Shown here: one piece after another, positions 1 through 64,000 of the stretch
How positions within the stretch are numbered: the first letter of the stretch is position 1
How the letters are laid out: the number at the start of each line of letters is the position of its first letter
Source of the DNA: Methanoregulaceae archaeon
Lineage (GTDB): Bacteria > Armatimonadota > Fimbriimonadia > Fimbriimonadales > Fimbriimonadaceae
Assembly (NCBI GenBank): GCA_020850325.1
Contig: JADZEW010000001.1
Location: 186,001 to 250,000, forward strand
Direction of reading: 5' to 3'
Length of the DNA stretch: 64,000 nucleotides
Notes under the pieces: model-generated
Databases searched by the model: none
What the model saw: only the letters and a program-made list of their open reading frames with translations
Told to the model about the DNA's origin: nothing
Made by a program: the position numbers and the translations under genes

Positions 1-203
1 GCGTATTTGGGCTCGCTCAGCGAAAAGCCTACGAGTTCGATAAAGTTTGTTTGGGTGAAGTCCCAGATCGGGGAAAACGTCTGGAACAGTTCAGGTAGTC
101 CTTCTTCGAGAAACCACTTGTAGCTGTTTAGCTGCAACTCAATAAGATTCGGCACCTCGAGGAATCGATCGATTCGCTTCGAGGATGGCTGAATTACTCT
201 CAT
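1..203 (-). CDS. rpoB: RNA polymerase beta subunit, N-terminal fragment (window edge)
   Basis: This is the first 67 codons of the beta subunit of DNA-directed RNA polymerase; the rest lies beyond the left edge. Translating the minus strand from ATG at 203 gives MRVIQPSSKRIDRFLEVPNL, followed by IELQLNSYKWFLEEGLPELF, the highly conserved start of bacterial RpoB (beta1/protrusion, where the core enzyme begins). A GGAGG Shine-Dalgarno lies four bases before the ATG. The truncation is only the window boundary; the frame is intact. rpoN lies upstream on the same strand but a promoter-like sequence separates the two, so rpoB probably has its own promoter. Confidence 0.95.
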   Translation of the reverse strand, partial: MRVIQPSSKRIDRFLEVPNLIELQLNSYKWFLEEGLPELFQTFSPIWDFTQTNFIELVGFSLSEPKY

Positions 204-234
204 CAGACCTCCGGGGCGTTGGGCGCGAACGTTC

Positions 235-265
235 ATTCTACCCCGCCCCGACCCGCAAGGGTCAA
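235..265 (-). promoter_or_regulatory. Candidate rpoB promoter
   Basis: On the minus strand TTGACC (265-260) and TAGAAT (240-235) are separated by 19 nt, rather long for a sigma-70 promoter. They give a leader of about 25 nt that includes the GGAGG of rpoB. Sequence-only prediction. Confidence 0.45.
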
Positions 266-296
266 GAAGACAGCCCAATATTCGGCGAAACGGTGA

Positions 297-1682
297 TTAC
301 GCCGTTCGTCGCTTGCGAGAGCTCAGCAGCTTGGTTCGATCTCGATACTTGTTGACGGTTCTCCGGGCGACTTCGACGCCCTTCTTCTTGAGAATCGCCG
401 CGATCTGCTCGTCGGACAGAGGATTGTTCGGATTCTCGGTCGCCAAAATGTCTTCGATCATCTTCTGCACGCGCAGCGCTGGCTTGAAGAACACCTCGAA
501 TGCGACCACTTCCCCGTTTCCGATTTGCACAAACTTGCCCATCGTAGCTCGGCTGATCGTGCTCTCGTGAACCCCCAAGTCCTTGGCCAGTTGGGTTCGC
601 GTCAGTGCCTTTAGGAACTGATACTGGCCAGTCGTCACAAATCCGCTTTGGTGCTCCAGCAGGTACTCGCCGATCCGCCGCAGCGTCAGTCGGCGCTGGT
701 GCACGCTCTGAATGAAGTTCGCCGCCCGCTTAACATATTCAGTCACGTGTCTGCGCTCTTCCTTGTCGGGATGAGCCGCCTTTCTCATCTGTTCGAAACG
801 AACTCGATAGGCGCGATTGATACTCAGCGAGTTGGGGTCGGCCCCACGAACATCGACGTGCCAGCCCGTCTCGTCGTGGCTCAAGATCAAGTCCGGCACC
901 ACCGAAGGCATCCGAATCGCCCGCGAGGTCGTCACATGACCTGGGCAGAATGTCTCGCCCGGGTACGGGCAGAGTTGCAGAATGGCCTTGAACGCTTGCT
1001 CGACAACCTCGGGTAGCGCCCGGTAGCGACGCGCGATCCGCATCGGCTTTCGCGCCAAGAAGTCATCGAGGTGATGCTTCAAAATCAGCCGGGCAAGCTT
1101 GGACTCGATCGTATCTTCGTCGCGAAGCTGGAGTAGCAAGCACTCTTCCACCGTCGTTGCGCCAACGCCAGCCGGTTCGCAATGACGCAGATGGCTGAGG
1201 ACCAACTCGACTTCCTCGAGCGGGTAGCCGGTCGCCAGGGAAATCTCCTCGACCGGCGTGGCCAGGTACCCCTTCTCGTTGATGCACTCGACCAGATACT
1301 CTGCGAGCGGCTCGAGCTTCTTGGGCACCATGGGCAGCAGTTGGGCCCGGAGGTGCTCCCACAGCGAAGTGGTCGTCGATGCAAGTTCGGTCCAGTCGAC
1401 CGAGTCGTCGTCGTTGGGAAGGCTGCGCTGGAACTCGAAGTCCTCGCTTGAGGGCCGCAACTCGTGCGGAGCAATCGCCCGCAAAATCGCCTCATCGGTG
1501 ATCGGCGCCTGCTCCTCTTCGAGCCTCTCCAAAGCCGGGTTCTCGTTGATCTCGGCGTCGATCGCTTGCTCGAGCTCCTGTTGGGTTAACGCCAGAATCT
1601 GGCTGGTTAACACGATCTTGGGGTCGACTCGCAACCCAAGACCCGATTCGATACGTGTCCAGTTTCTTACGCCCTGACTCAC
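297..1682 (-). CDS. rpoN: RNA polymerase sigma-54 factor
   Basis: Sigma-54 directs core RNA polymerase to -24/-12 promoters and needs an AAA+ activator to open them. The 461-aa protein has the expected order: region I (roughly residues 1-55, with a Leu/Gln-rich helix and the ENPALE motif), an acidic linker, the core-binding domain, and a C-terminal DNA-binding part that ends with the RpoN box. The box reads ARRTVNKYRD (about residues 439-448), against the usual ARRTVAKYRE. The start is GTG at 1682 with GAGGG seven bases upstream. No sigma-54 activator and no convincing -24/-12 promoter was seen in this window, so its targets are elsewhere. Confidence 0.95.
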   Translation of the reverse strand: MSQGVRNWTRIESGLGLRVDPKIVLTSQILALTQQELEQAIDAEINENPALERLEEEQAPITDEAILRAIAPHELRPSSEDFEFQRSLPNDDDSVDWTELASTTTSLWEHLRAQLLPMVPKKLEPLAEYLVECINEKGYLATPVEEISLATGYPLEEVELVLSHLRHCEPAGVGATTVEECLLLQLRDEDTIESKLARLILKHHLDDFLARKPMRIARRYRALPEVVEQAFKAILQLCPYPGETFCPGHVTTSRAIRMPSVVPDLILSHDETGWHVDVRGADPNSLSINRAYRVRFEQMRKAAHPDKEERRHVTEYVKRAANFIQSVHQRRLTLRRIGEYLLEHQSGFVTTGQYQFLKALTRTQLAKDLGVHESTISRATMGKFVQIGNGEVVAFEVFFKPALRVQKMIEDILATENPNNPLSDEQIAAILKKKGVEVARRTVNKYRDRTKLLSSRKRRTA

Positions 1683-1781
1683 CGCTGTTCCCTCAAGTGA
1701 GGTATCGGCTCTCAGAAGGGCCGATCAACCCGGAAGGATTGCGAGCTTCTGCGTGTACACTGAGGTTAAGGAGACGAGATC

Positions 1782-2489
1782 ATGGGTATTCGCAAGGTCA
1801 TCTGCGCGCTGGATACGGGCGATTTGGGAGAAGCGCTCCGGATTGTTCGCCGTCTGGCCCCCAGAATCTCGCGATTCAAGGTGGGCCACGCCCTGACCCT
1901 GCCCCACGGCCTTGATGTGCTTGCCCAGCTCCAAGACGCGGGTGCCTCGAAGATCTTTCTCGACCTGAAGTTTCACGACATCCCGAACTCGGTCGCGCTG
2001 GCCGTTCGAGAAGCCGCCCGCCACCGCGTGTGGATGATGACGCTGCATATCGCAGGCGGCCCGGCCATGATGACCGCCGCCGTCGAGGAAGCGCGTTCGT
2101 TCGGCGAAGAACAAGCCCCGAATCTTGTCGGAGTTTCCGTGCTTACGTCGCTGGATCAGCACGTGCTGACCGACCATCTTGGCGTCAATCGGTCGCTGGA
2201 AGATCACATGGTGTATCTGTCCAAGCTCGCGATCGACTGCGGGATGGACGGCGTCGTGTGCTCGTGCCACGAGATCAAGCCGATCCGCGCGGTGGTGGGC
2301 CACGGCATCATCGTCACGCCAGGGATTCGCTTGGCCCACGGCGAGACCCACGACCAGCAGCGAGTCGGCACCGCAAAGCAAGCCTTAGGGGATGGTGCCG
2401 ACTACTTGGTGATCGGCCGCGCCCTTACGGATTCGCCCGACATCGATCTGACGCTCGCCGCCTTGGGATTCGAGACCGTCGGTTCGTGA
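1782..2489 (+). CDS. pyrF: Orotidine 5'-phosphate decarboxylase
   Basis: Last step of de novo UMP synthesis: decarboxylation of OMP to UMP in the cytosol. The 235-aa length fits the short PyrF class. The catalytic signature DLKFHDIPN is at residues 61-69, with the Asp/Lys/Asp charge network at D61, K63 and D66; the phosphate-binding PGIRL is near residue 183. The ATG has an AAGGAG Shine-Dalgarno, and TACACT (1756-1761) is a plausible -10. The stop overlaps the GTG start of mutY by 4 nt (GTGA), so the two are probably co-translated, although they share no pathway. Confidence 0.96.
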   Translation: MGIRKVICALDTGDLGEALRIVRRLAPRISRFKVGHALTLPHGLDVLAQLQDAGASKIFLDLKFHDIPNSVALAVREAARHRVWMMTLHIAGGPAMMTAAVEEARSFGEEQAPNLVGVSVLTSLDQHVLTDHLGVNRSLEDHMVYLSKLAIDCGMDGVVCSCHEIKPIRAVVGHGIIVTPGIRLAHGETHDQQRVGTAKQALGDGADYLVIGRALTDSPDIDLTLAALGFETVGS

Positions 2490-3424
2490 GTCTGCTAGAT
2501 TGGTACGACCGCTACGGTCGTGACCTGCCCTGGCGACGCACCCGCGACCCCTATGCCGTATGGGTGAGCGAGGTCATGCTCCAACAAACCCAGGTCGCGA
2601 CCGTCCTTCCCTATTACGAGCGATGGATGGCGCGCTTCCCCACTGCGGCGTCGCTGGCCGAAGCTCCCGAAGAAGAGGTGATGGCGCATTGGCAGGGCCT
2701 GGGCTACTATCGCCGCTGCCGCAATCTGCTCGAAGGCGTGCGGCGATGCGTAGCCAACGGCTTCCCCGTGGGTCATGACGCCTGGCGATCGATGCCGGGA
2801 GTCGGCGACTACACCGCAGCCGCCCTCGCCAGCATTCTTGATGGCGAACCCACACCCGTCGTCGATGGCAATGTCGAGCGCGTGTACGCGCGGGTATGTG
2901 CAGATGATTCAGTAGGCGACACCCGACGCCGCGCCGCCCGAGCCTGGGCGCAAACGCTCATCTCCCACGAGCGCCCCGGAGATTGGAACCAAGCGATCAT
3001 GGAGCTCGGCGCGACCGTCTGCCGCCCCCGAAATCCTCGTTGCGAAGCCTGTCCGCTCCAAAGCGAATGCCTCGCCTTTGCGCGAGGGCTCACCGACAGC
3101 CTCCCCACCCCCAAGCCGAGACCGACGACCGTGGATCGTACGCATCCGGTCGCGGTTTGGCGTCGCGCCGATGGCGCGGTCGGAATGGTGCAAGCGCAAG
3201 AAGCCGAGTGGTGGGCGGGACTCTGGGTGCTCCCGACCCCATCCGCCATAGGCCAACTCATCGCCTCGGTCACGACGACCGTCACCCATCATCGCGTCGT
3301 GCTCTCCGCTTATGAAGGAGTCGGCGAGCCACCCACGGGCCTGCGTTGGGTGACCCGCGGGGAGCTTCCCGCCGTCCCCATCCCGGCGCCCTTTCGCAAG
3401 TTGCTGACTAAGCTCGGCTTTTGA
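2486..3424 (+). CDS. mutY: A/G-specific adenine glycosylase
   Basis: Base-excision repair glycosylase that removes adenine mispaired with 8-oxoguanine. The reading frame is open far upstream inside pyrF, but homology begins only at GTG 2486, which overlaps the pyrF stop; that start gives 312 aa. Visible motifs are E29 in the SEVMLQQTQV helix, the helix-hairpin-helix MPGVGDYT (103-110), the catalytic Asp in VVDGNV (D127), and a complete 4Fe-4S loop C179-X6-C186-X2-C189-X5-C195. The C-terminal NUDIX-like domain that reads 8-oxoG is shortened. The 3' end overlaps the convergent oxidoreductase gene by 17 nt. Confidence 0.95.
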   Translation: MSLLDWYDRYGRDLPWRRTRDPYAVWVSEVMLQQTQVATVLPYYERWMARFPTAASLAEAPEEEVMAHWQGLGYYRRCRNLLEGVRRCVANGFPVGHDAWRSMPGVGDYTAAALASILDGEPTPVVDGNVERVYARVCADDSVGDTRRRAARAWAQTLISHERPGDWNQAIMELGATVCRPRNPRCEACPLQSECLAFARGLTDSLPTPKPRPTTVDRTHPVAVWRRADGAVGMVQAQEAEWWAGLWVLPTPSAIGQLIASVTTTVTHHRVVLSAYEGVGEPPTGLRWVTRGELPAVPIPAPFRKLLTKLGF

Positions 3425-4391
3425 GCTGCCGAATCTCTTCGAGCGTGGTTTCGAGCGACGTGCGCGAGGTCAAAGGCGTCACGATCTCCAGCGGCTGTCC
3501 CGCATTCACGCGGTCCACGAAGTATCGAAGCTCGTGGTAGTAGCCGCCGAGGTCGCTGATGTTGCCGCCGCCTTGGGCTTCCATCTTCGCAAACTCGGGC
3601 ACGACGGGCTCCTTGCCGGGTTCGTAGATCGTGAGGGGACCCGCGTCCATGATCGCCGCGCCACGCTCGAAGATCGCGCGGAACGCCATCTTGAAAGGCG
3701 TGTGCGAAGGCAGATTCCAGCCGCCTTCGAGGTGAGCCACGCATCCCGGGTAGGTCATCGTGGTGAAAACATGACCCGGGCCGCGCTCGTCGACCGTGCC
3801 CCACGAGTTGATCGAGTCGGGATCGCCAAGCAGGTAGTGGATGAAGTCGGTGTCGTGGATGTGCATGTCCAGCACGCCCCCGCCCGCGAGCTTCTCGTCG
3901 GCGAGCCAGTTGTCGCTCGACCAGTGCGGAAACTCGCCGTAACGTAGAAGGTTGATCGAAAGAAGTTTGCCCAATCGCCCGTCGTCGGTGATCTCCTTGA
4001 GGAGCGCGTACTCGGGCCAGAAGCGGATACAGTGGCCGATCATGAGCTGCACGCCCGCCTGGTCGACGGCCTCGATCATCGCGTCGGCGTCGGCGACGGC
4101 AAGCGCCATCGGCTTCTCGCAGAAGATGTGCTTGCCGGCTTGGGCGGCGAGGATCGTCGCTTCCTTGTGGAGGTGAGTGGGAAGGCAGATGTCGACCGCG
4201 TCGAGCTCTTCGGCGGCGAACATGGCTTCGAGGCTGAGGTAGGCGTTCGCGCTGAAGTCGATGCCGAACTTCTCCGCCCGAGCCGGCTTGTGATCCGCCA
4301 CCGCGACCAACTGTGCTCCATCAAGGAGCGAGTAGACGTTTGAATGCATGCGGCCCATAAAGCCGCATCCGACGAGTCCGACGCGAAGCAT
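3408..4391 (-). CDS. Gfo/Idh/MocA-family NAD(P)-dependent oxidoreductase
   Basis: Predicted cytosolic sugar or inositol-type dehydrogenase of 327 aa. The N-terminal Rossmann fold starts at once with MLRVGLVGCGFMG (residues 1-13). The family's EKP motif is at 92-94 (CEKPMAL), and the C-terminal half has the mixed alpha/beta dimer domain. The exact substrate cannot be read from sequence. The frame is open upstream to 4748, but the Rossmann start fixes the initiator at ATG 4391. No clear Shine-Dalgarno; CATCAT lies 6 nt before the ATG, a weak match to the leaderless pattern seen elsewhere in the window. Monocistronic, convergent with mutY. Confidence 0.88.
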   Translation of the reverse strand: MLRVGLVGCGFMGRMHSNVYSLLDGAQLVAVADHKPARAEKFGIDFSANAYLSLEAMFAAEELDAVDICLPTHLHKEATILAAQAGKHIFCEKPMALAVADADAMIEAVDQAGVQLMIGHCIRFWPEYALLKEITDDGRLGKLLSINLLRYGEFPHWSSDNWLADEKLAGGGVLDMHIHDTDFIHYLLGDPDSINSWGTVDERGPGHVFTTMTYPGCVAHLEGGWNLPSHTPFKMAFRAIFERGAAIMDAGPLTIYEPGKEPVVPEFAKMEAQGGGNISDLGGYYHELRYFVDRVNAGQPLEIVTPLTSRTSLETTLEEIRQLKSRA

Positions 4392-4481
4392 AAACTCATG
4401 ATGACTTATGGCGGCTAAATCTGCCGATAACCGCCACCGTCGCAACCCCGCACAACATTCAGGTGCGGAACACCGCGCGGA

Positions 4482-4682
4482 ATGCCAAACATCTCCTTTG
4501 GTATGTGGAGGGACGAGGAACTCTTTCTGGTGTTGACGCAAGAGGAAGCGTGGGAACTGATGTCCCGCTGCCTCAACAGCGCGGAACCCGACAACGAGAC
4601 GAGCCGGGCGGTGTTGCGCAAGCTCGCGCGGATTCTGCAGTGCGCCCAGATGGAACCCGCGACGGATCAGCGCGCGGCGTAA
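4482..4682 (+). CDS. Small acidic protein of unknown function
   Basis: A 66-aa ORF beginning MPNISFGMWRDEELFLVLTQ, with a helical acidic/leucine-rich pattern (LTQEEAWELM and RAVLRKLARIL) and no signal peptide or membrane segment. It looks like a compact helical protein and not random translation, and it fills the gap between two minus-strand genes. The Shine-Dalgarno is weak (GCGGA directly before ATG). A second Met at residue 8 is an alternative start. I do not recognise the family. Two cloverleaf repeats lie just downstream and may end its transcript. Confidence 0.55.
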   Translation: MPNISFGMWRDEELFLVLTQEEAWELMSRCLNSAEPDNETSRAVLRKLARILQCAQMEPATDQRAA

Positions 4683-4689
4683 GCACTCG

Positions 4690-4747
4690 GGAGGGCGCCG
4701 CTCCGTCGGCGCCGACAACCTGGCCACGACAAAGCGTGGCCCTCCCA
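4690..4747. repeat. Cloverleaf palindromic repeat, copy 1
   Basis: A 58-nt unit closed by GGGAGGG and CCCTCCC. It holds two perfect internal hairpins: GGCGCCG-ctccgt-CGGCGCC and GGCCACG-acaaag-CGTGGCC, so it can fold as a three-way junction. It lies between genes and is followed 24 nt later by a second copy. Confidence 0.8.
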
Positions 4748-4771
4748 CCAGCCGACATTACTGGCCACTCG

Positions 4772-4829
4772 GGAGGGCGCCGCTCTGTCGGCGCCGTACT
4801 CCTGGCCACGACGAAGCGTGGCCCTCCCG
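4772..4829. repeat. Cloverleaf palindromic repeat, copy 2
   Basis: Also 58 nt and in the same orientation as copy 1. It differs at six positions, all in the two hexaloops or the linker between the hairpins; every stem base is conserved. This fits a REP/MITE-like element held by its structure. It ends just before the stop of the convergent membrane-protein gene. Confidence 0.8.
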
Positions 4830-4834
4830 CCGTG

Positions 4835-6133
4835 CTACCCGTGAATCTGCCGCAGCGCGCGCTTGTTGAAGTACGCCAGCGCGGCTAACTCTCCAATCAG
4901 CGCCACATTCATCGCGAACGCGGCGATCGAGACGCCTGGCCACTTCATCGCCAGGCCGATCCCCAGCCCGACGAACAGCAGCCCCATGCCGACTCCGACC
5001 GAGGTCAGCCGCGGCATCGTCATGCGCGCCACAGTCAAGGTGCCGCGGGCGAAGCTCTGCAGCGCCCCGATGAGCGGGAACGCAACGCAGAGGATGATCG
5101 CGGCATGCGCCATCTCGGCGGTGTCGGCGGGGGTTTTCAGCAGTCCGGACAGGAACGCGAGATCGCCTCGCGTCAGCCACAGCACACCGAGCAGCGACGA
5201 CGAGAACACGCCGACGCCGATGCAGAAGCGCCGAAGCTGGCGCACGGAGTCGGCGTCCTTAGCGAGCGTTATGACCACCTCGGGCAAGGCGTACACGATC
5301 GTTCGGTGCATCCACACCAGCGTGGTGGTGACCTGCCAGCCCGCCATCGCGAGCACGGAATCCGGGGATCGGGCGAGCGCGGCGCCGACGATCGGCCCCG
5401 CACTGAGGGTGAGCATCGTCGTCGCGGTCAGCGGTAGGTGAAACTTCGCGAGATCGGACATGGACAGATCGGGGCCCTCGACTTCCTCGGGCAAGCCCGC
5501 CACCACCCGCCGACTGACCAAGTGGACGAAGATCGCCTCGGACGTCACCGACGCCATCAGCGCAATCGCGACCGCCATTGTTCCGCTGAACTGGGCGGTC
5601 GATGCGACGCTGAAGCCGACGGTCGCGGCAAAGGCCATGCGCACCACCGTACCCACTCCCACCGGGCGGGTGTGTCCGTTGCGGATCAGCAAGCCCTGCT
5701 TATATCTGCGCCAGCCGATCATCGCGCTCCACGGAATCATCACCGCCAAGGGAAGGCGAAGTTCGTCGGCCACGGCGACGGGAAGCCGCAAGACGTTCAG
5801 CGTGATGAGGGGATAGAGCGGGGTCAGCGTCACCAGCGCGTGGACGACCGTGCACCAGCCCATCACCCACCACACAAACCGGCTGATGAGCGCGAACCGC
5901 TTGCGATCTCGGGCGAGCGCGGTCGAGGTGCTGAGCAAGTCGATGACCGGACTCTCGATCCACAGCGACATCGACATCAGCATCAGGAACGCCGCGATGT
6001 GGAGCTTGGCGTCGGGCAGCTGCGAGATGATGCGCAGCGAAATCGGGGCCTCCGCCGACATGAACAGCCACGAAGCCGCAAGCGGAACATAGAAGCGGAA
6101 GATGCGGCTGGTGGAGAGGGGCCCGGTTGACAA
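4835..6133 (-). CDS. Polytopic membrane protein, MOP/ANKH-like
   Basis: A 432-aa integral membrane protein with about ten to twelve hydrophobic segments spread over its length. Two similar halves each open with an aromatic-Pro-Leu start (FRFYVPLAASW near residue 13 and KFHLPLTATTM near residue 230). This two-fold arrangement recalls the MATE/MurJ/ANKH (MOP) exporter fold, and the opening resembles the ANKH branch, but I cannot assign a substrate. The start is TTG at 6133 with GAGG four bases upstream. It stands 40 nt downstream of murB on the same strand, so it may share that transcript and could serve envelope transport; that is inference. Confidence 0.6.
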   Translation of the reverse strand: MSTGPLSTSRIFRFYVPLAASWLFMSAEAPISLRIISQLPDAKLHIAAFLMLMSMSLWIESPVIDLLSTSTALARDRKRFALISRFVWWVMGWCTVVHALVTLTPLYPLITLNVLRLPVAVADELRLPLAVMIPWSAMIGWRRYKQGLLIRNGHTRPVGVGTVVRMAFAATVGFSVASTAQFSGTMAVAIALMASVTSEAIFVHLVSRRVVAGLPEEVEGPDLSMSDLAKFHLPLTATTMLTLSAGPIVGAALARSPDSVLAMAGWQVTTTLVWMHRTIVYALPEVVITLAKDADSVRQLRRFCIGVGVFSSSLLGVLWLTRGDLAFLSGLLKTPADTAEMAHAAIILCVAFPLIGALQSFARGTLTVARMTMPRLTSVGVGMGLLFVGLGIGLAMKWPGVSIAAFAMNVALIGELAALAYFNKRALRQIHG

Positions 6134-6173
6134 CGCGCCTCAAGGTACCCGGATCGCCCGGTGTCGGATAGCG

Positions 6174-7112
6174 CTAGTCCCAGCGTCCCAGGAACAGCAC
6201 TTCCGGTTCGAGCGTCACCCCGTGCGCTTCGGAGACCTTCCACCGCGCCAGCGCGGCGAGGTCTCGGATTTCCGTGGCGGTTGCGCCACCGACATTGACG
6301 ATGAAGTTGGCGTGCCGTCGGGAGAGCATCGCCCCGCCGATTCGATGTCCGCTCAGCCCGACGCTTTCGATGAGATATCCGGCCGGCACCACGCCTGCCT
6401 CTTTCAGCTTGGGCGGGAGGGTCTCCAACCGCTGGGCGAGATCGGCATCGTTCACGTTCTTGAAGAAGCTGCCGGCGCTGGCAGAGGGGGGTTGCTTGGA
6501 AATCCGCTGCCGCTGATAGTCGCGGGCCTCGTCGTAGATCGCTTTGGGCGTTCCGGGCGGAAGCTTAAAGCGCAACCGCAACAAGACTGCCCGAGGCGGA
6601 TTCTGCCGGCGCAGCACGCTATCGCGGTAGGAGAACTCCATCCAAGCGGGCGACACCCAGCCACGCTCGCCCTCGTGGACGATCTCGATCTCGCTGAGGA
6701 ACTCCGAAACGTTGCTACGGTACGCGCCAGCATTGCTGACCAAAGCACCGCCGACCGTTCCCGGGATGCCCACGGCAAACTCCAAACCCGCCAGCCCCTG
6801 CTGAGCAGTCTTTAGGAACAACTCTTGGAAACCCACGCCGGAATCGACCTCGACGACCCCCGAATCGGCGTCGATGGTAAGTCCGCGAGTTTCGTTGATG
6901 ATCACGGTTCCTGCCACCCCGGCGTCGGACGGCAGGACATTGCTTCCCCACCCGAGCACGATCAGCGGATCGGTCCCCTGATGGCAGGCGGCGACCATCG
7001 CCGCGAGTTCATCCACCGAGCGCATCTGTGCAAACCAATCGGCTCTTCCCCCCGCCCGCAAGGTGGTGAAGGGGCGAAGACTGACGTCCGGGATCAGTTG
7101 AGGCGGTTGCAT
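6174..7112 (-). CDS. murB: UDP-N-acetylenolpyruvoylglucosamine reductase
   Basis: FAD enzyme that reduces UDP-GlcNAc-enolpyruvate to UDP-MurNAc with NADPH in the cytosolic part of peptidoglycan synthesis. In 312 aa it shows the FAD-pyrophosphate loop (GWGSN, 54-58), GIPGTVGGAL, the FSYRDS motif, the catalytic-Ser region SAGSFFKN and the C-terminal Glu in EPEVLFLG. I chose ATG 7112; an in-frame TTG at 7121 would add three residues. murB usually sits in a division/cell-wall cluster; here it lies 57 nt after tsaB and before a membrane protein, so it is dispersed from that cluster. Confidence 0.95.
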   Translation of the reverse strand: MQPPQLIPDVSLRPFTTLRAGGRADWFAQMRSVDELAAMVAACHQGTDPLIVLGWGSNVLPSDAGVAGTVIINETRGLTIDADSGVVEVDSGVGFQELFLKTAQQGLAGLEFAVGIPGTVGGALVSNAGAYRSNVSEFLSEIEIVHEGERGWVSPAWMEFSYRDSVLRRQNPPRAVLLRLRFKLPPGTPKAIYDEARDYQRQRISKQPPSASAGSFFKNVNDADLAQRLETLPPKLKEAGVVPAGYLIESVGLSGHRIGGAMLSRRHANFIVNVGGATATEIRDLAALARWKVSEAHGVTLEPEVLFLGRWD

Positions 7113-7169
7113 GGTTTCCAAACTGAGCTCTTGCAGGCGAGGGATGCGTTGTGCCCTCGCTCCGGAGTC

Positions 7170-7724
7170 TCAGCGATCGACCCTCCGGTACGGCGTCTTC
7201 GGCTGCGAGATCGCGGGCTCCATCAAGTGGTCGGGGCGCAGTTCCTCGGGGTTTACCAAGCTCGCTCGCGAGCGTAGTTCGATCGCCCTCGCCGCCGAGG
7301 GGAATCGATCTTCACCACCCAGTCCAAACCCGACCGCGGACACGGGCACTTCCGTCGTACGATACGCGGGCTCGCCCGGAACCCGAACAAACCACTCGCC
7401 CCGACGGCTGGGGAACGCAACGGTCCGATCCGCATCGATCAAGTCGAAAGCGCTCAGCCCACGAACCAATCGTCCACCGGCGAAGGCGAACGTCTTTGCG
7501 AGCATCACGCCGACACGAACCCCGATGAACGAACCTGGACCGATGTCGGCGATCCACTCCTCGACCTCGCGGGTATCCGCCCCGGCTAGCAACTCGTCGA
7601 GCATGGCGAGACAGGCCGCCGAAGCCGTGCGCGGCGCTTCCTGCGAGCGCTCGACAATCTCACCGCCGGGAAGCTGCACGGCGACCGAAGCTACCGCGCT
7701 CGACGTCGAAAACGCGACAATCAC
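7170..7724 (-). CDS. tsaB: tRNA N6-threonylcarbamoyladenosine biosynthesis protein TsaB
   Basis: TsaB is the inactive ASKHA-fold partner that dimerises with TsaD to make t6A37 in ANN-decoding tRNAs. The 184-aa protein begins MIVAFSTSSAVASVAVQL, in place of the ATP-binding start of TsaD, and carries the family motif IGPGSFIGVRVGVMLAKTFA (usual form GPGSFTGLR). The start is GTG 7724, which overlaps the stop of the upstream gene as GTGA; the open frame upstream lacks homology. It is shorter than the roughly 230 aa of E. coli TsaB, mostly through a short C-terminal half. tsaD and tsaE are not in the window. Confidence 0.85.
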   Translation of the reverse strand: MIVAFSTSSAVASVAVQLPGGEIVERSQEAPRTASAACLAMLDELLAGADTREVEEWIADIGPGSFIGVRVGVMLAKTFAFAGGRLVRGLSAFDLIDADRTVAFPSRRGEWFVRVPGEPAYRTTEVPVSAVGFGLGGEDRFPSAARAIELRSRASLVNPEELRPDHLMEPAISQPKTPYRRVDR

Positions 7725-8791
7725 AAACCCGCCGCTTTCGGTTCGATGCTCATGCTTTGAGCAAGGCGGGCGATGAGATCGCGCTGCGCGGACGCGGTCT
7801 TGGCATCGGTCGTACTCCACGAGCCGAGCCAGTAATAGTCGCCCGTCGCACCAACGACATCGAACGTGAACAGCGAACCCGCAGCCGACGTGCCTTCCCG
7901 CCAGATCATCATGATCTGGCTACCGCTCAGGCTCCGTACCGGGCCGTGCTCTTCGCGCTTCAAAACCTTGTCGAACTGCCCCAGCGACTGCCCCGACTGG
8001 CGCAAAAGCGCTTTGCCCGGTGGATCGCTTTCGGTCGAGCTGTAGGCTCGGAGCGTGACCTTGCCGGACAGGCTCGGGTGAGTCGCCGACAAGCCATTGC
8101 CATCGGCGGCAAACGTCCACTCGCCCGAATACCGGATCGTCATCGGGAGGTTGCCCGCGGTCGTTTCCACAACCTGATCGCCCCTTACGGGCTCCCTGAC
8201 GTCTTGGTTGGGCTGCTTCCAGGTCGTGCGCTTCTCGGGACGATCCGGACGCCGCAGATCTTCGGACTGCGGAACGGTCGGATCGAACGGCTTGGGCAGT
8301 TTGCCTCCCTCGGTCCGGATCGTCTGCAGCACGTTGCGGGTTTGGGCAAGAGCAAGCTCGAAGTCCTCGGTGTTGGCGGTTAGCCGCCAAAGGAACTTGC
8401 GCCTCGTGTCGGCGTAGATCAGACCGCTTTCAGAGGTCTTGCCGATTCCGTTCTTCTCTTCCCACGTGGTGCGGGTCATCAGCATGGGCACGGTCAGGAT
8501 CTCCTCCTGCCACTGCCGAGCGACTTCTCGCTTCAGTTGCTTGGCGGCGTTCGCCTGGACCGCTTGCCACGTCGGGATGTCGTTCGAAAACGTGGCGGCA
8601 TAGATTTCAAGCTGTGCCGCTCGGTCGGTGCCCGTCACCGTGAACGCAAAACGATGGCTGTCCCGCGTCTTGGTTAACTTCCACGCCCGCGGCACGGACA
8701 GTTGGAAGCCCGTCTCGATGTGGTCAAAGACCACGTTGTCGGCCACCTGAGGACCGGCCATCACCCACAACATTCCAAGGAACACACTCAT
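7721..8791 (-). CDS. Predicted exported protein of unknown function
   Basis: A 356-aa protein with a short hydrophobic N-terminus (MSVFLGMLWVMAGPQVADN) that could serve as a signal peptide. Two similar-sized globular parts follow, each built around a phrase like 'FQLSVPRAWKLTKT' or 'MTIRYSGEWTFAAD', suggesting an internal duplication. They are joined by a charged, Pro-rich linker (about 165-205). The beta-rich pattern resembles PsbP/DUF1795-type domains, but I cannot place it firmly. It overlaps both neighbours by ATGA/GTGA, so it is translated together with the upstream GAF histidine kinase and downstream tsaB. Confidence 0.7.
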   Translation of the reverse strand: MSVFLGMLWVMAGPQVADNVVFDHIETGFQLSVPRAWKLTKTRDSHRFAFTVTGTDRAAQLEIYAATFSNDIPTWQAVQANAAKQLKREVARQWQEEILTVPMLMTRTTWEEKNGIGKTSESGLIYADTRRKFLWRLTANTEDFELALAQTRNVLQTIRTEGGKLPKPFDPTVPQSEDLRRPDRPEKRTTWKQPNQDVREPVRGDQVVETTAGNLPMTIRYSGEWTFAADGNGLSATHPSLSGKVTLRAYSSTESDPPGKALLRQSGQSLGQFDKVLKREEHGPVRSLSGSQIMMIWREGTSAAGSLFTFDVVGATGDYYWLGSWSTTDAKTASAQRDLIARLAQSMSIEPKAAGL

Positions 8792-10509
8792 GACTTCTCC
8801 TCTAGCGGACGATTGGCGACGGGCAGCAGGATCACAAACTTCGCCCCGCGCCCATGTTCCCCGTCTTCGTAAACGGTACCGCCGTGGGCATCAACAATGC
8901 CCTTCACGATCGAAAGACCCAAACCCATTCCCTTCACGCGCCCGCTGTAGAACGGCTGAAAGATCGTCGCTTTCTTGTCATCTTCTACGCCAGGGCCGGT
9001 ATCCGCAACCTCGATCATCACGTACATCCCGCCCGGCGGCACGCGGCCTTTCTTGATCGCATCGGCGGAGGCGATCGCGGTTTGAACGCGCAACTCGCCC
9101 TCCTGGACGTAATTCATCGAGTTCTCGATCAGCTCCGAAAGCGCGCGGCGAAGCTTCTTGCTGTCGACGACGATCTGCGGTAGCGAATCGCCGAGAACGA
9201 GGCTCAGTCGCACGGGAGTACGCCGCGGGAAGATCTCCTGGGTTGTCGTCTGAACGAGTTCGTTTAGGTCGACGGACTCAGGGGATAGCAGGGTCGCGGT
9301 GAGGAAGTCACGGAACTCATGCAGGATCTCTTCGATCCGCAACACGTTCACTTCGAGCGAGCGATGCAGCGACTCAATGGGTTCCCGCGGCAAGTCCGGC
9401 AGCTTCAACACATGGCCCAGTTCGTTCACATCACCCTTGAGCGCAAACACCCGATTGCCGATCATGTGCGAGCTCTTCGCGCTGAGTTCCCCCCAAGCGG
9501 CCATGCGTTCCGAACGCAGCAGCCGGCTGAGCGAACGCACATTCTCGAGCGTGCTCGCAAACTGCTCTGCGATCGCGGTCAGCACACGGACATCGGCCCC
9601 CGTAAATCGATTGTCCAGGTGCCGATTCTCTGAGACCTTGCGTAGCACCCGGAGCACGCCCAGGCACCGCCCACGGAACACGACGGGCACCGCTACAAAG
9701 CTCGCGATTTCCTCATCTGGGAACTCCACGTTCTTGCCCCGCCACCGAGGGTCCTGGCGCGGGTCGTGGGTGAGCACAGCTTGGCCCGTTTCTGCTACCC
9801 AACCGGTAAGGCCTTCACCTCGGCGGTATCCGAGATTGCCAACCTGGTCCTTCAGTCGCCCGACCGAGCCCCGAAGCACGAACTCATCGCGCGCGGGATC
9901 GAGCAAGAACACCGAGAATGCCTGAAACCGCAGCACCTCGCCGGCGATCCGGATGACGCCACGGACTGCCTCATCTTCGGATTGGGCGCGGTCCAAAGCA
10001 TGGCCAATCTCGACCAGGGCCTCTTCACGGATCGTAGCATCCGCGCGGTTGACGACCACCGAAGCGCACTCGGCGAGCGAATGCAGCAAGTCCAGAGTGT
10101 CCTCGTTGTACGCATCCGCGCCATCGGACTCGACGTTGAAGACACCGCGAGCCCTCCCGTGGGTGTCGCGAATCGGAACGGCCATCTCGCTTCGAGTGGT
10201 GGCGAACATCTTGACGTACCGAGGTTCGTTCTCGACATCGCCGGTGATGAAAGGCTGACCGGTCGCACCAACATAGGCGACAATCCCCTCCCGGGTTGTG
10301 AGGGCGATGCGCGCCTCGTTGTGCTGCTCACTCCACTCAGGTCCACTCCCGTATGCGATCTCCAACAAGCCTGCCTCTTCGTCGAGCAAGGCGATCAGCG
10401 CATTGCGGCTGCGGGTCAGTTCCAGAGCCGCCCGCGTGAGCCCTTCCAGGGCGCGCGCAGGATCGGTCTCGGCATTGACCATCGCCAGCAACGGGCGAAA
10501 CGAGTTCAC
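8788..10509 (-). CDS. Double-GAF sensor histidine kinase
   Basis: A cytosolic sensor kinase of 573 aa. Two GAF domains (about 10-155 and 165-320) precede a dimerisation helix with the likely phospho-His in ELSAKSSHMIGN (about 340). The HATPase_c domain has N box SELIENSMNYV, G1 VADTGPGVE, F box IFQPFYSGR and G2 GMGLGLSIV. There is no membrane segment, so the signal is probably intracellular. The start is GTG 10509, overlapping the upstream bPH2 gene stop as GTGA; translation further upstream is low-complexity Arg/Gly. No response regulator is encoded in the window, so it is an orphan kinase. Confidence 0.9.
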   Translation of the reverse strand: MNSFRPLLAMVNAETDPARALEGLTRAALELTRSRNALIALLDEEAGLLEIAYGSGPEWSEQHNEARIALTTREGIVAYVGATGQPFITGDVENEPRYVKMFATTRSEMAVPIRDTHGRARGVFNVESDGADAYNEDTLDLLHSLAECASVVVNRADATIREEALVEIGHALDRAQSEDEAVRGVIRIAGEVLRFQAFSVFLLDPARDEFVLRGSVGRLKDQVGNLGYRRGEGLTGWVAETGQAVLTHDPRQDPRWRGKNVEFPDEEIASFVAVPVVFRGRCLGVLRVLRKVSENRHLDNRFTGADVRVLTAIAEQFASTLENVRSLSRLLRSERMAAWGELSAKSSHMIGNRVFALKGDVNELGHVLKLPDLPREPIESLHRSLEVNVLRIEEILHEFRDFLTATLLSPESVDLNELVQTTTQEIFPRRTPVRLSLVLGDSLPQIVVDSKKLRRALSELIENSMNYVQEGELRVQTAIASADAIKKGRVPPGGMYVMIEVADTGPGVEDDKKATIFQPFYSGRVKGMGLGLSIVKGIVDAHGGTVYEDGEHGRGAKFVILLPVANRPLEEKS

Positions 10510-11957
10510 GTGGAGATTATGGCCCCCGGCCCACTTCCCGATTGGCTGAGCGTTGCCAAGAGCCCCTCGGCCTCCGGGAAATCGAGCTCTGGAACCTGAT
10601 GGCGTCGCACGGCCGTGGCGACGACGACGTTCGCGATGCGCATCCGCCTCATGAACCAGTTTCCCGATTGTTCGCACCACTGAATGGTCGTGCGTGGCAC
10701 GAACTCGACGGTCTGCCGGAGAACCCCCGATCGGATCATCAGGAACTCATCATCGATGCGCCACCCGGCCCTACGGAACTGGGCGACCGAAATGAGCACC
10801 GACCAAAGGAGGATCGCTGCTCCCAGTCCAATCCATGACGTCGCCGGAACATCGAGGATCTCGCTTTCGCGGATCGAATACGAGCCCCCCCATAAGACCA
10901 GCCCCAGAATGCCCCAGGTCAACGTCCTAGAGATGATGCCGCGGCGGATAGACTTGCGGCTGATCGGCCGCCACTCGATCCCCGTCGCCGTCCGTCTTGG
11001 ATACACGAAACCAACCAACCGATTCACACGCGTGCCGTGTACGATCGGAGACAGCGTTACGCCGCCGGTCGCAATCTTCTCGTCGAAAGATCCAAGAGCG
11101 TCAGCGCGGACTTCAGCATAACCGAACCAGCGATACAGCAACGGCCGGGCGACCGTGAGCGCCTGCACTCGACGAAGCGGCAGCAGCACCTCGGTCTGCG
11201 CCAAGAGCCCGTAGTGCATCCGCAGCCCTTTCTCGTACCGATCAATGCGGAATCCCCCGTACTTGATCACCGTCGCTACGATCGACACGGCCCACCCCAC
11301 CAGAAACAAGGCGAGCGTCAGTCCGATCCACGCCGTTGGGCTCAGAGAGAGGTTCTCGCCAGAACGGATCAGGCTTTCGATTGCGTCGCCCTGGACGCCG
11401 AACTGGAGAAATCCGAACGCGGAAGCCAGGATCCACAGCGCCCGATTCTGCAGCGCTCCAGCCACGATCAACTCCCGGCCAGTCAGTATGTAAAGCGCAG
11501 GTGGCAGTTCGAACGAGGGCCCTTTCTCGGTGCTGACCACGCTCAGCAACCGCGACCGCAGGGTCTCCGCATCCTCCTGGCTCAGCGACGATAGCTGGGC
11601 TTCGGTCTGCAAGCCCGCGGCGGTCTCGACCACGACCGTACACACCCCGATCAGGCGCTCGATGATGCTCCGCTTGATCGTGACGTTCTGGATGCGGTCG
11701 AGCGGGATCGTTCGATGCTGCTTCCAAATCCCACCCTTCTGAACGACCAGCGCTCCGCCCTGGATACCGTAACGCGTGATCACGTAGCGATAGACCGACG
11801 ACAGCACGCCCAAGCCGCCGAGCCCGGCCATAACGATCTCAAAGGTTGCGTCATCCCGTCCTGCCGAGGTGAGAGCCAGCACGACGATCGCAAAGACAAA
11901 CTGCCGAACAAACTCGAACAGATTGACGACGATCGTAGCGGGATGGAGCCTCTGCAT
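10506..11957 (-). CDS. bPH2-domain membrane protein, YdbT-like
   Basis: A 483-aa membrane protein with the architecture of Bacillus YdbT: pairs of transmembrane helices alternating with three bacterial PH-2 (DUF304) domains. The domains lie near residues 60-145, 235-315 and 400-475, each with the typical 'YRYVITRYGIQGGALVVQKG' or 'IPLDRIQNVTI' style. In other bacteria such proteins are paired with a one-domain partner (YdbS) and are linked to envelope stress or bacteriocin resistance; the molecular role is unclear. The partner is present three bases upstream (11961-12473), and the downstream kinase overlaps by 4 nt, so one operon is likely. Confidence 0.85.
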   Translation of the reverse strand: MQRLHPATIVVNLFEFVRQFVFAIVVLALTSAGRDDATFEIVMAGLGGLGVLSSVYRYVITRYGIQGGALVVQKGGIWKQHRTIPLDRIQNVTIKRSIIERLIGVCTVVVETAAGLQTEAQLSSLSQEDAETLRSRLLSVVSTEKGPSFELPPALYILTGRELIVAGALQNRALWILASAFGFLQFGVQGDAIESLIRSGENLSLSPTAWIGLTLALFLVGWAVSIVATVIKYGGFRIDRYEKGLRMHYGLLAQTEVLLPLRRVQALTVARPLLYRWFGYAEVRADALGSFDEKIATGGVTLSPIVHGTRVNRLVGFVYPRRTATGIEWRPISRKSIRRGIISRTLTWGILGLVLWGGSYSIRESEILDVPATSWIGLGAAILLWSVLISVAQFRRAGWRIDDEFLMIRSGVLRQTVEFVPRTTIQWCEQSGNWFMRRMRIANVVVATAVRRHQVPELDFPEAEGLLATLSQSGSGPGAIIST

Positions 11958-11960
11958 AGA

Positions 11961-12473
11961 TCAGGCATCCGGATCGCGGGTATCGAGCAGTTGTTGACGC
12001 AAGAACTCGGCTTCGCTGTGCGTGAGGCCAGGAATTGCCGCAACGCTGCCGATCATGCCTGCGGTGTGGATGACCACCTGCTTCAATCCGAACCGACGAT
12101 CCAGCGGACCCTCGTTGATATCGATGTGCTGGATGCGATCGCGGGCCACGCAGCGTCGCGTCTGCCAGAACACGCCCCACGTCATCACGAGGTCCTGCTC
12201 GCGCAGTTGGTAGGTCCAGTTCGTCCACTGACGGTCCACCAGGATCAACGACGGCAACGAGATCAGCACCGCCAGCGCTCCCCCCGCCGCCAGGCCCACC
12301 CATCGTGGCTGATCGAACGCACTGGCCAGGGCAACGCCAACGAGCAGAAAGACGCCGGACGTAACGAGTAGCGAGATACCCGCAGAAAGCCGCCACACGG
12401 TCTTGATCGCCGGATGAATCGACCGGACTCCAGTGGTTTGCACTGGAGGGCGCGGGCCGGCTTCGGACATCAT
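11961..12473 (-). CDS. bPH2-domain membrane protein, YdbS-like
   Basis: A 170-aa partner of the larger bPH2 protein. Two transmembrane helices (about 28-50 and 60-80) are followed by a single PH-2 domain with LREQDLVMTWGVFWQTRRCV and the conserved DRIQHIDINEGPLDRRFG (about 110-135). ATG 12473 overlaps the stop of the upstream DUF1080 gene (ATGA); a second Met follows at once. The YdbS-YdbT pairing is a known arrangement; its coupling to a GAF kinase and tsaB is what is seen here. Confidence 0.85.
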   Translation of the reverse strand: MMSEAGPRPPVQTTGVRSIHPAIKTVWRLSAGISLLVTSGVFLLVGVALASAFDQPRWVGLAAGGALAVLISLPSLILVDRQWTNWTYQLREQDLVMTWGVFWQTRRCVARDRIQHIDINEGPLDRRFGLKQVVIHTAGMIGSVAAIPGLTHSEAEFLRQQLLDTRDPDA

Positions 12474-13144
12474 TGCTTAATCGTCCGAAGCTTGATATTG
12501 CGGAACGCCACCAAGCCGTGGTCGCCTTGGATCGCGATCAGTCCTTTCTCAGCCTTGGCGAACTGCGGGAAGCGGGAAAACTTGCTCTTCTTCACGCGGG
12601 CCACGAAGTCCTCGCTGCCGAGCACGTACTCGTAGTACTTGACGCCGTTCACGTAGGTCTCGCACTTGCTTGGCGAAACCACGATCCGAATCTGATTCCA
12701 CTCGCCGGCGGGCTTTGCCGCGTCGATGCCAGCAGCGGGTTGATACAGCTGATACAAGAGACCGGTGGTTTCCACGCCATCCTGCCGAGGGTGATCGTAG
12801 AGCTGGACCTCGGGACCGCTGTGCCAAGCGGCGGCGCCGTCCTCGGTCACGCGGAACATGATGCCGCTGTTCTGCCCTTTGCCAAGGTTCGCTTCGATGC
12901 TGAGCTCAAACCAATCGTAGGCGTCCGTAGTAACGATGTCGCCCGCCTTGCTCGAATCAACAATTGTGAGGGTGCCGTCCTTCACCTGCCAGCCATCGGA
13001 AATCTCCTTCGCCTTGTAGTTGCGCCAGCCAGCGGTGGTTTTTCCGTCGAAGAGCAACTTCCAACCGGCTTCCACTTCGGCGGGCGTCAACGTGTTGTGG
13101 GCCGGAGCTTGAAGAACGAGCGAGAGAGCCAGCGCAGTCAGCAT
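12470..13144 (-). CDS. Exported DUF1080 (3-keto-disaccharide hydrolase-like) protein
   Basis: A secreted concanavalin-like beta-sandwich of the DUF1080 family, many of whose members come from carbohydrate-degrading bacteria and some of which are annotated as 3-keto-disaccharide hydrolases. Starting at ATG 13144 the protein opens with a clean signal peptide (MLTALALSLVLQAPA); the frame is open to 13201 but that would put charged residues before it. Family features are 'GWKLLFDGKTTAGW' near the start, 'NSGIMFRVTE', 'GPEVQLYDHPRQDG', 'GEWNQIRIVV' and the C-terminal 'KGLIAIQGDHG'. It is first in the coupled block leading to tsaB. Confidence 0.85.
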   Translation of the reverse strand: MLTALALSLVLQAPAHNTLTPAEVEAGWKLLFDGKTTAGWRNYKAKEISDGWQVKDGTLTIVDSSKAGDIVTTDAYDWFELSIEANLGKGQNSGIMFRVTEDGAAAWHSGPEVQLYDHPRQDGVETTGLLYQLYQPAAGIDAAKPAGEWNQIRIVVSPSKCETYVNGVKYYEYVLGSEDFVARVKKSKFSRFPQFAKAEKGLIAIQGDHGLVAFRNIKLRTIKQ

Positions 13145-13383
13145 GATCTTTACATTCTGACTGACTCTGCGGTCGTATCGTTGCGCGAAAGGTCGCAGCA
13201 ATTCGGCACAATTGCCGATGCGCGGAACATCGGGGGCGGGAAAGCAATCATTGTAATCACGACACCTTCGGGTGACGCGCGAAAAGAGGTCTACGACGCC
13301 GCTCCGAACTCAATGGCGAGGTCGGGCGGCGTTCTCTCCGTTTGGGAGAGCGGCGGATTGCATTGGGCTCAGGAGAAGTTGGG

Positions 13384-14835
13384 TTGAACAAAAAGATCGC
13401 ATTTGCCTCAAACGAGGTTGCTCCGTTTGCTAAGGTCGGCGGCCTCGCCGATGTTGCCGGATCGCTTCCTAAGGCCCTGAAAGCCCGAGGACACGACGTG
13501 CGCATCATCATGCCTGCCTACCAGATGGTGCTCGACGCCACGCAGCCTAAACCGCTGCTCGGTGGCGAACCGCTCATCGTGCAATGCGGACCCCAATGGG
13601 ACGAGCGCGCTTACCTGTGGGAGACGATGCTGGGTGACGTCCCCGTGTGGCTGGTCGGCTCGGACCACTATTTCCGCGATACCGTCTCCAGCCAGACCGT
13701 GTACCTCCCCGGCGCCGAGCAACACTTGTTCTTCGCCCGCGCCTTCTTGGCTCTTGCCGATAGGAGCGGTTGGATTCCCGACGTCATCCATGCAAACGAC
13801 TGGCACACTGGGTTCATGCCCGTGTTTCTCCGCGAGGATGCCTCGCCCGCTTGGAGCGAGACCGCAAGCGTATTCACCATTCACAACCTTGCCTATCAGG
13901 GCGAGTACGGCCCCGAACTGCTTGCGGAGTGCGGATTGCCGTGGAGCCTCTTTAACCACCATCAGCTTGAGACCTACGGTGCTGTCAACTTCCTCAAGGC
14001 GGGCAGTGTGTTCGCCGACCACGTCAACACCGTCTCGCCCCGCTACGCCGAGGAAATCCAGACGCCCGAGTTCGGCTGCCGTCTAGAAGGGCTCATGAAG
14101 CACTTGGCCTCGCAGCAGCGGTTGAGCGGCATCGTGAACGGGATCGATCAACACGAGTTCAACCCTGAGATCGACCCGCACATTCCCGCCCACTTCTCTG
14201 CCGCCGATCTGGCTGGTAAGGCGACTTGCCGAGCCGAACTCCGTAAGGAACTGGGACTCGATGACCGACCCGGCGTGCCGCTCTTTGGTGTGGTCAGCCG
14301 CCTTAGCAACCAGAAGGGCATGGACCTGATCCTCGAGATCTCCGACGCCCTCATGAACATGCCCGCGCAGCTCATCGTACAGGGCCTCGGCGACTCGTGG
14401 ATCGCCGAGCAGATGCGCCACCTCGAGGTCCGCTTCCCGCACCAGATGCGATTCGTGGAGCGGTTCGACGCGCCCCTCGCCCAGCGGGTGTATGCAGGCT
14501 CCGACCTGTTCCTGATGCCCAGCGCATTCGAGCCGTGCGGGCTCGGACAGCTGATCGCCATGCGATATGGCACCATTCCCGTCGTCCGGTACACCGGCGG
14601 CCTCGCGAACACGGTCCACGACGGCCACAACGGTTTCGTGTTCGCCGATTATCAACCCGACGCGCTGCTTGCCACCGTCCAGCGTGCGGTATCCGCGTTC
14701 GCGGACAGCGAGCATTGGAACCGCCTGGTGCAGGGCGCGATGACGAACGACTCCGGCTGGGACCGTAGCGCCGCCGAATACGAGGCGCTGTACGAGCGAG
14801 CGATCGCCGCGCGACGCGTTCATCAGGCCGCATGA
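13384..14835 (+). CDS. glgA: Glycogen (starch) synthase
   Basis: GT5 glucosyltransferase that extends alpha-1,4-glucan from ADP-glucose. The 483-aa, two-Rossmann-domain protein has the ADP-glucose-binding KVGGLADV (17-24), HANDWHTG, and the C-terminal PSAFEPCGLGQL acceptor/catalytic motif. The start is TTG 13384: homology begins there and AGGAG sits eight bases upstream, while an ATG at 13342 adds 14 residues without homology. Its stop overlaps the next ATG by 4 nt. A glycogen-debranching enzyme is at 27.6-29.5 kb, so glycogen metabolism is split over the region. Confidence 0.95.
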   Translation: MNKKIAFASNEVAPFAKVGGLADVAGSLPKALKARGHDVRIIMPAYQMVLDATQPKPLLGGEPLIVQCGPQWDERAYLWETMLGDVPVWLVGSDHYFRDTVSSQTVYLPGAEQHLFFARAFLALADRSGWIPDVIHANDWHTGFMPVFLREDASPAWSETASVFTIHNLAYQGEYGPELLAECGLPWSLFNHHQLETYGAVNFLKAGSVFADHVNTVSPRYAEEIQTPEFGCRLEGLMKHLASQQRLSGIVNGIDQHEFNPEIDPHIPAHFSAADLAGKATCRAELRKELGLDDRPGVPLFGVVSRLSNQKGMDLILEISDALMNMPAQLIVQGLGDSWIAEQMRHLEVRFPHQMRFVERFDAPLAQRVYAGSDLFLMPSAFEPCGLGQLIAMRYGTIPVVRYTGGLANTVHDGHNGFVFADYQPDALLATVQRAVSAFADSEHWNRLVQGAMTNDSGWDRSAAEYEALYERAIAARRVHQAA

Positions 14836-15668
14836 AGATCCTGCTGATCGGCGGCTACGGCATGCTCGGTACCGACCTACGCGAGGAGTTCGTGCGGCGG
14901 GGATGGGAGGTCATTGCGCCGACGCTCGAAGAGCTCGATATCACCGACCCCGTCCAAGTGGCGGGATGCGCAGAGATGGCCGGAGAGTGGGTGGTCAATG
15001 CCGCCGCGTACACCGCGGTGGACAAGGCTGAGTCCGAACCCGACGAAGCGATGATGGTGAACGGCCTCGCGGTCGGCTACCTCGGGCAAATGGCCGCAAT
15101 GGCGGGGTCGAAGTTCCTGCACATCAGCACCGACTTTGTGTTCGACGGCACGAAGACCGAGCCCTACACCGAGGATGACGCCACGAATCCGCTGGGCGAG
15201 TATGGTCGCTCGAAGCTCGTCGGCGAAGAGCAGGCGCTTGCTCATGCGGGTGTCGTCGTGCGTACAGCGTGGCTGTTTGGGCCGAACGGAGGAAGCTTTC
15301 CGCGAACGATGATCCGGGTGGCCCGAGAAGGGAAACCTCTGCGCGTGGTTGCGGATCAAACCGGATGCCCGACCTACACTGCCGATCTTGCCCGGGTGAT
15401 CGCCGACCTCATCGCCAAGATCGCCTATCCCGGCGTTTACCACGCGGTAGGCCCCGACACGATGACGTGGCACGAGTTCGCATGTCGCACGCTCTCCGCC
15501 GCCGGGATCGATTACGAGATCGCACCGATCTCGACCGCCGAGTACCCGACTCCGGCGAAGCGCCCCGCCTACAGCGTGCTGAGTTCGGCGAAAATCGAGG
15601 CGATGGGGATCGCGCCGATGCGACCGATCGACGAGGCCCTTGCCGAGTTTGTATCCCGGCTCGGCTAA
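14832..15668 (+). CDS. rfbD: dTDP-4-dehydrorhamnose reductase
   Basis: NAD(P)H-dependent SDR-type enzyme making dTDP-L-rhamnose, the last step of the RmlABCD pathway for surface polysaccharide. The 278-aa protein has the GGYGMLG dinucleotide loop (7-13), the STDFVFDG motif around the catalytic Ser/Thr, and the YxxxK catalytic pair in EYGRSKLVGE. It overlaps glgA by ATGA, so the two are co-translated. The other rml genes are not in this window. rmlD is the alternative symbol. Confidence 0.92.
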   Translation: MKILLIGGYGMLGTDLREEFVRRGWEVIAPTLEELDITDPVQVAGCAEMAGEWVVNAAAYTAVDKAESEPDEAMMVNGLAVGYLGQMAAMAGSKFLHISTDFVFDGTKTEPYTEDDATNPLGEYGRSKLVGEEQALAHAGVVVRTAWLFGPNGGSFPRTMIRVAREGKPLRVVADQTGCPTYTADLARVIADLIAKIAYPGVYHAVGPDTMTWHEFACRTLSAAGIDYEIAPISTAEYPTPAKRPAYSVLSSAKIEAMGIAPMRPIDEALAEFVSRLG

Positions 15669-15676
15669 CGTATAAT
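15649..15676 (+). promoter_or_regulatory. leuD promoter, leaderless type
   Basis: A perfect TATAAT (15671-15676) ends six bases before the GTG start of leuD, with TTGTAT 16 nt upstream of it as a -35. Transcription would start at or within a base or two of the GTG, leaving no room for a Shine-Dalgarno, and none is present. Confidence 0.7.
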
Positions 15677-15682
15677 CCTCTC

Positions 15683-16285
15683 GTGGCTGGATTCACGACG
15701 CACCGCGGGCGTATCGCGGTTTACAACGCCGATCACGTCGACACCGATCGCATCATTCCGGCGCGATTCCTAACGATGATCACCCGCTCGGGCTATGGCG
15801 AACTTGCCTTCAGCGATGTGCGCGGCCCGGAGTTTCCGCTCGACGCCCCCGAGGCCAAGGGCGCGACCATCCTCGTCGCCGGAACGAACTTCGGCTGCGG
15901 CTCGTCCCGTGAGCACGCGGTGTGGGCGCTTCAGCAGGCTGGCTACCAGTGCGTGATCGCCAAGAAGACCGCGGACACGCCCGGCTATAGCGACATCTTC
16001 CGCCAAAACGCGGCGAACTGCGGCTTGCTCCTGATCGAACTCGAAGAATCCGACCATGCTCAGTTGGTTCATGCGGGAACGGGAGCGCAGGTCGAGGTCG
16101 ATCTGCCAGCGCAGACGGTTTCACTGAACGGCCAGATGTTTCGATTTGAGATCAATGCCACCGTCAAGGATGCGATCGTGAAGGGTCTCGACCTGATCGG
16201 AACGACCATGGAGCTCGATGACGCGATCTCGCACTACGAGGCGAGATCCACGGCCTACGTGCCCAAGGCGGAGACGGTCGCGTGA
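15683..16285 (+). CDS. leuD: 3-isopropylmalate dehydratase, small subunit
   Basis: LeuD pairs with the Fe-S subunit LeuC to isomerise 2- to 3-isopropylmalate in leucine synthesis. The 200-aa protein has 'VDTDRIIPARFL' and the swivel-domain signature GTNFGCGSSREHAVWAL. The frame is open well upstream inside rfbD, but homology begins at GTG 15683, which directly follows a consensus -10. leuC is not in the window. The GTGA overlap couples it to the DUF192 lipoprotein downstream. Confidence 0.93.
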   Translation: MAGFTTHRGRIAVYNADHVDTDRIIPARFLTMITRSGYGELAFSDVRGPEFPLDAPEAKGATILVAGTNFGCGSSREHAVWALQQAGYQCVIAKKTADTPGYSDIFRQNAANCGLLLIELEESDHAQLVHAGTGAQVEVDLPAQTVSLNGQMFRFEINATVKDAIVKGLDLIGTTMELDDAISHYEARSTAYVPKAETVA

Positions 16286-16878
16286 GAGCAAACTGGTTCG
16301 TGTTAGTTGCGCTCGTGCTGACGTCCTGCCAGTCGTCCGCCCCCACTGCTTCCAATACTCCGACGCCCGAACCGGCTCCGAATCCGACACCCGTCGCGCC
16401 CGCCCCGAAGCCGGTGGTCGAGACCCCCGAGAAGCCCGTCGAAGAGCCTCAGAAGAAGGACCCCAGCCACAATCCCTCACGCATTTACCAGTTGAAAGAG
16501 CTTGAGACGACGGTTGTCACGATCGGCAAGAACAAATTGACGGCGTGGGTCATGGACACCGACTCCAAGCGCACCGAGGGCATGATGTTCCTTCAGAAGA
16601 ACGAGCTCAAGGCCAACTCCGCGATGCTGTTCGTGTTCCCCGACGAACTCGACCGCAGCTTCTGGATGCGGAACACCTACGTGCCGCTCGACATCGCGTA
16701 CATCGCCGCGAACGGGCGGATTGTCTCCGCAAAGTCGATGAAAGCGCTCGACGAGACCGGCGTGCCCAGCGATGGTCCGGCGATGTACGTGCTGGAGATG
16801 CAGCAAGGTGCCTTCAAGCGGCTGGGGATCAAAGCCGGCATGAAAGCAGTTATCGACCCGAAGGTGAAGTCGAAGTAG
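16282..16878 (+). CDS. DUF192 lipoprotein
   Basis: A 198-aa exported lipoprotein. The signal peptide ends in the lipobox LVLTSC (Cys about residue 16), followed by a long Pro/Thr/Glu-rich spacer (about 17-60), then a DUF192 domain (about 75-195) with 'RTEGMMFL', 'MLFVFPDE', 'SFWMRNTYVPLDIAYI' and 'GMKAVI'. DUF192 domains are small beta-barrels of unknown function, often anchored outside the cell. The start is GTG overlapping the leuD stop. Confidence 0.88.
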   Translation: MRANWFVLVALVLTSCQSSAPTASNTPTPEPAPNPTPVAPAPKPVVETPEKPVEEPQKKDPSHNPSRIYQLKELETTVVTIGKNKLTAWVMDTDSKRTEGMMFLQKNELKANSAMLFVFPDELDRSFWMRNTYVPLDIAYIAANGRIVSAKSMKALDETGVPSDGPAMYVLEMQQGAFKRLGIKAGMKAVIDPKVKSK

Positions 16879-16930
16879 CATGACTCCCCCTCTCCGCGAG
16901 TGCTCGTCTTACGGAAAGGGAGGCTCGGTG

Positions 16931-17059
16931 AGCTCGGATTTGCTCGGATTCGTTCGGTTGTTCGGGTTACTGGGCGGACCAGTGGGTGAGTCAATCCGTG
17001 CTAATCCGGGCCAACCCGTGCTTGCGAGCTCATCCTAGCATCCCGAGCTAATCCGCGCC
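16931..17059. repeat. Array of about 10-nt AAYCCGNGC repeats in opposed orientations
   Basis: The first part (16931-16968) carries repeats on the minus strand (AAATCCGAGC, AATCCGAGC, AACCGAACG, AACCCGAAC). The second part (16992-17022) has AATCCGTGCT-AATCCGGGCC-AACCCGTGC on the plus strand with an exact 10-nt period, and a further AATCCGCGCC is at 17050. The 202-nt gap between the DUF192 and DUF885 genes is mostly this array. A related array is at 37234-37274. Confidence 0.6.
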
Positions 17060-17080
17060 GTCCCCAGGTAGAACCCGCCC

Positions 17081-18856
17081 ATGGCGATCCGTTCCACCCT
17101 TCTCGCCCTTGCCCTGCTGGCGGCGGCGGCCGCAATGAGCCAGAATCCACCGATGGCTTCTCCGATTCCCCACGAAGTGCCCAAGGTCGACCTCGGCGAG
17201 TGGACCCGAGGCAGCGACCTCCAACCGGTCGTCGAGCGATTCGTCGCCGACCGCAACCTACTCCGGCGCTCGCTGGCGATCAGCGGCAGCCCGCAAGGCC
17301 GTGCGACCTGGAAGACGTTCTATAGCCAGTGGCAGAAGGAACTCGCCAAGGTACCGTTTGCCAAGCTAACCTTCGACGGACAGGTCGACTATCTGCTGCT
17401 CAAGAACCACCTCGCCCGCGAGGCCCGCCAGGGCGAACTCACCGAGCCCAAGGCGAAGGAAGGCGAAAAGTGGGTGCCGTTCGCCCAGACCATCTGGGAC
17501 CTGCGCGAGAAGCTCCGCAGCATGGAGAAGATCGAGCCGGAAAAGCTGGCGACCGAGATCACCGCCCTCGAGAAGACCATCGCCGCCGAGACGGCCAAAG
17601 TCGATAAGGCCAAGCCCGTCGATCGCGGCCAAGCCAACCGCGCCATCCAGACCGCAACCACCGCCAAAGAAGAGCTAAAGGAGTGGTTCGACTTCTACAA
17701 CGGCTACGATCCGATGTTCACGTGGTGGGTGGCCGAACCCTACAAGCGCGCCGATGCCGCTCTGGATGCGTTCATCGCCAAGCTGAAGGAGAAGCTGATC
17801 GCCAACCCGAAAGAAGAAGAGCGCGTGCCGCCGATCGGTGCCGAGGGTCTGCAGGCCGATCTCACCGCCGAGATGATTGTGTACTCGGCCGCCGAACTGG
17901 TGGAAATCGCGAACAAGGAATACGCCTGGTGCGAAGCAGAAGCCAAGAAAGCGAGCCGCGCGTTGGGCTTCGGCGATGACTGGCACAAGGCAATGGAGCA
18001 CGTGAAGGGGCTCCATGTCGCGCCCGGCGAGCAACCGGAGATGATCCGCGAGATGGCAATCGAAGCGATCGACTATCTTGAGAAGCGCGACTTGCTGACC
18101 ATCCCCGACCTCGCCAAGCAGACCTGGCGCATGACGATGATGTCACCCGAGCGGCAGCGCACGAGTCCGTTCTTCCTCGGCGGCGAGGTGATCATGGTGT
18201 CGTTCCCGACGAACACGATGACCCACGAAGAAAAGCTGATGAGCATGCGTGGCAACAACCGCCATTTCGCGCGGGCGACGGTGCATCACGAACTTATTCC
18301 CGGCCACCACATGCAGGGCTTCATGACCGCGCGTTACCGTCCCTACCGCGGTCTGTTCAATACGCCGTTCTGGGTGGAAGGTTGGGCGCTGTACTGGGAG
18401 ATGCTGCTGTGGGAAATGGGCTTCCCCGCGACACCCGAGAACAAGATGGGCATGCTGTTCTGGCGGATGCACCGGTGCGCGCGGATCATCTTCTCACTGA
18501 GCTACCACCTCGGCACCATGACGCCGGAGCAATGCGTGGATCTGCTGGTCGAGAAGGTCCGCCACGAGCGATCCACCGCCGAGGCCGAGGTACGACGCAG
18601 CTTTAACGGCTCGTATCCCCCGCTCTACCAAGCCGCGTACATGCTCGGCGCGCTCCAGATTTGGCGGATGCGGGAAGAGCTGGTCGAGTCTGGAAAGATG
18701 AAGGAGAAGGAGTTCCACGACGCGCTGCTGAAGGAGGGTCCGATCCCGATCGAAATGATGCGGGCCATCTTTACGAAGCAGAAGCTGTCGCCGGACTGGC
18801 AGCCCTCGTGGCGCTTCTATCCGGGCATCGAGAAGAGTGTTGCGAAGAAGAAGTGA
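17081..18856 (+). CDS. Exported DUF885 family metallopeptidase-like protein
   Basis: A 591-aa protein with an N-terminal signal peptide (to about residue 20) followed by a helical zincin-type domain. The DUF885 family, related to M32-type carboxypeptidases, carries an HExxH-like helix; here it reads HELIPGHH at residues 403-410, preceded by another His and followed by MQGFM. A conserved EGWALYWE follows about 45 residues later and probably supplies the third ligand. Predicted to act on peptides in the periplasm or outside. No Shine-Dalgarno; TAGAAC ends six bases before ATG, close to the leaderless pattern of leuD. Confidence 0.88.
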   Translation: MAIRSTLLALALLAAAAAMSQNPPMASPIPHEVPKVDLGEWTRGSDLQPVVERFVADRNLLRRSLAISGSPQGRATWKTFYSQWQKELAKVPFAKLTFDGQVDYLLLKNHLAREARQGELTEPKAKEGEKWVPFAQTIWDLREKLRSMEKIEPEKLATEITALEKTIAAETAKVDKAKPVDRGQANRAIQTATTAKEELKEWFDFYNGYDPMFTWWVAEPYKRADAALDAFIAKLKEKLIANPKEEERVPPIGAEGLQADLTAEMIVYSAAELVEIANKEYAWCEAEAKKASRALGFGDDWHKAMEHVKGLHVAPGEQPEMIREMAIEAIDYLEKRDLLTIPDLAKQTWRMTMMSPERQRTSPFFLGGEVIMVSFPTNTMTHEEKLMSMRGNNRHFARATVHHELIPGHHMQGFMTARYRPYRGLFNTPFWVEGWALYWEMLLWEMGFPATPENKMGMLFWRMHRCARIIFSLSYHLGTMTPEQCVDLLVEKVRHERSTAEAEVRRSFNGSYPPLYQAAYMLGALQIWRMREELVESGKMKEKEFHDALLKEGPIPIEMMRAIFTKQKLSPDWQPSWRFYPGIEKSVAKKK

Positions 18857-18862
18857 TCTGAG

Positions 18863-18890
18863 CCCCCTCCTTTCTTTAGAGAGGAGGGGG
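18863..18890. repeat. Intergenic hairpin CCCCCTCC/GGAGGGGG
   Basis: Two 8-nt arms flank a 12-nt interior just after the DUF885 stop. There is no T-tract after the stem (TTGGGGG follows), so it is not a typical Rho-independent terminator. The motif CTCCCCCTCTCC near it (18912-18923) also occurs at 16883-16894, suggesting a dispersed intergenic repeat. Confidence 0.5.
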
Positions 18891-18987
18891 TTGGGGGTGG
18901 AGAGTTCCGTACTCCCCCTCTCCTCGTTGACGGGCGTGAGGGGTGCCTCAGGTGCACAAGTTGTTCGCTTCGGCTCTCCCTCCTTAA

Positions 18988-19017
18988 CCCTCCCTCTCAC
19001 CATAGTGAAAGGGAGGG
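18988..19017 (+). promoter_or_regulatory. Hairpin burying the queE Shine-Dalgarno
   Basis: Two 13-nt arms (CCCTCCCTCTCAC and GTGAAAGGGAGGG) pair at 12 of 13 positions around a 4-nt loop. The 3' arm contains GGGAGGG, the best Shine-Dalgarno for queE (seven bases before ATG). If transcribed, the stem would hide the ribosome site unless opened. It may instead be part of a dispersed palindromic repeat. Confidence 0.5.
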
Positions 19018-19024
19018 AACGGAG

Positions 19025-19717
19025 ATGAACCTCCGCATCGCCGAGATCTTCACGTCCATCCAAGGCGAAGGCGAGCGGCTTGGCGTGCCCTCGGTGTTCG
19101 TCCGCATCAGCGGGTGCAACTTGCGGTGTCGCTGGTGCGATACGCCGTACGCTTCGTGGAATCCGGAAGGACCGGTGCGGGCGGTCGCAGAGATTATCGA
19201 TGAGGTCTCAGCTGCTGGGGTGCGGGATGTTGTCGTTACTGGCGGTGAGCCGATGCTCTTCGACGCCGTCGAGCCCTTGCTCCACGGCCTGGCGGCGAAC
19301 GGCCACTACGTGACCGTCGAGACGGCGGGCACGGTCTTCCGAGATGTGCCGATCGATCTGCTGTCGGTGAGCCCGAAGCTCGCCAACTCCCCGCCCGACG
19401 ATCCCGACTGGCGCGAGAGGCATGAAGCGACGAGCTCCGACCTGAATCCGCTCCGCCAACTGCTCGCCCAATATCGCTATCAGCTCAAGTTCGTGGTCGA
19501 CCCCGATGACGATCTGACGGGCCAGGATCGCGAGATCCGCGCGGTGCTGGAAAGCGTGGGCGCGTCGGCATCGCAGGTGATGATCATGGCCGAGGGCACC
19601 GACTCGGAGACCCTGCATCGGCGGGGGCGGGCGCTGGTGGAGTGGTGCATCGAGCGCGGCTACCGGCTCACTCCCCGATTCCACGTCGATTTGTTTGGAA
19701 ACACACGCGGGACGTGA
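19025..19717 (+). CDS. queE: 7-carboxy-7-deazaguanine synthase
   Basis: Radical-SAM enzyme converting 6-carboxytetrahydropterin to 7-carboxy-7-deazaguanine on the queuosine route. The 230-aa protein has 'SIQGEGERLGVPSVFVRISG' followed by the cluster-binding C31-X3-C35-X2-C38, then the 'TGGEPML' SAM-binding segment and C-terminal 'PRFHVDLFGNTRGT' typical of QueE. Other que genes are not in the window. Translation may be limited by the hairpin over its Shine-Dalgarno. tRNA-Ala follows 23 nt after the stop. Confidence 0.95.
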   Translation: MNLRIAEIFTSIQGEGERLGVPSVFVRISGCNLRCRWCDTPYASWNPEGPVRAVAEIIDEVSAAGVRDVVVTGGEPMLFDAVEPLLHGLAANGHYVTVETAGTVFRDVPIDLLSVSPKLANSPPDDPDWRERHEATSSDLNPLRQLLAQYRYQLKFVVDPDDDLTGQDREIRAVLESVGASASQVMIMAEGTDSETLHRRGRALVEWCIERGYRLTPRFHVDLFGNTRGT

Positions 19718-19740
19718 GGTATTCTCTGTGTCTCAGACGT

Positions 19741-19816
<76 letters not shown>

Positions 19817-19892
19817 CGAAACGTCCTTGTTTGCTTCGCGGGAGCGTCCCCGGTGCTGACAACTGAAGGCAGGCTCGACCCGAGATGTTGGA

Positions 19893-19912
19893 GGGCAACA
19901 GGTGCCCTTCTT
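19893..19912 (+). terminator. Weak hairpin/T-tail after tRNA-Ala
   Basis: GGGCA-acagg-TGCCC followed by TTCTT. The stem is short (5 bp), but it lies where the queE/tRNA transcript should end, at the boundary with the convergent candidate immunity gene. Confidence 0.35.
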
Positions 19913-20474
19913 AGAATCCGCGATCAAGGGGCACAAACTTCCCAGATGGGTCCACTGTAAACGTGATCCACGCCGCCCCGTAAGCAGTTCTTTCAAGAAA
20001 GAACACAACTCGCTTCTCTTCGGGAACGGCTCTGACCTTGAAGTCAGCAGCCTCGGCTAACAGGGCGGGAAGCGATGGAACCGCTTTTGCGAACAAACGA
20101 GACCAAGCCACTCGTGAATCCGCCGAAGGGTTCTCTAAGCCGGACTTCTGAAGTTTGGCGTCCTTGCGCGCGATACGCTGTCCCTCCGGAGCCAGCAACT
20201 TTACGTGCCAATCTGTTTCGCCAGTTGGCGGAGTTAGCATGATCTTCGAACGCTGGCTAGGCTTGGACTCCACGATCATATAGTAAGCGCCGTCTCTCCA
20301 ACGGATCGAAACCGAGGTGAAGTCGTTGCTGATCGGGCCTTCAACAGCAAGCATCTCCCAGGCCCTCGCTAGGATCGTGCCTGGTGGAGTTCGAGTTTCC
20401 ACTTGGTTGTGAAGACTTCCAATAGCACCTTGCGAAATGATTAGGAGTGCAACAAGAGTGGCGAGTTTCTTCAT
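19911..20474 (-). CDS. Small exported protein; candidate immunity partner of the RHS-tip gene
   Basis: A 187-aa protein starting MKKLATLVALLIISQGAIGS, a good signal peptide, with no lipobox and no other membrane segment. The mature part is beta-rich and charged (ISNDFTSVSIRWRDGAYYMI, RVVFFLERTAYGAAWITFTV) and I do not recognise it. Its ATG overlaps the stop of the RHS-tip gene as ATGA, so the two are translated together. A small gene coupled directly behind an RHS C-terminal tip is the classical place for an immunity gene; here the product should act outside the cytosol. The immunity role is inference only. Sampled GC is about 57 %. Confidence 0.6.
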   Translation of the reverse strand: MKKLATLVALLIISQGAIGSLHNQVETRTPPGTILARAWEMLAVEGPISNDFTSVSIRWRDGAYYMIVESKPSQRSKIMLTPPTGETDWHVKLLAPEGQRIARKDAKLQKSGLENPSADSRVAWSRLFAKAVPSLPALLAEAADFKVRAVPEEKRVVFFLERTAYGAAWITFTVDPSGKFVPLDRGF

Positions 20475-22624
20475 ACAACACCGCAACGATAGCAGTAACG
20501 AGTGAGCCAGTCCTGCGAAGGCATTGGATGGCATGCATGCTTTAGCCTGCGACACTCATAGCATCTCCAATCGTCTAGCGCTATGCAGTCATTCGAAATC
20601 TTGTGGTGACATTGCTCAGTGGCACACTTGATACCGGCCTTAGTAGCTATACACTCATCATAGATTACTGGAGGAATACCTGTATAGCCTGGCGCACAAC
20701 CTCCAGGGGGAATGTGCCCATGTTCGTGAACTTTGTCGCAAGCCCTAATAAATGGATTCTTACTGGGGCCTGGAGTGTTAGGGCAATAACAGTGGTGCGG
20801 CTTGCCATCACAGCAAAATGCGAAAGCCAAAGGATATGTGCCGGGCGGATAAGGAGGAGTCTTCAAGGGCTCCGAGCACCACTTAGGATTAGCAGCAATA
20901 AACTTCTTGCATTCCACGTCACAATCCAATGCACACATCAGGTTAGGATTCAGACCGCTTGGATCGACGTACTTAACGGGATTGTTTAGCGCGTACCCAT
21001 ATGGGTGCTCGCCTTCAATCTGCTCTTGCAGCCTGACTGCCGTCAGAAATCGTGCTAGCCCAGCCATGTAAAGACGCGGACCCTGAGGCAGAGAGAGCAG
21101 AACGCCACCGAAAAGACCGGAAGTGGTCTGCCCGGATCGGCTGCTCGGAAGGTGTGGTAGCTGCTTTCCAAGTGGCAGCCCGAGTCCGTCAGTTCGAGCA
21201 GCACTGATGTGCGCATGGGTGGTGCGTGGTGTTTGGACCACAAGGCTTGGCATTTGCCGCATTGAAGGCAAGGAAACCCCAGCTTGTCGCAGTATCTGCT
21301 CATTGCGCTCGTGGTTCTGGCGGTTGATTCTGTCCACCTCCGCAAGGTGCTTTTCAAAACGTTCAGTATGTCGTCGCTGGTTCTCCATCGCCCGCTGCAC
21401 CGACTCAAGTGGATCACGGAATGGGAACGGATGCTCTAGGACCCAGCTCTCGGTGTGTTCACCATTCTCGAGAATGAAACTCAGCAGCAAATGGTGGCCC
21501 TGATCGGACAAGCACCAACGGGCACTGCTAGGAATACCCTCTCTAGCCATGACCTTTCCGATGGCCGTCTTCATTGCGAGCGGTGCTCCCTCGATCCAGT
21601 CCGGCCATTTGTCCAGATTCGGTTCCTGGGATGGGACAGCGATGAGTTCGCGATCTAACTCAATGCTGTCACCACAGTGCTCAAATGCAGCATGGAGGCA
21701 TTCGTCGATAGAGGCCGTGATTTCGGCGTGAGTGTCGTAGCCATGCTGCCGAACGGCATCTGCCATTCTCTCCGCAAGCGTAAAGACGTGTCCGACGCAT
21801 TCCCGGATCACCGTTAGCGCGTTGTCAATCTGGATGAGGGCGGACGGGGAGACATGGTTGGATTGCAGCAACCGATCAGCGATGGTTGTTGCCCAGATCA
21901 CCTCCTCTCGAGGTAGATCTGATCTTCCACCGTTACCGACGAACTGAGCAAGTTGAACGACGGAAGCGCGCTGGTCCTCTTCGATAGGAGCCATATCAAA
22001 CCCTTTTTGCCGGATCAACTCGTTCACCTTGAGATCAAGCACGAAGGACTGAACGAACCCGACCAGGCGCATACGCTGTGGGTCACCAGCATCTTCCATG
22101 ACCCTCAGATCTTCGCATTCATCCACGTACTGGACCCACGCATGGCCAAGCTCGTGGGCGATGATGGTCTCATTGACCTGCGCTGCGTCCAGAAACAATA
22201 TGTTCGCGGTAGGATGGCAGATCGTGTCGATGTGGTTGACACCCGGAACGTTGCCGTCACGTCGCAGTCCCGGCATCGTGTCGACGATGGCGAAGGTCTT
22301 CGTCGTGCAGCGATCGATGGCCATGAAAAACTCAGTGAGCTTCGGCGAAAGATTGGAGGGCACAATTACTGGATAGAGATCCTGTGCCGGAACGACCTCA
22401 CCTTCTCTCCACCGGTGCAATGAGTCGTAGGTCGGGATCGCCACATGTTCTTGAACAACATACTCCAGCCCATGCTGATTGACCATCTTCGATCCGATCG
22501 CCGGAAGCCCGTATCGGGTGGCTATCCAGTTTGCCCGCTCACGCTGGCAAGCGAGCTCCGTAGCAACCTCAGAATCGTCCGAACGAATGGTGGTTTCTTG
22601 CATTGCTCGTCGCAGGCTTGACAT
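20471..22624 (-). CDS. HELGH metallopeptidase-like protein fused to an RHS core end and Cys-rich HExxH tip
   Basis: The 717-aa protein starts at ATG 22624, right after a consensus -10. Residues 1-510 have no signal peptide and carry NETIIAHELGHAW with HELGH at 157-161, recalling ImmA/IrrE-type zincins; a charged coiled stretch lies near 430-480. Residues 517-560 match the end of the RHS hyper-conserved core (RLYMAGLARFL, then PYGYALNNPVKYVDPSGL). The last 158 residues form a Cys-rich tip with a second zinc motif HEHGH at 633-637 and several CxxC pairs. No RHS/YD repeats are present. The tip DNA has lower GC (55 of 120 at 20581-20700). I read it as an RHS toxin cassette captured by another gene; a decayed gene remains possible, although the frame is intact. 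Confidence 0.75.
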   Translation of the reverse strand: MSSLRRAMQETTIRSDDSEVATELACQRERANWIATRYGLPAIGSKMVNQHGLEYVVQEHVAIPTYDSLHRWREGEVVPAQDLYPVIVPSNLSPKLTEFFMAIDRCTTKTFAIVDTMPGLRRDGNVPGVNHIDTICHPTANILFLDAAQVNETIIAHELGHAWVQYVDECEDLRVMEDAGDPQRMRLVGFVQSFVLDLKVNELIRQKGFDMAPIEEDQRASVVQLAQFVGNGGRSDLPREEVIWATTIADRLLQSNHVSPSALIQIDNALTVIRECVGHVFTLAERMADAVRQHGYDTHAEITASIDECLHAAFEHCGDSIELDRELIAVPSQEPNLDKWPDWIEGAPLAMKTAIGKVMAREGIPSSARWCLSDQGHHLLLSFILENGEHTESWVLEHPFPFRDPLESVQRAMENQRRHTERFEKHLAEVDRINRQNHERNEQILRQAGVSLPSMRQMPSLVVQTPRTTHAHISAARTDGLGLPLGKQLPHLPSSRSGQTTSGLFGGVLLSLPQGPRLYMAGLARFLTAVRLQEQIEGEHPYGYALNNPVKYVDPSGLNPNLMCALDCDVECKKFIAANPKWCSEPLKTPPYPPGTYPLAFAFCCDGKPHHCYCPNTPGPSKNPFIRACDKVHEHGHIPPGGCAPGYTGIPPVIYDECIATKAGIKCATEQCHHKISNDCIALDDWRCYECRRLKHACHPMPSQDWLTRYCYRCGVV

Positions 22625-22630
22625 AGCGCT

Positions 22631-22636
22631 ATTATA
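22631..22636 (-). promoter_or_regulatory. -10 box of the metallopeptidase/RHS-tip gene
   Basis: A perfect TATAAT on the minus strand ends six bases before ATG 22624, with no Shine-Dalgarno: the leaderless layout. No good -35 is visible at the expected distance (around 22654-22659), which could mean activator dependence, perhaps on the divergent AraC-type gene. Confidence 0.6.
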
Positions 22637-22672
22637 AGGTGGATTCTTCCGAGATCGTGGGATTGAGAGAAA

Positions 22673-23242
22673 ATGATCAAAATGATCACATCCGCCCCGT
22701 GCTATAGATATCAGCATGCGAAGTTCGCGGCGGTGCCAGACCAGTTCGTCTCGACTCTAACGGTTCGGCTCGTGGAAGTCAGCAGTTTGCACCAACCCCT
22801 CGACGAGGCGACGTTGGCACATGAGTTTGGCTACTCCCGACCACACTTCCGGCGGCTCTGCCACAGCGCCATCGGCGAAAGTGCAGTTTCGTTCGTGCGC
22901 CGAGTGCGACTTGAACGGGCTGCCATGTGCTTAGCATCCGAGAGGTCGGTTGCATCAGTTGCCCGGGATGCAGGCTTCCAGTCGCGAGAGGCGTTTGCGA
23001 AGGCATTTTACTCCCACTTCGGATGCACTCCAGCCGAGTTAAAGCGACTAAACTGCGGTGACTCGCTGAGATTCCCGACATCAATCTCTGCCATCTGGGA
23101 TCAGGTTTCGGTCAGAGTCCAGACCGCTGATTTCTCGTTCACCACTTTTCTTTATGACGGTGTCATCTTGCTCGGACGCACGTTCAGTGATGGACGCATT
23201 GATTGGCGGTCCGACTTCAGGAGGGATGCTCGCCGACGCTAG
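22673..23242 (+). CDS. AraC-family transcriptional regulator
   Basis: A 189-aa protein with the two helix-turn-helix motifs of AraC/XylS proteins: DEATLAHEFGYSRPHFRRLC (about 43-62), then SVASVARDAGFQSREAFAKAF and FGCTPAELKR (about 88-122). Unusually, the DNA-binding domain is N-terminal and is followed by only about 60 residues (FPTSISAIWDQVSV and on) that match no ligand domain I know; the 3' end may be truncated. Two TGATCA palindromes (22674-22679 and 22683-22688) overlap its start codon and could be an autoregulatory site. It diverges from the RHS-tip gene with a 48-nt shared promoter region, so it may control it. Confidence 0.78.
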   Translation: MIKMITSAPCYRYQHAKFAAVPDQFVSTLTVRLVEVSSLHQPLDEATLAHEFGYSRPHFRRLCHSAIGESAVSFVRRVRLERAAMCLASERSVASVARDAGFQSREAFAKAFYSHFGCTPAELKRLNCGDSLRFPTSISAIWDQVSVRVQTADFSFTTFLYDGVILLGRTFSDGRIDWRSDFRRDARRR

Positions 23243-23276
23243 ATCACGGTCTTGCTGACCATCATCCACACGAGTC

Positions 23277-24425
23277 TCACTCTACGGCGTCTCGGCGCGA
23301 GAACCGATCCGCCTCCACAAACAGCTGCAACGTGGGCCGCTCGATCTGGATCGTGACGATCATCGCGCTGCCGAGCAGAGCGGCTGCCCCAACCAGGAGG
23401 CGATCGATCACACTCGGCATACCCAGATTTCCAAACGTCGCCGCGAGGTAGACCATCGTGACAAAGCACGCGAACAAGGCAAAGAGGTACGGCGCCGCCG
23501 GAGTGTATCTGCCCAATTCACCCTGAACCACCGACTCCCGCAAGGCATCCACCTTCCGGCCCAGCATGGCCCTATAGAGAGAGATCACTACCGCAAGCGT
23601 GGCCGGGACAAGCCACCGCGCGGTCGTGGCTTGTTCGGGCGTCAGGCCGAAGCTCGCCATGTGCAGCACCTTGATCAGCAACATGCCGCCGAATCCGAGC
23701 ACGACGAAGTCCTGGACTCCTCCGATCGCCGGATAGTCGGGGAAGCGCATCACCAGCAAGAACGTGATCGACTTGAGGATCAGCAGCGACGACAGCAGAG
23801 CGACCACGCTGGCGATCATCAGATGCCTTCGTGCGCTCGCTTCGAGGATCTGATCGAGAGTCGGGGCCCTCACCTCGAGCTGAGCGAACGTTGGCTTACT
23901 CGTCAGCCGAACGTCGCCCGCCAGCCGATTGACCATCAGCGCGACGCCTCCGACCGATTCGTGGGAGTCCCCCGAGTCTCCTCGGATGCCGATCAGTTCT
24001 TGACCGACCCGAGAGGAACTCATGCCGAGCGCGTCGAGGTGCAGGGTCACTTCGGCGGTTGCTCGTGAGCGGGCTTGATCGACCGAACTTGCCTGGGCAG
24101 CCACCTCCGCCAGCATCAGCGCACCGATGAAACAGATGATGCTCGCCACGGCAAGAGAGAGCGAGACATGTCGAAGGACCACGCCATGGGCGGCTACGTG
24201 AACCCGCGAGTTCCGCTCCTTATCCAAGGCCTCGAGGCCCAACATCACCGCGAGTACGGTGATGGCGAACCCTCCCAAGCCGGCGAGCAATCCGCTGTAG
24301 TTCGACGACATCACGCCGTAATCGAACGGAAAGGGGTCCTTCTTGGCGGATGCCATGGCGAGGGCCAAGGTGACAAACGCGATGAATGCGGTGTAGTAAG
24401 CCCAGGTTTGATATCGCCGCGTCAT
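23277..24425 (-). CDS. Multi-pass membrane protein of unknown function
   Basis: A 382-aa protein with about eight predicted membrane segments: YTAFIAFVTLALAMASA (11-27), SGLLAGLGGFAITVLAVMLG (44-63), LSLAVASIICFIGALML (88-104), two around 205-260, and three between 270 and 360. A soluble loop at about 110-200 separates two membrane halves. No motif identifies a substrate or an enzyme. It diverges from the exported-protein gene at 24500 across a 74-nt gap and has neither a clear Shine-Dalgarno nor a clear -10 next to its ATG. Confidence 0.7.
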   Translation of the reverse strand: MTRRYQTWAYYTAFIAFVTLALAMASAKKDPFPFDYGVMSSNYSGLLAGLGGFAITVLAVMLGLEALDKERNSRVHVAAHGVVLRHVSLSLAVASIICFIGALMLAEVAAQASSVDQARSRATAEVTLHLDALGMSSSRVGQELIGIRGDSGDSHESVGGVALMVNRLAGDVRLTSKPTFAQLEVRAPTLDQILEASARRHLMIASVVALLSSLLILKSITFLLVMRFPDYPAIGGVQDFVVLGFGGMLLIKVLHMASFGLTPEQATTARWLVPATLAVVISLYRAMLGRKVDALRESVVQGELGRYTPAAPYLFALFACFVTMVYLAATFGNLGMPSVIDRLLVGAAALLGSAMIVTIQIERPTLQLFVEADRFSRRDAVE

Positions 24426-24499
24426 GAAGGTAGAACGGATCGACGCGAGTCATTGATGCAAGCCGTTCGTGCTCTGCGGGTGTATCGCATAATGCAGGT

Positions 24500-25123
24500 A
24501 TGGCACGCGCATTTCGACCCATGCTTCTGGCTCTCACCGCCGCAATTGCGGTCGGCAGTTCCTCATTCGGCGCCGCTCAGGCGGCTTCCCGCGGATCCGT
24601 CGTCGTATTCCCCGTGATCTACGACAAGTCGGGAACCGACACCTCGCGGGCCAAAGCCAAAGAAGCGATGAACGAGATCTTCAAGAAGGGCGGACTCAAG
24701 GTCGTCGATGAGGCCGGTGCCACCAAGATCTGGGCCGCAAAGAAGTTCGCCAGTCCCACGATCACCCGGCCGCCGAGCAAGGATAACCTCGTCTCACTAG
24801 GTAAGGCGATCGGCGTGAAGTATGTCTGCTCGGCCTCGGTGACCTTCCATACCCGCTCGATCTGGGTCAACCTCGGCCCCAAGACCATCTCGACCTGCCA
24901 CGTCACGCTGACGATCGTTGATTCACAGACTGGCAAGATCGTCCACGAAGCCGACGCCGAGGGGCGCAGCGACGAGAAGAGCGACAACCTGAAGATCGCG
25001 GGCGCGATCCTCATCAGCCCGCTCGTGACGGCGGTGAGCGGTGGTCCGAAGACACCCCAAGAGTCGCGAGCCGCGCAGATCGCCAGTGCGCGCGCCCTCG
25101 AGAAGTTCATTATCGTCGAGTAG
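24500..25123 (+). CDS. Exported protein of unknown function
   Basis: A 207-aa protein with a signal peptide (MARAFRPMLLALTAAIAVGS, cleavage probably near AQA-AS, residue 29). The mature part alternates helices and strands: SVVVFPVIYDKSGTD, KEAMNEIFKKGGLKVVDE, then 'GVKYVCSASVTFHTRSIWV' and 'TLTIVDSQTGKIVHEADAEG'. This is the pattern of periplasmic TolB-N/CsgG/LptE-like domains that handle an outer-membrane or lipoprotein partner. That likeness is structural guesswork. CATAAT ends six bases before ATG with no Shine-Dalgarno. The 3' end overlaps convergent arsA by 14 nt. Confidence 0.7.
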   Translation: MARAFRPMLLALTAAIAVGSSSFGAAQAASRGSVVVFPVIYDKSGTDTSRAKAKEAMNEIFKKGGLKVVDEAGATKIWAAKKFASPTITRPPSKDNLVSLGKAIGVKYVCSASVTFHTRSIWVNLGPKTISTCHVTLTIVDSQTGKIVHEADAEGRSDEKSDNLKIAGAILISPLVTAVSGGPKTPQESRAAQIASARALEKFIIVE

Positions 25124-26858
25124 CGCCGACCGCTCCCACGGGGTCCTTCGCTCCGTGGGAGGCAACCCAAGGAAGCACCACCATGCGTTCGGTCAGCTGG
25201 GTGACTTCGGCCACCCACTTCGCTTCCGCGACCGCCTTGCCGGCAAGTATCGGTTCCCTCGGTCCGGCGAGCGCGAGCGACCGGTTCACAACCCACCCAA
25301 AAGGTTCGATGCCAGCTCGCTTCAAATCCGCCTGAAGCTTCTCGGCCTCGTGGACCGGCGTCGGCTCGGCCAGGGTCACGATGACTACTCGCGTGAAGTC
25401 GGGATCTCGGAGTCGGGGCAGCAAGTTGCGAACGGAGTCAGGCGCATCGCTTTGGGTTCTCGCCACCTCGCGATGATAAGCCTCCGTGGCGTCCATGAGC
25501 AGAATCGTATGGCCCGTAGGGGCGGTGTCGATCACGACATAACGGTCCTCACCTTGAGCGACCGCCTCCGCAAAGGCGCGGAAGACCGCGATCTCCTCCG
25601 TACACGGCGAACGCAGATCTTCGCGCAGCAGCTCAAGTCCTTCTGCATCGAGGGTGTCAGACGCCTTCGTTAGTGCCGCCTCCGTGTAGGCCGCCACTTC
25701 GGTCGCGGGGTCGATCCGGGCAACCTCGAGATTCGCCGGCAGTTCGCCCGAAACGTCCATCACGTTGCCCGCCGGATCGGTCGTGGTCAGGAGGACGCGA
25801 TGCCCCCGCTCCGCCAACTCGCGGGCTAGGGCAATCGCAACCGTGGTCTTGCCGACCCCACCCTTGCCCATCGTCATCACCACGCCATGGCCATGGCGGC
25901 TGAGCTCATCCACAAAGTTCGGAAAGGACATGCCATCGGCCAGTTCGGCTACCTGAACACTCTCGACGCTCATGGACGCTGGCTGCAGCAACTCTTCCAA
26001 TGCCGCTCGTCCCACGACATTCCCGGGCAACATCGGCACGAATGCGATCGGGATTGAGCGGAGGCTCTCGGGCATCGAATCCAAACCATGCTGGACGATT
26101 GAGGCAAAGGCTACCGCTACGTGATCAAAGGTCTCTGCCGGTTGGTAGACCGCGTTGACGACCAGTCGAAGATTGCGGATGTTCAGTTCCGCCAGTTCCG
26201 CCTGCGTTCGTGATGCCTCCGCCAGGCTGGACCGGTCGGGCCGAGCAACCAGCACAACCGTGGTGTCGACGGGATCTGCGAGTCGTCGGAACGCACTCTC
26301 GTAAAGCTTACGTTGGTCGGCGAGTCCCGCTAGCGGTCCCAGGCAACTCGCTTCCGCCGTGGTCGTATTGAGGTAGCCGCTCCAAGCACTGGGCAAGCTG
26401 AGCAAGCGAAGCGTATGGCCAGTCGGTGCCGTATCGAACACGATGTGGTCGAACATGGCGGTCGCCTCAGGGTCGGCCATCAACCGGACAAACTCGTCGA
26501 ACGAGGCGATCTCCGTCGTGCACGCCCCCGAAAACTGCTCTTCCATGTTGCGGATAACCGCTTCCGGGAGCTTGCCCCGATAGGGGCCAACGATCTTCTC
26601 TCGGTAGGCTGAGGCGGCGGCTTCAGGGTCGAGGTTGGCCCCACAGAGCCCTCCTATTCCAGTAATCGGCGTGGGCACCTGGCCCAACTTCGTGCCGAAT
26701 ACCTCGTCGAGATTCGAGGCCGGATCGGTGCTGACGATCAGGGTTCGTTTGCCTTCCCCGGCGAGTGACAAGGCCGTTGCCGCCGCCAGCGATGTCTTGC
26801 CAACACCGCCCTTGCCGGTGAAGAACAAGTGCCGGGTACTCAGCCCATCGGCCCACAT
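25110..26858 (-). CDS. arsA: Arsenite-stimulated pump ATPase
   Basis: Soluble ATPase that energises arsenite export, receiving As(III) from ArsD. The 582-aa protein has the tandem A1-A2 layout, with P-loops GKGGVGKT at 15-22 and again near 331-338, and DTAPTGHTLRLLSLP and DTAPTGHTILLMDAT as the signal-transduction (DTAPTGH) motifs of each half. ATG 26858 lies one base after the arsD stop; the frame is open a little further but would overlap arsD. A membrane partner is absent here; the ACR3 exporter is at 36.1-37.2 kb. Confidence 0.95.
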   Translation of the reverse strand: MWADGLSTRHLFFTGKGGVGKTSLAAATALSLAGEGKRTLIVSTDPASNLDEVFGTKLGQVPTPITGIGGLCGANLDPEAAASAYREKIVGPYRGKLPEAVIRNMEEQFSGACTTEIASFDEFVRLMADPEATAMFDHIVFDTAPTGHTLRLLSLPSAWSGYLNTTTAEASCLGPLAGLADQRKLYESAFRRLADPVDTTVVLVARPDRSSLAEASRTQAELAELNIRNLRLVVNAVYQPAETFDHVAVAFASIVQHGLDSMPESLRSIPIAFVPMLPGNVVGRAALEELLQPASMSVESVQVAELADGMSFPNFVDELSRHGHGVVMTMGKGGVGKTTVAIALARELAERGHRVLLTTTDPAGNVMDVSGELPANLEVARIDPATEVAAYTEAALTKASDTLDAEGLELLREDLRSPCTEEIAVFRAFAEAVAQGEDRYVVIDTAPTGHTILLMDATEAYHREVARTQSDAPDSVRNLLPRLRDPDFTRVVIVTLAEPTPVHEAEKLQADLKRAGIEPFGWVVNRSLALAGPREPILAGKAVAEAKWVAEVTQLTERMVVLPWVASHGAKDPVGAVGATRR

Positions 26859-26859
26859 T

Positions 26860-27219
26860 TCAGCACCCCTCGTTATCGCGACGGTTTCCGGCAGGACTGA
26901 GGCGGAGTTCGTTCGGAACTTCGACATTGAACCAGGCAGCGAGTGTCATCCGGTCCGAATAGCTGCCGGTGGCTTTGATCTGACCATCGACCATGAAGAT
27001 CGGAAGGTGTTCGGCCTCCGCTCCCATCGCCGCGAGCACGGCAGGGCTCTCAGCAAACGCCTGAGGCTGATGCCCAAGGTTGAACCGCTCCACGGTAATG
27101 CCGCGGCTCTTGAGAAACGCGACATCGGCCGCCAGCCGGACGAGCTTGGGATCAACGGTCGGGCCGCACACTCCGGTCGAGCAACACATGGCGGGATCAT
27201 AAATCTTAAGGGTCTTCAT
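26860..27219 (-). CDS. arsD: Arsenic metallochaperone ArsD
   Basis: ArsD binds As(III) and hands it to ArsA, and also acts as a weak repressor. The 119-aa thioredoxin-like protein opens MKTLKIYDPAMCCSTGVCG, giving Cys12, Cys13 and Cys18, the three residues of the chaperone site. Of the extra C-terminal Cys pairs known from some ArsD proteins only one Cys (residue 119) remains. It overlaps arsR upstream (ATGA). Confidence 0.95.
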   Translation of the reverse strand: MKTLKIYDPAMCCSTGVCGPTVDPKLVRLAADVAFLKSRGITVERFNLGHQPQAFAESPAVLAAMGAEAEHLPIFMVDGQIKATGSYSDRMTLAAWFNVEVPNELRLSPAGNRRDNEGC

Positions 27220-27590
27220 GGGTTCGTATCCTTCGAATCGGCGGGGCCGTAGTCGGTCGAGTCGGGCTTAGGCAGATTCCTGAAGTAGTCGGCCATCGCG
27301 TCGATGGCCTCTCGCCGAGCGCTGCAAATCATGAACTTGCCGCTCTTCTTGGCGTCGATCAGCCCAGCTAAGCGCAATTCCTTGATGTGAAACGAGACAG
27401 TGGAACTGAACTTCTCGCTACCCGTGACATGGCAGCAAACTTCGCCCACCGTCACCCCTTGAACGGGGTGTACTTCGCCGGTGTCCTCGAGCGCAACGGG
27501 ACAACAACGCTCACAAAGGAACTCGAAGATTCTGCGACGAGTGGGATCGCCGAGTGCGCGGAACGCCTGCGTCACATCAAAGCTGTTCAC
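27216..27590 (-). CDS. arsR: ArsR-family arsenite-responsive repressor
   Basis: Winged-helix repressor of 124 aa, first in arsR-arsD-arsA. The DNA-binding part is 'EKFSSTVSFHIKELRLAGLIDAKKSGKF' (shown in two pieces: EKFSSTVSFHIKELRLAG, then LIDAKKSGKF). Cysteines sit at 26, 29, 30, 52 and 53, in 'LCERCCPVAL' and 'GEVCCHVTG', and not in the classical ELCVCDL motif of helix 3. This fits another known class of arsenic-sensing ArsR with a separately evolved Cys site. The start is GTG, preceded by TAACAT six bases upstream. A palindromic operator overlaps the predicted -35. Confidence 0.93.
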   Translation of the reverse strand: MNSFDVTQAFRALGDPTRRRIFEFLCERCCPVALEDTGEVHPVQGVTVGEVCCHVTGSEKFSSTVSFHIKELRLAGLIDAKKSGKFMICSARREAIDAMADYFRNLPKPDSTDYGPADSKDTNP

Positions 27591-27596
27591 GCTCCG

Positions 27597-27630
27597 ATGT
27601 TACCCCAACATATCGAAGATCATAGATATG
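27597..27630 (-). promoter_or_regulatory. arsR promoter and ArsR operator
   Basis: On the minus strand the -10 TAACAT (27602-27597) ends six bases before GTG. Six bases further upstream begins an interrupted palindrome CATATC-N10-GATATG (27609-27630) covering the expected -35. The same sequence at the same distance from the -10 occurs at the ACR3 gene (37199-37232). Confidence 0.75.
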
Positions 27631-27634
27631 ACTT

Positions 27635-29479
27635 TCACTGGCCGCGCGCCATTGCCAGCGCGTCAATGAGCGTCGCCAGACTCCAAGCCTGCCACGGACA
27701 TCCGCCCGGACGCTGAGGAGCATCACCATCGTAGACCTCGGCAATCCCATCGAGCCCGCCTTCGCCAAGCAGACCCTCAATCCAACCCTCGATCACCCGT
27801 GCGTCGAAGCCTCCCCGAACGCGGATGCATGCTTGCGCATAAACGCCCAGCAGCCACGGCCACGCGGTGCCCTGATGATAAGCCGCGTCGAGTTCGGGCA
27901 GCGGGCCTTCGAATCGTCCATGGTAATGAGCCTCGAAGGGAGCCAGGGTCCTCATCCCCTTCGGGGTCAAGAGGTGCTCCTCGCAGGCCCGCAGTGCACG
28001 CTCGGCCAGGTCGGCACATCGCGGACCCATCGGGAGCGAGAGGGCAATCAGTTGGTTGGGACGCAGTTGGGCATCGTACGGATCAACCGTATCGAAGAAC
28101 CAGCCATGGTGCTCGCTCCAGAACCGCCGCTCGAACGCCTCCTCAGCCCGATCAGCCAGCGCGGCATAGTCGTACGATTCGCCAAGCCGTTCAGCAATCC
28201 ACGCCCCGGTCCTCAACGTTTGGATCCACAGCCCGTTGATTTCGACCGGCTTCCCATGTCGCGGCGTGACGACCCAGTCCCCGATCTTGGCGTCCATCCA
28301 TGTCAGTTGCACGCCCGCTTCACCTTGGGTCAGCAGCGCATCCGAATCCATGCGGATGCCATAGTCGGTACCCCTACGATGCCAGCCGATCAAATCATTT
28401 AGGGATACTAATATATTAGTCGCAAAGTCGTCATCCCATTCATCACTCAGCACGCGATAAACGGCACAACCGAACCAGAGCGATGCATCAACGGTGTTAT
28501 ATTCGGGTTCTTCATATTTCTCGACAAACCGATTGGGAATGAGCCCTCGACGCATCTGTGACGCATAGTCGCGGAGGATCTCTCTGGCCATCTCGGGCCG
28601 CCCCATACGCAAGCACAATCCGGGTAGCGCGATCATCGTGTCGCGGCCCCAATCCGTAAACCAAGGCAGGCCCGCAAGCAGCGAGGTACGCGACGGCGTC
28701 TCGATCCAGAACTTGCGCGCCGCACGTTCGATGGGGAGTGCATCTTCATCCATCTCGGGCTCTGCACCGACCGGGGTTTCGCCCACAAGAGAAGCAACCA
28801 ACACCGCCGACTCGCCTGGCCCGAGTCGGTACCGAAGCTCACATGGGCAGAAGAGATCGTCACGGTCCGGCAAGCCACGCTCCGTCTCACGCGCCCGCTC
28901 GAACCGGTAATACCAACCTTGAATCAGTTCCCTTCGCGCTCCCGCATGGTCGAGTCGAACGCCTACCCCCTGGTCTCGAACGGAAATCCACTCGGTATCT
29001 AACTCGATGAGTTCCGGGTAATCCGGCCGCACCCCGAAGTTGCTGTGGTAGGGCCGGTGACAGACCAGGGGTCTCAAGGCAAGTTCGAAAGCTCCTTCGC
29101 CCTCATTGGTGTAAGTGACGGTCGATTGGTTAGCGCCCAGCGACATCGAGATCGTTTTACGAGCCCGCCACGCCGGGCCGGCAAGAACCCAAGCCACCGA
29201 CTGCTCATGGACCTTGAATGACTCGATCCAGCGGTGGCCTTCGGGATGGATCACCCCGGGATACTGATTGGACGAGATTCCGAAGCTGCCCACCGGCGTT
29301 TCTATCGTCGCCTCGACGCAATCGAGCAAGATCCACCGATCTGCTGGGGGATGCACCGCGGCGACCAAGTGGCCGTGGTAGCGGCGGGTGGAGATCCCCG
29401 CTGCCGTCCCCATCGCGTAGCCTCCCAGACGGTTTACCAGCACCCACTCTTGCTGCAGAAGGTCAGCGAGGTTCGACAT
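27635..29479 (-). CDS. Amylo-alpha-1,6-glucosidase (glycogen debranching enzyme type)
   Basis: A 614-aa GH133-like enzyme predicted to remove alpha-1,6 branches of glycogen. The N-terminal beta-sandwich opens EWVLVNRLGGYAMGTAAGIS and STRRYHGHLVA (about 11-40), the usual start of these proteins. The C-terminal (alpha/alpha)6 barrel has LPWFTDWGRDTMIALPGL (about 285), EYNTVDASLWFG and YHQGTAWPWLLG, where the catalytic acids are expected. TTATAG lies four bases before the ATG and there is no Shine-Dalgarno. It ends 5 nt before the arsR operator. It complements glgA at 13.4 kb. Confidence 0.92.
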   Translation of the reverse strand: MSNLADLLQQEWVLVNRLGGYAMGTAAGISTRRYHGHLVAAVHPPADRWILLDCVEATIETPVGSFGISSNQYPGVIHPEGHRWIESFKVHEQSVAWVLAGPAWRARKTISMSLGANQSTVTYTNEGEGAFELALRPLVCHRPYHSNFGVRPDYPELIELDTEWISVRDQGVGVRLDHAGARRELIQGWYYRFERARETERGLPDRDDLFCPCELRYRLGPGESAVLVASLVGETPVGAEPEMDEDALPIERAARKFWIETPSRTSLLAGLPWFTDWGRDTMIALPGLCLRMGRPEMAREILRDYASQMRRGLIPNRFVEKYEEPEYNTVDASLWFGCAVYRVLSDEWDDDFATNILVSLNDLIGWHRRGTDYGIRMDSDALLTQGEAGVQLTWMDAKIGDWVVTPRHGKPVEINGLWIQTLRTGAWIAERLGESYDYAALADRAEEAFERRFWSEHHGWFFDTVDPYDAQLRPNQLIALSLPMGPRCADLAERALRACEEHLLTPKGMRTLAPFEAHYHGRFEGPLPELDAAYHQGTAWPWLLGVYAQACIRVRGGFDARVIEGWIEGLLGEGGLDGIAEVYDGDAPQRPGGCPWQAWSLATLIDALAMARGQ

Positions 29480-29609
29480 GTCCCTATAACTACCTGTTTC
29501 CGAGGGTGGAGCGCGTCATCTGAGGGGATTACCAGCCTTTCTTACCCCTGGTCCTTGGAAAAGACGATGTGGCAGCCAGAACGGCTGGGCAACGTTAGGG
29601 GAAGAAACG

Positions 29610-29831
29610 ATGATGACGATACAAGACGCAAAAACCTACATCGGGATGCCCCTTCGGCTCACGTGGACGGGCAGGAAGGGTGAAGAACTGAGCGATTTGG
29701 TTTACGTGTTCAATGTGGGGTTCGTACCGCTGTATGGACCGTGCCTGATCACCGACAAGGGGGAGATTCGACTCGATCGAGTTGTGGCCTTTGAGGACGT
29801 CGTGCCGGCCGCTGAGAAGAAGGCGAGCTAG
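29610..29831 (+). CDS. Small conserved-looking protein of unknown function
   Basis: A 73-aa beta-rich protein: MMTIQDAKTYIGMPLRLTWT, then 'LSDLVYVFNVGFVPLYGPCLITDKGEIRLDRVVAFE' in short strands. It has no signal peptide. The phrase 'IGMPLRLTWTGRKGEE' and the 'GEIRLDRVVAFE' ending suggest a small SH3-like barrel. GGGGAAG lies five bases before ATG and a strong terminator follows the stop, both signs of a real single-gene unit. I do not know the family. Confidence 0.7.
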   Translation: MMTIQDAKTYIGMPLRLTWTGRKGEELSDLVYVFNVGFVPLYGPCLITDKGEIRLDRVVAFEDVVPAAEKKAS

Positions 29832-29853
29832 TTCGATTTCCGGGTGACCTGTT

Positions 29854-29892
29854 GAAGCCTGGCCCGTACTGCGGGCCGGGCTTCCTTGTGTT
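29854..29892 (+). terminator. Rho-independent terminator
   Basis: A GC-rich stem (GAAGCC-t-GGCCCG / CGGGCC-g-GGCTTC around loop tactg) runs from 29854 to 29884 and is followed by CTTGTGTT. It lies between the 73-aa gene and the convergent LptD-like gene, and the near-perfect stem may serve both strands. Confidence 0.8.
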
Positions 29893-31429
29893 AGGGTCGA
29901 TCGTCCCTTGACTTCGGGGGTTGGCTGGAGAGCCGCCTCTGGATTCGATCAAAGACCTCGTCGGCACGGAACCGGACGCCGAAACTCACGGTCCTCGGGA
30001 ACTCGCGAAAAACGACGAACGGCTCAATGGGGCCAGCAACCTGGCTGAAGCCGACCTCGTTGTCGTACCACTTCCGCCGATCAAAGTCGAACTTTGTCAA
30101 GAAACTCACGCGTGTCGAACCGAAATCGATGTCCATTCGACCGTGGAAAGCGCGCATCGAGAAGAGTCGATCGTTGTCGATGAGCGGGCGTCCGCCTTGG
30201 GTCGCCCACACGTATGAAGCACCCACCCGGAACTGGGAAGACGGCCGGTAAACAAGCCCACCCTGCAGTTGAGTCCAACCATATGTTTCTCGACCGAGAA
30301 ACGTCGATGCATCGAATCGAAGGTGAGTTTCAAGTCCGCCTCCGAGCGACACAACGGGGGCCAGCGCCACCCCCATTAAGACCGCTCGATTCTCGTGCTT
30401 TCCGCGTTCCTCGCGGATGCTTTGGTAACGGACATTCGCGAGCAAGCCGAATCCCCCAACACCGCGACCTTCCTCCAGAATGAGTTCGTAGGGCTTGGAG
30501 TAGAGGAGGTCGTTGAGCCGAGCGGTCATGGCCTGGTTGTGGGTCGTTGCCAACGTGACGCTGCTGCGACGCGAGCCAACCACATCACGCTCCATGCTTG
30601 GGCGTCTCACGAACAGTGAGTCAAAGTAGCCGTATGAGAACCGCTCGCCAAAGTCGCTTACCGGCGGGCGTAGCGTTCCGGGTTCATTCCGCGGCAAGAG
30701 TGAGCGCGTCAGTTCAGCCTGCACCCCGGGCCAGTCGCCCCGTCTCGCCCTGAATCCTCCCCCCAAACGGGTCCGATCGTCGATGAGCGTCGAACTCCGC
30801 CAATTGATCCCCAATCCACCGCTTACCGAAATCGACGGAGGACGAAGTCCGTCCGAACCTCGCTTGCCGCCAAAGTCATAGGACGGCAGCGTGATCAGCC
30901 GGTTACCGAAAACCATGAAACTGGCGCGATAGGCCCGGCCGGTCTTTCCCGGCCGATAGACAACCCGCGGAGAGCGGACGCCCAGACTGGGCCTCGCCCC
31001 GGCATCCGGGCTCGCCGCAACGCCGGTCAGAATCCACTCGCCCGGTTTGATCTCGACCGTATCGGCATCAAGGTACAAGCCGCTGACGATGATCTTCACC
31101 CCGGTACCGCTCGCGCTTTGGGAACCCCAGTTGAACGTGAGGCGGTCGGCGCGTGCCGTGCCGTCGGGGTCGATCAGCTGAACCTGTCCCTCCGCGATCC
31201 CCTCACGACGCGCCTCGTTTTGGTAAAGCGTTAGGGTCTCGGTGCGGAGTTCGGTGACGCCATAGCGCGCAGTAACTCCACCGGAGAAGATGACCGCGCC
31301 ATCCGCAGGCCGGATGGTCTTCCTCCGCCATTCAACCGTGAGCACGTCATCGACTTGCTCGATCGTGACCGGTGGGGCTTGACCGCCGAAGGCAGCAGCA
31401 ACAGTTAGTGCGGCCCAAAGGTCGGTCAT
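29891..31429 (-). CDS. LptD/OstA-like outer-membrane protein
   Basis: A 512-aa exported protein. After a signal peptide (to about residue 18) comes an OstA/LptA-like beta-jellyroll (about 40-125: GAVIFSGGVTARYGVTELRT, LTLYQNEARREGIAEGQVQL), then a long region of alternating aromatic/Gly strands typical of an outer-membrane barrel, ending in 'SFGVRFRADEVFDRI'. It is shorter than E. coli LptD (about 780 aa), so I call it LptD-like; it may export another lipid or glycan. No Shine-Dalgarno: TAGACT (31441-31436) ends six bases before ATG. Its presence argues for an outer membrane. Confidence 0.78.
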   Translation of the reverse strand: MTDLWAALTVAAAFGGQAPPVTIEQVDDVLTVEWRRKTIRPADGAVIFSGGVTARYGVTELRTETLTLYQNEARREGIAEGQVQLIDPDGTARADRLTFNWGSQSASGTGVKIIVSGLYLDADTVEIKPGEWILTGVAASPDAGARPSLGVRSPRVVYRPGKTGRAYRASFMVFGNRLITLPSYDFGGKRGSDGLRPPSISVSGGLGINWRSSTLIDDRTRLGGGFRARRGDWPGVQAELTRSLLPRNEPGTLRPPVSDFGERFSYGYFDSLFVRRPSMERDVVGSRRSSVTLATTHNQAMTARLNDLLYSKPYELILEEGRGVGGFGLLANVRYQSIREERGKHENRAVLMGVALAPVVSLGGGLETHLRFDASTFLGRETYGWTQLQGGLVYRPSSQFRVGASYVWATQGGRPLIDNDRLFSMRAFHGRMDIDFGSTRVSFLTKFDFDRRKWYDNEVGFSQVAGPIEPFVVFREFPRTVSFGVRFRADEVFDRIQRRLSSQPPKSRDDRP

Positions 31430-31533
31430 GATCTCAGTCTACCGGGCATCTGCATCCTCGCAATCTCAGACGGGCAATGCCCCACTGGAGGCACGAAAAT
31501 GCGCACTTATCCGCAACCCGGCAAGCCGCCGAG

Positions 31534-31562
31534 TTGGCATTTTGAAAAGAATCTGATAAGAT
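31534..31562 (+). promoter_or_regulatory. Sigma-70 promoter of the ECF sigma operon
   Basis: TTGGCA (31534-31539) and TAAGAT (31557-31562) are separated by exactly 17 nt and lie 25 nt before the sigma gene, which has AAAGGA as Shine-Dalgarno. This is a vegetative-type promoter and not a typical ECF autoregulatory one. Confidence 0.7.
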
Positions 31563-31587
31563 AGAACCTCTGGGGCAAAGGACCTAA

Positions 31588-32145
31588 ATGGTGGACGCAC
31601 AATACTCAACCGCAACGAGATTCGAGCCCGGCGATGAACTCGCATGGGTGGCCCGGTGTCGGCGTGGAGATGAAACGGCCCTCGCGCTCATCATCCAGCG
31701 TCACCGAAATCGCCTCATCCGAACCGCAGCGAACCTGTTGCGAGACCGGCATGAAGCGGAAGATGTATCTCAAGAAGCGTTCCTCAAGGCGTTTCGCGAA
31801 CTCCACCGCCTGCGGGATGACCGTGCCTTCTCGGGATACCTGTATCGAATTTGCGTCCGCCTCTGCATGGATCGGCTTCGTCTGAAGCGCGCCGAGCCCA
31901 GCGAGTTTGATTCAGTCCAAGATCACGAGGGTGGAGCCGTCGAAAATCGCGTCGTAATCGCGAGAATTCTTGAGCAGCTTCCCGCTGATTTGCGCGCGAC
32001 ACTCGTCTTACGAGAAATGGAGCAGCTGAGCTATGAGGAAGTGGCGGAAGTGATGCAGGTTCCGATCGGAACCGTTCGCTCACGCCTTCACACCGCTCGG
32101 GAGAAGTTCCGGAAGCTTTGGTCGGAGGCGATGCGCGAACTATGA
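31588..32145 (+). CDS. ECF-type RNA polymerase sigma factor
   Basis: A 185-aa group-4 sigma factor. Region 2 contains LLRDRHEAEDVSQEAFLKAF (DAED-like motif, -10 recognition); region 4 has LSYEEVAEVMQVPIGTVRSR followed by LHTAREKFRKL (-35 recognition helix). A short linker replaces region 3. It is coupled by ATGA to a zinc-finger anti-sigma gene, the standard arrangement. Its target promoters are unknown. Confidence 0.95.
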   Translation: MVDAQYSTATRFEPGDELAWVARCRRGDETALALIIQRHRNRLIRTAANLLRDRHEAEDVSQEAFLKAFRELHRLRDDRAFSGYLYRICVRLCMDRLRLKRAEPSEFDSVQDHEGGAVENRVVIARILEQLPADLRATLVLREMEQLSYEEVAEVMQVPIGTVRSRLHTAREKFRKLWSEAMREL

Positions 32146-32588
32146 TGCTGCGGTCTCGAGAACGGGCGTGCCGCCGTTTTGAGAGCCTTTCTTCGGAAGG
32201 ACTCGATCGCACCTTGACCGGTGCCGAGTCGCAGTTTCTGGAGGCCCACCGCGAGGTGTGCGAAGCCTGCCGCCAGTTTGAAGAGCAGGGAGCGCTGGCG
32301 TTGAACATGCTTCGCCAAATCGCCATCGAGCCCGAATGCGACGACAACTTTGACCGACGTCTCATTCGCCGCGCAAGGACTCAGACCGTTCGCGAAGGTT
32401 TCCGCTACTGGTCGCCCGTGGCCGTCGGAGCAACGATCGCCATGATCGGCGTCCTCGCCGTGCTCCAAGTCTCGCTCCGGTCGGATTCGCTTCCCGAGCG
32501 ACGGACCGAGATGGGCGAGGCGATGCGGCGAACCTCGACTTTCCCCGCTGTCCCTGAACTCGACGAGACACCTAAGCTGACGCCGTAG
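32142..32588 (+). CDS. Zinc-finger anti-sigma factor, membrane anchored
   Basis: A 148-aa protein starting at ATG 32142. The N-terminal domain has the ZAS zinc motif H-X3-C-X2-C (HREVCEAC, about residues 43-50), which clamps the ECF sigma. One transmembrane helix (WSPVAVGATIAMIGVLAVLQ, about 88-107) leads to a short outer tail of about 40 residues, rich in charged residues and ending in Pro/Thr. So the likely signal is at the envelope; the short tail suggests that sensing depends on another protein, perhaps the membrane protein encoded 6 nt downstream. Confidence 0.88.
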   Translation: MMLRSRERACRRFESLSSEGLDRTLTGAESQFLEAHREVCEACRQFEEQGALALNMLRQIAIEPECDDNFDRRLIRRARTQTVREGFRYWSPVAVGATIAMIGVLAVLQVSLRSDSLPERRTEMGEAMRRTSTFPAVPELDETPKLTP

Positions 32589-32594
32589 CGGATC

Positions 32595-34145
32595 ATGAAC
32601 GTTTTCGGCCGGGTCGCGATCGGCGCCGCCTTGGGCGCACTGGCCACGTTGCTCCTACACCCCGCCTCGCGAAACCGGCTTTACTCCGGTCTCTTCAACT
32701 GGGGTCCATCCCTCGTAACCCAGCAGGGCCCAGAACTGTTGGCTAACATCGGCCGGTTGCCGCAGCCGAGGTCGATCGACGACGCCAGTCTGTGGATGGA
32801 GGCGGGAGCACTGCGCATTCTCGCTCGTCGAACGACGACGGTGAAGGAATGGCAATCCTTCATCCGAACCGCACGGGCTGGTTCGGAACTCGAACCTGAC
32901 AACGCCTTTTGGCCGCAAATGGAGGCCGTTTTTAGTCTTGCAAGGGGAGACCGGCCAACCGGCTGGACCCACTGGCGCGCCGCCGCCCGACGGACGCGCT
33001 GGGACGACGGACAGACGCGCCGCCTCGAGAAGTACGCCCAGAAACTGCAACAAGCCCATGGCCGCGCTTCGTGGGTTTACATCCCTGCTTACGACGCACG
33101 AACGACGAATACCAGCCGCGTCATCGAGTGGTTTGCCCGCGACCTCGTTCGCGCAACCAACCTCGACCGGGCCCGTGACTTGGAACTGAGACACGCGACG
33201 GTTGTCAATGGGCGGCTGATGCGGGAGGGAGCGAGGTCGATCCGCGTCGGCGAAGTTGCCCTTGCGATCGTCGAGCTGAGTTCCTATCCTCCTGATCTCT
33301 TGTCCATCACGAGCCCGAGGAAGTTGCTGATCGCGCGCTCGGACCTCTACCATGCGCTACTAAGTCAGAAATGGGATGTACGGGCCGAAGAAGTCGATCG
33401 GGCGTTTCGAGAAAACGACGGCTGGTTTGGCTTCCCTACCGGTCAAGAAGCGGAAACCGGTGCCCGGCTCGTTGGTTTCTCGGTCCTCGTCGCCAACTCC
33501 TCCGGCACGATTTCCATCGCCATCGCCTTGCTCGGCGTCGCCCTGCGCCTCTTTGGCGGCCTGCTGAACCGACACGATCTGACGGCGAAACCGCGGGTCG
33601 GGTCGGTTGCTCTAGCGGCGATCGTCGCCGCAGTACCCGTTTGGACGCTGACCGCTTCGTGGCTACCGACGGCGCTCCTGGCCGCATCGATCATCAGTCT
33701 GCTTGCGTCACCCGAGCACATTCGCAGCCGTGCCACCGTCAATGCCGGCTATCTCCATAGCTTCTCGCTCGGCGTGGTTGGCCTCGGGCTTGTGCTCGCG
33801 CTTGCGGTCAGCGTGCTCCTTGGCACCACTCCTGGCTATGAGTCTCTCAACTCGATCCCCTGGATCACCGAGTTGCTGAGCAACCCGCAAGAGGCAATCT
33901 CAGTCGCCGTCATCCTGCTTGCGATCTTCGTCGGAATGTCGCCCGCTTTTGCATGGGTCCATCGCTTCTCGACGCTCCAAATCGTCACAAGATCGGCAGA
34001 TCGACTTGGACGTGCCCTCGTCGTAGTTGGTGTCGTTCTAGCCATCGTGTCCGCGCCGATTGCTCTCGTCACGGATCGAGAGTTAGGCAACCGTCTCGCG
34101 CAGTTGGTCAACAACGAGCCGGTCTATTACTATGTCAACGACTAG
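32595..34145 (+). CDS. Large membrane protein in the ECF operon, unknown family
   Basis: A 516-aa protein. One N-terminal membrane segment (about 7-22) is followed by a 270-residue soluble, helical, TPR-like part with repeated Arg/Trp-rich helices (EWQSFIRTARAGSELEPDNA, then WPQMEAVF). A C-terminal bundle of about six to seven membrane helices (about 300-500) ends in NNEPVYYYVND. It starts 6 nt after the anti-sigma stop, so it belongs to the operon and may transmit the envelope signal or be under sigma control; both are inference. Confidence 0.72.
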   Translation: MNVFGRVAIGAALGALATLLLHPASRNRLYSGLFNWGPSLVTQQGPELLANIGRLPQPRSIDDASLWMEAGALRILARRTTTVKEWQSFIRTARAGSELEPDNAFWPQMEAVFSLARGDRPTGWTHWRAAARRTRWDDGQTRRLEKYAQKLQQAHGRASWVYIPAYDARTTNTSRVIEWFARDLVRATNLDRARDLELRHATVVNGRLMREGARSIRVGEVALAIVELSSYPPDLLSITSPRKLLIARSDLYHALLSQKWDVRAEEVDRAFRENDGWFGFPTGQEAETGARLVGFSVLVANSSGTISIAIALLGVALRLFGGLLNRHDLTAKPRVGSVALAAIVAAVPVWTLTASWLPTALLAASIISLLASPEHIRSRATVNAGYLHSFSLGVVGLGLVLALAVSVLLGTTPGYESLNSIPWITELLSNPQEAISVAVILLAIFVGMSPAFAWVHRFSTLQIVTRSADRLGRALVVVGVVLAIVSAPIALVTDRELGNRLAQLVNNEPVYYYVND

Positions 34146-34166
34146 GCGGTATCCTAGCCCTGCGGT

Positions 34167-34619
34167 ATGAATGTCGTCATTTTCGGGTGTGGCCGGACCG
34201 GGGCGACCTTGGCCCTCCAACTCACCTCCATGGGCCATGAGGTCACCATCATCGAGCAGAACCCGGCGTCCCTGCGCCGGCTGGGCAACGACCACACGTG
34301 CCGGATTGTCATGGGGAGCGGCCTTGATGACGATGTTCTCCTTCAGGCCAACGTCTCGCAGGCGGACTACTTCTTCGCCCTGACGCGCGGAGACAATACC
34401 AACCTGATGGCCGCGCAGATCGTCAAGCTGAAGTACGGTGTCGAGAAAGTTTGCGTCAAGGTGGCCGACCCCTTGCGCGCCGCGGCCTACCGGGACATGG
34501 GGTACCACTGCATCAACCCGAGTTCCCTGACCGCCGGCATGATGCGCGACTGGATGATCGATGCCCCCTACCAGACCGTCGATCAGTACAACAACCTGGT
34601 CACCGAGTTGGAGATTTAA
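34167..34619 (+). CDS. TrkA-N (RCK) domain protein, short
   Basis: A 150-aa cytosolic regulator of potassium transport or of a similar channel. It consists only of an RCK/TrkA-N Rossmann domain: MNVVIFGCGRTGATLALQLT (GxGxxG nucleotide loop), the acidic end of strand 2 (EVTIIEQ) and 'YFFALTRGDNTNLMAAQIVK'. The TrkA-C domain is missing; the last 30 residues (MMRDWMIDAPYQTVDQYNNL) differ. The full-length paralogue follows 3 nt later, so the two may form a hetero-octameric gating ring. No TrkH/KtrB subunit is in the window. Confidence 0.88.
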   Translation: MNVVIFGCGRTGATLALQLTSMGHEVTIIEQNPASLRRLGNDHTCRIVMGSGLDDDVLLQANVSQADYFFALTRGDNTNLMAAQIVKLKYGVEKVCVKVADPLRAAAYRDMGYHCINPSSLTAGMMRDWMIDAPYQTVDQYNNLVTELEI

Positions 34620-34622
34620 GCC

Positions 34623-35282
34623 ATGTACATGATCCTGATTGGTGGCGGCAACGTTGGGCTCTACCTGGCCAAGCGCCTGCTGAGCGGCGGGCACGAGGTG
34701 TTGCTTCTCGAGCGTGACCCTCGCCATGCGCAGCGGCTGGCCAGCATCATCGGTTCAGAGAATGTCATGGTCGGCGACGGTTGCGAGATGCTGACCCAAA
34801 AAGACGCGGGGTTCGGCCGAGCCGATGTCGTCGTCGCCGTAACGGGTGAAGATGAGGACAACCTCGTCGTCTGCCAAATGGCCAAGGTCGTCTGGCACTG
34901 CGATCGCGTGCTCGCTCGAGTGAACGACCCTTCGCACGAGACGGTCTTCGAGCAGATCGGCATCGACGACACGGTCAGCGCCACCGGCATCATTCACGCC
35001 TTGCTCGAACAGCAGATCCGTCCCGACGTGATGCTCCCCGTGGGTGCCCTTGCCAAAGGCAACCTGGAAGTGGTCGAAGTCGTGCTCGGCCCTCGTTCGC
35101 CGGTCTTGCACAAGCGCGTGCGAGATTTGGTCTTGCCGCCCCACACCAATATCGTGTACATCCTCCGAGGTGAGCAGGGTCTGCTGGTCCATGGCGACAC
35201 CGAACTGGAGATCGACGACATGCTGGTCGCGCTGGTATCGCGAGATCACGCTTTAGAACTTCGCGCATTGCTGGAACCCTAA
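34623..35282 (+). CDS. TrkA-like potassium uptake regulator
   Basis: A 219-aa protein with TrkA-N (MYMILIGGGNVGLYLAKRLL, GGGNVG loop; LLERD acidic end; DVVVAVTGEDEDNLVVCQMA) and a C-terminal TrkA-C domain (about 140-215: LEVVEVVLGPRSPVLHKRVR, 'GLLVHGDTELEIDDMLVALV'). It follows the short TrkA-N gene by 3 nt and was probably born from the same duplication. Predicted to bind NAD(H)/ATP and gate a K+ transporter encoded elsewhere. Confidence 0.9.
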   Translation: MYMILIGGGNVGLYLAKRLLSGGHEVLLLERDPRHAQRLASIIGSENVMVGDGCEMLTQKDAGFGRADVVVAVTGEDEDNLVVCQMAKVVWHCDRVLARVNDPSHETVFEQIGIDDTVSATGIIHALLEQQIRPDVMLPVGALAKGNLEVVEVVLGPRSPVLHKRVRDLVLPPHTNIVYILRGEQGLLVHGDTELEIDDMLVALVSRDHALELRALLEP

Positions 35283-35323
35283 TCAGCCCTTTGCTCCGTC
35301 TCTAGGGGTAATCGGAGGTTTCC

Positions 35324-36028
35324 TTGAAGCTGAAAGCACTGATTGCCGAGTTTGTCGGCACCTTCTGTCTCTTGTTTGCGCTTGTCGGCGCGGCGGTGTC
35401 GTGCCAGTTGACGCCCGTTACCGGTGAGCGAGCCGGCACCGTAACGTTGCTCATCGTTGCCCTAGCGCAAGGTCTAGCCATCGCCGTGTGCGGCTCGGCA
35501 CTCGGGCATGTCAGCGGGGGCCACTTCAACCCGGCCGTCTCTTTGGGCATGGCGCTCACCAAGAAGATGGGATTCGTCTCGATGATCGGCTATTGGATTG
35601 CCCAGTTTGCCGGAGCGATAGCGGGCACCTATGCGGTCAGCTTTGCCATGCCGGAGGACGCGTTCAGTTCGAGCAACGCCGCAGCTCCCGCCCTCTACAT
35701 CCTGGCTCAGCCCACCCAAGGGCTCTTCCTCGAAGCAGTTGGCACCTTCTTCTTGACCCTCGTTGTTTTCGGCACCGCTGTCGATCGACGCGCATCCAAG
35801 GTCGGCGCGTGGTTCATCGGCCTCACCTTGACCACGATGGTCTTAGCGTTCGGTCCAGTGACTGGCGGAAGCATGAACCCAGCGCGATGGCTCGGCCCGT
35901 CGCTCATCAACGGAGCCATCGAGGAGCCGCTCGTCTTCTTCGTCGGCCCGCTTATCGGCGGCGCGCTTGCCGCTCTGCTTTACTCGCAAGTCCTCGCCAA
36001 AGGCGAAATGGACGAAGCCCCGGCTTAA
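35324..36028 (+). CDS. Aquaporin / MIP-family channel
   Basis: A 234-aa six-helix channel with both half-helix signatures: HFNPAVS (about 66-72) and SMNPARW (about 183-189), so the NPA pair is canonical and the short loops suggest an AqpZ-type water channel and not a glycerol facilitator. The start is TTG 35324 with GGAGG five bases upstream. It faces the ACR3 arsenite exporter gene tail to tail across a strong terminator. MIP channels occur in some arsenic loci (AqpS), but the narrow NPA type here gives no direct support for arsenite passage. Confidence 0.92.
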   Translation: MKLKALIAEFVGTFCLLFALVGAAVSCQLTPVTGERAGTVTLLIVALAQGLAIAVCGSALGHVSGGHFNPAVSLGMALTKKMGFVSMIGYWIAQFAGAIAGTYAVSFAMPEDAFSSSNAAAPALYILAQPTQGLFLEAVGTFFLTLVVFGTAVDRRASKVGAWFIGLTLTTMVLAFGPVTGGSMNPARWLGPSLINGAIEEPLVFFVGPLIGGALAALLYSQVLAKGEMDEAPA

Positions 36029-36053
36029 CCGGTCCAATCCTCTAAACAACGAC

Positions 36054-36087
36054 GGCCGGCCCACATCGGGCCGGCCCGTTTGTTTGT
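36054..36087 (+). terminator. Rho-independent terminator after the aquaporin gene
   Basis: GGCCGGCCC-acatc-GGGCCGGCC is a perfect 9-bp stem, followed by CGTTTGTTTGT. It separates the aquaporin gene from the convergent ACR3 gene. Confidence 0.88.
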
Positions 36088-36132
36088 GCTCCCCTCAATC
36101 CGTCAGGATGTCCGCTCCAAGTTAAGCGCCCG

Positions 36133-37191
36133 TTAAGTAGACGCGACTTGACCGGGCCAGTACTTGCGCCCGAGCCGTAGCGACACCCCGACGAGCAGGA
36201 TGAGCACCGGAACCTCCACGAGCGGTCCGATCACCGCCGCAAAAGCTTGTCCCGAACCAAGCCCAAAAACCGACACCGCCACCGCGATCGCTAGTTCGAA
36301 GTTGTTTCCACTTGCCGTAAACGCAAGCGTCGCCGACTGCTCGTAGTTCGCGCCAGCCCTCCGCGCCATAAACAGGCTGATGAAGAACATGATCGCGAAG
36401 TACGCCGTCAGCGGAATCGCCACCCGAACCACGTCCATCGGCAACGCGATGACCTCTTCTCCCTTCAGGCTGAACATCAGCACGATCGTCGCCAACAGGG
36501 CGATCAACGTGATCGGAGCGATGCGGGGCAGAAAACGGGTGCGGAACCATTCCTCGCCCTTCGTCTTGAGGGCGATCGCTCGGGTCAAGTATCCGGCCCC
36601 AAACGGGATACCGAGGTAGATCAAGGCACTGGTTGCGAGTTCGGCAAACGTCACGTCGACGCTGGCTCCCTGCACACCAAACAATGGCGGCAGAACTCCC
36701 ACAAAAAGCCAAGCTAAAGCGCCGTAGGTAAGCACCTGGAAGAGGCTGTTGAGGGCTACCAATCCGGCGGCGTATTCGGTGTCGCCTCTCGCAAGGTGGT
36801 TCCAAACCAGCACCATCGCGATACAGCGCGCGAGTCCCACAAGGATCAAACCGACCATGTAGTCCGGCTTGTCGTGCAGAAACAGGAGGGCCAAGACGAA
36901 CATGAGGACAGGCCCAACGAGCCAGTTTTGAATCAGCGACAGCGAGAGCACCCGACGGTCGCGAAAAACCTCGCGCATCCGCTCGTACCTGACCTTCGCC
37001 AGCGGCGGATACATCATGAGAATGAGTCCGATCGCCAGCGGAATGTTGGTCTGGCCAACGGACATGGACTCGATCGCCTGGGCTGCCGACGGCATGAGGT
37101 AGCCGATCGCGACCCCGAGTCCCATCGCCAGAAAGATCCACAGCGTCAGGAATCGGTCGAGGAATGAGAGCTTCGGCTGTTCGGTCGCCAT
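36133..37191 (-). CDS. acr3: Arsenite efflux transporter, ACR3 family
   Basis: A 352-aa integral membrane exporter of As(III) with about ten helices. Typical ACR3 sequence runs from [20 protein letters not shown] and '[14 protein letters not shown]' through '[19 protein letters not shown]' (with the conserved Cys of helix 4) to '[20 protein letters not shown]' near the end. The start is ATG 37191; a longer frame upstream crosses the operator. TACACT ends seven bases before it, and an ArsR-type operator matching that of arsR overlaps the -35. It would be the membrane exit for the arsDA proteins 9 kb away, or act alone by proton motive force. Confidence 0.94.
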
Positions 37192-37198
37192 CCCACGG

Positions 37199-37232
37199 AG
37201 TGTACCGCGACATATCGAAATGTGTAGATGTG
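37199..37232 (-). promoter_or_regulatory. acr3 promoter and ArsR operator
   Basis: Minus-strand -10 TACACT (37204-37199), then six bases, then CATATC-N10-GATGTG (37211-37232). The 24-nt block shares ACATATCGAA and TAGAT with the arsR operator at identical spacing and with an identical offset from the -10. Confidence 0.75.
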
Positions 37233-37233
37233 A

Positions 37234-37274
37234 ACCACCCGAGCCAACCCGCGCAACCCGTGCCAACCCGAGCG
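37234..37274. repeat. Short array of AACCCGNGC repeats
   Basis: Units AACCCGCGC, AACCCGTGCC and AACCCGAGC lie in tandem with a 9-10 nt period directly upstream of the acr3 operator. The unit matches the array at 16931-17059. Confidence 0.55.
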
Positions 37275-37281
37275 AGTTGAA

Positions 37282-37692
37282 CTAGATCTCTAAGGACCGG
37301 AAGCGTTTCTCGGTCGTATCCATATGCTCCGTCAGGTAGCCATAAGCCCAATGCACACGCTTCTGAATCCCAGCCGCTTGATCAGCCTCGGCCGAACCGG
37401 CGGGAAAGTTCGCGGGATCGCTTCGGCGATTGAGCCGCTCGAATTGCTTCCGTATCTCGTCAAATGTCGCCGACGTCGTTACGCCGAGCAGGCGACGTGC
37501 ATAAGCTTCCTGGTCCTTGGGTGAAGCCGTGGTCGGAACTGGGTCTGCGGAGCGCGTGTTCGTTGGAACGGGCGTCTTCAACGATTCGTTCAACTCGGTG
37601 CGCGCCGAACTCTCCTCAATGGATTGAATGCGCTCCCACTCTCGGCCGATGTAGCCGCGGAGGATGTCGTAGGCTCGGCGGGTAGTGCTCAT
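37282..37692 (-). CDS. J-domain-like protein of unknown function
   Basis: A 136-aa protein. Residues about 65-125 follow a J-domain pattern: YARRLLGVTTSATFDEIRKQ, a helix II with FERLNRR, the loop SDPANFPAGS, then QKRVHWAYGYLTE as helix III. The HPD tripeptide that activates Hsp70 is replaced by SDP, so it would be a J-like (non-activating) protein. The N-terminal 45 residues are helical and charged. It is last in the hisS operon, coupled by ATGA to the coiled-coil membrane protein, and may work with it. Confidence 0.65.
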   Translation of the reverse strand: MSTTRRAYDILRGYIGREWERIQSIEESSARTELNESLKTPVPTNTRSADPVPTTASPKDQEAYARRLLGVTTSATFDEIRKQFERLNRRSDPANFPAGSAEADQAAGIQKRVHWAYGYLTEHMDTTEKRFRSLEI

Positions 37693-38192
37693 AGGTTTCG
37701 GTCGGTTAGCTGCTCGGCTTCATCGAGACTCGCCGATAAGGATTGTATCCGAGACAGCGACTCCCGCAACGTCGTCGAGGCATCATCGACCTGAGTCTCG
37801 ACCGCCGACTGTTCAAGGTCGGACACCAAGCTCTCGACTTCGCCGCGAACTTCGGCAAGCTGCGACTTCAGATCGCTTCGATGTCCGGAGAGCTCCGAAC
37901 GCAACATGTCCTCAGTGTGCTTAATCAGCTCATCGACCTCTTTGCGCGCCTCCGAACCGATGACCTTGATGTTCGGATCGTTGCCATGCTTGGCAAGCAA
38001 GTCATCGAGCCGTTCGCGGGCGCGGATCAGGGGTCTCAGATGCACCTGGTCTGCAGGATTGACGGTTTCGCCGGGGGTGTCGTACCGGCTTCGGTTGCGC
38101 GCCATGCTCCACACCAGACCAGCGATGCCGATGACGACTAGCAAAGCCACAACCACAAGCGGACCAAGAGCAAACACCGGTCCGCCCATCAC
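37689..38192 (-). CDS. Membrane-anchored coiled-coil protein
   Basis: A 167-aa protein with one N-terminal membrane helix (PVFALGPLVVVALLVVIGIA, about 5-24) and a cytosolic tail that is almost all helix: RARERLDDLLAKHG, then long heptads (about 75-165: SEARKEVDELIKHTEDMLRS and on). The start could be GTG 38192 (GTGA with the upstream stop) or the ATG that follows. Coupled on both sides in the hisS operon. Family unknown; scaffold-like. Confidence 0.7.
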   Translation of the reverse strand: MMGGPVFALGPLVVVALLVVIGIAGLVWSMARNRSRYDTPGETVNPADQVHLRPLIRARERLDDLLAKHGNDPNIKVIGSEARKEVDELIKHTEDMLRSELSGHRSDLKSQLAEVRGEVESLVSDLEQSAVETQVDDASTTLRESLSRIQSLSASLDEAEQLTDRNL

Positions 38193-39061
38193 AGTCTCAC
38201 CCGCAGGGAAATGCCCGCATCAAAGAGCGTCCCGTCTCGAAACCTAACGATGGGCTCAAGGTACACGTTGCGATGAATCTCCACCTTGCCCTCAGCCCGG
38301 AACAGGCTGTACGCCGCCCGCCACTCTCGGCTCCAACCGACCGTCACCGCCCAGTCCTTAGGCAACTCATAAACCAGCGAGACATCACTGACTTCGGTGT
38401 CGATATCGGACGGGGTCTCACCGCGGCGCAGGCCGACGATCTCGGCGCGAATCGTCGTGTCGCCAATTCGCTGCGAGTAATCCACCCCGACGGCGACCCG
38501 ATGACCGCGCCCCTTGCCCGGGCCCTGCTCGGGCCGCCGAACCAGCGTCAACGAGTTGCTCTGCGCTCCAATTCCGCTCCCGACCGCACCGCTGAAACCC
38601 AGCCGCGACCCAACGCGAACGAACACTCCGCGGAGTCGCCCGGGACCATTATCCGCGACCGCCATGACCAGCGGAAGGCGATCGAAAAGCAGGTTGGTAT
38701 CTCCGCGCGCTCCGCGCCCCATGTCACGCAGAAGCTCATTACGCCCAAAGGGCATCATCTGCTTGCCGACTCGCCAGATGCCCGGATCCTCGACGTAATA
38801 TTCGTAAAGCTGCTCCTCGTCGGCGTCGCCGCGAATCTTCTGGAATCGTTCCGCGACATGCGCTTTGAACCCCGGCTCAAGCTCGAACTCGACCTCGACC
38901 AAGCTCGGTCGGCCCAGCGTGTCGTACCATCGAAGGGCCGAATCGGCTCCGCGGATCGAGCGATAGTGCACGCGGATGTCGGTCCGAATCCGAACGTCCG
39001 GCGTCTGGGCCAAAGCAAGTCCCGCAACCAACGCCGCCACTGCCGCCGCCCAGGCTCTCAT
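38189..39061 (-). CDS. Predicted outer-membrane beta-barrel protein
   Basis: A 290-aa exported protein: signal peptide MRAWAAAVAALVAGLALA, then strands that alternate aromatic and small residues up to the C-terminal 'YLEPIVRFRDGTLFDAGISL' ending RVRL. The pattern resembles phosphate-selective-porin or alginate-channel-like barrels: 'DPGIWRVGKQMMPFGRNELL' recalls the 'G..WtvGyf..PFG' strand of such porins. No substrate can be named. ATGA couples it to hisS upstream, an unusual partner. Confidence 0.7.
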   Translation of the reverse strand: MRAWAAAVAALVAGLALAQTPDVRIRTDIRVHYRSIRGADSALRWYDTLGRPSLVEVEFELEPGFKAHVAERFQKIRGDADEEQLYEYYVEDPGIWRVGKQMMPFGRNELLRDMGRGARGDTNLLFDRLPLVMAVADNGPGRLRGVFVRVGSRLGFSGAVGSGIGAQSNSLTLVRRPEQGPGKGRGHRVAVGVDYSQRIGDTTIRAEIVGLRRGETPSDIDTEVSDVSLVYELPKDWAVTVGWSREWRAAYSLFRAEGKVEIHRNVYLEPIVRFRDGTLFDAGISLRVRL

Positions 39062-40308
39062 CCCAGAGCCCCCGCCAGTTCGTTGCGCAAGACCGAGCGT
39101 TGATCGCCCGAATCCATGTGCTTGAGACTCACTGTGCCGCTCGCGATTTCGTCTTCTCCGAGAACGGCCACGAACTCCGCAACCGACTTATCCGCTTGAC
39201 GCAGCTGGGATTTCAGCGACCGCGCATCGACATCGGTCACCACCGCGATGCCCTCCGCCCGCAACTGGCGAACGATCGCGAACGCCTCGGCCCGAAGTTC
39301 CTCACCGTGGTAGGCGATGAAGACCTTCGGCCGTGGAGCCGCCGGCAGCGCACCGATGGACTCCAGCACGAGAATGAGCCGCTCGACGCCCATGCCGAAC
39401 CCGACCGACGGCAAGGCCGACCCGCCGAGTTCCTTGATCAGATTGTCATAACGCCCGCCGCCGCACATCGCGGACTGAGCACCGAGATTCGAACTCAGAA
39501 CTTCAAACACGGTCTCGGTGTAGTAGTCCAGTCCGCGGACGATCTCGGGGGCAACGACATACGGAATCTCCGCCGCGGAAAGCAGAGCCTGGAGTTCGGT
39601 GAAGCGGGCGAGAGAGTCATCCTCCAGATAATCCAGGATCGAGGGCGCTGTCGCCATCAACTCTTGCGCGGCCGGATCCTTGCTGTCAAGGAGCCGCAGC
39701 GGGTTCTTCTGGGCCTTCTCGCGTACATCTTCAGCCGCCTGGTCAAGATACGGCTTCGCGTGTTCCAACAACACCTCGCGGTAGCGCTGGCGACATTCGT
39801 CGCGCCCAATCGAGTTCAGCCGCACCGTAACGTCCATCAAACCGAGCCGTTGCAGAAACCGCACCGCGACCTCGATCACCTCGGCATCAGCAGCGGGCGA
39901 TGGACTGCCGACGAGTTCGATCCCGCACTGGTGGTGTTCGCGGAGACGGCCCTTTTGCGGGCGGTCATACCGATAGTGGGCACTGCTCACGTAGCACAGG
40001 CGGGTCACCGTGCCCTGCGGACACAAGTTGTGCTCGACTAAGGCGCGCATCGCGGGAGCCGTGCTTTCCGGCTTGAGCGTCAAAGACCGGTCGCCCTTGT
40101 CCTTGAACTCGTACATCTCCTTGCTTACCACGTCGCTCGTTTCACCGGCCGAGCGAATGAACAGTTCGGTGTCTTCGAACACGGGCGTGCGAATCTCGCG
40201 GTAGCCGTAGGCGTGGGTCAGCGCACGGAACTCCCGCTCGATCCACTGCCAAACATGGGCGCGATCGGGGAGCACATCTTCCGTACCTCGGGGAGCCTGG
40301 AACCGCAT
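39058..40308 (-). CDS. hisS: Histidyl-tRNA synthetase
   Basis: Class II synthetase of 416 aa charging tRNA-His. Motif 1 is near the start (RGTEDVLPDRA), motif 2 near 66-90, the His-specific GLDYYTETVFE near 262 and motif 3 GFGMGVERL near 310, followed by the anticodon-binding domain (RPKVFIAYHGEELRAEAF). In motif 2 the common RPEGTA reads KPESTA (79-84), so the usual Arg is Lys and Gly is Ser; the rest is normal. CACAAT lies seven bases before ATG; no Shine-Dalgarno. First gene of a four-gene coupled operon. Confidence 0.94.
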   Translation of the reverse strand: MRFQAPRGTEDVLPDRAHVWQWIEREFRALTHAYGYREIRTPVFEDTELFIRSAGETSDVVSKEMYEFKDKGDRSLTLKPESTAPAMRALVEHNLCPQGTVTRLCYVSSAHYRYDRPQKGRLREHHQCGIELVGSPSPAADAEVIEVAVRFLQRLGLMDVTVRLNSIGRDECRQRYREVLLEHAKPYLDQAAEDVREKAQKNPLRLLDSKDPAAQELMATAPSILDYLEDDSLARFTELQALLSAAEIPYVVAPEIVRGLDYYTETVFEVLSSNLGAQSAMCGGGRYDNLIKELGGSALPSVGFGMGVERLILVLESIGALPAAPRPKVFIAYHGEELRAEAFAIVRQLRAEGIAVVTDVDARSLKSQLRQADKSVAEFVAVLGEDEIASGTVSLKHMDSGDQRSVLRNELAGALG

Positions 40309-40326
40309 GAGTTCAATTGTGCCGGA

Positions 40327-40794
40327 TCAGCCGCCAGTCTTGGGGGCGGTGACCACTTTTCCGTCCCGCTTCGTCACCGAAGTCTCGACCACCGAGCGAT
40401 ACAGCTTGAACTCGTTGTTGACTTTGAGCCACGTATCGCTGAGTCGGCTCATCGAGGTGTAGGTCACTTTTTTCTTGTTCTCCGTCATGACCGCCTTGAA
40501 GTTCATCTCGACCGAAACCGTGGCGGTATTGCCGATGACGTTGACCTTGAGCACCTTGGGCTTCTGACCGTACTGGCCGACGAGTTTGAGCCGCTCCGGC
40601 ATCCGGCGGACAACTTCGGCCCGATTGAGGACTACCCCGTCCGCAACCTCCGTGTACTGGGCGTGCATAAAACCGGTCGCCTTCTTAGAGTCCAGCGCCT
40701 TCATCGCCGCGACCAAGGCATCATAGCGGGCCTGCCATGGCTTCATATCGCTGGTCTGGCCAAGCAGCAGCGGAAGGGCAAGAATGAAGCTCAT
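40327..40794 (-). CDS. Exported SnoaL/NTF2-like protein
   Basis: A 155-aa protein with a short signal peptide (MSFILALPLLLGQTS). The mature part has a DUF4440/SnoaL-like cone fold pattern: 'RYDALVAAMKALDSKKATGF', 'YTEVADG', then curved strands 'VLKVNVIGNTATVSVEMNFK' and 'LSDTWLKVNNEFKLYRSV'. Such domains bind small hydrophobic ligands or are enzymes; no active site is evident. It lies 18 nt upstream of hisS on the same strand but with a short AT-poor gap, so co-transcription is possible. Confidence 0.65.
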   Translation of the reverse strand: MSFILALPLLLGQTSDMKPWQARYDALVAAMKALDSKKATGFMHAQYTEVADGVVLNRAEVVRRMPERLKLVGQYGQKPKVLKVNVIGNTATVSVEMNFKAVMTENKKKVTYTSMSRLSDTWLKVNNEFKLYRSVVETSVTKRDGKVVTAPKTGG

Positions 40795-40803
40795 AGAGAG
40801 ACG

Positions 40804-41208
40804 TTACCCGTGGTGGAGTGCACGGTAGTTCCTACGCACCATCCCGCGCACCGTAACCATGTCCATTCGTTCGTAGAATGGAACCAAGGCTTCATCGCAG
40901 CACAGATCGACCATGTAGAGCCCGTCGAGTTCTTTAAGCATCCGTCGAACCAACTCCGAGCCAATCCCGCGGCCCTGAAAATCGGGACGCACCTCGAGCA
41001 ACGGAAGGTAGGCACTCAAGACCCCATCCGAGATGGCCTGGATGAATCCGACGATCGGCCCATCCTCCTCTTGTCGCGCCAAGATCACTCGGTAGCTTCC
41101 CTTCAAGACGCTGAGGAGCTTAGCGCCGGAAAGCGGGTGCGCCCATCCGACGCAGAAACCCTCCAGATCCTGTGCGGTGACTCCATCGAGCGAAAAACTA
41201 TAGTGCAT
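40804..41208 (-). CDS. GNAT-family N-acetyltransferase
   Basis: A 134-aa cytosolic acetyltransferase. Motif A, which binds acetyl-CoA, reads LEVRPDFQGRGIGSELVRRM (about 71-90, Q/RxxGxG/A present), followed by 'VDLCCDEALVPFYERMDM' as motif B. The frame is open upstream to 41454 inside the divergent gene, but the fold starts at ATG 41208, with GAAGG six bases upstream and TATCAT as a possible -10. The acceptor is unknown. Confidence 0.87.
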   Translation of the reverse strand: MHYSFSLDGVTAQDLEGFCVGWAHPLSGAKLLSVLKGSYRVILARQEEDGPIVGFIQAISDGVLSAYLPLLEVRPDFQGRGIGSELVRRMLKELDGLYMVDLCCDEALVPFYERMDMVTVRGMVRRNYRALHHG

Positions 41209-41273
41209 TTGGCCTTCATGATACGGTTTTGACGAGCGATCCGGTTCGTCGAAGCGTAGAATAGGAACCCGAC

Positions 41274-43208
41274 GTGGATACGCTGACGCAAACCCTGGAG
41301 GAGGCGCTCGCCGAGCTTGATCGAGTCGCGCCCAATGCGCCACTTCTTGCGCTTGGCCAGACCGTGTTTTGGGACGAGCCGATGAAAGCTGGCGTTGCCG
41401 CAGTTGCTCGGCGGCCCTTGGTTGCCGGAATCCACGATACCGACTACTTCGCAAAACTCCCCGGCGGGCGTAAGTCGAACCGGCCCTTCGAGTCGGTTCC
41501 TCACAACGACACCTACACCAAGGGACTATGGAGTGCCGCGGCCGAGTTCTCGGCGCTGTTCGGTTCGGAGACGGTCATCACCCGGGAGCAACTTCTCGCC
41601 CACGGCGTGCGGCTGAAGAAGCTCACGGCCGTACGTCCCACCATCCTCGACGAGGCCACCGAGGCTTGGGGCTGGCGCGGCGTCGTCGCCACGTCAGACG
41701 AAGCCCCGATCACCGCCCAGATTCCAATTGAGGACGTCTACCCAGAACTGCTTTCAACCCTCAAATGGGCGATCGATCGCACCCTCCAGACGTTGGCCGA
41801 ACCGGAACGACTCATCGGCCACGAACGCGCGGAGCACCTTCTGCACGCCGTCGAATCGGCGTACGCCCACGGCGGGTCTCTTTCCGACTTCTACCGGCGA
41901 CTGCTCCCCGAGGTCTACCGCTTCGTCTCGGGCCAACCCGTCGAGGTCGAATCTACCCAGACCACCGAACTCCTGAGATTCAACCGTGATACTGCGCACC
42001 TCCCTCGGTTCGAGATCGTGGGCGCGTTTCTCGATCCCCTAACCTCGGGCACCGCACGTGAGGCGTATAACGAAGCGATCCGTCAGTCGGAAATCTACGG
42101 GCTGGACCGGTTCATGTCGGGAGCGATTCCGTTCGACCTCGTCATCCCCGGCGTAGGACGCGGCACCATCCGAGTTGCGCCGCGAGCGATCATCATCATG
42201 ACGAGCCAGCCCCAGTTCATCAGCCTCAAGCGGCCGGTGACCACCGTGCAGGAACTCGCCGAGGCGGTCGAGCGCAAGTTCGGCCCGGACTGTACGCTCA
42301 TCGGCAAGGCGGTCACCCTCATCGGCATGCTTGCCCGGGAGTTCGTCTTCGTCTTCCACGAGGGCGCAAGCAGCTATGTGCGGTACTCGCGCAAGCTCCA
42401 CGAGCAACTAGAAGCCCAGGGCATCCCCTGTCCCGCCCACCCGATTCTGCGGCTCCGCTATCACGCCTGGGACGCGCTGAAGGAGTGTCACAGTTGGCTC
42501 AAACTCCCCGAGCCGCTCCAGCGACCATTCGGCACTGAAGAACTTTGTGCGCCCAGCTTTGCCGCTCGATGGCGAGAAGTGGCAGATGAGCAGAATCGCG
42601 TTCTCGACGAGGTCAAGAACCTCCGTCGCCCGCTCGATCTCATTCGATTCCTCGCCGACCGCGTGGGGGCATCATGGATTTGTCTTGCCAAGGAGTACAC
42701 GTCACTCCACGCCAAGCTGCAGGACCTCGAAACCCGAATCGATACGCTCAAGCGAGAGCGGCACGCGTTGTACGAACAACTCCGCGCGCGGCGCCAAGCC
42801 CGCGTGGCGGCCGAGATTGCCAAGGGCGAGCACTGGCGAGCAGCAATCTTCGAGAAGAGCTCCGTTGAAGCCGATTGGGCCGAGCGAACCGACCTTACCG
42901 AGTCGGTCGAGCTTGCCATCCACGAGATCGCCGAGACCGAACAGCGTATCCGTCACTTGCTGCATGAGCAACGCGAGCTTGCTCGAGATCCCGACATCAT
43001 CCGCGCTCACGATCGCCGTCGTGGCATCGAGCGCGAAGCCGAACTCAAACGCCTGCGACTGATTCGCGACGCGATCATCGCCTCGAAAGGACTCGCCAAT
43101 GCCAGCCTCCGACCCGGGGCGTGGTGGTTCCCACTGCTATGCCCGGATGGAGGCTGGTTCCGCGAGACGCTTTCGACCGCTGAGTGCTACCTGGAGCCGC
43201 TGCGTTGA
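41274..43208 (+). CDS. 644-aa protein of unknown family, coupled to dapF
   Basis: A large soluble protein I cannot place. There is no signal peptide or membrane helix. Residues 1-170 contain 'LGQTVFWDEPMKAGVAAVAR' and 'VAGIHDTDYFAKLPG'; the middle (about 180-460) is mixed alpha/beta with 'VGRGTIRVAPRAIIIMTSQP'; residues about 465-600 are strongly charged and coiled-coil-like (LHAKLQDLETRIDTLKRERH and on). It ends with a short aromatic block (GAWWFPLLCPDGGWFRETLS). The start is GTG 41274; AGGAA eight bases upstream is a modest Shine-Dalgarno and TAGAAT precedes it. TTGA overlap couples it to dapF, so a role near the cell wall or lysine branch is possible but unproven. Confidence 0.75.
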   Translation: MDTLTQTLEEALAELDRVAPNAPLLALGQTVFWDEPMKAGVAAVARRPLVAGIHDTDYFAKLPGGRKSNRPFESVPHNDTYTKGLWSAAAEFSALFGSETVITREQLLAHGVRLKKLTAVRPTILDEATEAWGWRGVVATSDEAPITAQIPIEDVYPELLSTLKWAIDRTLQTLAEPERLIGHERAEHLLHAVESAYAHGGSLSDFYRRLLPEVYRFVSGQPVEVESTQTTELLRFNRDTAHLPRFEIVGAFLDPLTSGTAREAYNEAIRQSEIYGLDRFMSGAIPFDLVIPGVGRGTIRVAPRAIIIMTSQPQFISLKRPVTTVQELAEAVERKFGPDCTLIGKAVTLIGMLAREFVFVFHEGASSYVRYSRKLHEQLEAQGIPCPAHPILRLRYHAWDALKECHSWLKLPEPLQRPFGTEELCAPSFAARWREVADEQNRVLDEVKNLRRPLDLIRFLADRVGASWICLAKEYTSLHAKLQDLETRIDTLKRERHALYEQLRARRQARVAAEIAKGEHWRAAIFEKSSVEADWAERTDLTESVELAIHEIAETEQRIRHLLHEQRELARDPDIIRAHDRRRGIEREAELKRLRLIRDAIIASKGLANASLRPGAWWFPLLCPDGGWFRETLSTAECYLEPLR

Positions 43209-44038
43209 TTCCCTTCGTCAAAGTTCAGTCCATCGGCAACGACTTCGTCCTAATTGAGCATCCGGGCGAGGTCGATCTGAGTTCGCTGGCGATACGGATG
43301 TGTGTGCGCCACACCAGCATCGGCAGCGACGGCCTGCTGGTGCTGCGCCCGGTCGATCGGCACCGGTTCGAGATGCGGATGTTCAACCCCGACGGCTCGG
43401 AGGATTTCTGCGGGAATGGACTGCGGTGCGCCGCCGTCTACGCCGCCGAGCAGGGCTGGGTGGACGCGGAGCGAGAGTTCACCATCGAGCACTACGGACG
43501 GGACGTGAGGTGCAGGGTCGAGGGCAACCGCGCTTCCACCGTGCTGGGCAAGGCGACCTTTCGCGCTACCGATGTACCTTGGGGCACCGAAGCGCAAGCT
43601 AGCGACGAGTGGTTCGATCGAGAGATCGAGGCCGCGGGCTGGGCAGGGCCAGCCTCGCTCATCTCCACGGGATCGACCCACACGGTGATATTCGTGCCCG
43701 AGCTCCCGGACGACGAGACCGTCGCCAAGGTCGGCGCGGCACTCGAGCACCACCCCATCTTCCCCATCCGCACGAGTGTCATTTGGGTCAAGCGCATTGT
43801 CTCGGACCATCTTCAAATCCGGATCTGGGAGCGCGGCGTCGGTGAAACGCTCGGCTGCGGGACAGGAAGCTCGGCAGCGGCGGTGGTCGAGGCGCGCCGA
43901 GACGGCCGCGCGGGTCCCCGCACGATCCGCGTCGACAACCCCGGAGGCACAGTTCGAGTGTCGTTCGATGCCTGGGATGGAGAGATCAGTGTCACGGGCG
44001 AGGCATTTCGTGTCTACGCGGGCGAGTTTCGGGGCTAA
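43205..44038 (+). CDS. dapF: Diaminopimelate epimerase
   Basis: PLP-independent racemase that turns LL-DAP into meso-DAP for lysine and peptidoglycan. The 277-aa protein has both catalytic thiols in context: DFCGNGLRC with Cys69, and TLGCGTGSSAA with Cys218. The start is TTG 43205 overlapping the stop of the 644-aa protein (TTGA), with GGAG eight bases upstream; N-terminal IPFVKVQSIGNDFVLIE is the normal family start. The stop codon TAA forms the first bases of the -10 box of the next gene. Confidence 0.95.
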   Translation: MIPFVKVQSIGNDFVLIEHPGEVDLSSLAIRMCVRHTSIGSDGLLVLRPVDRHRFEMRMFNPDGSEDFCGNGLRCAAVYAAEQGWVDAEREFTIEHYGRDVRCRVEGNRASTVLGKATFRATDVPWGTEAQASDEWFDREIEAAGWAGPASLISTGSTHTVIFVPELPDDETVAKVGAALEHHPIFPIRTSVIWVKRIVSDHLQIRIWERGVGETLGCGTGSSAAAVVEARRDGRAGPRTIRVDNPGGTVRVSFDAWDGEISVTGEAFRVYAGEFRG

Positions 44039-44041
44039 AAT
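44036..44041 (+). promoter_or_regulatory. -10 box of the LURP-one-like gene
   Basis: TAAAAT ends six bases before ATG 44048 and contains the dapF stop codon. No Shine-Dalgarno lies between it and the ATG: leaderless layout. Confidence 0.55.
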
Positions 44042-44047
44042 CCCCGC

Positions 44048-44653
44048 ATGATCACGCCACCGCCCGCCGCCGCTCACGCATTCGCCCACTCGCACTACTT
44101 GCTCAAGCGCCAGTTCTTCAAGCTGATGGGCTCAAATCTCCGGGTTTACGACCCGGGGGGCAACCTTGTCCTCTTTGTCCACCAGAAGGCGTTTCGGCTC
44201 CGGGAGGACATTCGCGTCTACACCGACGAATCAAAGTCGCGAGAGATCCTCACGATCCAAGCCCGGCAAATCATCGACTTCTCGGCCGCCTACGATGTGA
44301 CTGACGCGCTCTCGGGCGTCAAAGTCGGCGCGTTGCGCCGCAAAGGTTGGAGTTCCCTCCTGCGCGACAGCTGGGAAATTCTCGACGCGCACGATATCCC
44401 GATCGGCAAGGTCACCGAAGACAACATGACGCTGGCGATGATCCGGCGGCTGCTGGTCAACTTGATCCCCCAAAGCTACGACGTCGTCGCCACGAGCGGA
44501 CAGAAGATCGCCGATTTCCATCAGCGGTTCAACCCGTTTCTCTACAACCTGGACATCGACTTCCGAATGGACACAAGCGGTTTGCTCGACCGGCGTTTGG
44601 GGCTCGGTGCGGCCGTCCTCTTGGCGGCCATCGAAGGCCGTCAGTCGGGCTAG
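44048..44653 (+). CDS. LURP-one-related / tubby-C2-like protein
   Basis: A 201-aa protein resembling LURP-one/scramblase-type beta barrels that wrap a central helix: 'KLMGSNLRVYDPGGNLVLFV', 'HQKAFRLREDIRVYTDESKS', 'EILTIQARQIIDFSAAYDVT' and 'GVKVGALRRKGWSSLLRDSW' are the usual strand pairs ('...D..G..v..v..k...lr..i.iy.d'). A hydrophobic segment, LGLGAAVLLAAIEG, ends the protein and may be the buried or membrane-inserting helix. Function in bacteria is unknown. It is convergent with tRNA-Ser (5 nt apart). Confidence 0.8.
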   Translation: MITPPPAAAHAFAHSHYLLKRQFFKLMGSNLRVYDPGGNLVLFVHQKAFRLREDIRVYTDESKSREILTIQARQIIDFSAAYDVTDALSGVKVGALRRKGWSSLLRDSWEILDAHDIPIGKVTEDNMTLAMIRRLLVNLIPQSYDVVATSGQKIADFHQRFNPFLYNLDIDFRMDTSGLLDRRLGLGAAVLLAAIEGRQSG

Positions 44654-44658
44654 TTAGC

Positions 44659-44745
44659 TGGCGGAGTGAGAGGGATTCGAACCCCCGGACCTCATCGGTC
44701 AACAGTTTTCAAGACTGCCGCATTAAACCGCTCTGCCATCACTCC
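44659..44745 (-). tRNA. tRNA-Ser(TGA)
   Basis: An 87-nt type II tRNA including encoded CCA. Acceptor GGAGTGA pairs with TCACTCC, the anticodon stem GCAGT/ACTGT holds loop CTTGAAA (anticodon TGA), the long variable arm has GACC-gatga-GGTC, and the T arm GGGGG-TTCGAAT-CCCTC. Its first 7 nt overlap the end of alr, including the alr stop codon. Confidence 0.97.
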
Positions 44746-45866
44746 GCCCCAATTGTAGACGAAGTCGGAAGCGGGGCGGTCCATTCGCCGCCGTGGTACA
44801 CGTGCGGAAGGCCGCGACCCATGCGGATCACGATCTCATGGTGGCGGATACCCGCGGCGAGCGCCATGTCGGCGACCCGGATCTCCTCATTGCCTTGCCG
44901 GCCGATGATCACGACTTCATCACCCCGCTTCACAGGCAGGTCGGTGGCATCGATGACGCACAGGTTCATGCAGATCTGACCGATGATCGGGCGACGCACG
45001 CCGTGCACAAGCACGTGTGCTTTTCCAGTCAATCCCTGGCTCAGGCCCTCCGCGTAGCCCATGGCGATCACCGCGATCTCCATATCGTGCGGCGCGCGGA
45101 ACAGCTTGTTGTAACTCGTGGCTTCGCCTTTCTTCAATGGCTTCTCTTGGATGACGACGGTCTTGGCCTGGAGCGACGGCCGAAGGCCTTCGACCACGGT
45201 ATCAACCCCGTAAAGGGCAAGCCCCAGCCGCACCCAATCCAGAAATCCTTCGGGATAGACCCGCAGCGCGTGACTGTTGGCCATATGAAGCGGCAGCCGC
45301 AAACCCATCGCTTGGGCTGCCTCGATCACCGGTTGGAACGCCCCCATCTGCCGGATATCTTCATCCCGATCACCGGACATCGCCAGATGCGTGTAGATCG
45401 ATTCGACGCTGAGCTCGGGGAATCGGTTCAAGTTGGCGAGGATCTCGATCGCTTGATCAGCGAAAATCCCTAACCGATTGAGACCGGTTTCGGCTTTCAG
45501 TTGGCACCGCGCACGCTTACCCACCTTTTGGCTCGCAGCAACATACACATCGACGAGCTCCCGATCGAACAAGCTGAGAACAAAGCCTTGGCGGACGGCC
45601 TCCTCAATCTCCTGGTCATCGAGGTAGCCCATGATCAGCACGTCCAGACCGCTCACCGACCGAACGCGGATGGCCTCATCGAGCGAAATGACGGCGAAGT
45701 GGTCGATCCCCTCTCGGTCCAGCACTTGGGCAACCGGCTCGATGCCGTGGCCGTACGCATCCGCCTTGACCACCGCACACACTCGGGTGTGGGGACCGAC
45801 GTGGGCCCGGACCAAGCGCGTATTGTGCGCGATGGCGCCAAGGTCGATTTCAAGCCAAGCGCGCAT
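44739..45866 (-). CDS. alr: Alanine racemase
   Basis: PLP enzyme interconverting L- and D-Ala for peptidoglycan. The 375-aa protein has the PLP Lys in VCAVVKADAYGHG (K34), 'VYTHLAMSGD'-type (here IYTHLAMSGD) barrel motif, and the second catalytic Tyr in AMGYAEGLSQG in place of the usual GYADG. ATG 45866 has GGAGA six bases upstream. The last codon and stop lie inside the 5' end of tRNA-Ser on the same strand, so tRNA processing would destroy the mRNA 3' end of any joint transcript. Confidence 0.95.
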   Translation of the reverse strand: MRAWLEIDLGAIAHNTRLVRAHVGPHTRVCAVVKADAYGHGIEPVAQVLDREGIDHFAVISLDEAIRVRSVSGLDVLIMGYLDDQEIEEAVRQGFVLSLFDRELVDVYVAASQKVGKRARCQLKAETGLNRLGIFADQAIEILANLNRFPELSVESIYTHLAMSGDRDEDIRQMGAFQPVIEAAQAMGLRLPLHMANSHALRVYPEGFLDWVRLGLALYGVDTVVEGLRPSLQAKTVVIQEKPLKKGEATSYNKLFRAPHDMEIAVIAMGYAEGLSQGLTGKAHVLVHGVRRPIIGQICMNLCVIDATDLPVKRGDEVVIIGRQGNEEIRVADMALAAGIRHHEIVIRMGRGLPHVYHGGEWTAPLPTSSTIGAE

Positions 45867-46002
45867 CCGGTCTCCAATGGCGGTGTGTCATGAGTTACAA
45901 GGGAAAGTCGGCCGAGCGGGCCAAGACGATTCAGATGCATTGTACTCGGCAGTTCAGAGAGGGCCCGCCAAGGTAACCTTTCCGGCGGTTCGAGGAAGAT
46001 CC

Positions 46003-47538
46003 ATGCCCATCGTTTCCGTACGCATCCCGCAAATCGGTGAGGGTCTGCAGGAGGCGCGGCTCGTCGCCGTTCTCAAGCAGCCCGGTGAATTCGTCAAGCG
46101 TGACGAGCCTATCTATCAGATGGAGACCGATAAAGCGGTCATGGATGTCGAATCTCCCTACGAGGGCATCCTCACCGAGTGGCTCGCGCCAGTGGACACC
46201 ATCCTCGCGATCGGCGCCGAAGTCGCAAAGATGGACGTCGGAGCAGGGGTCGAACAAGATGGCGCTCCCGCGCATCACGCTCCCGTTCCCTCCGCCTCTG
46301 CGGCCGCGACCCCGGCAGATGACGTGATCGGCGTGCGCATTCCCCAGATTGGCGAGGGCCTTCAGGAGGCCCGGTTGGTCGCTGTGCTCAAGCAACCCGG
46401 CGAGTGGATCAAGCGCGACGAACCCATCTACCAGATGGAGACCGACAAGGCGGTCATGGACGTCGAATCTCCCTATGAGGGCACGCTCGTCGAGTGGCTG
46501 GCCGAAGTCGATACCGTCCTGCCCATCGGCGCGGAAGTCATGCGGATGCGCGTCGTCGGTGCCGTCCCCTCCGTCGAACCCGTACACGGCCACGCTCCCT
46601 CGACCGTTTCTGCGGCACAGGCCGCACCTGTAGCCAGCGCCGCCTCTGCAGTCTCCTCCGGCCCGCTGCGGAACGAGGTCCTGCCTCCGCGATCGCGCGC
46701 CTACGCCGCGGAACGCGGATTAAGCACCGACGAGTTGGCCGTCCTCGCCGCGCGCGTCGGCAAGATCATGCCTAGCGACATCGACGCCTTCGTGACGGGG
46801 GGTAAGCCAGCCGCCGCCACCGCGGTCAAGGCGCCGTCGGCGGGAGGACCCTACCAAGAGACCGCCATGAACCAGAAGCAGCGGCTCTTGGCGTCGCGTT
46901 TGGTCCGCGGCAGCCAACTGGTCGTACCCGGTTCGATGACCGTCGCGATGAACTGGGAGCCGATCGAGAACATGCGCGGTGCGTACAAGACTCGCGGTGG
47001 CGATTTCCAGCCGTCGAGCTTTACGATGTTCGCCTACGCGGCCGTTCAGGCGCTTAAGGAGTTCCCCGCTTTCCGTAGCAGCCTCAAGGGCGACGATACG
47101 ATCCGTACTTATGATCAGGTCAACCTCGGCGTCGCCGTCGCGTTGCCTGGCGATGAGCTCGTGATTGCCGTGGTCGATGGGGCTTGCCAACTGGGTTGGA
47201 CCGAGTTCGCAAACAAGCTGCGGGAACGCATCGAGCTCGCACGGAACGGCACCGATCAAGCCCACGAAGGGGTTTCGGTGTCTCTTACCAATATGCAAGC
47301 CCATGGCATCCGCGACGCGGTTGCGGTGGTTGTGCCGCCAGCCGTGGCCACGGTGTTCTTGGGTGAGCCGTATTGGGGCGTCGATCCTGCACCGACCGAT
47401 CAACCCAAGTTCCAGCGCTGCGCCAACTTGGGTATCACGTTTGACCACCGCATCATCAACGGCGTTGGGGCTGCCCAGTTCCAAAATCGGATCAGGCAGT
47501 TCGTGGAGACGATCAACGAACTCATCACCGTCGAATGA
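46003..47538 (+). CDS. Dihydrolipoamide acyltransferase (E2), two lipoyl domains
   Basis: E2 core of a 2-oxo-acid dehydrogenase complex, 511 aa. Two lipoyl domains (about 4-80 and 108-184) each carry the lipoylated Lys in METDKAVMD; 62 of 69 aligned residues are identical. An Ala/Pro linker leads to the E1/E3-binding domain (VLPPRSRAYAAERGLSTDEL, about 225-260) and the CoA-acyltransferase domain. The catalytic motif is FDHRIINGVGAAQF: the His is kept, but the usual Asp of DHRxxDG is Asn. ATG 46003 has GAGGAAG upstream. E1 and E3 genes are not adjacent, so the substrate (pyruvate or branched-chain) is open. First in a five-gene coupled operon. Confidence 0.9.
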   Translation: MPIVSVRIPQIGEGLQEARLVAVLKQPGEFVKRDEPIYQMETDKAVMDVESPYEGILTEWLAPVDTILAIGAEVAKMDVGAGVEQDGAPAHHAPVPSASAAATPADDVIGVRIPQIGEGLQEARLVAVLKQPGEWIKRDEPIYQMETDKAVMDVESPYEGTLVEWLAEVDTVLPIGAEVMRMRVVGAVPSVEPVHGHAPSTVSAAQAAPVASAASAVSSGPLRNEVLPPRSRAYAAERGLSTDELAVLAARVGKIMPSDIDAFVTGGKPAAATAVKAPSAGGPYQETAMNQKQRLLASRLVRGSQLVVPGSMTVAMNWEPIENMRGAYKTRGGDFQPSSFTMFAYAAVQALKEFPAFRSSLKGDDTIRTYDQVNLGVAVALPGDELVIAVVDGACQLGWTEFANKLRERIELARNGTDQAHEGVSVSLTNMQAHGIRDAVAVVVPPAVATVFLGEPYWGVDPAPTDQPKFQRCANLGITFDHRIINGVGAAQFQNRIRQFVETINELITVE

Positions 47539-48242
47539 AACCCATCATCGGCATCACGGTTGACGGCAAGCCCGAACCAAGCGACGCTCGGACGGGCGGC
47601 AAGCTGACGCTGAACTGGAACTACGCCGAGGTCATCGCCGAGTTTGGCGGCGTACCCATCTTGTTGCCACCGTCCGCCGATCCCGCAACCGTGGCATCGA
47701 TCCTCGACGGCCTCCTCATCCCCGGCGGCGACGACATTCCGCCTCGCTACTACGGCCAAGAACTCCACCCAAAGGCGGACTTAGTCTCGGAAGCGCGATT
47801 CGATTTCGAGCGTCGACTGTTCGAGTTCATCCGATCCGATCTGCCCGTCCTCGGCATCTGTTACGGCTGCCAGTTCCTCAACGTCATGCACGACGGCACG
47901 CTCATCCAGCACCTGCCGGATCGCGTAGGGCATGAGCACGACCGAGGCGGAACGCTCCAGCGGTACCGCATCGAACCTGGCACCCAAACCGGACAACTTC
48001 TCGGTTCTTCGGCGACCGGCCAGAGTTGGCACCACCAAGCGATCGATCAGGTGGGCAACGAACTGAAGGTGACCGCCTACAACGAAGACGGGACTATCGA
48101 AGGCGTCGAGTCCACCACCCGGCCGTGGATGATCGGCGTGCAATGGCATCCCGAACGGACGCCCGAGGATCCGAACACCGTTCAGTTGCTTGAGGCGTTC
48201 ATTGAAGCCGCGCGTAGCTATCGGATGGAGAAGGCAGCGTGA
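47535..48242 (+). CDS. Class I glutamine amidotransferase-like gamma-glutamyl hydrolase
   Basis: A 235-aa peptidase C26/PuuD-like hydrolase. The nucleophile is in LGICYGCQFLN (Cys109) and the His/Glu in IGVQWHPE near 205. The opening PIIGITVDGKPEP and 'LLIPGGDDIPPRYYG' match the PuuD class, which cleaves gamma-glutamyl bonds (gamma-Glu-GABA and similar compounds). It overlaps E2 and the biotin carrier gene by 4 nt on each side. How it joins acyl-CoA metabolism is not clear. Confidence 0.88.
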   Translation: MKPIIGITVDGKPEPSDARTGGKLTLNWNYAEVIAEFGGVPILLPPSADPATVASILDGLLIPGGDDIPPRYYGQELHPKADLVSEARFDFERRLFEFIRSDLPVLGICYGCQFLNVMHDGTLIQHLPDRVGHEHDRGGTLQRYRIEPGTQTGQLLGSSATGQSWHHQAIDQVGNELKVTAYNEDGTIEGVESTTRPWMIGVQWHPERTPEDPNTVQLLEAFIEAARSYRMEKAA

Positions 48243-48673
48243 AGCGATTTGTCAATGGCGAGGCGGTCGAGTTTGAGGCGTGTGACGCTCAAGTCATCCA
48301 AACACCCGACCGGCTGATTGTCAAGACCGCCGACGGTGCCCATTCGGCCGCCGCAGTGCGGGTCGGCGACACCGTGCATGTCAGCTACCGCGGCCACACC
48401 TACCTGGTCGAGAAAGCCACCCGTCCCCGCGGGGCGGGCGCCGGAGGAAGCGGCGAACTTCGTGCACCGATGCCCGGCCTCATCGTCGACGTTCTGCTCG
48501 CGCCCGGCACCCAAGTGAGCAAGGGCGACAAGATTCTCGTGCTCGAAGCCATGAAGACCCAACAGCCATTCCTCGCGCCGTTCGATGGCGTGCTCACCGA
48601 GGTTAAGACCAGCAAGGGCGAGCAAGTCGCCGAGGGTGCTCTGCTCGCCGTAGTAAAGGCGGAGGAAGCGTGA
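48239..48673 (+). CDS. Biotin/lipoyl attachment-domain protein (BCCP-like)
   Basis: A 144-aa protein with GTG start (GTGA overlap). Residues 1-60 form a small beta domain; residues 74-142 are a biotinyl domain with the attachment Lys in EAMKTQ (K106; consensus EAMKM). The N-terminal half resembles the piece next to the biotinyl domain in acyl-CoA carboxylase alpha chains. So it looks like the detached carrier of an acyl-CoA carboxylase; next to HMG-CoA lyase, methylcrotonyl-CoA carboxylase is an attractive guess. The carboxylase genes are not here. Confidence 0.88.
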   Translation: MKRFVNGEAVEFEACDAQVIQTPDRLIVKTADGAHSAAAVRVGDTVHVSYRGHTYLVEKATRPRGAGAGGSGELRAPMPGLIVDVLLAPGTQVSKGDKILVLEAMKTQQPFLAPFDGVLTEVKTSKGEQVAEGALLAVVKAEEA

Positions 48674-49053
48674 GCACGATCAGCGGCAAGCGCATCGTGA
48701 TCTTCTTCTATGGAGGCATCGGGGTGCTGGCCCTCATCGGCATGGTGTTGGTGATTTGGCTGCTCGGAATTCCCGTGGTCGAACGCGATCAGCGCAATCT
48801 CAGCATGGTGCTGACCAACGCCTACCAGAAGCATCGGTTCGATACGATGGCTTGGCCGGCGAACACCTACGACGCCGCGGCGAACTTCAAGTCGGAGAAC
48901 CCTGAACTGGTGGACCGCGTCGCCAACGCCGAGAAGGAGTGGGGCATGACCGCATTGCTCGAGGACCCGGAAGGCTCTCCCCGGCTGGTCGTCAAGTTCG
49001 AGAAGCCCCAACCCCTCACGCTCACTTACATGCTGAAGAAGTCGAAGCGATGA
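48670..49053 (+). CDS. Single-pass membrane protein of unknown function
   Basis: A 127-aa protein: one membrane helix (IVIFFYGGIGVLALIGMVLV, about 9-28, continuing IWLLGIP) followed by about 90 soluble residues with no known motif (NAYQKHRFDTMAWPANTYDA, LEDPEGSPRLVVKFEKPQPL). The orientation is probably N-in with the tail outside or periplasmic. GTG start overlaps the biotin carrier stop; its own stop overlaps the HMG-CoA lyase ATG. It is an odd membrane member of an otherwise metabolic operon. Confidence 0.7.
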   Translation: MSTISGKRIVIFFYGGIGVLALIGMVLVIWLLGIPVVERDQRNLSMVLTNAYQKHRFDTMAWPANTYDAAANFKSENPELVDRVANAEKEWGMTALLEDPEGSPRLVVKFEKPQPLTLTYMLKKSKR

Positions 49054-49949
49054 TTCGGATTGTCGAAGTCGGGCCGCGCGACGGCCTCCAGAACGAGCCG
49101 ACCCCGATTCCCCCCGAGGAGAAGCTCGCGTTTATCCAGCGGCTCCGCGATGCTGGACTGGTCGAGATCGAGGCGACGAGCTTGGTCTCACCCAAGTGGG
49201 TCCCTCAGTTAGGAGACGCCGAAACCCTATGGCCTCAACTTCCCGCCGGCGGACTGTACTCGGCGCTCGTGCCCAATGCCAAGGGCCTCGAACGGGCGGT
49301 TTCGTTGGGCGTCAAGCGAATCGCCCTGTTCACCGCCGCCAGCGATGCGTTCACTCAGAAGAACATCAACATGACCGTCGCGCAGTCGCTCGAAGTGTTC
49401 GCTGAAGTCGCGGCCGCGTTCCGGGCGCAGGTGCCCGACGGCTGGTTGCGCGGATACGTGAGCACGGCGTTCGAGTGCCCCTTTGCCGGCCGAGTCGATC
49501 CCGAAGCCACCGTCAGCGTAGCATCAGAACTGCTGAAGATCGGATGCGACGAGATCTCGATCGGCGACACGATCGGGGTTGCGGCTCCAGTCGAAGTCAA
49601 GCGGCTCACTCCGTTGCTCGCGTCGGCGGTGCCGCTCGACAAGCTGAACTACCACTTCCACGACACCCGCGGCACCGCCATCGCCAATGTCGCCCAAGCG
49701 CTCGAGCAGGGAGTGCGCTCCTTTGACAGCAGCGCGGGCGGGCTCGGCGGTTGCCCGTATGCTCCCGGCGCAGGCGGCAACCTCGCTACGGAGGATTTGG
49801 TGTACTTCCTGGAGCGCTCGGGGTTTGCGACGGGACTGGAACCGCTTCGGTTGGCCCAAGCGAGTCTTCCGATTCTGGAACAACTCGGACGTCCCCCGGC
49901 TTCAAAGGCCCAGCGGGCGGCTTTGGCCGCGTTGCCCCAAACGCAATAA
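49050..49949 (+). CDS. mvaB: Hydroxymethylglutaryl-CoA lyase
   Basis: Divalent-metal TIM-barrel enzyme splitting HMG-CoA into acetyl-CoA and acetoacetate, the last step of leucine breakdown. In 299 aa it shows VEVGPRDGLQNE (5-16) at the first strand, 'SIGDTIGVA', 'YHFHDTRGTA' with the metal His residues, and the C-terminal active-site loop GGCPYAPGAGGNLATED (usual GGCPFAPGATGNVATED) with the catalytic Cys. ATG 49050 overlaps the previous stop. Its last 164 nt overlap the convergent membrane gene. Confidence 0.93.
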   Translation: MIRIVEVGPRDGLQNEPTPIPPEEKLAFIQRLRDAGLVEIEATSLVSPKWVPQLGDAETLWPQLPAGGLYSALVPNAKGLERAVSLGVKRIALFTAASDAFTQKNINMTVAQSLEVFAEVAAAFRAQVPDGWLRGYVSTAFECPFAGRVDPEATVSVASELLKIGCDEISIGDTIGVAAPVEVKRLTPLLASAVPLDKLNYHFHDTRGTAIANVAQALEQGVRSFDSSAGGLGGCPYAPGAGGNLATEDLVYFLERSGFATGLEPLRLAQASLPILEQLGRPPASKAQRAALAALPQTQ

Positions 49950-50748
49950 CCGCCACCAGAACCAGCGCGACCACCGCGGTCGATAACTTCTCCTCCTTGG
50001 TCATCTGGAACTCGCGCCAGTTGACCATCAACACGGTCAGCCCGATCGGCACCAGCAACGGAACCGCGGGCAACACGAGGATGAGCAACAGATAGATCAG
50101 CACCGCGGGAATCAACCAGATCGCCGTGTCGCGCGCACGCAGCTTGAATCGGTGGAGCGCCACGAAGAACATCCCCATGAAGAGGAAGTCGGCGGGACCG
50201 ACGTAACCAAACGCCTGTGCCGGGCCGCCCGTCGCTTCAGAAGTGACCCTCGGAACGTTGTAGGCGACGGCGGGCAACACGCCCGGCGCTTGCTGCATCA
50301 CCTGCTGGGTGATTCCGATCGGCGTGAGCACCAAGAAGATATCGAACGCCACGAGGAAGATCGAGACCGGGATCAGCAGGTTCTTGTCCTTCAAAAGGAA
50401 CGAGATCATTGCACCGAGCCCAACGCACCACAAGAAGAACCCAGACTGGCCGATGGCTGTGGCGATCGCGGGCAACAGTCCCTCGCCCAACATGCCTGAT
50501 CTCACCACGAAGAGTAAGCCGAAGTGGACCACCAGTCCCGCAATGAGGAAGGCGGCGGCTAACTTCGAGGACCACTCCTCGCTCGCCACCTTGAACACCG
50601 CGACGATGGGAAGGGCAATGAACAGCGCGGTGATCAGCAAGCTCGCAGGCAGAATCAGCCCCTCTGGCACCGAGACGAACCCGATAACGATGCGTAACAA
50701 AGCGAGCAGGAGCAAGGTGACGAAGAAGACCGCGAAGCCATTGCGCAC
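49786..50748 (-). CDS. Multi-pass membrane protein with a Pro-rich tail, unknown family
   Basis: A 320-aa protein with about eight to nine hydrophobic helices (FAVFFVTLLLLALLRIVIGF at 5-24 through 'AVVALVLVAVIAFGAT' near 255-270). The last 54 residues (RPKPPAGPLKPGDVRVVPES, then Pro/Ser/Thr-rich) are coded antisense to the end of mvaB and look unconstrained, as if the original stop was lost. No motif gives a substrate. It ends transcription head-on with the E2 operon. Confidence 0.7.
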   Translation of the reverse strand: MRNGFAVFFVTLLLLALLRIVIGFVSVPEGLILPASLLITALFIALPIVAVFKVASEEWSSKLAAAFLIAGLVVHFGLLFVVRSGMLGEGLLPAIATAIGQSGFFLWCVGLGAMISFLLKDKNLLIPVSIFLVAFDIFLVLTPIGITQQVMQQAPGVLPAVAYNVPRVTSEATGGPAQAFGYVGPADFLFMGMFFVALHRFKLRARDTAIWLIPAVLIYLLLILVLPAVPLLVPIGLTVLMVNWREFQMTKEEKLSTAVVALVLVAVIAFGATRPKPPAGPLKPGDVRVVPESEDSLGPTEAVPVPSQTPSAPGSTPNPP

Positions 50749-50787
50749 GATGGGCCCGTTGTACCTGAAAGCCCCACGAGGTGCGAA

Positions 50788-51123
50788 TCACGCGTAAGCG
50801 ACCGCGTTGACATCGAGGTAGGTCCACACAAGGTAAGTCACCGCGAGGATCATGAACGCCGTGCCTAGTTTCTCCGCTATGCTTCGCGCGCAGAGCACCC
50901 CCAGCAACAGTCCGATCGCACTCGTCACCGCCAGGCAGATGAGAGCCTCTCGAGCGCATGCGTAGAGGGGCTCCGCAGGATGTCGCAGCGACCACGGGTA
51001 CCACCCGTGACTCTGGATCCACATGAACACGGGCAAGGGCGCGAGCGCAATCTCGGCCGCCAGACGTATCCCCGTGACCCGGATGTCCGCTCCCCAAAAC
51101 GCTCTCGACCACTTGGTGCTCAT
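50788..51123 (-). CDS. Small membrane protein of unknown function
   Basis: A 111-aa protein with two or three membrane helices (about 18-36, 60-78, 84-105: LICLAVTSAIGLLLGVLCAR; AFMILAVTYLVWTYLDVNAV). The N-terminus (MSTKWSRAFWGADIRVTGIR) is positively charged and probably cytosolic. The start is fixed by a perfect TATAAT ending six bases before ATG 51123. It precedes the other membrane gene by 39 nt on the same strand, so the two may be co-transcribed. Confidence 0.65.
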   Translation of the reverse strand: MSTKWSRAFWGADIRVTGIRLAAEIALAPLPVFMWIQSHGWYPWSLRHPAEPLYACAREALICLAVTSAIGLLLGVLCARSIAEKLGTAFMILAVTYLVWTYLDVNAVAYA

Positions 51124-51129
51124 GGGATC

Positions 51130-51135
51130 ATTATA
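51130..51135 (-). promoter_or_regulatory. -10 box of the 111-aa membrane protein gene
   Basis: A perfect minus-strand TATAAT, six bases (GATCCC) before ATG, with no Shine-Dalgarno: leaderless layout. Confidence 0.6.
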
Positions 51136-51228
51136 GGGCTGGGTCGAGGCTGATGCATTCCGCTTCCCCGAGCAGAATCCTCCGTAGCCGCGGGATGATA
51201 CGTGCCCGCGCTAAACCTAACTCGAGCC

Positions 51229-51265
51229 TTGTAGACGCCGGCACAATGGCATCCGGCGGCTACAA
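51229..51265. repeat. Strong intergenic hairpin
   Basis: TTGTAGaCGCCGG and CCGGCGgCTACAA (13-nt arms, one mismatch) flank an 11-nt loop within the 235-nt divergent gap. A second smaller hairpin (CGCGGG/CCCGCG) lies at 51189-51210. The loop word GGCACAATG recurs 36 nt downstream. Neither has a T-tract. Confidence 0.5.
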
Positions 51266-51358
51266 AGAAGTTAAGGCAGGCACAATGCAACAGCCTCGGT
51301 TCAGTCCTGCTAACCCTACCAGGAGGATTCCGGCGGGGCGGGCGGGTACCTTCTAGCG

Positions 51359-53137
51359 ATGCGGCGACTGCTGACAATCGCGGGTCTGGCCCTCACGGCC
51401 CTTAGTGCCGCCCAACTCCGGGTTGCGACTTGGAACATCACCACGTACTCCGGCGGCCGCCAGGCCGACCTCAGCACGGCGGTCTTCAACACCTATCAGG
51501 GCCGCAGCATGCGCCCCGACATCATCGCCACGCAAGAGTTCCTCTCCCAGGCCGCGCAGGATTCGTTCCTCGCCATGCTCAATGCGGGGCCGCTGGGGCC
51601 GATCTGGCAAGCCGCCCCCTATACCAACGGACCGGATACCGATCATGCGTTCTTCTTTCGGTCCGACCGAGTCATCCTCGTGGGTAGCCAAGTGATCTCC
51701 CAAGGAGGCAACGCACCCTTGCCGCCCCGTGACACCAAGCGGTTCGACGTGGTGTTGTTGGGCTATAGCCACATTGCCCCTAAGCTCGCCATCTACAGTG
51801 CGCACATGAAGGCGGGCACGACCTCCGATGATCGAGCGCGACGGCTCGCCGAAGCCACCGCCATCCGTCAGAATCTCGCGAGCCTCAGCGGCTTCGATGG
51901 CGCGCTCGTCGTGGGAGACTTCAACGTCTACACATCGACCGAGGAAGCGTTCATCAAGCTGACCGGCTCCGAGCCAGACAACTCGGGTCGAGTTTTTGAT
52001 CCCATCAGCACGCCGGGCAACTGGAACAGCAACTCGGCTTTCCGGTTCGTCCACACCCAGGATCCCGCAACTGCGAGCGGGATGGACAGCCGCTTCGACT
52101 TCATTCTGATGAACTCGCCGCTGCTCAACGGAGCGGGATTCGACTACATCGGCGAGCCGTCCGTGCCCTACAGCACAACGTCTTGGAACGATCCGCTGCA
52201 TAGCTACCGCGCGTGGGGCAACGACGGGTCGAGTTTCAATAGCCCTCTTAATATCATCACAAACTCCATGGTCGGGCCGACGATTGCTCAGGCACTCGTA
52301 AACTCGGCGACCGTCAATGGCGGACACCTGCCCGTCTTCCTCGATCTCAAGGTCCCGGCCGAGATCGGGGTGGATTCAACGTCGCTGAACTTCGGCACCG
52401 TGGTGCAAGGGACATCGGCCACGCAGCCGATCACCGTCGCGAACGAAACCGACACCTTCCTGTGGTCGAGCGGAGTCGCTACCCTGCTCTATCAGCTCAG
52501 CACGACGGCCGGATTCTCGGCCCCAAGCGGCGTGTTTGCCGACGAGGCGGGCGGAAGCGGAAACCTCCACCAAATCGCCCTCGACACTTCGACCACCGGC
52601 GTTAAGACCGGCACCCTCTTTGTGACCACCCCCGGCGAGCCGCCCCATCAGCGGGCCGTCTCACTGACCGGTCAAGTCGTGCCCGATATCCTGCGGCCCG
52701 ACACATGGAATCTGCCCACCGGCAAAGTCGCATCGGGCAGCCTCGCGAGCGTCTGGGTGAGCGACGATCTTCGCTTGATGATCGCTTCAGATTCGCGCAC
52801 TCGGTCGGCCGATATCGCCGTCGCAGTCTTCGAACACACGTCTCCGGTCCCGAGCATCGCCACTGCACGAGTGATCATCGAGTCTGCCGCGAACAAACCG
52901 CTGACCGAGTATGTGGATGCGTTCGACTTCGGCGCGGGGGCGTTCGTGAACGTGGGCTTAAGGACTCTAAGCCAACCCGACACCACGCAATCGGTCGGTT
53001 TGACAACGCCTAACCGCTTCATTCAGCCAGGCACCGGCAAGATGCGGATTCGACTCCGCTACCGGACGATCAACTCGGCTGGCCCAGCATCGCCGACCGT
53101 CGTTGGCATCGACGCGCTGGGCATCGAACTCCGCTAG
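51359..53137 (+). CDS. Exported endonuclease/exonuclease/phosphatase-fold protein
   Basis: A 592-aa secreted protein: signal peptide (to about 18), then an EEP/DNase I-like domain (about 20-330) with VATWNITTY (metal-site strand), a general TQEF glutamate, 'YSAHMKAG', 'VVGDFNVYTS' and a terminal 'GGHLPVFLDL' in the place of SDHxP. An Ig-like choice-of-anchor D domain follows (LNFGTVVQGTSATQPITVAN, about 341-440), then a beta-sandwich tail of about 150 residues. Predicted extracellular nuclease or phosphodiesterase. TACCTT ends six bases before ATG with no near Shine-Dalgarno. It overlaps the convergent giant gene by 4 nt. Confidence 0.85.
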   Translation: MRRLLTIAGLALTALSAAQLRVATWNITTYSGGRQADLSTAVFNTYQGRSMRPDIIATQEFLSQAAQDSFLAMLNAGPLGPIWQAAPYTNGPDTDHAFFFRSDRVILVGSQVISQGGNAPLPPRDTKRFDVVLLGYSHIAPKLAIYSAHMKAGTTSDDRARRLAEATAIRQNLASLSGFDGALVVGDFNVYTSTEEAFIKLTGSEPDNSGRVFDPISTPGNWNSNSAFRFVHTQDPATASGMDSRFDFILMNSPLLNGAGFDYIGEPSVPYSTTSWNDPLHSYRAWGNDGSSFNSPLNIITNSMVGPTIAQALVNSATVNGGHLPVFLDLKVPAEIGVDSTSLNFGTVVQGTSATQPITVANETDTFLWSSGVATLLYQLSTTAGFSAPSGVFADEAGGSGNLHQIALDTSTTGVKTGTLFVTTPGEPPHQRAVSLTGQVVPDILRPDTWNLPTGKVASGSLASVWVSDDLRLMIASDSRTRSADIAVAVFEHTSPVPSIATARVIIESAANKPLTEYVDAFDFGAGAFVNVGLRTLSQPDTTQSVGLTTPNRFIQPGTGKMRIRLRYRTINSAGPASPTVVGIDALGIELR

Positions 53138-56100
53138 GGTTTGCTCTTTGCCCAGCTAAACTCGCTCGTGTTGCCGACCCCATCCGTTGCAGTCGCGGTC
53201 ATCCATCCTCCCGGCTTGTCGACCAGGGACGTGTTGAAGTTGGCATTGCCTTGTGCGTCGGTGGTGACGTTGACGGAGCCAACGTAGTACTGACCCTCGC
53301 CATACTCGCTAGGATCGCGATCCACGCTTGAGTAGAAGTCGAGCACATAGCTGGTGTTCGGCTTTGCATTCAAGACCCCGACCACCTGGACAAACGCCCC
53401 GTTTGGAATCGCTGAGTGGATGTTGGGAAAGTTGGTCAGGTCGTTTGGCCCGGAGTCGGCATCAAGGTTGTCGTTGGCGGTGATGCCAGCCGCATTGTCA
53501 GCGCCAAAGAGGTTGATTCCGATCTTGCGGTTGCTGTGGATCGAGTTCATTCGAATCCGATTTCGCACCGCCGTGCCAGCGACGAGAACGCCATAGTTGC
53601 CGTTCGTAATGATATTGCCTGCTCCAGGCTGGGTGCCCCCGATCCAGTTGTCAGCGGCTGTAAGCCCAATCACGATCGCGTCATTCACAATCGGGGCCGC
53701 CGCTCCGAGCCCGTTAAGTCCAAACGTGTTGCCCTGAACCTGATTGCCGGTCGAATCCCAGATGCCAACCCCGGTCCCGCAGTTGCCGATGCGGTTGCCA
53801 AATGCCGAGTTCGTGCCGCCAATAACGTTGTTGTTGGATCCGTTATGGATGTACACGCCTCGCCATACGACTTCACCAGCCGTGTTTCCGTCAGGGCGGA
53901 ATCCGATCAGATTGCGCTGCAGCGTATTCCCGGAGGATCCATTGTTGATCGCGATCGCTTCGCTGTTGGTCTTGGTGATCACGTTATCGGTGATTCGGTT
54001 GTTTGAGGCCGTGTTGTTGAGATAGACCCCAATGGTCGTGATTGCGGCCTGCTGCTGCAGTGGATTCACGCCAATCCAGTTGCCGACCACGAAGTTCCCC
54101 GTCGAGTTCCAAATGCTGACCCCAAACTGCGAGTTACCGACAATGTTGCGCTGCGTGACTTGAGACCCTCCGATGTAGTTGCCGTTCGCCCCGTTGTTGA
54201 TGAGGATGCCCTCATGGCCCACCGACGCCGGACTGCCGTTGGTATAGAATCCAATCCAGTTGCCGTACACCTTATTGTTCGTGGTGTTGGCGTTCCACAG
54301 AGAAATGCCCTTGGCCGTCGTATTGCCGACCACGTTCGCGCTTCCGCTCGTGGTGCCGCCGATCGTGTTGTTTCGCGTTCCGCCAGTCAACACAATGCCG
54401 TCGCCAGTGATCGGTGCTGAAGTTGTGCCGAGCGTCCCGATGCCGATCATGTTGCCCTGGATGAACCCGTCGCGGGTGTTGTTCCAGAGTCCGATTCCGT
54501 GGGAACCGGTGTTGCCAATGTAGTTTCGCTGGTCGAAGGTGGTCCCTCCGATCCTCGGTCCAATGCAGTCGTCCAAGAAGATTCCGAGCCCGGTGTTTCC
54601 GGCATTGCCTCGGTTGGCGTTATAGCCAATCCAGTTACCCTGGACGAACGGAGTGTTTACACGCCAGAGTCCAATCCCATGCCCGCCGTTGTTGGCGATC
54701 ACGTTGCGCTCATCGGCCGTGACGCCTCCGATCTTAACGCTGGCTCCGTCAGCTACAACGATGCCACCTTGTACGTTGGCGACCGCGGTAACGCCGTTCG
54801 TGCCTACCCCGATCCAGTTTCCCGAGATGGTTAGGCCGGTGAGCAGGGTGTGGCCCGCCCAAACACCCTGCCGTCCGTTGCCCGAGATGATGTTCCGGAG
54901 GCTAGCCGAATTGCCACCGATCGTGGTGTTTTTCGGCGCTGAGAGGGCATCTGCGACCGCGGTGATCGACACCCCGGAGTAGCCGTTTCCAAGTGCGGCG
55001 TTCCCGGTTGCATCCACGCCGATTCGATTGGTTTGGATCCACGTAGAATCCACCCCTGGACCAAACACCTCCACCCCGTGGAGGGCATTGCCCGAAACCG
55101 TATTGCTCTGAATCTTCGTCCCTTTGGGTCCGTTCACAACGGTGATACCGTGTCCCTCAGGCGTCAGCGAAGCTGTGACCGTTCGGTTTGGCCCGATCTT
55201 GTTGCCAAAAACAAACGAGTTGTCGCTGCCGGCGTCCCAAATGCCGATGCCCCGATACCTGTTGCCGCTGATCAGGTTGCCCCGGGCGATGGTGCCGCCG
55301 ATCCAAGTCGCCTTTGCCCCCTTAACAATGGAGATCCCCTCGTTGCCATTTCCTGCCCGCGTCATTCCGTCCGCGCTGACCCCGATATGGCAGTAGTCCA
55401 CCACGTTGTTCTCGACGTTCGGTCCCTCGATGAACACTCCGCTCCACTTGAAGTTCTGAAGTACAAGCGAGCGGATGATATTGTTCGAACTGCGGAGGTA
55501 CACGCCGGAGGCATAGTCACCCGCGTTGGTCCCGTCGATGACCACCTCAGGTCCATTCGGATTCGTGTCACCCCCGAAGACCATCTGCGTCAGGCCATTT
55601 AAGACGAACGCGTTGTTCGTGATCGTTGGCAGCGCGCTTGCCGGCTGGAAGACCGCCACCCCCCCGGTCAAAGATCCGCCAGGAATGTTGAACCGCGGGT
55701 AGTACGAGGGGAACTCTTGGCCGAAGATCATCGCCTCGCGCAAGCTCTGCGCACCGGAATCGCCCGTGTGGGTGATCAGATGCGGCCACGGCACGGACGG
55801 TGAGACCTCGATTTCGACAAGGAAGCTGTTCGCGTCCGTGCTGACGACCCGGAAGCGGACTCCGTCGGCAACATCCTGATACTGATCCCCTACCAGAAGC
55901 GGATCGGTTGCGGTGCCTGTTCCCGGCTTCGTATCGACGACCGTGATCAGTTTGGGCCAGTCGGCCGTTTCGTCGACCTTGCTGACCGCGACATAGCCGG
56001 TCATCGGCGGACCATCATAGCCTCCGGTCGATCCCTTGATCGCCTCCAGCGTATAGTACTTGCGCGCATGGCCTCCAATGAACACGCGAGCCATCAGGGT

Positions 56101-57219
56101 GCCTACGGTAAGACCCGGGTCTGACCGCCGGTAGATCCGAACTGTCCGGTTGGTTCCCGGAAACCCGTGATAGACCCGGTTGTTGCCAATCCAGCGCATC
56201 CACCACTTGTGCCACATGTGATAGTGGATGCCGACCGACCCGTACGTGGGGTCTGGGAACTTGCCGTTGCCCATGGGATCGAAGTTGGAGCCGTACTCAC
56301 CTTCGGAGGAACCAGCGTGACCCAGACCCAGCGAGTGGCCCATCTCGTGCGCAAGCAGGAACTGATCCTGGCTGTAGCCGTTGAGGGTGGCACCCCAAAC
56401 TCGACTCTCCCCGTCGAGCGTTAGATAGATGCCACCTCCAAGGCCCCAGATGCCCCCGCCAATCGAATCGTTGATCATCACGTTGACTCCGAAAAAGTTG
56501 CGGAAGTCCACGCTGGCATCGACGGCGGCGGCCGCATCAGTCACAACCATGTTGAAGTCGAGCTTGCCGTTGACCACGTAGTCGTTGTAGGGCTTGGGCA
56601 AGGTGATCCAGTTGAAGACCACCGTGCCAGCAAGGCTCATCTGGTTGTAGCTGATGTTCCGGAAGTAGTGATCGAGCCCCGGTTGAGCGTTCGAAAACAG
56701 ACCATCGTAGTAGCTCTTGGCCTTGGGCTCGCTAAGGCGATCGGCAAACTTAGCGAGAATAACGACGTAGGGCTTCGCGCCGAGTTGGGCCGTTCCGGGC
56801 CCCAGCGGACCTCGCTGCGGGGCGACAAAAGCCGCCTGTCGCACGAACCCGGTCGGTCGCAGGTCCTCAGGGATGACGCTCAACTGCCGGACGGTGTGGA
56901 TTCGGCCAATCGGCTGCGCCGTCAGGCCCGCTCGCACATATTCTCCCGACCACCGCCCCAAATGGCCGATCGATGATTTCAGGCTGGGGGTCAGTTCAAG
57001 TTCGTGGCGAACCCCTTGCTGCGTCGTCAAGCGCAAAATAGGGTTGCAATCAACTTGGTGCTGATGCGCACCGCAGGTCCACTCCAGGCTAAGCGCGCCT
57101 TCAAGCATCGGGCCCGTGGGTGGCTGATACGGGGAGCGGACAGGAGCGTCTTGAGCGCTGACGATTGTCGTCGCGGCCCACAATGCCATGGCCAATAGAA
57201 GAGCTGGGAGATGCTTCAT
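53134..57219 (-). CDS. Giant exported metzincin protease with parallel beta-helix
   Basis: A 1361-aa protein. After the signal peptide (MKHLPALLLAMALWAATTIV) a propeptide-like part leads to an M6-like peptidase domain with the complete metzincin site HEMGHSLGLGH at 291-301 and the Met-turn candidate 'SNFDPMGNG'. From about 480 to 1275 a right-handed beta-helix follows, with many turns of the type 'NxIGGT' and 'GNWIGVxxxG' in 20-25-residue repeats. A last domain (about 1285-1361) has 'GVGNTSEFSWAKSKP' as in Ig-like C-termini of such proteins. TATACT lies 13 nt before ATG. A protease carried on a carbohydrate- or surface-binding helix is plausible. Confidence 0.88.
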   Translation of the reverse strand: MKHLPALLLAMALWAATTIVSAQDAPVRSPYQPPTGPMLEGALSLEWTCGAHQHQVDCNPILRLTTQQGVRHELELTPSLKSSIGHLGRWSGEYVRAGLTAQPIGRIHTVRQLSVIPEDLRPTGFVRQAAFVAPQRGPLGPGTAQLGAKPYVVILAKFADRLSEPKAKSYYDGLFSNAQPGLDHYFRNISYNQMSLAGTVVFNWITLPKPYNDYVVNGKLDFNMVVTDAAAAVDASVDFRNFFGVNVMINDSIGGGIWGLGGGIYLTLDGESRVWGATLNGYSQDQFLLAHEMGHSLGLGHAGSSEGEYGSNFDPMGNGKFPDPTYGSVGIHYHMWHKWWMRWIGNNRVYHGFPGTNRTVRIYRRSDPGLTVGTLMARVFIGGHARKYYTLEAIKGSTGGYDGPPMTGYVAVSKVDETADWPKLITVVDTKPGTGTATDPLLVGDQYQDVADGVRFRVVSTDANSFLVEIEVSPSVPWPHLITHTGDSGAQSLREAMIFGQEFPSYYPRFNIPGGSLTGGVAVFQPASALPTITNNAFVLNGLTQMVFGGDTNPNGPEVVIDGTNAGDYASGVYLRSSNNIIRSLVLQNFKWSGVFIEGPNVENNVVDYCHIGVSADGMTRAGNGNEGISIVKGAKATWIGGTIARGNLISGNRYRGIGIWDAGSDNSFVFGNKIGPNRTVTASLTPEGHGITVVNGPKGTKIQSNTVSGNALHGVEVFGPGVDSTWIQTNRIGVDATGNAALGNGYSGVSITAVADALSAPKNTTIGGNSASLRNIISGNGRQGVWAGHTLLTGLTISGNWIGVGTNGVTAVANVQGGIVVADGASVKIGGVTADERNVIANNGGHGIGLWRVNTPFVQGNWIGYNANRGNAGNTGLGIFLDDCIGPRIGGTTFDQRNYIGNTGSHGIGLWNNTRDGFIQGNMIGIGTLGTTSAPITGDGIVLTGGTRNNTIGGTTSGSANVVGNTTAKGISLWNANTTNNKVYGNWIGFYTNGSPASVGHEGILINNGANGNYIGGSQVTQRNIVGNSQFGVSIWNSTGNFVVGNWIGVNPLQQQAAITTIGVYLNNTASNNRITDNVITKTNSEAIAINNGSSGNTLQRNLIGFRPDGNTAGEVVWRGVYIHNGSNNNVIGGTNSAFGNRIGNCGTGVGIWDSTGNQVQGNTFGLNGLGAAAPIVNDAIVIGLTAADNWIGGTQPGAGNIITNGNYGVLVAGTAVRNRIRMNSIHSNRKIGINLFGADNAAGITANDNLDADSGPNDLTNFPNIHSAIPNGAFVQVVGVLNAKPNTSYVLDFYSSVDRDPSEYGEGQYYVGSVNVTTDAQGNANFNTSLVDKPGGWMTATATDGVGNTSEFSWAKSKP

Positions 57220-57322
57220 GGTCGGTTTCGCCAGTATAGGGCGCGACCATTACGTTGACGTTACACGGCCGACCACAAGCTGGTCGAGCTAGTGTAAGCG
57301 ATTAGCGTGAAAAGGTCAAGGC

Positions 57323-57808
57323 CTACGCCGCGCTGGTCATCGCCAACTTGCGCAAACCAACCGTCAGGTGAATCTCGCCGAGCGAAGTTGCCAGCGGGAC
57401 CACGATGGCAGGGATACATAGATCTGGCAGTTCAACTCGAGTGCCTTTGATCACCGCGGGAGACGAGAACTCGCAAGCGATCCCGCATTCCTGCAAGAGC
57501 GATTTCGCCTGAAGCCCCACTCGGCTTACAAGTTCAGCGATGGCATTGGCCGCATGTTGATCGAAGCTCTTGATCGCTTGGTCCAGCATCTGGGAGGCGA
57601 TTCGGTCAGCGGTGATGAAACTCATTCCCACCATGACGATGCCTGAAATCTGTCCGGCCCCGCGCACGATGACATTCACCTGTTGGCTGGTGACGGATTG
57701 GTTCAGGAGCGAGATTTGCCCCTTCGCGGGAAGTTCGTCAACCGTGCCGGCAATAACCGCAGCGGCCGCTCCGAGGATTGGGTTCAGCAACTCGACTTGA
57801 GTGCTCAA
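57323..57808 (-). CDS. CheX-like chemotaxis-phosphatase-fold protein
   Basis: A 161-aa cytosolic protein of the CheX/CheC fold. N-terminal 'LLNPILGAAAAVIAGTVDEL' is the usual first helix; strands 'QVNVIVRGAGQISGIVMVGM' follow, then helix 'SFDQHAANAIAELVSRVGLQ' in the place of the E-x-x-N catalytic helix. In CheX this motif is ExxN; here the exact pair is not obvious (NAIAELVS), so phosphatase activity is uncertain. The start is TTG 57808 with AAAAGGAGA upstream; the longer frame lacks homology. No other chemotaxis gene is in the window. Confidence 0.75.
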   Translation of the reverse strand: MSTQVELLNPILGAAAAVIAGTVDELPAKGQISLLNQSVTSQQVNVIVRGAGQISGIVMVGMSFITADRIASQMLDQAIKSFDQHAANAIAELVSRVGLQAKSLLQECGIACEFSSPAVIKGTRVELPDLCIPAIVVPLATSLGEIHLTVGLRKLAMTSAA

Positions 57809-58048
57809 TTCGATTCTCCTTTTGACCGAGCGAACAAGGTTCGGGCACTCGGTTCTGCGCAGGCGCATCTCCGGAGTTCAGGTCTTACCTCAGCCCTTGC
57901 CGTTCTCATGGTCTTCCATACACCAACCACTCTCCCAATGGCGGGCAATCAACACAAGTTTTATTCTCGGAGAATATTCCCTCAAACGTCAGGCTAGCGC
58001 TCTTCCCCGGTACGAATCCGGCTCCGGCAACTCGGGTACACCCAACAC

Positions 58049-59551
58049 GTGACGCAAACTCGAGAACTCCTCAATCTGCTTATTCCTGATTTGGCTGGCA
58101 AACAGGGACAGTCTTTAACGATTTCTTCACCAATCGATGGCCAAGTCCTCGCAAATCTGCGGGTGGATTCGGTCCCGGAAGTCCAACAGAAGATCGGGCA
58201 GGCAGTACAGGCGTTCGAGAAATGGCGGCGCGTACCCGCACCCCGCCGTGGCGAACTCGTCCGGCGATTTGGCGAGGCTTTGCGCGCCAATAAGGAGCCG
58301 CTCGCCCAACTCGTGACGCTGGAGTGCGGCAAGATCATCGAAGAGGGCCGCGGCGAAGTCCAAGAAATGATCGATATCTGCGACTTCGCGGTCGGACTCT
58401 CGCGGCAGCTTTATGGGCTTACGATTGTCTCGGAACGCCCAGACCATGTGATGCAGGAGAACTGGCATCCCCTCGGCCCCGTCGGGATCATCAGTGCGTT
58501 CAACTTCCCCGTCGCGGTGTGGTCGTGGAACGCCGCGTTGGCCCTCGTTTGCGGAGATTCGTGCCTGTGGAAACCCAGCGAGAAGACTCCGCTGACCGCA
58601 CTCGCTTGCCAGCACCTCTTCGAACAGGTCTGCCGCGACTTCCCCGATGCCCCCGAGCATCTCAACCAGATCATCCTCGGCACCGCCGAGCAAGGCAACG
58701 CCCTGGTCGAAGATGCGCGAGTGGCCCTCATCAGCGCGACCGGATCCACTCGAATGGGGCGAGCCGTCGGGCCCAAGGTTGCCGCCCGCTTCGGACGAGC
58801 GCTGCTCGAACTCGGCGGTAACAACGCGATCATCGTGACTGAGTCCGCCGACTTGGGCGTCGCCATACCGTCGATCTTGTTCGGAGCCGTAGGCACCGCC
58901 GGGCAGCGGTGTACCAGCACCCGTCGCGTCATCGTCCATCGGTCGCTTGCCGATAAGGTCTTCGACACGCTGAAACAGGCGTACCTGCAGATCGGGGCCA
59001 CCAAAGTCGGGAATCCGTTGGAAGCGGGCACGCTCGTCGGGCCGCTCATCGACGGACACGCCTACGAGCACATGCAGGCCGCACTCGACCGAATCCGAGG
59101 CGCCGCCGTGGAAGTCGTCGGCGGGCAGAGGCTACTGGAATCGACCGGGGGCCACTACGTGCATCCCGCCCTGGTTCGACTTTCCGAGAACACTCCTCTC
59201 ATCGACGAAGAGACCTTCGCCCCGCTCACCTATGCAATCCCGTTCGACACGCTTGAAGAGGCGATGGCCATCCACAACTCGGTTCCACAAGGTCTAAGTT
59301 CGGCGATCATGACCACCGATGTTCGGGATGCCGAGTTCTTCAAGCGGTTCAGCGACTGCGGCATCGCCAACGTGAACATCGGCACGAGCGGCGCCGAGAT
59401 CGGAGGCGCATTCGGCGGCGAGAAAGAAACCGGCGGTGGACGGGAGTCAGGTTCTGACGCATGGAAGGCCTACATGCGAAGGCAAACCAGCACCACATAC
59501 TACGGACGGTCTCGACCAGCCTTGGCCCAAGGTATCACGTTCGACGTTTAG
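58049..59551 (+). CDS. Aldehyde dehydrogenase, ALDH7/piperidine-6-carboxylate type
   Basis: A 500-aa NAD(P)-dependent aldehyde dehydrogenase. The catalytic Glu is in LELGGNNAIIV (E254) and the catalytic Cys in TAGQRCTST (C288). 'NWHPLGPVGIISAFNFPVAV' and the ending 'FGGEKETGGGRESGSDAWKA' (with YMRRQT) match the ALDH7 branch (alpha-aminoadipate semialdehyde / piperidine-6-carboxylate dehydrogenase), suggesting lysine breakdown, though the substrate is not proven. GTG start; TACACC ends six bases before it and there is no Shine-Dalgarno. Confidence 0.92.
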   Translation: MTQTRELLNLLIPDLAGKQGQSLTISSPIDGQVLANLRVDSVPEVQQKIGQAVQAFEKWRRVPAPRRGELVRRFGEALRANKEPLAQLVTLECGKIIEEGRGEVQEMIDICDFAVGLSRQLYGLTIVSERPDHVMQENWHPLGPVGIISAFNFPVAVWSWNAALALVCGDSCLWKPSEKTPLTALACQHLFEQVCRDFPDAPEHLNQIILGTAEQGNALVEDARVALISATGSTRMGRAVGPKVAARFGRALLELGGNNAIIVTESADLGVAIPSILFGAVGTAGQRCTSTRRVIVHRSLADKVFDTLKQAYLQIGATKVGNPLEAGTLVGPLIDGHAYEHMQAALDRIRGAAVEVVGGQRLLESTGGHYVHPALVRLSENTPLIDEETFAPLTYAIPFDTLEEAMAIHNSVPQGLSSAIMTTDVRDAEFFKRFSDCGIANVNIGTSGAEIGGAFGGEKETGGGRESGSDAWKAYMRRQTSTTYYGRSRPALAQGITFDV

Positions 59552-59554
59552 GCG

Positions 59555-59560
59555 TAGAAT
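59555..59560 (+). promoter_or_regulatory. -10 box of the cystathionine synthase/lyase gene
   Basis: TAGAAT ends six bases (GGCGGC) before ATG 59567 in the 15-nt gap after the aldehyde dehydrogenase: a leaderless-type internal promoter. Confidence 0.5.
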
Positions 59561-59566
59561 GGCGGC

Positions 59567-60709
59567 ATGAGCCATCAGTTTGCGACCCGCGCCGTTCACG
59601 CTGGCATCGAGCCCGAGGCGACGAGCGGCGCGGTCATGACGCCCATCTTTCAAACCAGCACATACGCCCAAGCGTCCCCCGGCGAGCATAAGGGCTACGA
59701 GTACTCGCGAACCGACAACCCGACGCGAACGGTGCTTCAGGCGCAACTGGCGGATCTCGAAAGCGCGAACCATGCCCTCGTGTTCGCGAGCGGCTTGTCG
59801 TCGATCGACGCAGTGCTCAACACGCTTTCCGCAGGCGACCATATCGTTGCCGGCGACGATCTCTATGGCGGCACGTACCGGCTCTTTACCAAGGTGGCCG
59901 AGCGGCGAGGTTTGCAGTTCAGCTTCGTACGGGCGCAGGACCCCCAGGCGGTTGAGGCCGCGATGACCGACCGGACCAAGCTCGTTTGGCTCGAAACCCC
60001 GACCAATCCGCTCCTGAATCTCGTGGACATCGCCGCGGTGTCCAAGATCGCTCACGCCAAGGGAGCGCTAGTCGGAGTCGACAACACGTTCAGGTCGCCT
60101 TACTTCCAACGTCCGCTGGAACTCGGCGCGGACATCGTCATGCACTCGATGACCAAGTACCTCAACGGCCACAGCGACGTGGTCATGGGAGCGCTGATGC
60201 TCCGCGATCAAGGGTTGTACGAAAGGCTCAAGTTTCTTCAGAACTCGATCGGCGCGGTCCCCGGCCCCTTCGATTGCTGGCTCGTTTTGCGCGGTCTAAA
60301 GACGCTGGCCCTTCGGATGCGCCAGCACGCGGTGGGGGCACAGGCGGTCGCCGAGTGGCTCGAGCAGCATCCGAAAGTCGAGCGCGTCCTCTATCCTGGC
60401 TTAGCCAGCCATCCGCAACACGAACTGGCCAAGCGTCAAGCCGACGGATTTGGCGGCATGATCACCTTCTTCATCAAGGGCGGGCTCGAGGAATCGCGCC
60501 GGTTCCTCTCGACGGTCAAGTTGCACACGCTGGCCGAGTCATTGGGCGGCGTCGAAAGCCTGATCGAGCACCCCGCGATCATGACTCACGCCTCCGTGCC
60601 ACCCGAGGTCCGTGCGCAGATCGGGCTTACCGACAACCTGATCCGCGTCTCGGTCGGCATCGAAGCCGTTGAGGACCTGATCGCCGATCTCGATCAGGCC
60701 CTCGGATGA
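59567..60709 (+). CDS. Cystathionine gamma-synthase / gamma-lyase
   Basis: Cys/Met-metabolism PLP enzyme of 380 aa. It has 'YSRTDNPTR' (phosphate-binding neighbour), 'FASGLSSI', 'YGGTYRLF' and the PLP Lys in HSMTKYLNGHSD (K197). C-terminal 'SLGGVESLIEHPAIMTHASV' is the substrate-end motif of both MetB and gamma-lyases; sequence alone does not separate synthase from lyase. It follows the aldehyde dehydrogenase by 15 nt but has its own -10-like hexamer. Confidence 0.93.
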   Translation: MSHQFATRAVHAGIEPEATSGAVMTPIFQTSTYAQASPGEHKGYEYSRTDNPTRTVLQAQLADLESANHALVFASGLSSIDAVLNTLSAGDHIVAGDDLYGGTYRLFTKVAERRGLQFSFVRAQDPQAVEAAMTDRTKLVWLETPTNPLLNLVDIAAVSKIAHAKGALVGVDNTFRSPYFQRPLELGADIVMHSMTKYLNGHSDVVMGALMLRDQGLYERLKFLQNSIGAVPGPFDCWLVLRGLKTLALRMRQHAVGAQAVAEWLEQHPKVERVLYPGLASHPQHELAKRQADGFGGMITFFIKGGLEESRRFLSTVKLHTLAESLGGVESLIEHPAIMTHASVPPEVRAQIGLTDNLIRVSVGIEAVEDLIADLDQALG

Positions 60710-60716
60710 GCCGACC

Positions 60717-61577
60717 TTAACGGTCGAGCTTTGGACGGCGGCGCCGGGCCACAAAGCCAAAGCCCGCGCTAACGATCAAAACTGTGGCCGGTTCTGGAAC
60801 TACTGTTGCCCGGACGTGGACAGTTGAGCCCGTGACCTCCGCAATCGAGTTCGACAACGCAACGTTTCCGTTCACCTCCAGGTGGTAAAGCACCTCGACC
60901 GTGAAGCTGCCCCCGACCTCAGACATGAACGTGAGGGGGGTCAGCAAGTTGTCATCATGGAAGGACAGCGAACCCGGCCCGTCGATGATTTCTGCCGAAT
61001 CTTCGATCACCTTCGACGAGTTGGCATAGACCCTCCACGAGGCGAAGGCATCGTCAAGCAGGGTGTGAGTGAGCTTGTTCGCAAACAAGCTGCCTTGGAT
61101 GATCGCCGTGACATCCACTTCTACGGGTGTGCCCAGAGCTTCTCCCGTTGAAAGAATGTCGACCGTCCAAATCGAAGGAGCGGCACCCGGGCCGTGGCCC
61201 CCGCTGGTGAACTCCTTGTTCTTAGCCTCATAGAGTCCACCCGGGGGGCCGATTCTCCCCTCAGTTCGGAACGCGCCTCCCGCCGGTGACACGATGAAGA
61301 ACTCGTCCACCGGCCCGGTCCCCGTGGCAGAAATGTCTGTAGCGATTGATGAGCTCGCCTCAGCGTAGCCACTGATGATCCCGAATACAAAGTTGAAGTC
61401 GCTGACTGAAGTCGGACTCCCTTCCGAGTCATAGACTGATGCTCCTTCAACGACAAGGTCGTGGATAAAGCCAACCCCAAAGGGCGGGGCACTTGCTCCA
61501 TAGGCAAGGTCGATCGCGAGCGTCGATGGAGCAACGCAGATCGTTGCAACGGCAGCCATCCATCTGCTTCGGTACAT
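60717..61577 (-). CDS. PEP-CTERM sorting-domain protein
   Basis: A 286-aa exported protein. The N-terminal signal peptide is MYRSRWMAAVATICVAPSTL, the middle is beta-rich, Gly/Ser/Thr-rich without Cys after the leader, and the C-terminus is a PEP-CTERM tag: VVPEPATVLIVSAGFGFVAR followed by RRR. An exosortase (EpsH-type), encoded elsewhere, should cut at PEP and anchor or release it, usually in exopolysaccharide-producing bacteria. ATG 61577 has GGGGAGG eight bases upstream. Confidence 0.9.
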   Translation of the reverse strand: MYRSRWMAAVATICVAPSTLAIDLAYGASAPPFGVGFIHDLVVEGASVYDSEGSPTSVSDFNFVFGIISGYAEASSSIATDISATGTGPVDEFFIVSPAGGAFRTEGRIGPPGGLYEAKNKEFTSGGHGPGAAPSIWTVDILSTGEALGTPVEVDVTAIIQGSLFANKLTHTLLDDAFASWRVYANSSKVIEDSAEIIDGPGSLSFHDDNLLTPLTFMSEVGGSFTVEVLYHLEVNGNVALSNSIAEVTGSTVHVRATVVPEPATVLIVSAGFGFVARRRRPKLDR

Positions 61578-61688
61578 CAGGCGAACCTCCCCGGTGCGAG
61601 CACCGCAGTTCACTCATAGTAATCGGATTGGGCCCTGAAGTCGGTAACCGGCGCGAAACCTCGTAGACTTACTAGGTCAACTTGATGG

Positions 61689-63275
61689 TCATTCGTATCC
61701 TGGCCGCGAACCCAGTTCGAAGTCGTACAGAGCCTGAACACCGTTCGCATCCAGCTTAGGCAGGGCCTCCACGTGATCCACAAGCTTGCTCGCGCTGCCA
61801 CCTTCACTGACGGACAGCGAGCCGAGCAGTTGGAACTTGTGGGCAAGGATGTCGCGCAGATCGGCCGTGGAGTTTCGGGCGTGGCCCGCCGGGTACATCA
61901 CCAAGCCGCTGTGGTAGCTCGCGCCCGCCCCGTCGGTAATGACCAACGACGTGGGGATACCGTCCGGATACTTTGCGTCGTACTCGGGCCCGCCGTGGCG
62001 GAACTCAATTTTCTGCATGATCGCCCGGGTGGCCGGGTGGAAGATCGCCGAGTCGGCGACTTGGTAGTCGTAGGGGTCGAGCATCAGCGCCTTCCAGACT
62101 TCGTCGTTCGCGCCTCCGCCGGTGGGCAGCGGAGCGTGCTCGATTGCCTTTCGGAGTAGCGTGGCCACGATGTAGGCCATGGAGTGGTCGGCACTCTGGC
62201 GGGTGCGCGGATCCTTCTTCATCGGATTACCAATGATGCCGAACGCCGGCTCATACGCCACGATGTCGATGCGGTCGATCTTCGATCCGCCATCGGCCAG
62301 TAGCTCTGGATGGGCGGAAACAAGGTCGACGACGCCCTGGAGCGCGCCCGCTGACTGGTGCTCGTAGAGCCCCAGTTTGAAGTGCATTCCCATGACCGCA
62401 AAGTCGTCACCCGAGTGGCTAAGGACGAGGTCGAAGGGCGAATCCCCCGCTTCCTTCCAACGCGCCGCGCCCTCGGTGGTCGGCTCGAAGAACCGGAAGA
62501 TGGCTTCGGGGTTTCGGAAGATGTCCTTCGGGCCAATGAACCCCGCCATCGCCCGCTTCATGCAGAGCACCGCGGCCTCGGTCGAGATCCCCGCGCTGGC
62601 CCCCTTGCTATCGCTCAGTTGCTTGCCCGCGCGGATCGCCCGCCACGGAATATAGTGGGCCACGAACATGCCGATCGCGCTCTCGATCTGCTCGGCATTT
62701 GCGCCCATCAGCGCGCCGTAAGTAGCCGCCGACGCGATGGCACCGTGGACCACGTGGTCGATCTTGTAGGTCTTGAGGCTGAACACCTCGGCGAGGCGGC
62801 CGCGAATCTCATCGAGTAACACCATCGCGCGGAGCGCGGTCGCCCCATCGAGCCCCCGCTGCTGGCAGGCGGCGATGACCACCGGATAGAAATCGTTGTG
62901 GCCGAACTCACCCGCGGTATGGCCAAGCTCGGGTCTATAGCCGAAGTTGGTCCCGTTGCTGTCCCACTCACGCACCGCTGAACTGTTCGCCGCGATCGCT
63001 TTCTCCGCCTTCACCCGCTCACGCGAGCCGAAGACGGATGCGCCACTCGGATCGTGATACTCCAGCGCCTCGGCTCGCAACAGGGTCGGCGCATTGGTTC
63101 CGAGGGCCAGTGCCGAGGCTCCGCAAAGAAACGCATCGGTGTGAAACAAGCGAACTCGTTCGAGAACGGCATCGCTCGGACCCGGTCCAAGACGCCCGGC
63201 CAAGAAGTCGATAGCGAACTGGCCGATGCCGAGGGCTTGGTTGGACGAGGGTGCGAGCGTAACCGAGGTGGACAT
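61689..63275 (-). CDS. MmgE/PrpD family protein
   Basis: A 528-aa member of the 2-methylcitrate dehydratase/cis-aconitate decarboxylase fold. The large helical domain has 'DSNGTNFGYRPELGHTAGEF' and 'HVVHGAIASAATYGALMG'; the smaller lid 'IDRIDIVAYEPAFGIIGNPM' is near 345. It is longer than typical PrpD (about 480 aa). No prpB/prpC genes lie nearby, so methylcitrate metabolism cannot be assumed. TAGAAT ends seven bases before ATG. It diverges from the last gene through a 119-nt region with direct repeats. Confidence 0.88.
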   Translation of the reverse strand: MSTSVTLAPSSNQALGIGQFAIDFLAGRLGPGPSDAVLERVRLFHTDAFLCGASALALGTNAPTLLRAEALEYHDPSGASVFGSRERVKAEKAIAANSSAVREWDSNGTNFGYRPELGHTAGEFGHNDFYPVVIAACQQRGLDGATALRAMVLLDEIRGRLAEVFSLKTYKIDHVVHGAIASAATYGALMGANAEQIESAIGMFVAHYIPWRAIRAGKQLSDSKGASAGISTEAAVLCMKRAMAGFIGPKDIFRNPEAIFRFFEPTTEGAARWKEAGDSPFDLVLSHSGDDFAVMGMHFKLGLYEHQSAGALQGVVDLVSAHPELLADGGSKIDRIDIVAYEPAFGIIGNPMKKDPRTRQSADHSMAYIVATLLRKAIEHAPLPTGGGANDEVWKALMLDPYDYQVADSAIFHPATRAIMQKIEFRHGGPEYDAKYPDGIPTSLVITDGAGASYHSGLVMYPAGHARNSTADLRDILAHKFQLLGSLSVSEGGSASKLVDHVEALPKLDANGVQALYDFELGSRPGYE

Positions 63276-63289
63276 GAACTCAATTCTAG

Positions 63290-63315
63290 CCGTTGTGTTT
63301 TCACACCGTTGTGTT
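63290..63315. promoter_or_regulatory. Direct-repeat operator candidate
   Basis: Two copies of CCGTTGTGTT (63290-63299 and 63306-63315), 16 nt apart, lie in the divergent promoter region. They overlap the expected -35 zone of the MmgE/PrpD gene, whose -10 (TAGAAT, 63288-63283) lies just beside them. A 16-nt period does not place both on the same face of B-DNA. Confidence 0.45.
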
Positions 63316-63352
63316 ATCGTGAGGCCAGGGGTGTTTCAGCCCCTTTTCACCC

Positions 63353-63358
63353 TATAAT
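63353..63358 (+). promoter_or_regulatory. -10 box of the last exported-protein gene
   Basis: Perfect TATAAT 36 nt before ATG 63395, with GTGTTT 16 nt upstream as a weak -35. The resulting short leader carries a strong Shine-Dalgarno (GGGAGGGA), so this gene uses the classical mode. A small GGGG/CCCC hairpin (63328-63344) lies between. Confidence 0.6.
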
Positions 63359-63394
63359 GAAGGGAGTACCCAGGTGATGGACGGGAGGGAGCGC

Positions 63395-64000
63395 ATGAAA
63401 ATACACATACTATCAGTGGCCGTTGCGGCGATTTTGGCCGGAACCAGCTATGCCCAGGACAAGGCCAAGTTCAACTTGGGAGGGCAGAAGATCGAGGGCT
63501 CGGCTTCCGCCAGCCAGCGGAACAAGGACAGCATCTTGCTGGGCCCGAAGGATCTGACCATGGAGAAGGCGGCGGCCGCCTCCCAAGGAGTGGCGAAGGT
63601 CATCCGCCGGATGGCCAATGGTCTCATCCTCGTCGAACCGACGGTTGACATGGTCAAGGCCATGAACACGATTCGACGCCGGGGAGTACCCCACGTTATC
63701 GAGTCCTCGGCCTCGTTCATCGACAAGACATCGTTGACGTCGGTCAAGCGACACCGCAAGTATCTGCAGGCCTTCGGCGCGGACTACTTCGAGGCGTTGG
63801 AGTACTACCTCGCTGCCCGCGTCGGCCCTGACGGCAAACTCGATCGCGACGCGATCCAACGTGCCGTTCAACACCGTGACCGATTGCCCGAACCTCCGGG
63901 CTGGAACACCGGCGGCGGCACGAACAATCCGCTGAGCACCTTCAGCCACGTTGGCCCGGCCAACGTCGCCGCACCGTACTCGACGTACTACGGCATTCCT
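63395..64000 (+). CDS. Exported protein, N-terminal 202 residues (window edge)
   Basis: The reading frame is open from ATG 63395 to the window end. It begins with a signal peptide (MKIHILSVAVAAILAGTSYA, cut before QDKAK). A propeptide-like charged region follows to about 165, with 'ALEYYLAARVGPDGKLDRDA'. Then comes 'PPGWNTGGGTNNPLSTFSHV' and GPANVAAPYSTYYGIP. The 'GPANV...Y.YYGIP' phrase recalls the start of BNR/VPS10-type beta-propeller hydrolases, but too little is visible to assign. Shine-Dalgarno GGGAGGGA lies four bases before ATG. Confidence 0.8.
   Translation, partial: MKIHILSVAVAAILAGTSYAQDKAKFNLGGQKIEGSASASQRNKDSILLGPKDLTMEKAAAASQGVAKVIRRMANGLILVEPTVDMVKAMNTIRRRGVPHVIESSASFIDKTSLTSVKRHRKYLQAFGADYFEALEYYLAARVGPDGKLDRDAIQRAVQHRDRLPEPPGWNTGGGTNNPLSTFSHVGPANVAAPYSTYYGIP

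Follow-up and report, generated by a model that had tools for sequence, protein, structure and literature searches.

The element described here lies in a window of 64,000 nucleotides, by which we mean the whole stretch of DNA that was analysed, between the stop codons of two convergent open reading frames. The product of the longer frame looks, by eye, like a membrane protein. The element consists of two tandem copies whose starts are 82 nt apart (Table 1), each directly preceded by CACTC (4684-4688 and 4766-4770). Each copy is composed of two inverted 25-nt REPs, with the consensus GGGAGGGCNNYGCTYYGTCRNNGCC, and a linker, and each REP has the same layout: a foot GGGAG, a 7-bp stem and a loop CTYYGT.

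Table 1. Features at and around the repeat element (window coordinates)
Feature	Position	Strand	Remarks
GFO/IDH/MocA-family oxidoreductase, left neighbour	3408..4391	-	Pfam-supported part begins at 4391
66-aa open frame	4482..4682	+	stops 6 nt ahead of copy 1; no Pfam or NCBIfam match
Head-to-head REP dimer, copy 1	4689..4746	.	58 nt; 8-nt linker 4714-4721
REP arm 1	4689..4713	+	foot GGGAG; stem GGCGCCG/CGGCGCC; loop CTCCGT
REP arm 2, inverted partner of arm 1	4722..4746	-	stem GGCCACG/CGTGGCC; loop CTTTGT (- strand reading)
Spacer between the dimers	4747..4770	.	24 nt
Head-to-head REP dimer, copy 2	4771..4828	.	58 nt; 8-nt linker 4796-4803
REP arm 3	4771..4795	+	stem GGCGCCG; loop CTCTGT
REP arm 4, inverted partner of arm 3	4804..4828	-	stem GGCCACG; loop CTTCGT
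432-aa open frame, convergent	4835..6133	-	stop-codon end begins 6 nt past copy 2; no Pfam or NCBIfam match

The original prediction, made from the window alone, described two cloverleaf repeats of 58 nt that differ at six positions, all unpaired. Comparison of the copies bore this count out: the hexaloop mismatches are at copy positions 16 and 43, one per loop, and the four linker mismatches at 27-30; the chance that six randomly placed mismatches would all land on unpaired bases (20 of the 58) is 0.00096. The identity of the stems could reflect either selection or merely a recent tandem duplication. The two copies do lie at the predicted location, 4690-4829, but its ends were one base too high (compare Table 1). 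The cloverleaf itself held only in part. When one copy is folded as DNA, the two 7-bp hairpins form over a closing stem of 5 bp (z -3.25; 0 of 200 shuffles did as well), not the predicted 7 bp; a closing stem of that length would share bases with the hairpins and could not form at the same time as both. As RNA, the minimum-energy fold of either strand is a single long interrupted hairpin with no cloverleaf (z -3.9 to -4.5). What had been taken for the closing stem, GGGAGGG/CCCTCCC, represents the conserved 5' heads of a pair of inverted REPs.

The exact REP pattern has 33 matches in the genome that contains the window (20 on the plus strand and 13 on the minus strand), while the reversed pattern, used as a control, has none; an earlier pattern with up to three mismatches allowed gave 45 matches, against 9 for its control. 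The loci that we extracted from this genome hold 44 sites at no more than three mismatches and 42 at no more than two, with three weak sites lying outside these loci. The original prediction would have been refuted by a lack of further copies or by uncompensated stem changes. Copies are plentiful, and stem changes are mostly compensated: all seven stem pairs are formed in 34 of the 42 copies, the other 8 having at least one non-Watson-Crick pair. For the two stem pairs not fixed by the pattern, 78 of 84 cells are Watson-Crick; in 2,000 shuffles, which take no account of kinship among the copies, the average was 38.9 and the highest value 52. The GGAG foot is present in 40 of 42 copies (38 GGGAG, 1 CGGAG and 1 TGGAG).

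Pairing of copies and intergenic placement, which the original prediction had proposed to check, were both found. About half of the copies (22 of 42 arms) belong to 11 head-to-head dimers, whose linkers measure 8-10 nt in ten cases and 27 nt in one. Every one of the 11 joins two differing stems, and five unite the stems GGCGCTG and GGCTCCG, the same two that flank the RAYT gene described below, one on each side. With genes called by a crude codon-based finder, 34 of the 42 arms are intergenic, compared with 712 of 4,400 random places; two of the eight arms called as lying inside a gene are the first window dimer, a call caused by the over-long predicted start of its left neighbour. The copies occur in both orientations and in many gene contexts, including between tandem and divergent genes, and their head, loop and foot are conserved beyond base pairing and are common to the REPs around RAYT genes. 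We looked for a CT signature beside the REPs of this genome and none stood out; there is only a pyrimidine preceding GGGAG.

A RAYT-type transposase, which the original prediction had proposed as one possible source of such an element, is encoded in the same genome between inverted copies of the same REP. We located its gene with a purpose-built profile search: an intact frame of 156 aa (G000, C31:82278-82745) with plus-strand REPs at 82183 and 82223 before it and minus-strand REPs at 82753, 82802, 82848 and 82899 behind it. The frame upstream reads, by eye, like the end of alaS. The protein carries both an HUH motif (PDHIH) and the tyrosine (SEYVQSN), scores 86.4 bits against the NCBIfam model REP_Tyr_transpos (cut-off 80) and 15.1 against Pfam Y1_Tnp (below the cut-off of 23), and matches E. 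coli TnpAREP (4er8) by sequence at E 3e-9. Eight other loci match Pfam Y1_Tnp; as candidates for the transposase of this REP they were rejected, as none has the window REP within 1.5 kb, and that search misses the C31 gene. Copy number, pairing, intergenic bias, compensated stems and a RAYT flanked by REPs together support the second of the two readings offered in the original prediction, a palindromic REP element with its RAYT. The inverted repeats around three further RAYT-like genes of this genome (L014 on C22, L015 at C1:173082 and L016 at C26:152642) are of other kinds, so several REP families seem to coexist in it.

Another view of the site comes from a sister species of the same genus (G130). 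The flanks of the window site align there at 98% and 94%, with the same stop codons on both sides, and in the site alignment the REP between those stop codons is absent. The sister site holds instead an array of 7-nt AGTTGGC-like units opposing its own inverse, a different long fold-back (at L161:446-572, the ortholog of window 4683-4838, the heptamers read AGTTGGC/AGTTTGC). A 15-mer from this array matches, among 346 loci, only loci of that site. The window site is therefore occupied in one of two genomes, through either gain or loss of the REP. We compared two further REP sites with the sister genome and found no second clean empty site; the flanks of one are on two contigs, and the other sits amid further repeats. 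Several other REP sites, including the RAYT locus, have common flanks in both species. The sister RAYT is 90% identical to that of C31, is likewise flanked by inverted REPs, and scores 78.1 bits against REP_Tyr_transpos, just below the cut-off of 80; its structure model has a pLDDT of 43, too poor for use. Around the 66-aa frame, identity with the sister reaches 98% over window 4442-4681, compared with 88 and 94% for its neighbours. Elsewhere, L167:900-2300 (C21) holds several more interspersed repeats, with 61 matches in the sister genome.

Taken together, the window element is very probably a tandem pair of head-to-head REP dimers (REPIN/BIME) belonging to one RAYT-linked REP family. In a rival reading the family is a non-mobile relic: the RAYT no longer mobilises REPs, and the window copies arose from recombination and tandem duplication only; the shared flanks of the RAYT locus in the two species fit this, as do two tandem copies that differ at 6 of 58 sites. 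We nevertheless consider such a relic unlikely, given a RAYT frame that is intact in its HUH motif and tyrosine and 90% conserved between species, and a window site that is occupied in just one of them. Slightly less probable again, in our judgement, is that the element is maintained between convergent genes as a bidirectional RNA terminator or mRNA 3'-end stabiliser, mobility being only its history. Such a role would suit its location, with the stop codon of a convergent frame 6 nt away on either side, its strong RNA folds on both strands, and the fact that the sister species has a different fold-back at exactly this site. Against this, no T-run terminator was found, some copies are located between tandem or divergent genes, and conservation of head, loop and foot extends beyond what pairing would demand, in common with REPs around RAYT genes. 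A structured regulatory RNA, such as a riboswitch or small RNA, would account for a strong, covarying structure; we regard it as very improbable, as Rfam (gathering threshold) finds nothing at the element and only two tRNAs elsewhere in the window, and the copies appear in both orientations and many gene contexts.

On the preferred reading, that of RAYT-linked REP dimers, the family is probably spread by the single-strand transposase encoded elsewhere in the genome. The RAYT, a 156-aa HUH protein with one tyrosine, would bind the hairpin as single-stranded DNA along with the GGAG foot on its 5' side, and would then cut and rejoin nearby, so that a dimer is copied or moved; the genomes compared reveal no transposition, target-site rule or cleavage site. 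The dimer itself may be the left and right end REPs of the RAYT cassette minus the gene, as suggested by the five of 11 dimers that join stems from both sides of the RAYT gene. The second window copy would have followed by tandem duplication of an 82-nt unit. If the host benefits from the element, for instance from a stem at the meeting point of two convergent transcripts, that role would be a secondary one.

The window element is of a known kind, RAYT-linked REP dimers, with an unusual guide, and its interest lies in this guide and in its link with the transposase, not in the window copies themselves. Like the REP/REPIN (BIME) systems of E. coli, Pseudomonas and Stenotrophomonas, as far as the accessible text of the reports describes them (PMC2817692, PMC3733652, PMC6006769, PMC8266576), it combines a short hairpin on a tetranucleotide 5' foot with head-to-head dimers, intergenic placement and a RAYT gene between inverted REPs; a multi-copy intergenic palindrome with a conserved tetranucleotide at the hairpin foot, inverted dimers and an adjoining RAYT are all present. 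Unlike them, its linkers are 8-10 nt, compared with 20-100 bp for most spacers given in the text of PMC3733652, and its roughly 40 copies are few for a classic REP genome. Above all the foot differs, being GGAG in this genome where known systems, in the text of these sources, have GT[AG]G. In the text of PMC6006769, 66 families have GTAG or GTGG; the degenerate forms of the GTAG superfamily in that of PMC3733652 are GYAG, GYRG, GTRG and GTMG, with GGAG not among them; and the other feet described there are CGTC, which marks a second superfamily (PMC3733652), and CnGA, of class 3 TnpA(Y1) (PMC6006769). Because its foot is GGAG, membership of the GTAG-tagged and of the CGTC-tagged superfamily, as the text of PMC3733652 defines them, can be ruled out. 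The text of the literature searched makes no mention of GGAG-tagged REPs, although a figure may show such repeats. Figures aside, the letters GGAG or GGAGG are absent from the text of PMC3733652 and PMC6006769; the accessible text of PMC8266576 has no word starting with GGAG, and in that of PMC2817692 these letters are present inside GTAG/GTGG repeats.

Other relatives fit less well. Class 3 TnpA(Y1), as described in the text of PMC6006769, likewise has a non-GTAG foot beside a Y1 HUH gene but differs in its foot and its Y motif, and the C31 gene passes the REP_Tyr_transpos model. TnpAREP subclass 2.4 (RAYT group 4) shares with the present family a WQ motif, members in scattered phyla and relatives in which the interval from HUH to Tyr carries in-frame inserts; its motifs in that text are NH[IFV]H and YIxNNP, whereas the HUH motif here is DH[IV]H and the C31 protein has DHIH and YVQSNALR. 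The dimer also resembles IS200/IS605 MITEs, that is, cassette ends without a gene; unlike in those elements, no end-cleavage signature was seen, and the family model identifies the gene as a RAYT.

Beyond the two sister species, the exact pattern is rare in the phylum. It occurs in 3 of 291 genomes (33 matches in the window's own genome, 23 in G130 and 25 in G122) and in none of the other 288, and all three have a close RAYT. In G122, of the same family, there are two RAYTs (56 and 52% identity), each between inverted REPs of its own stem types. A RAYT match was found in 50 of the 291 genomes, and several that lack the exact REP bear hairpins of their own. Scanning named genomes gave at least 80 loci; the 80 listed contain 98 matches, 88 of them paired at both of the free positions and 83 along the whole seven-pair stem. 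Among the matches listed are titles from Verrucomicrobia, Kiritimatiellae, Lentisphaerae, Opitutus, Chthoniobacter, Syntrophaceae and Fimbriimonadaceae, as well as a Thermogutta, a Phycisphaerae bacterium and a Gemmatales bacterium. One listed match in Streptomyces is likely due to chance because its hairpin does not pair, and two listed Gemmatales matches may be chance as well. When 39 listed genomes with the REP pattern were searched for a RAYT, 18 matched at E 1e-10 and 21 did not.

To relate the guide to the transposase, we assembled 94 different RAYT-like proteins with their flanks from the window's own genome, the phylum and the 39 named genomes, leaving out second fragments and L275-L280 and L282-L292, whose genes were already included. 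Calling each guide by its most frequent foot left many loci undecided because feet overlap, and this caller was dropped. A direct count of the hairpins on a GGAG foot and of those on a GT[AG]G foot, up to 500 nt from the RAYT, a rule picked once its output had been seen, called 35 loci GGAG and 23 GT[AG]G, with 36 undecided. Residue 101 (E. coli H101 numbering) was read off an alignment to 4er8. It is Arg, Thr or Val in 34 of the 34 GGAG loci that cover the position and His in none, while 22 of 23 GT[AG]G loci have His; the exception, L294 (counts 1 and 2), has Arg. Adding 11 loci called by eye, not blind, brings the agreement to 41 of 41 and 26 of 27. Residue 99 differs too, being Trp in 32 of 34 GGAG rows and mostly Phe or Tyr in GT[AG]G rows.

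These loci are related, and independent contrasts are few. The RAYT tree needs three guide changes with the automatic calls and five with the added loci, of which the starred branches force only two; there are either two independent pairs (both favourable, with L294 omitted) or three (two favourable, one without difference). This is too few for a sign test, so the tendency of a GGAG guide to accompany Arg, Thr or Val at residue 101 is suggestive only. The GGAG-type RAYTs are not one clade: a single origin of the 48 GGAG-type and related rows was rejected (p-AU 1.8e-5, on a quick tree and for a group named after the tree had been seen). In the accessible text of PMC6006769, the guide-reading region of TnpAREP includes W94, Q95, E100, H101 and R104, and H101 is sometimes Arg in subclasses 2.5 and 2.7, whose REPs are of GT[AG]G type, which argues against residue 101 as the sole determinant.

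Our tentative proposal, which we hold with rather less than even confidence, is that GGAG REPs form a further superfamily (Armatimonadota; Verrucomicrobiota with Kiritimatiellae and Lentisphaerae; Planctomycetota), in which guide base 2 may have changed from T to G alongside a change of RAYT residue 101 from His to Arg or Thr, more than once, so that residue 101 would be part of a switch in guide specificity. The GGAG guide would then be read by a RAYT with Arg or Thr101 in place of the His of GTAG readers. In one RAYT (Mb), the choice of CT depends on pairing with A3G4 of GTAG and that of CA on pairing with T2G4, according to the accessible text of PMC8266576; under the same rule a GGAG guide would keep the choice of CT, and the alternative cleavage dinucleotide would change from CA to CC. 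RAYT-REP recognition has so far been worked out on GTAG readers, and RAYTs with another guide that differ at a residue in the reported GTAG-reading region offer a ready mutational test of guide reading and cleavage-site choice.

Several loci met in the course of this comparison deserve mention in their own right. L253 encodes a RAYT with His101 flanked by the same hairpin twice, one copy with a GGAG foot and one with a GTAG foot, and is a possible intermediate between guides. A second, distant group of RAYTs with a YWDRH-like motif also has GGAG-foot flanks (L299, L301, L303, L304, L310, L314, L321, L328 and L330). At L243, L245 and L247-L250, the RAYT match is in two pieces within a single open frame, the HUH and WQ regions being separated by an insert; these inserts resemble the in-frame REP inserts described for subclass 2.4 in the text of PMC6006769.
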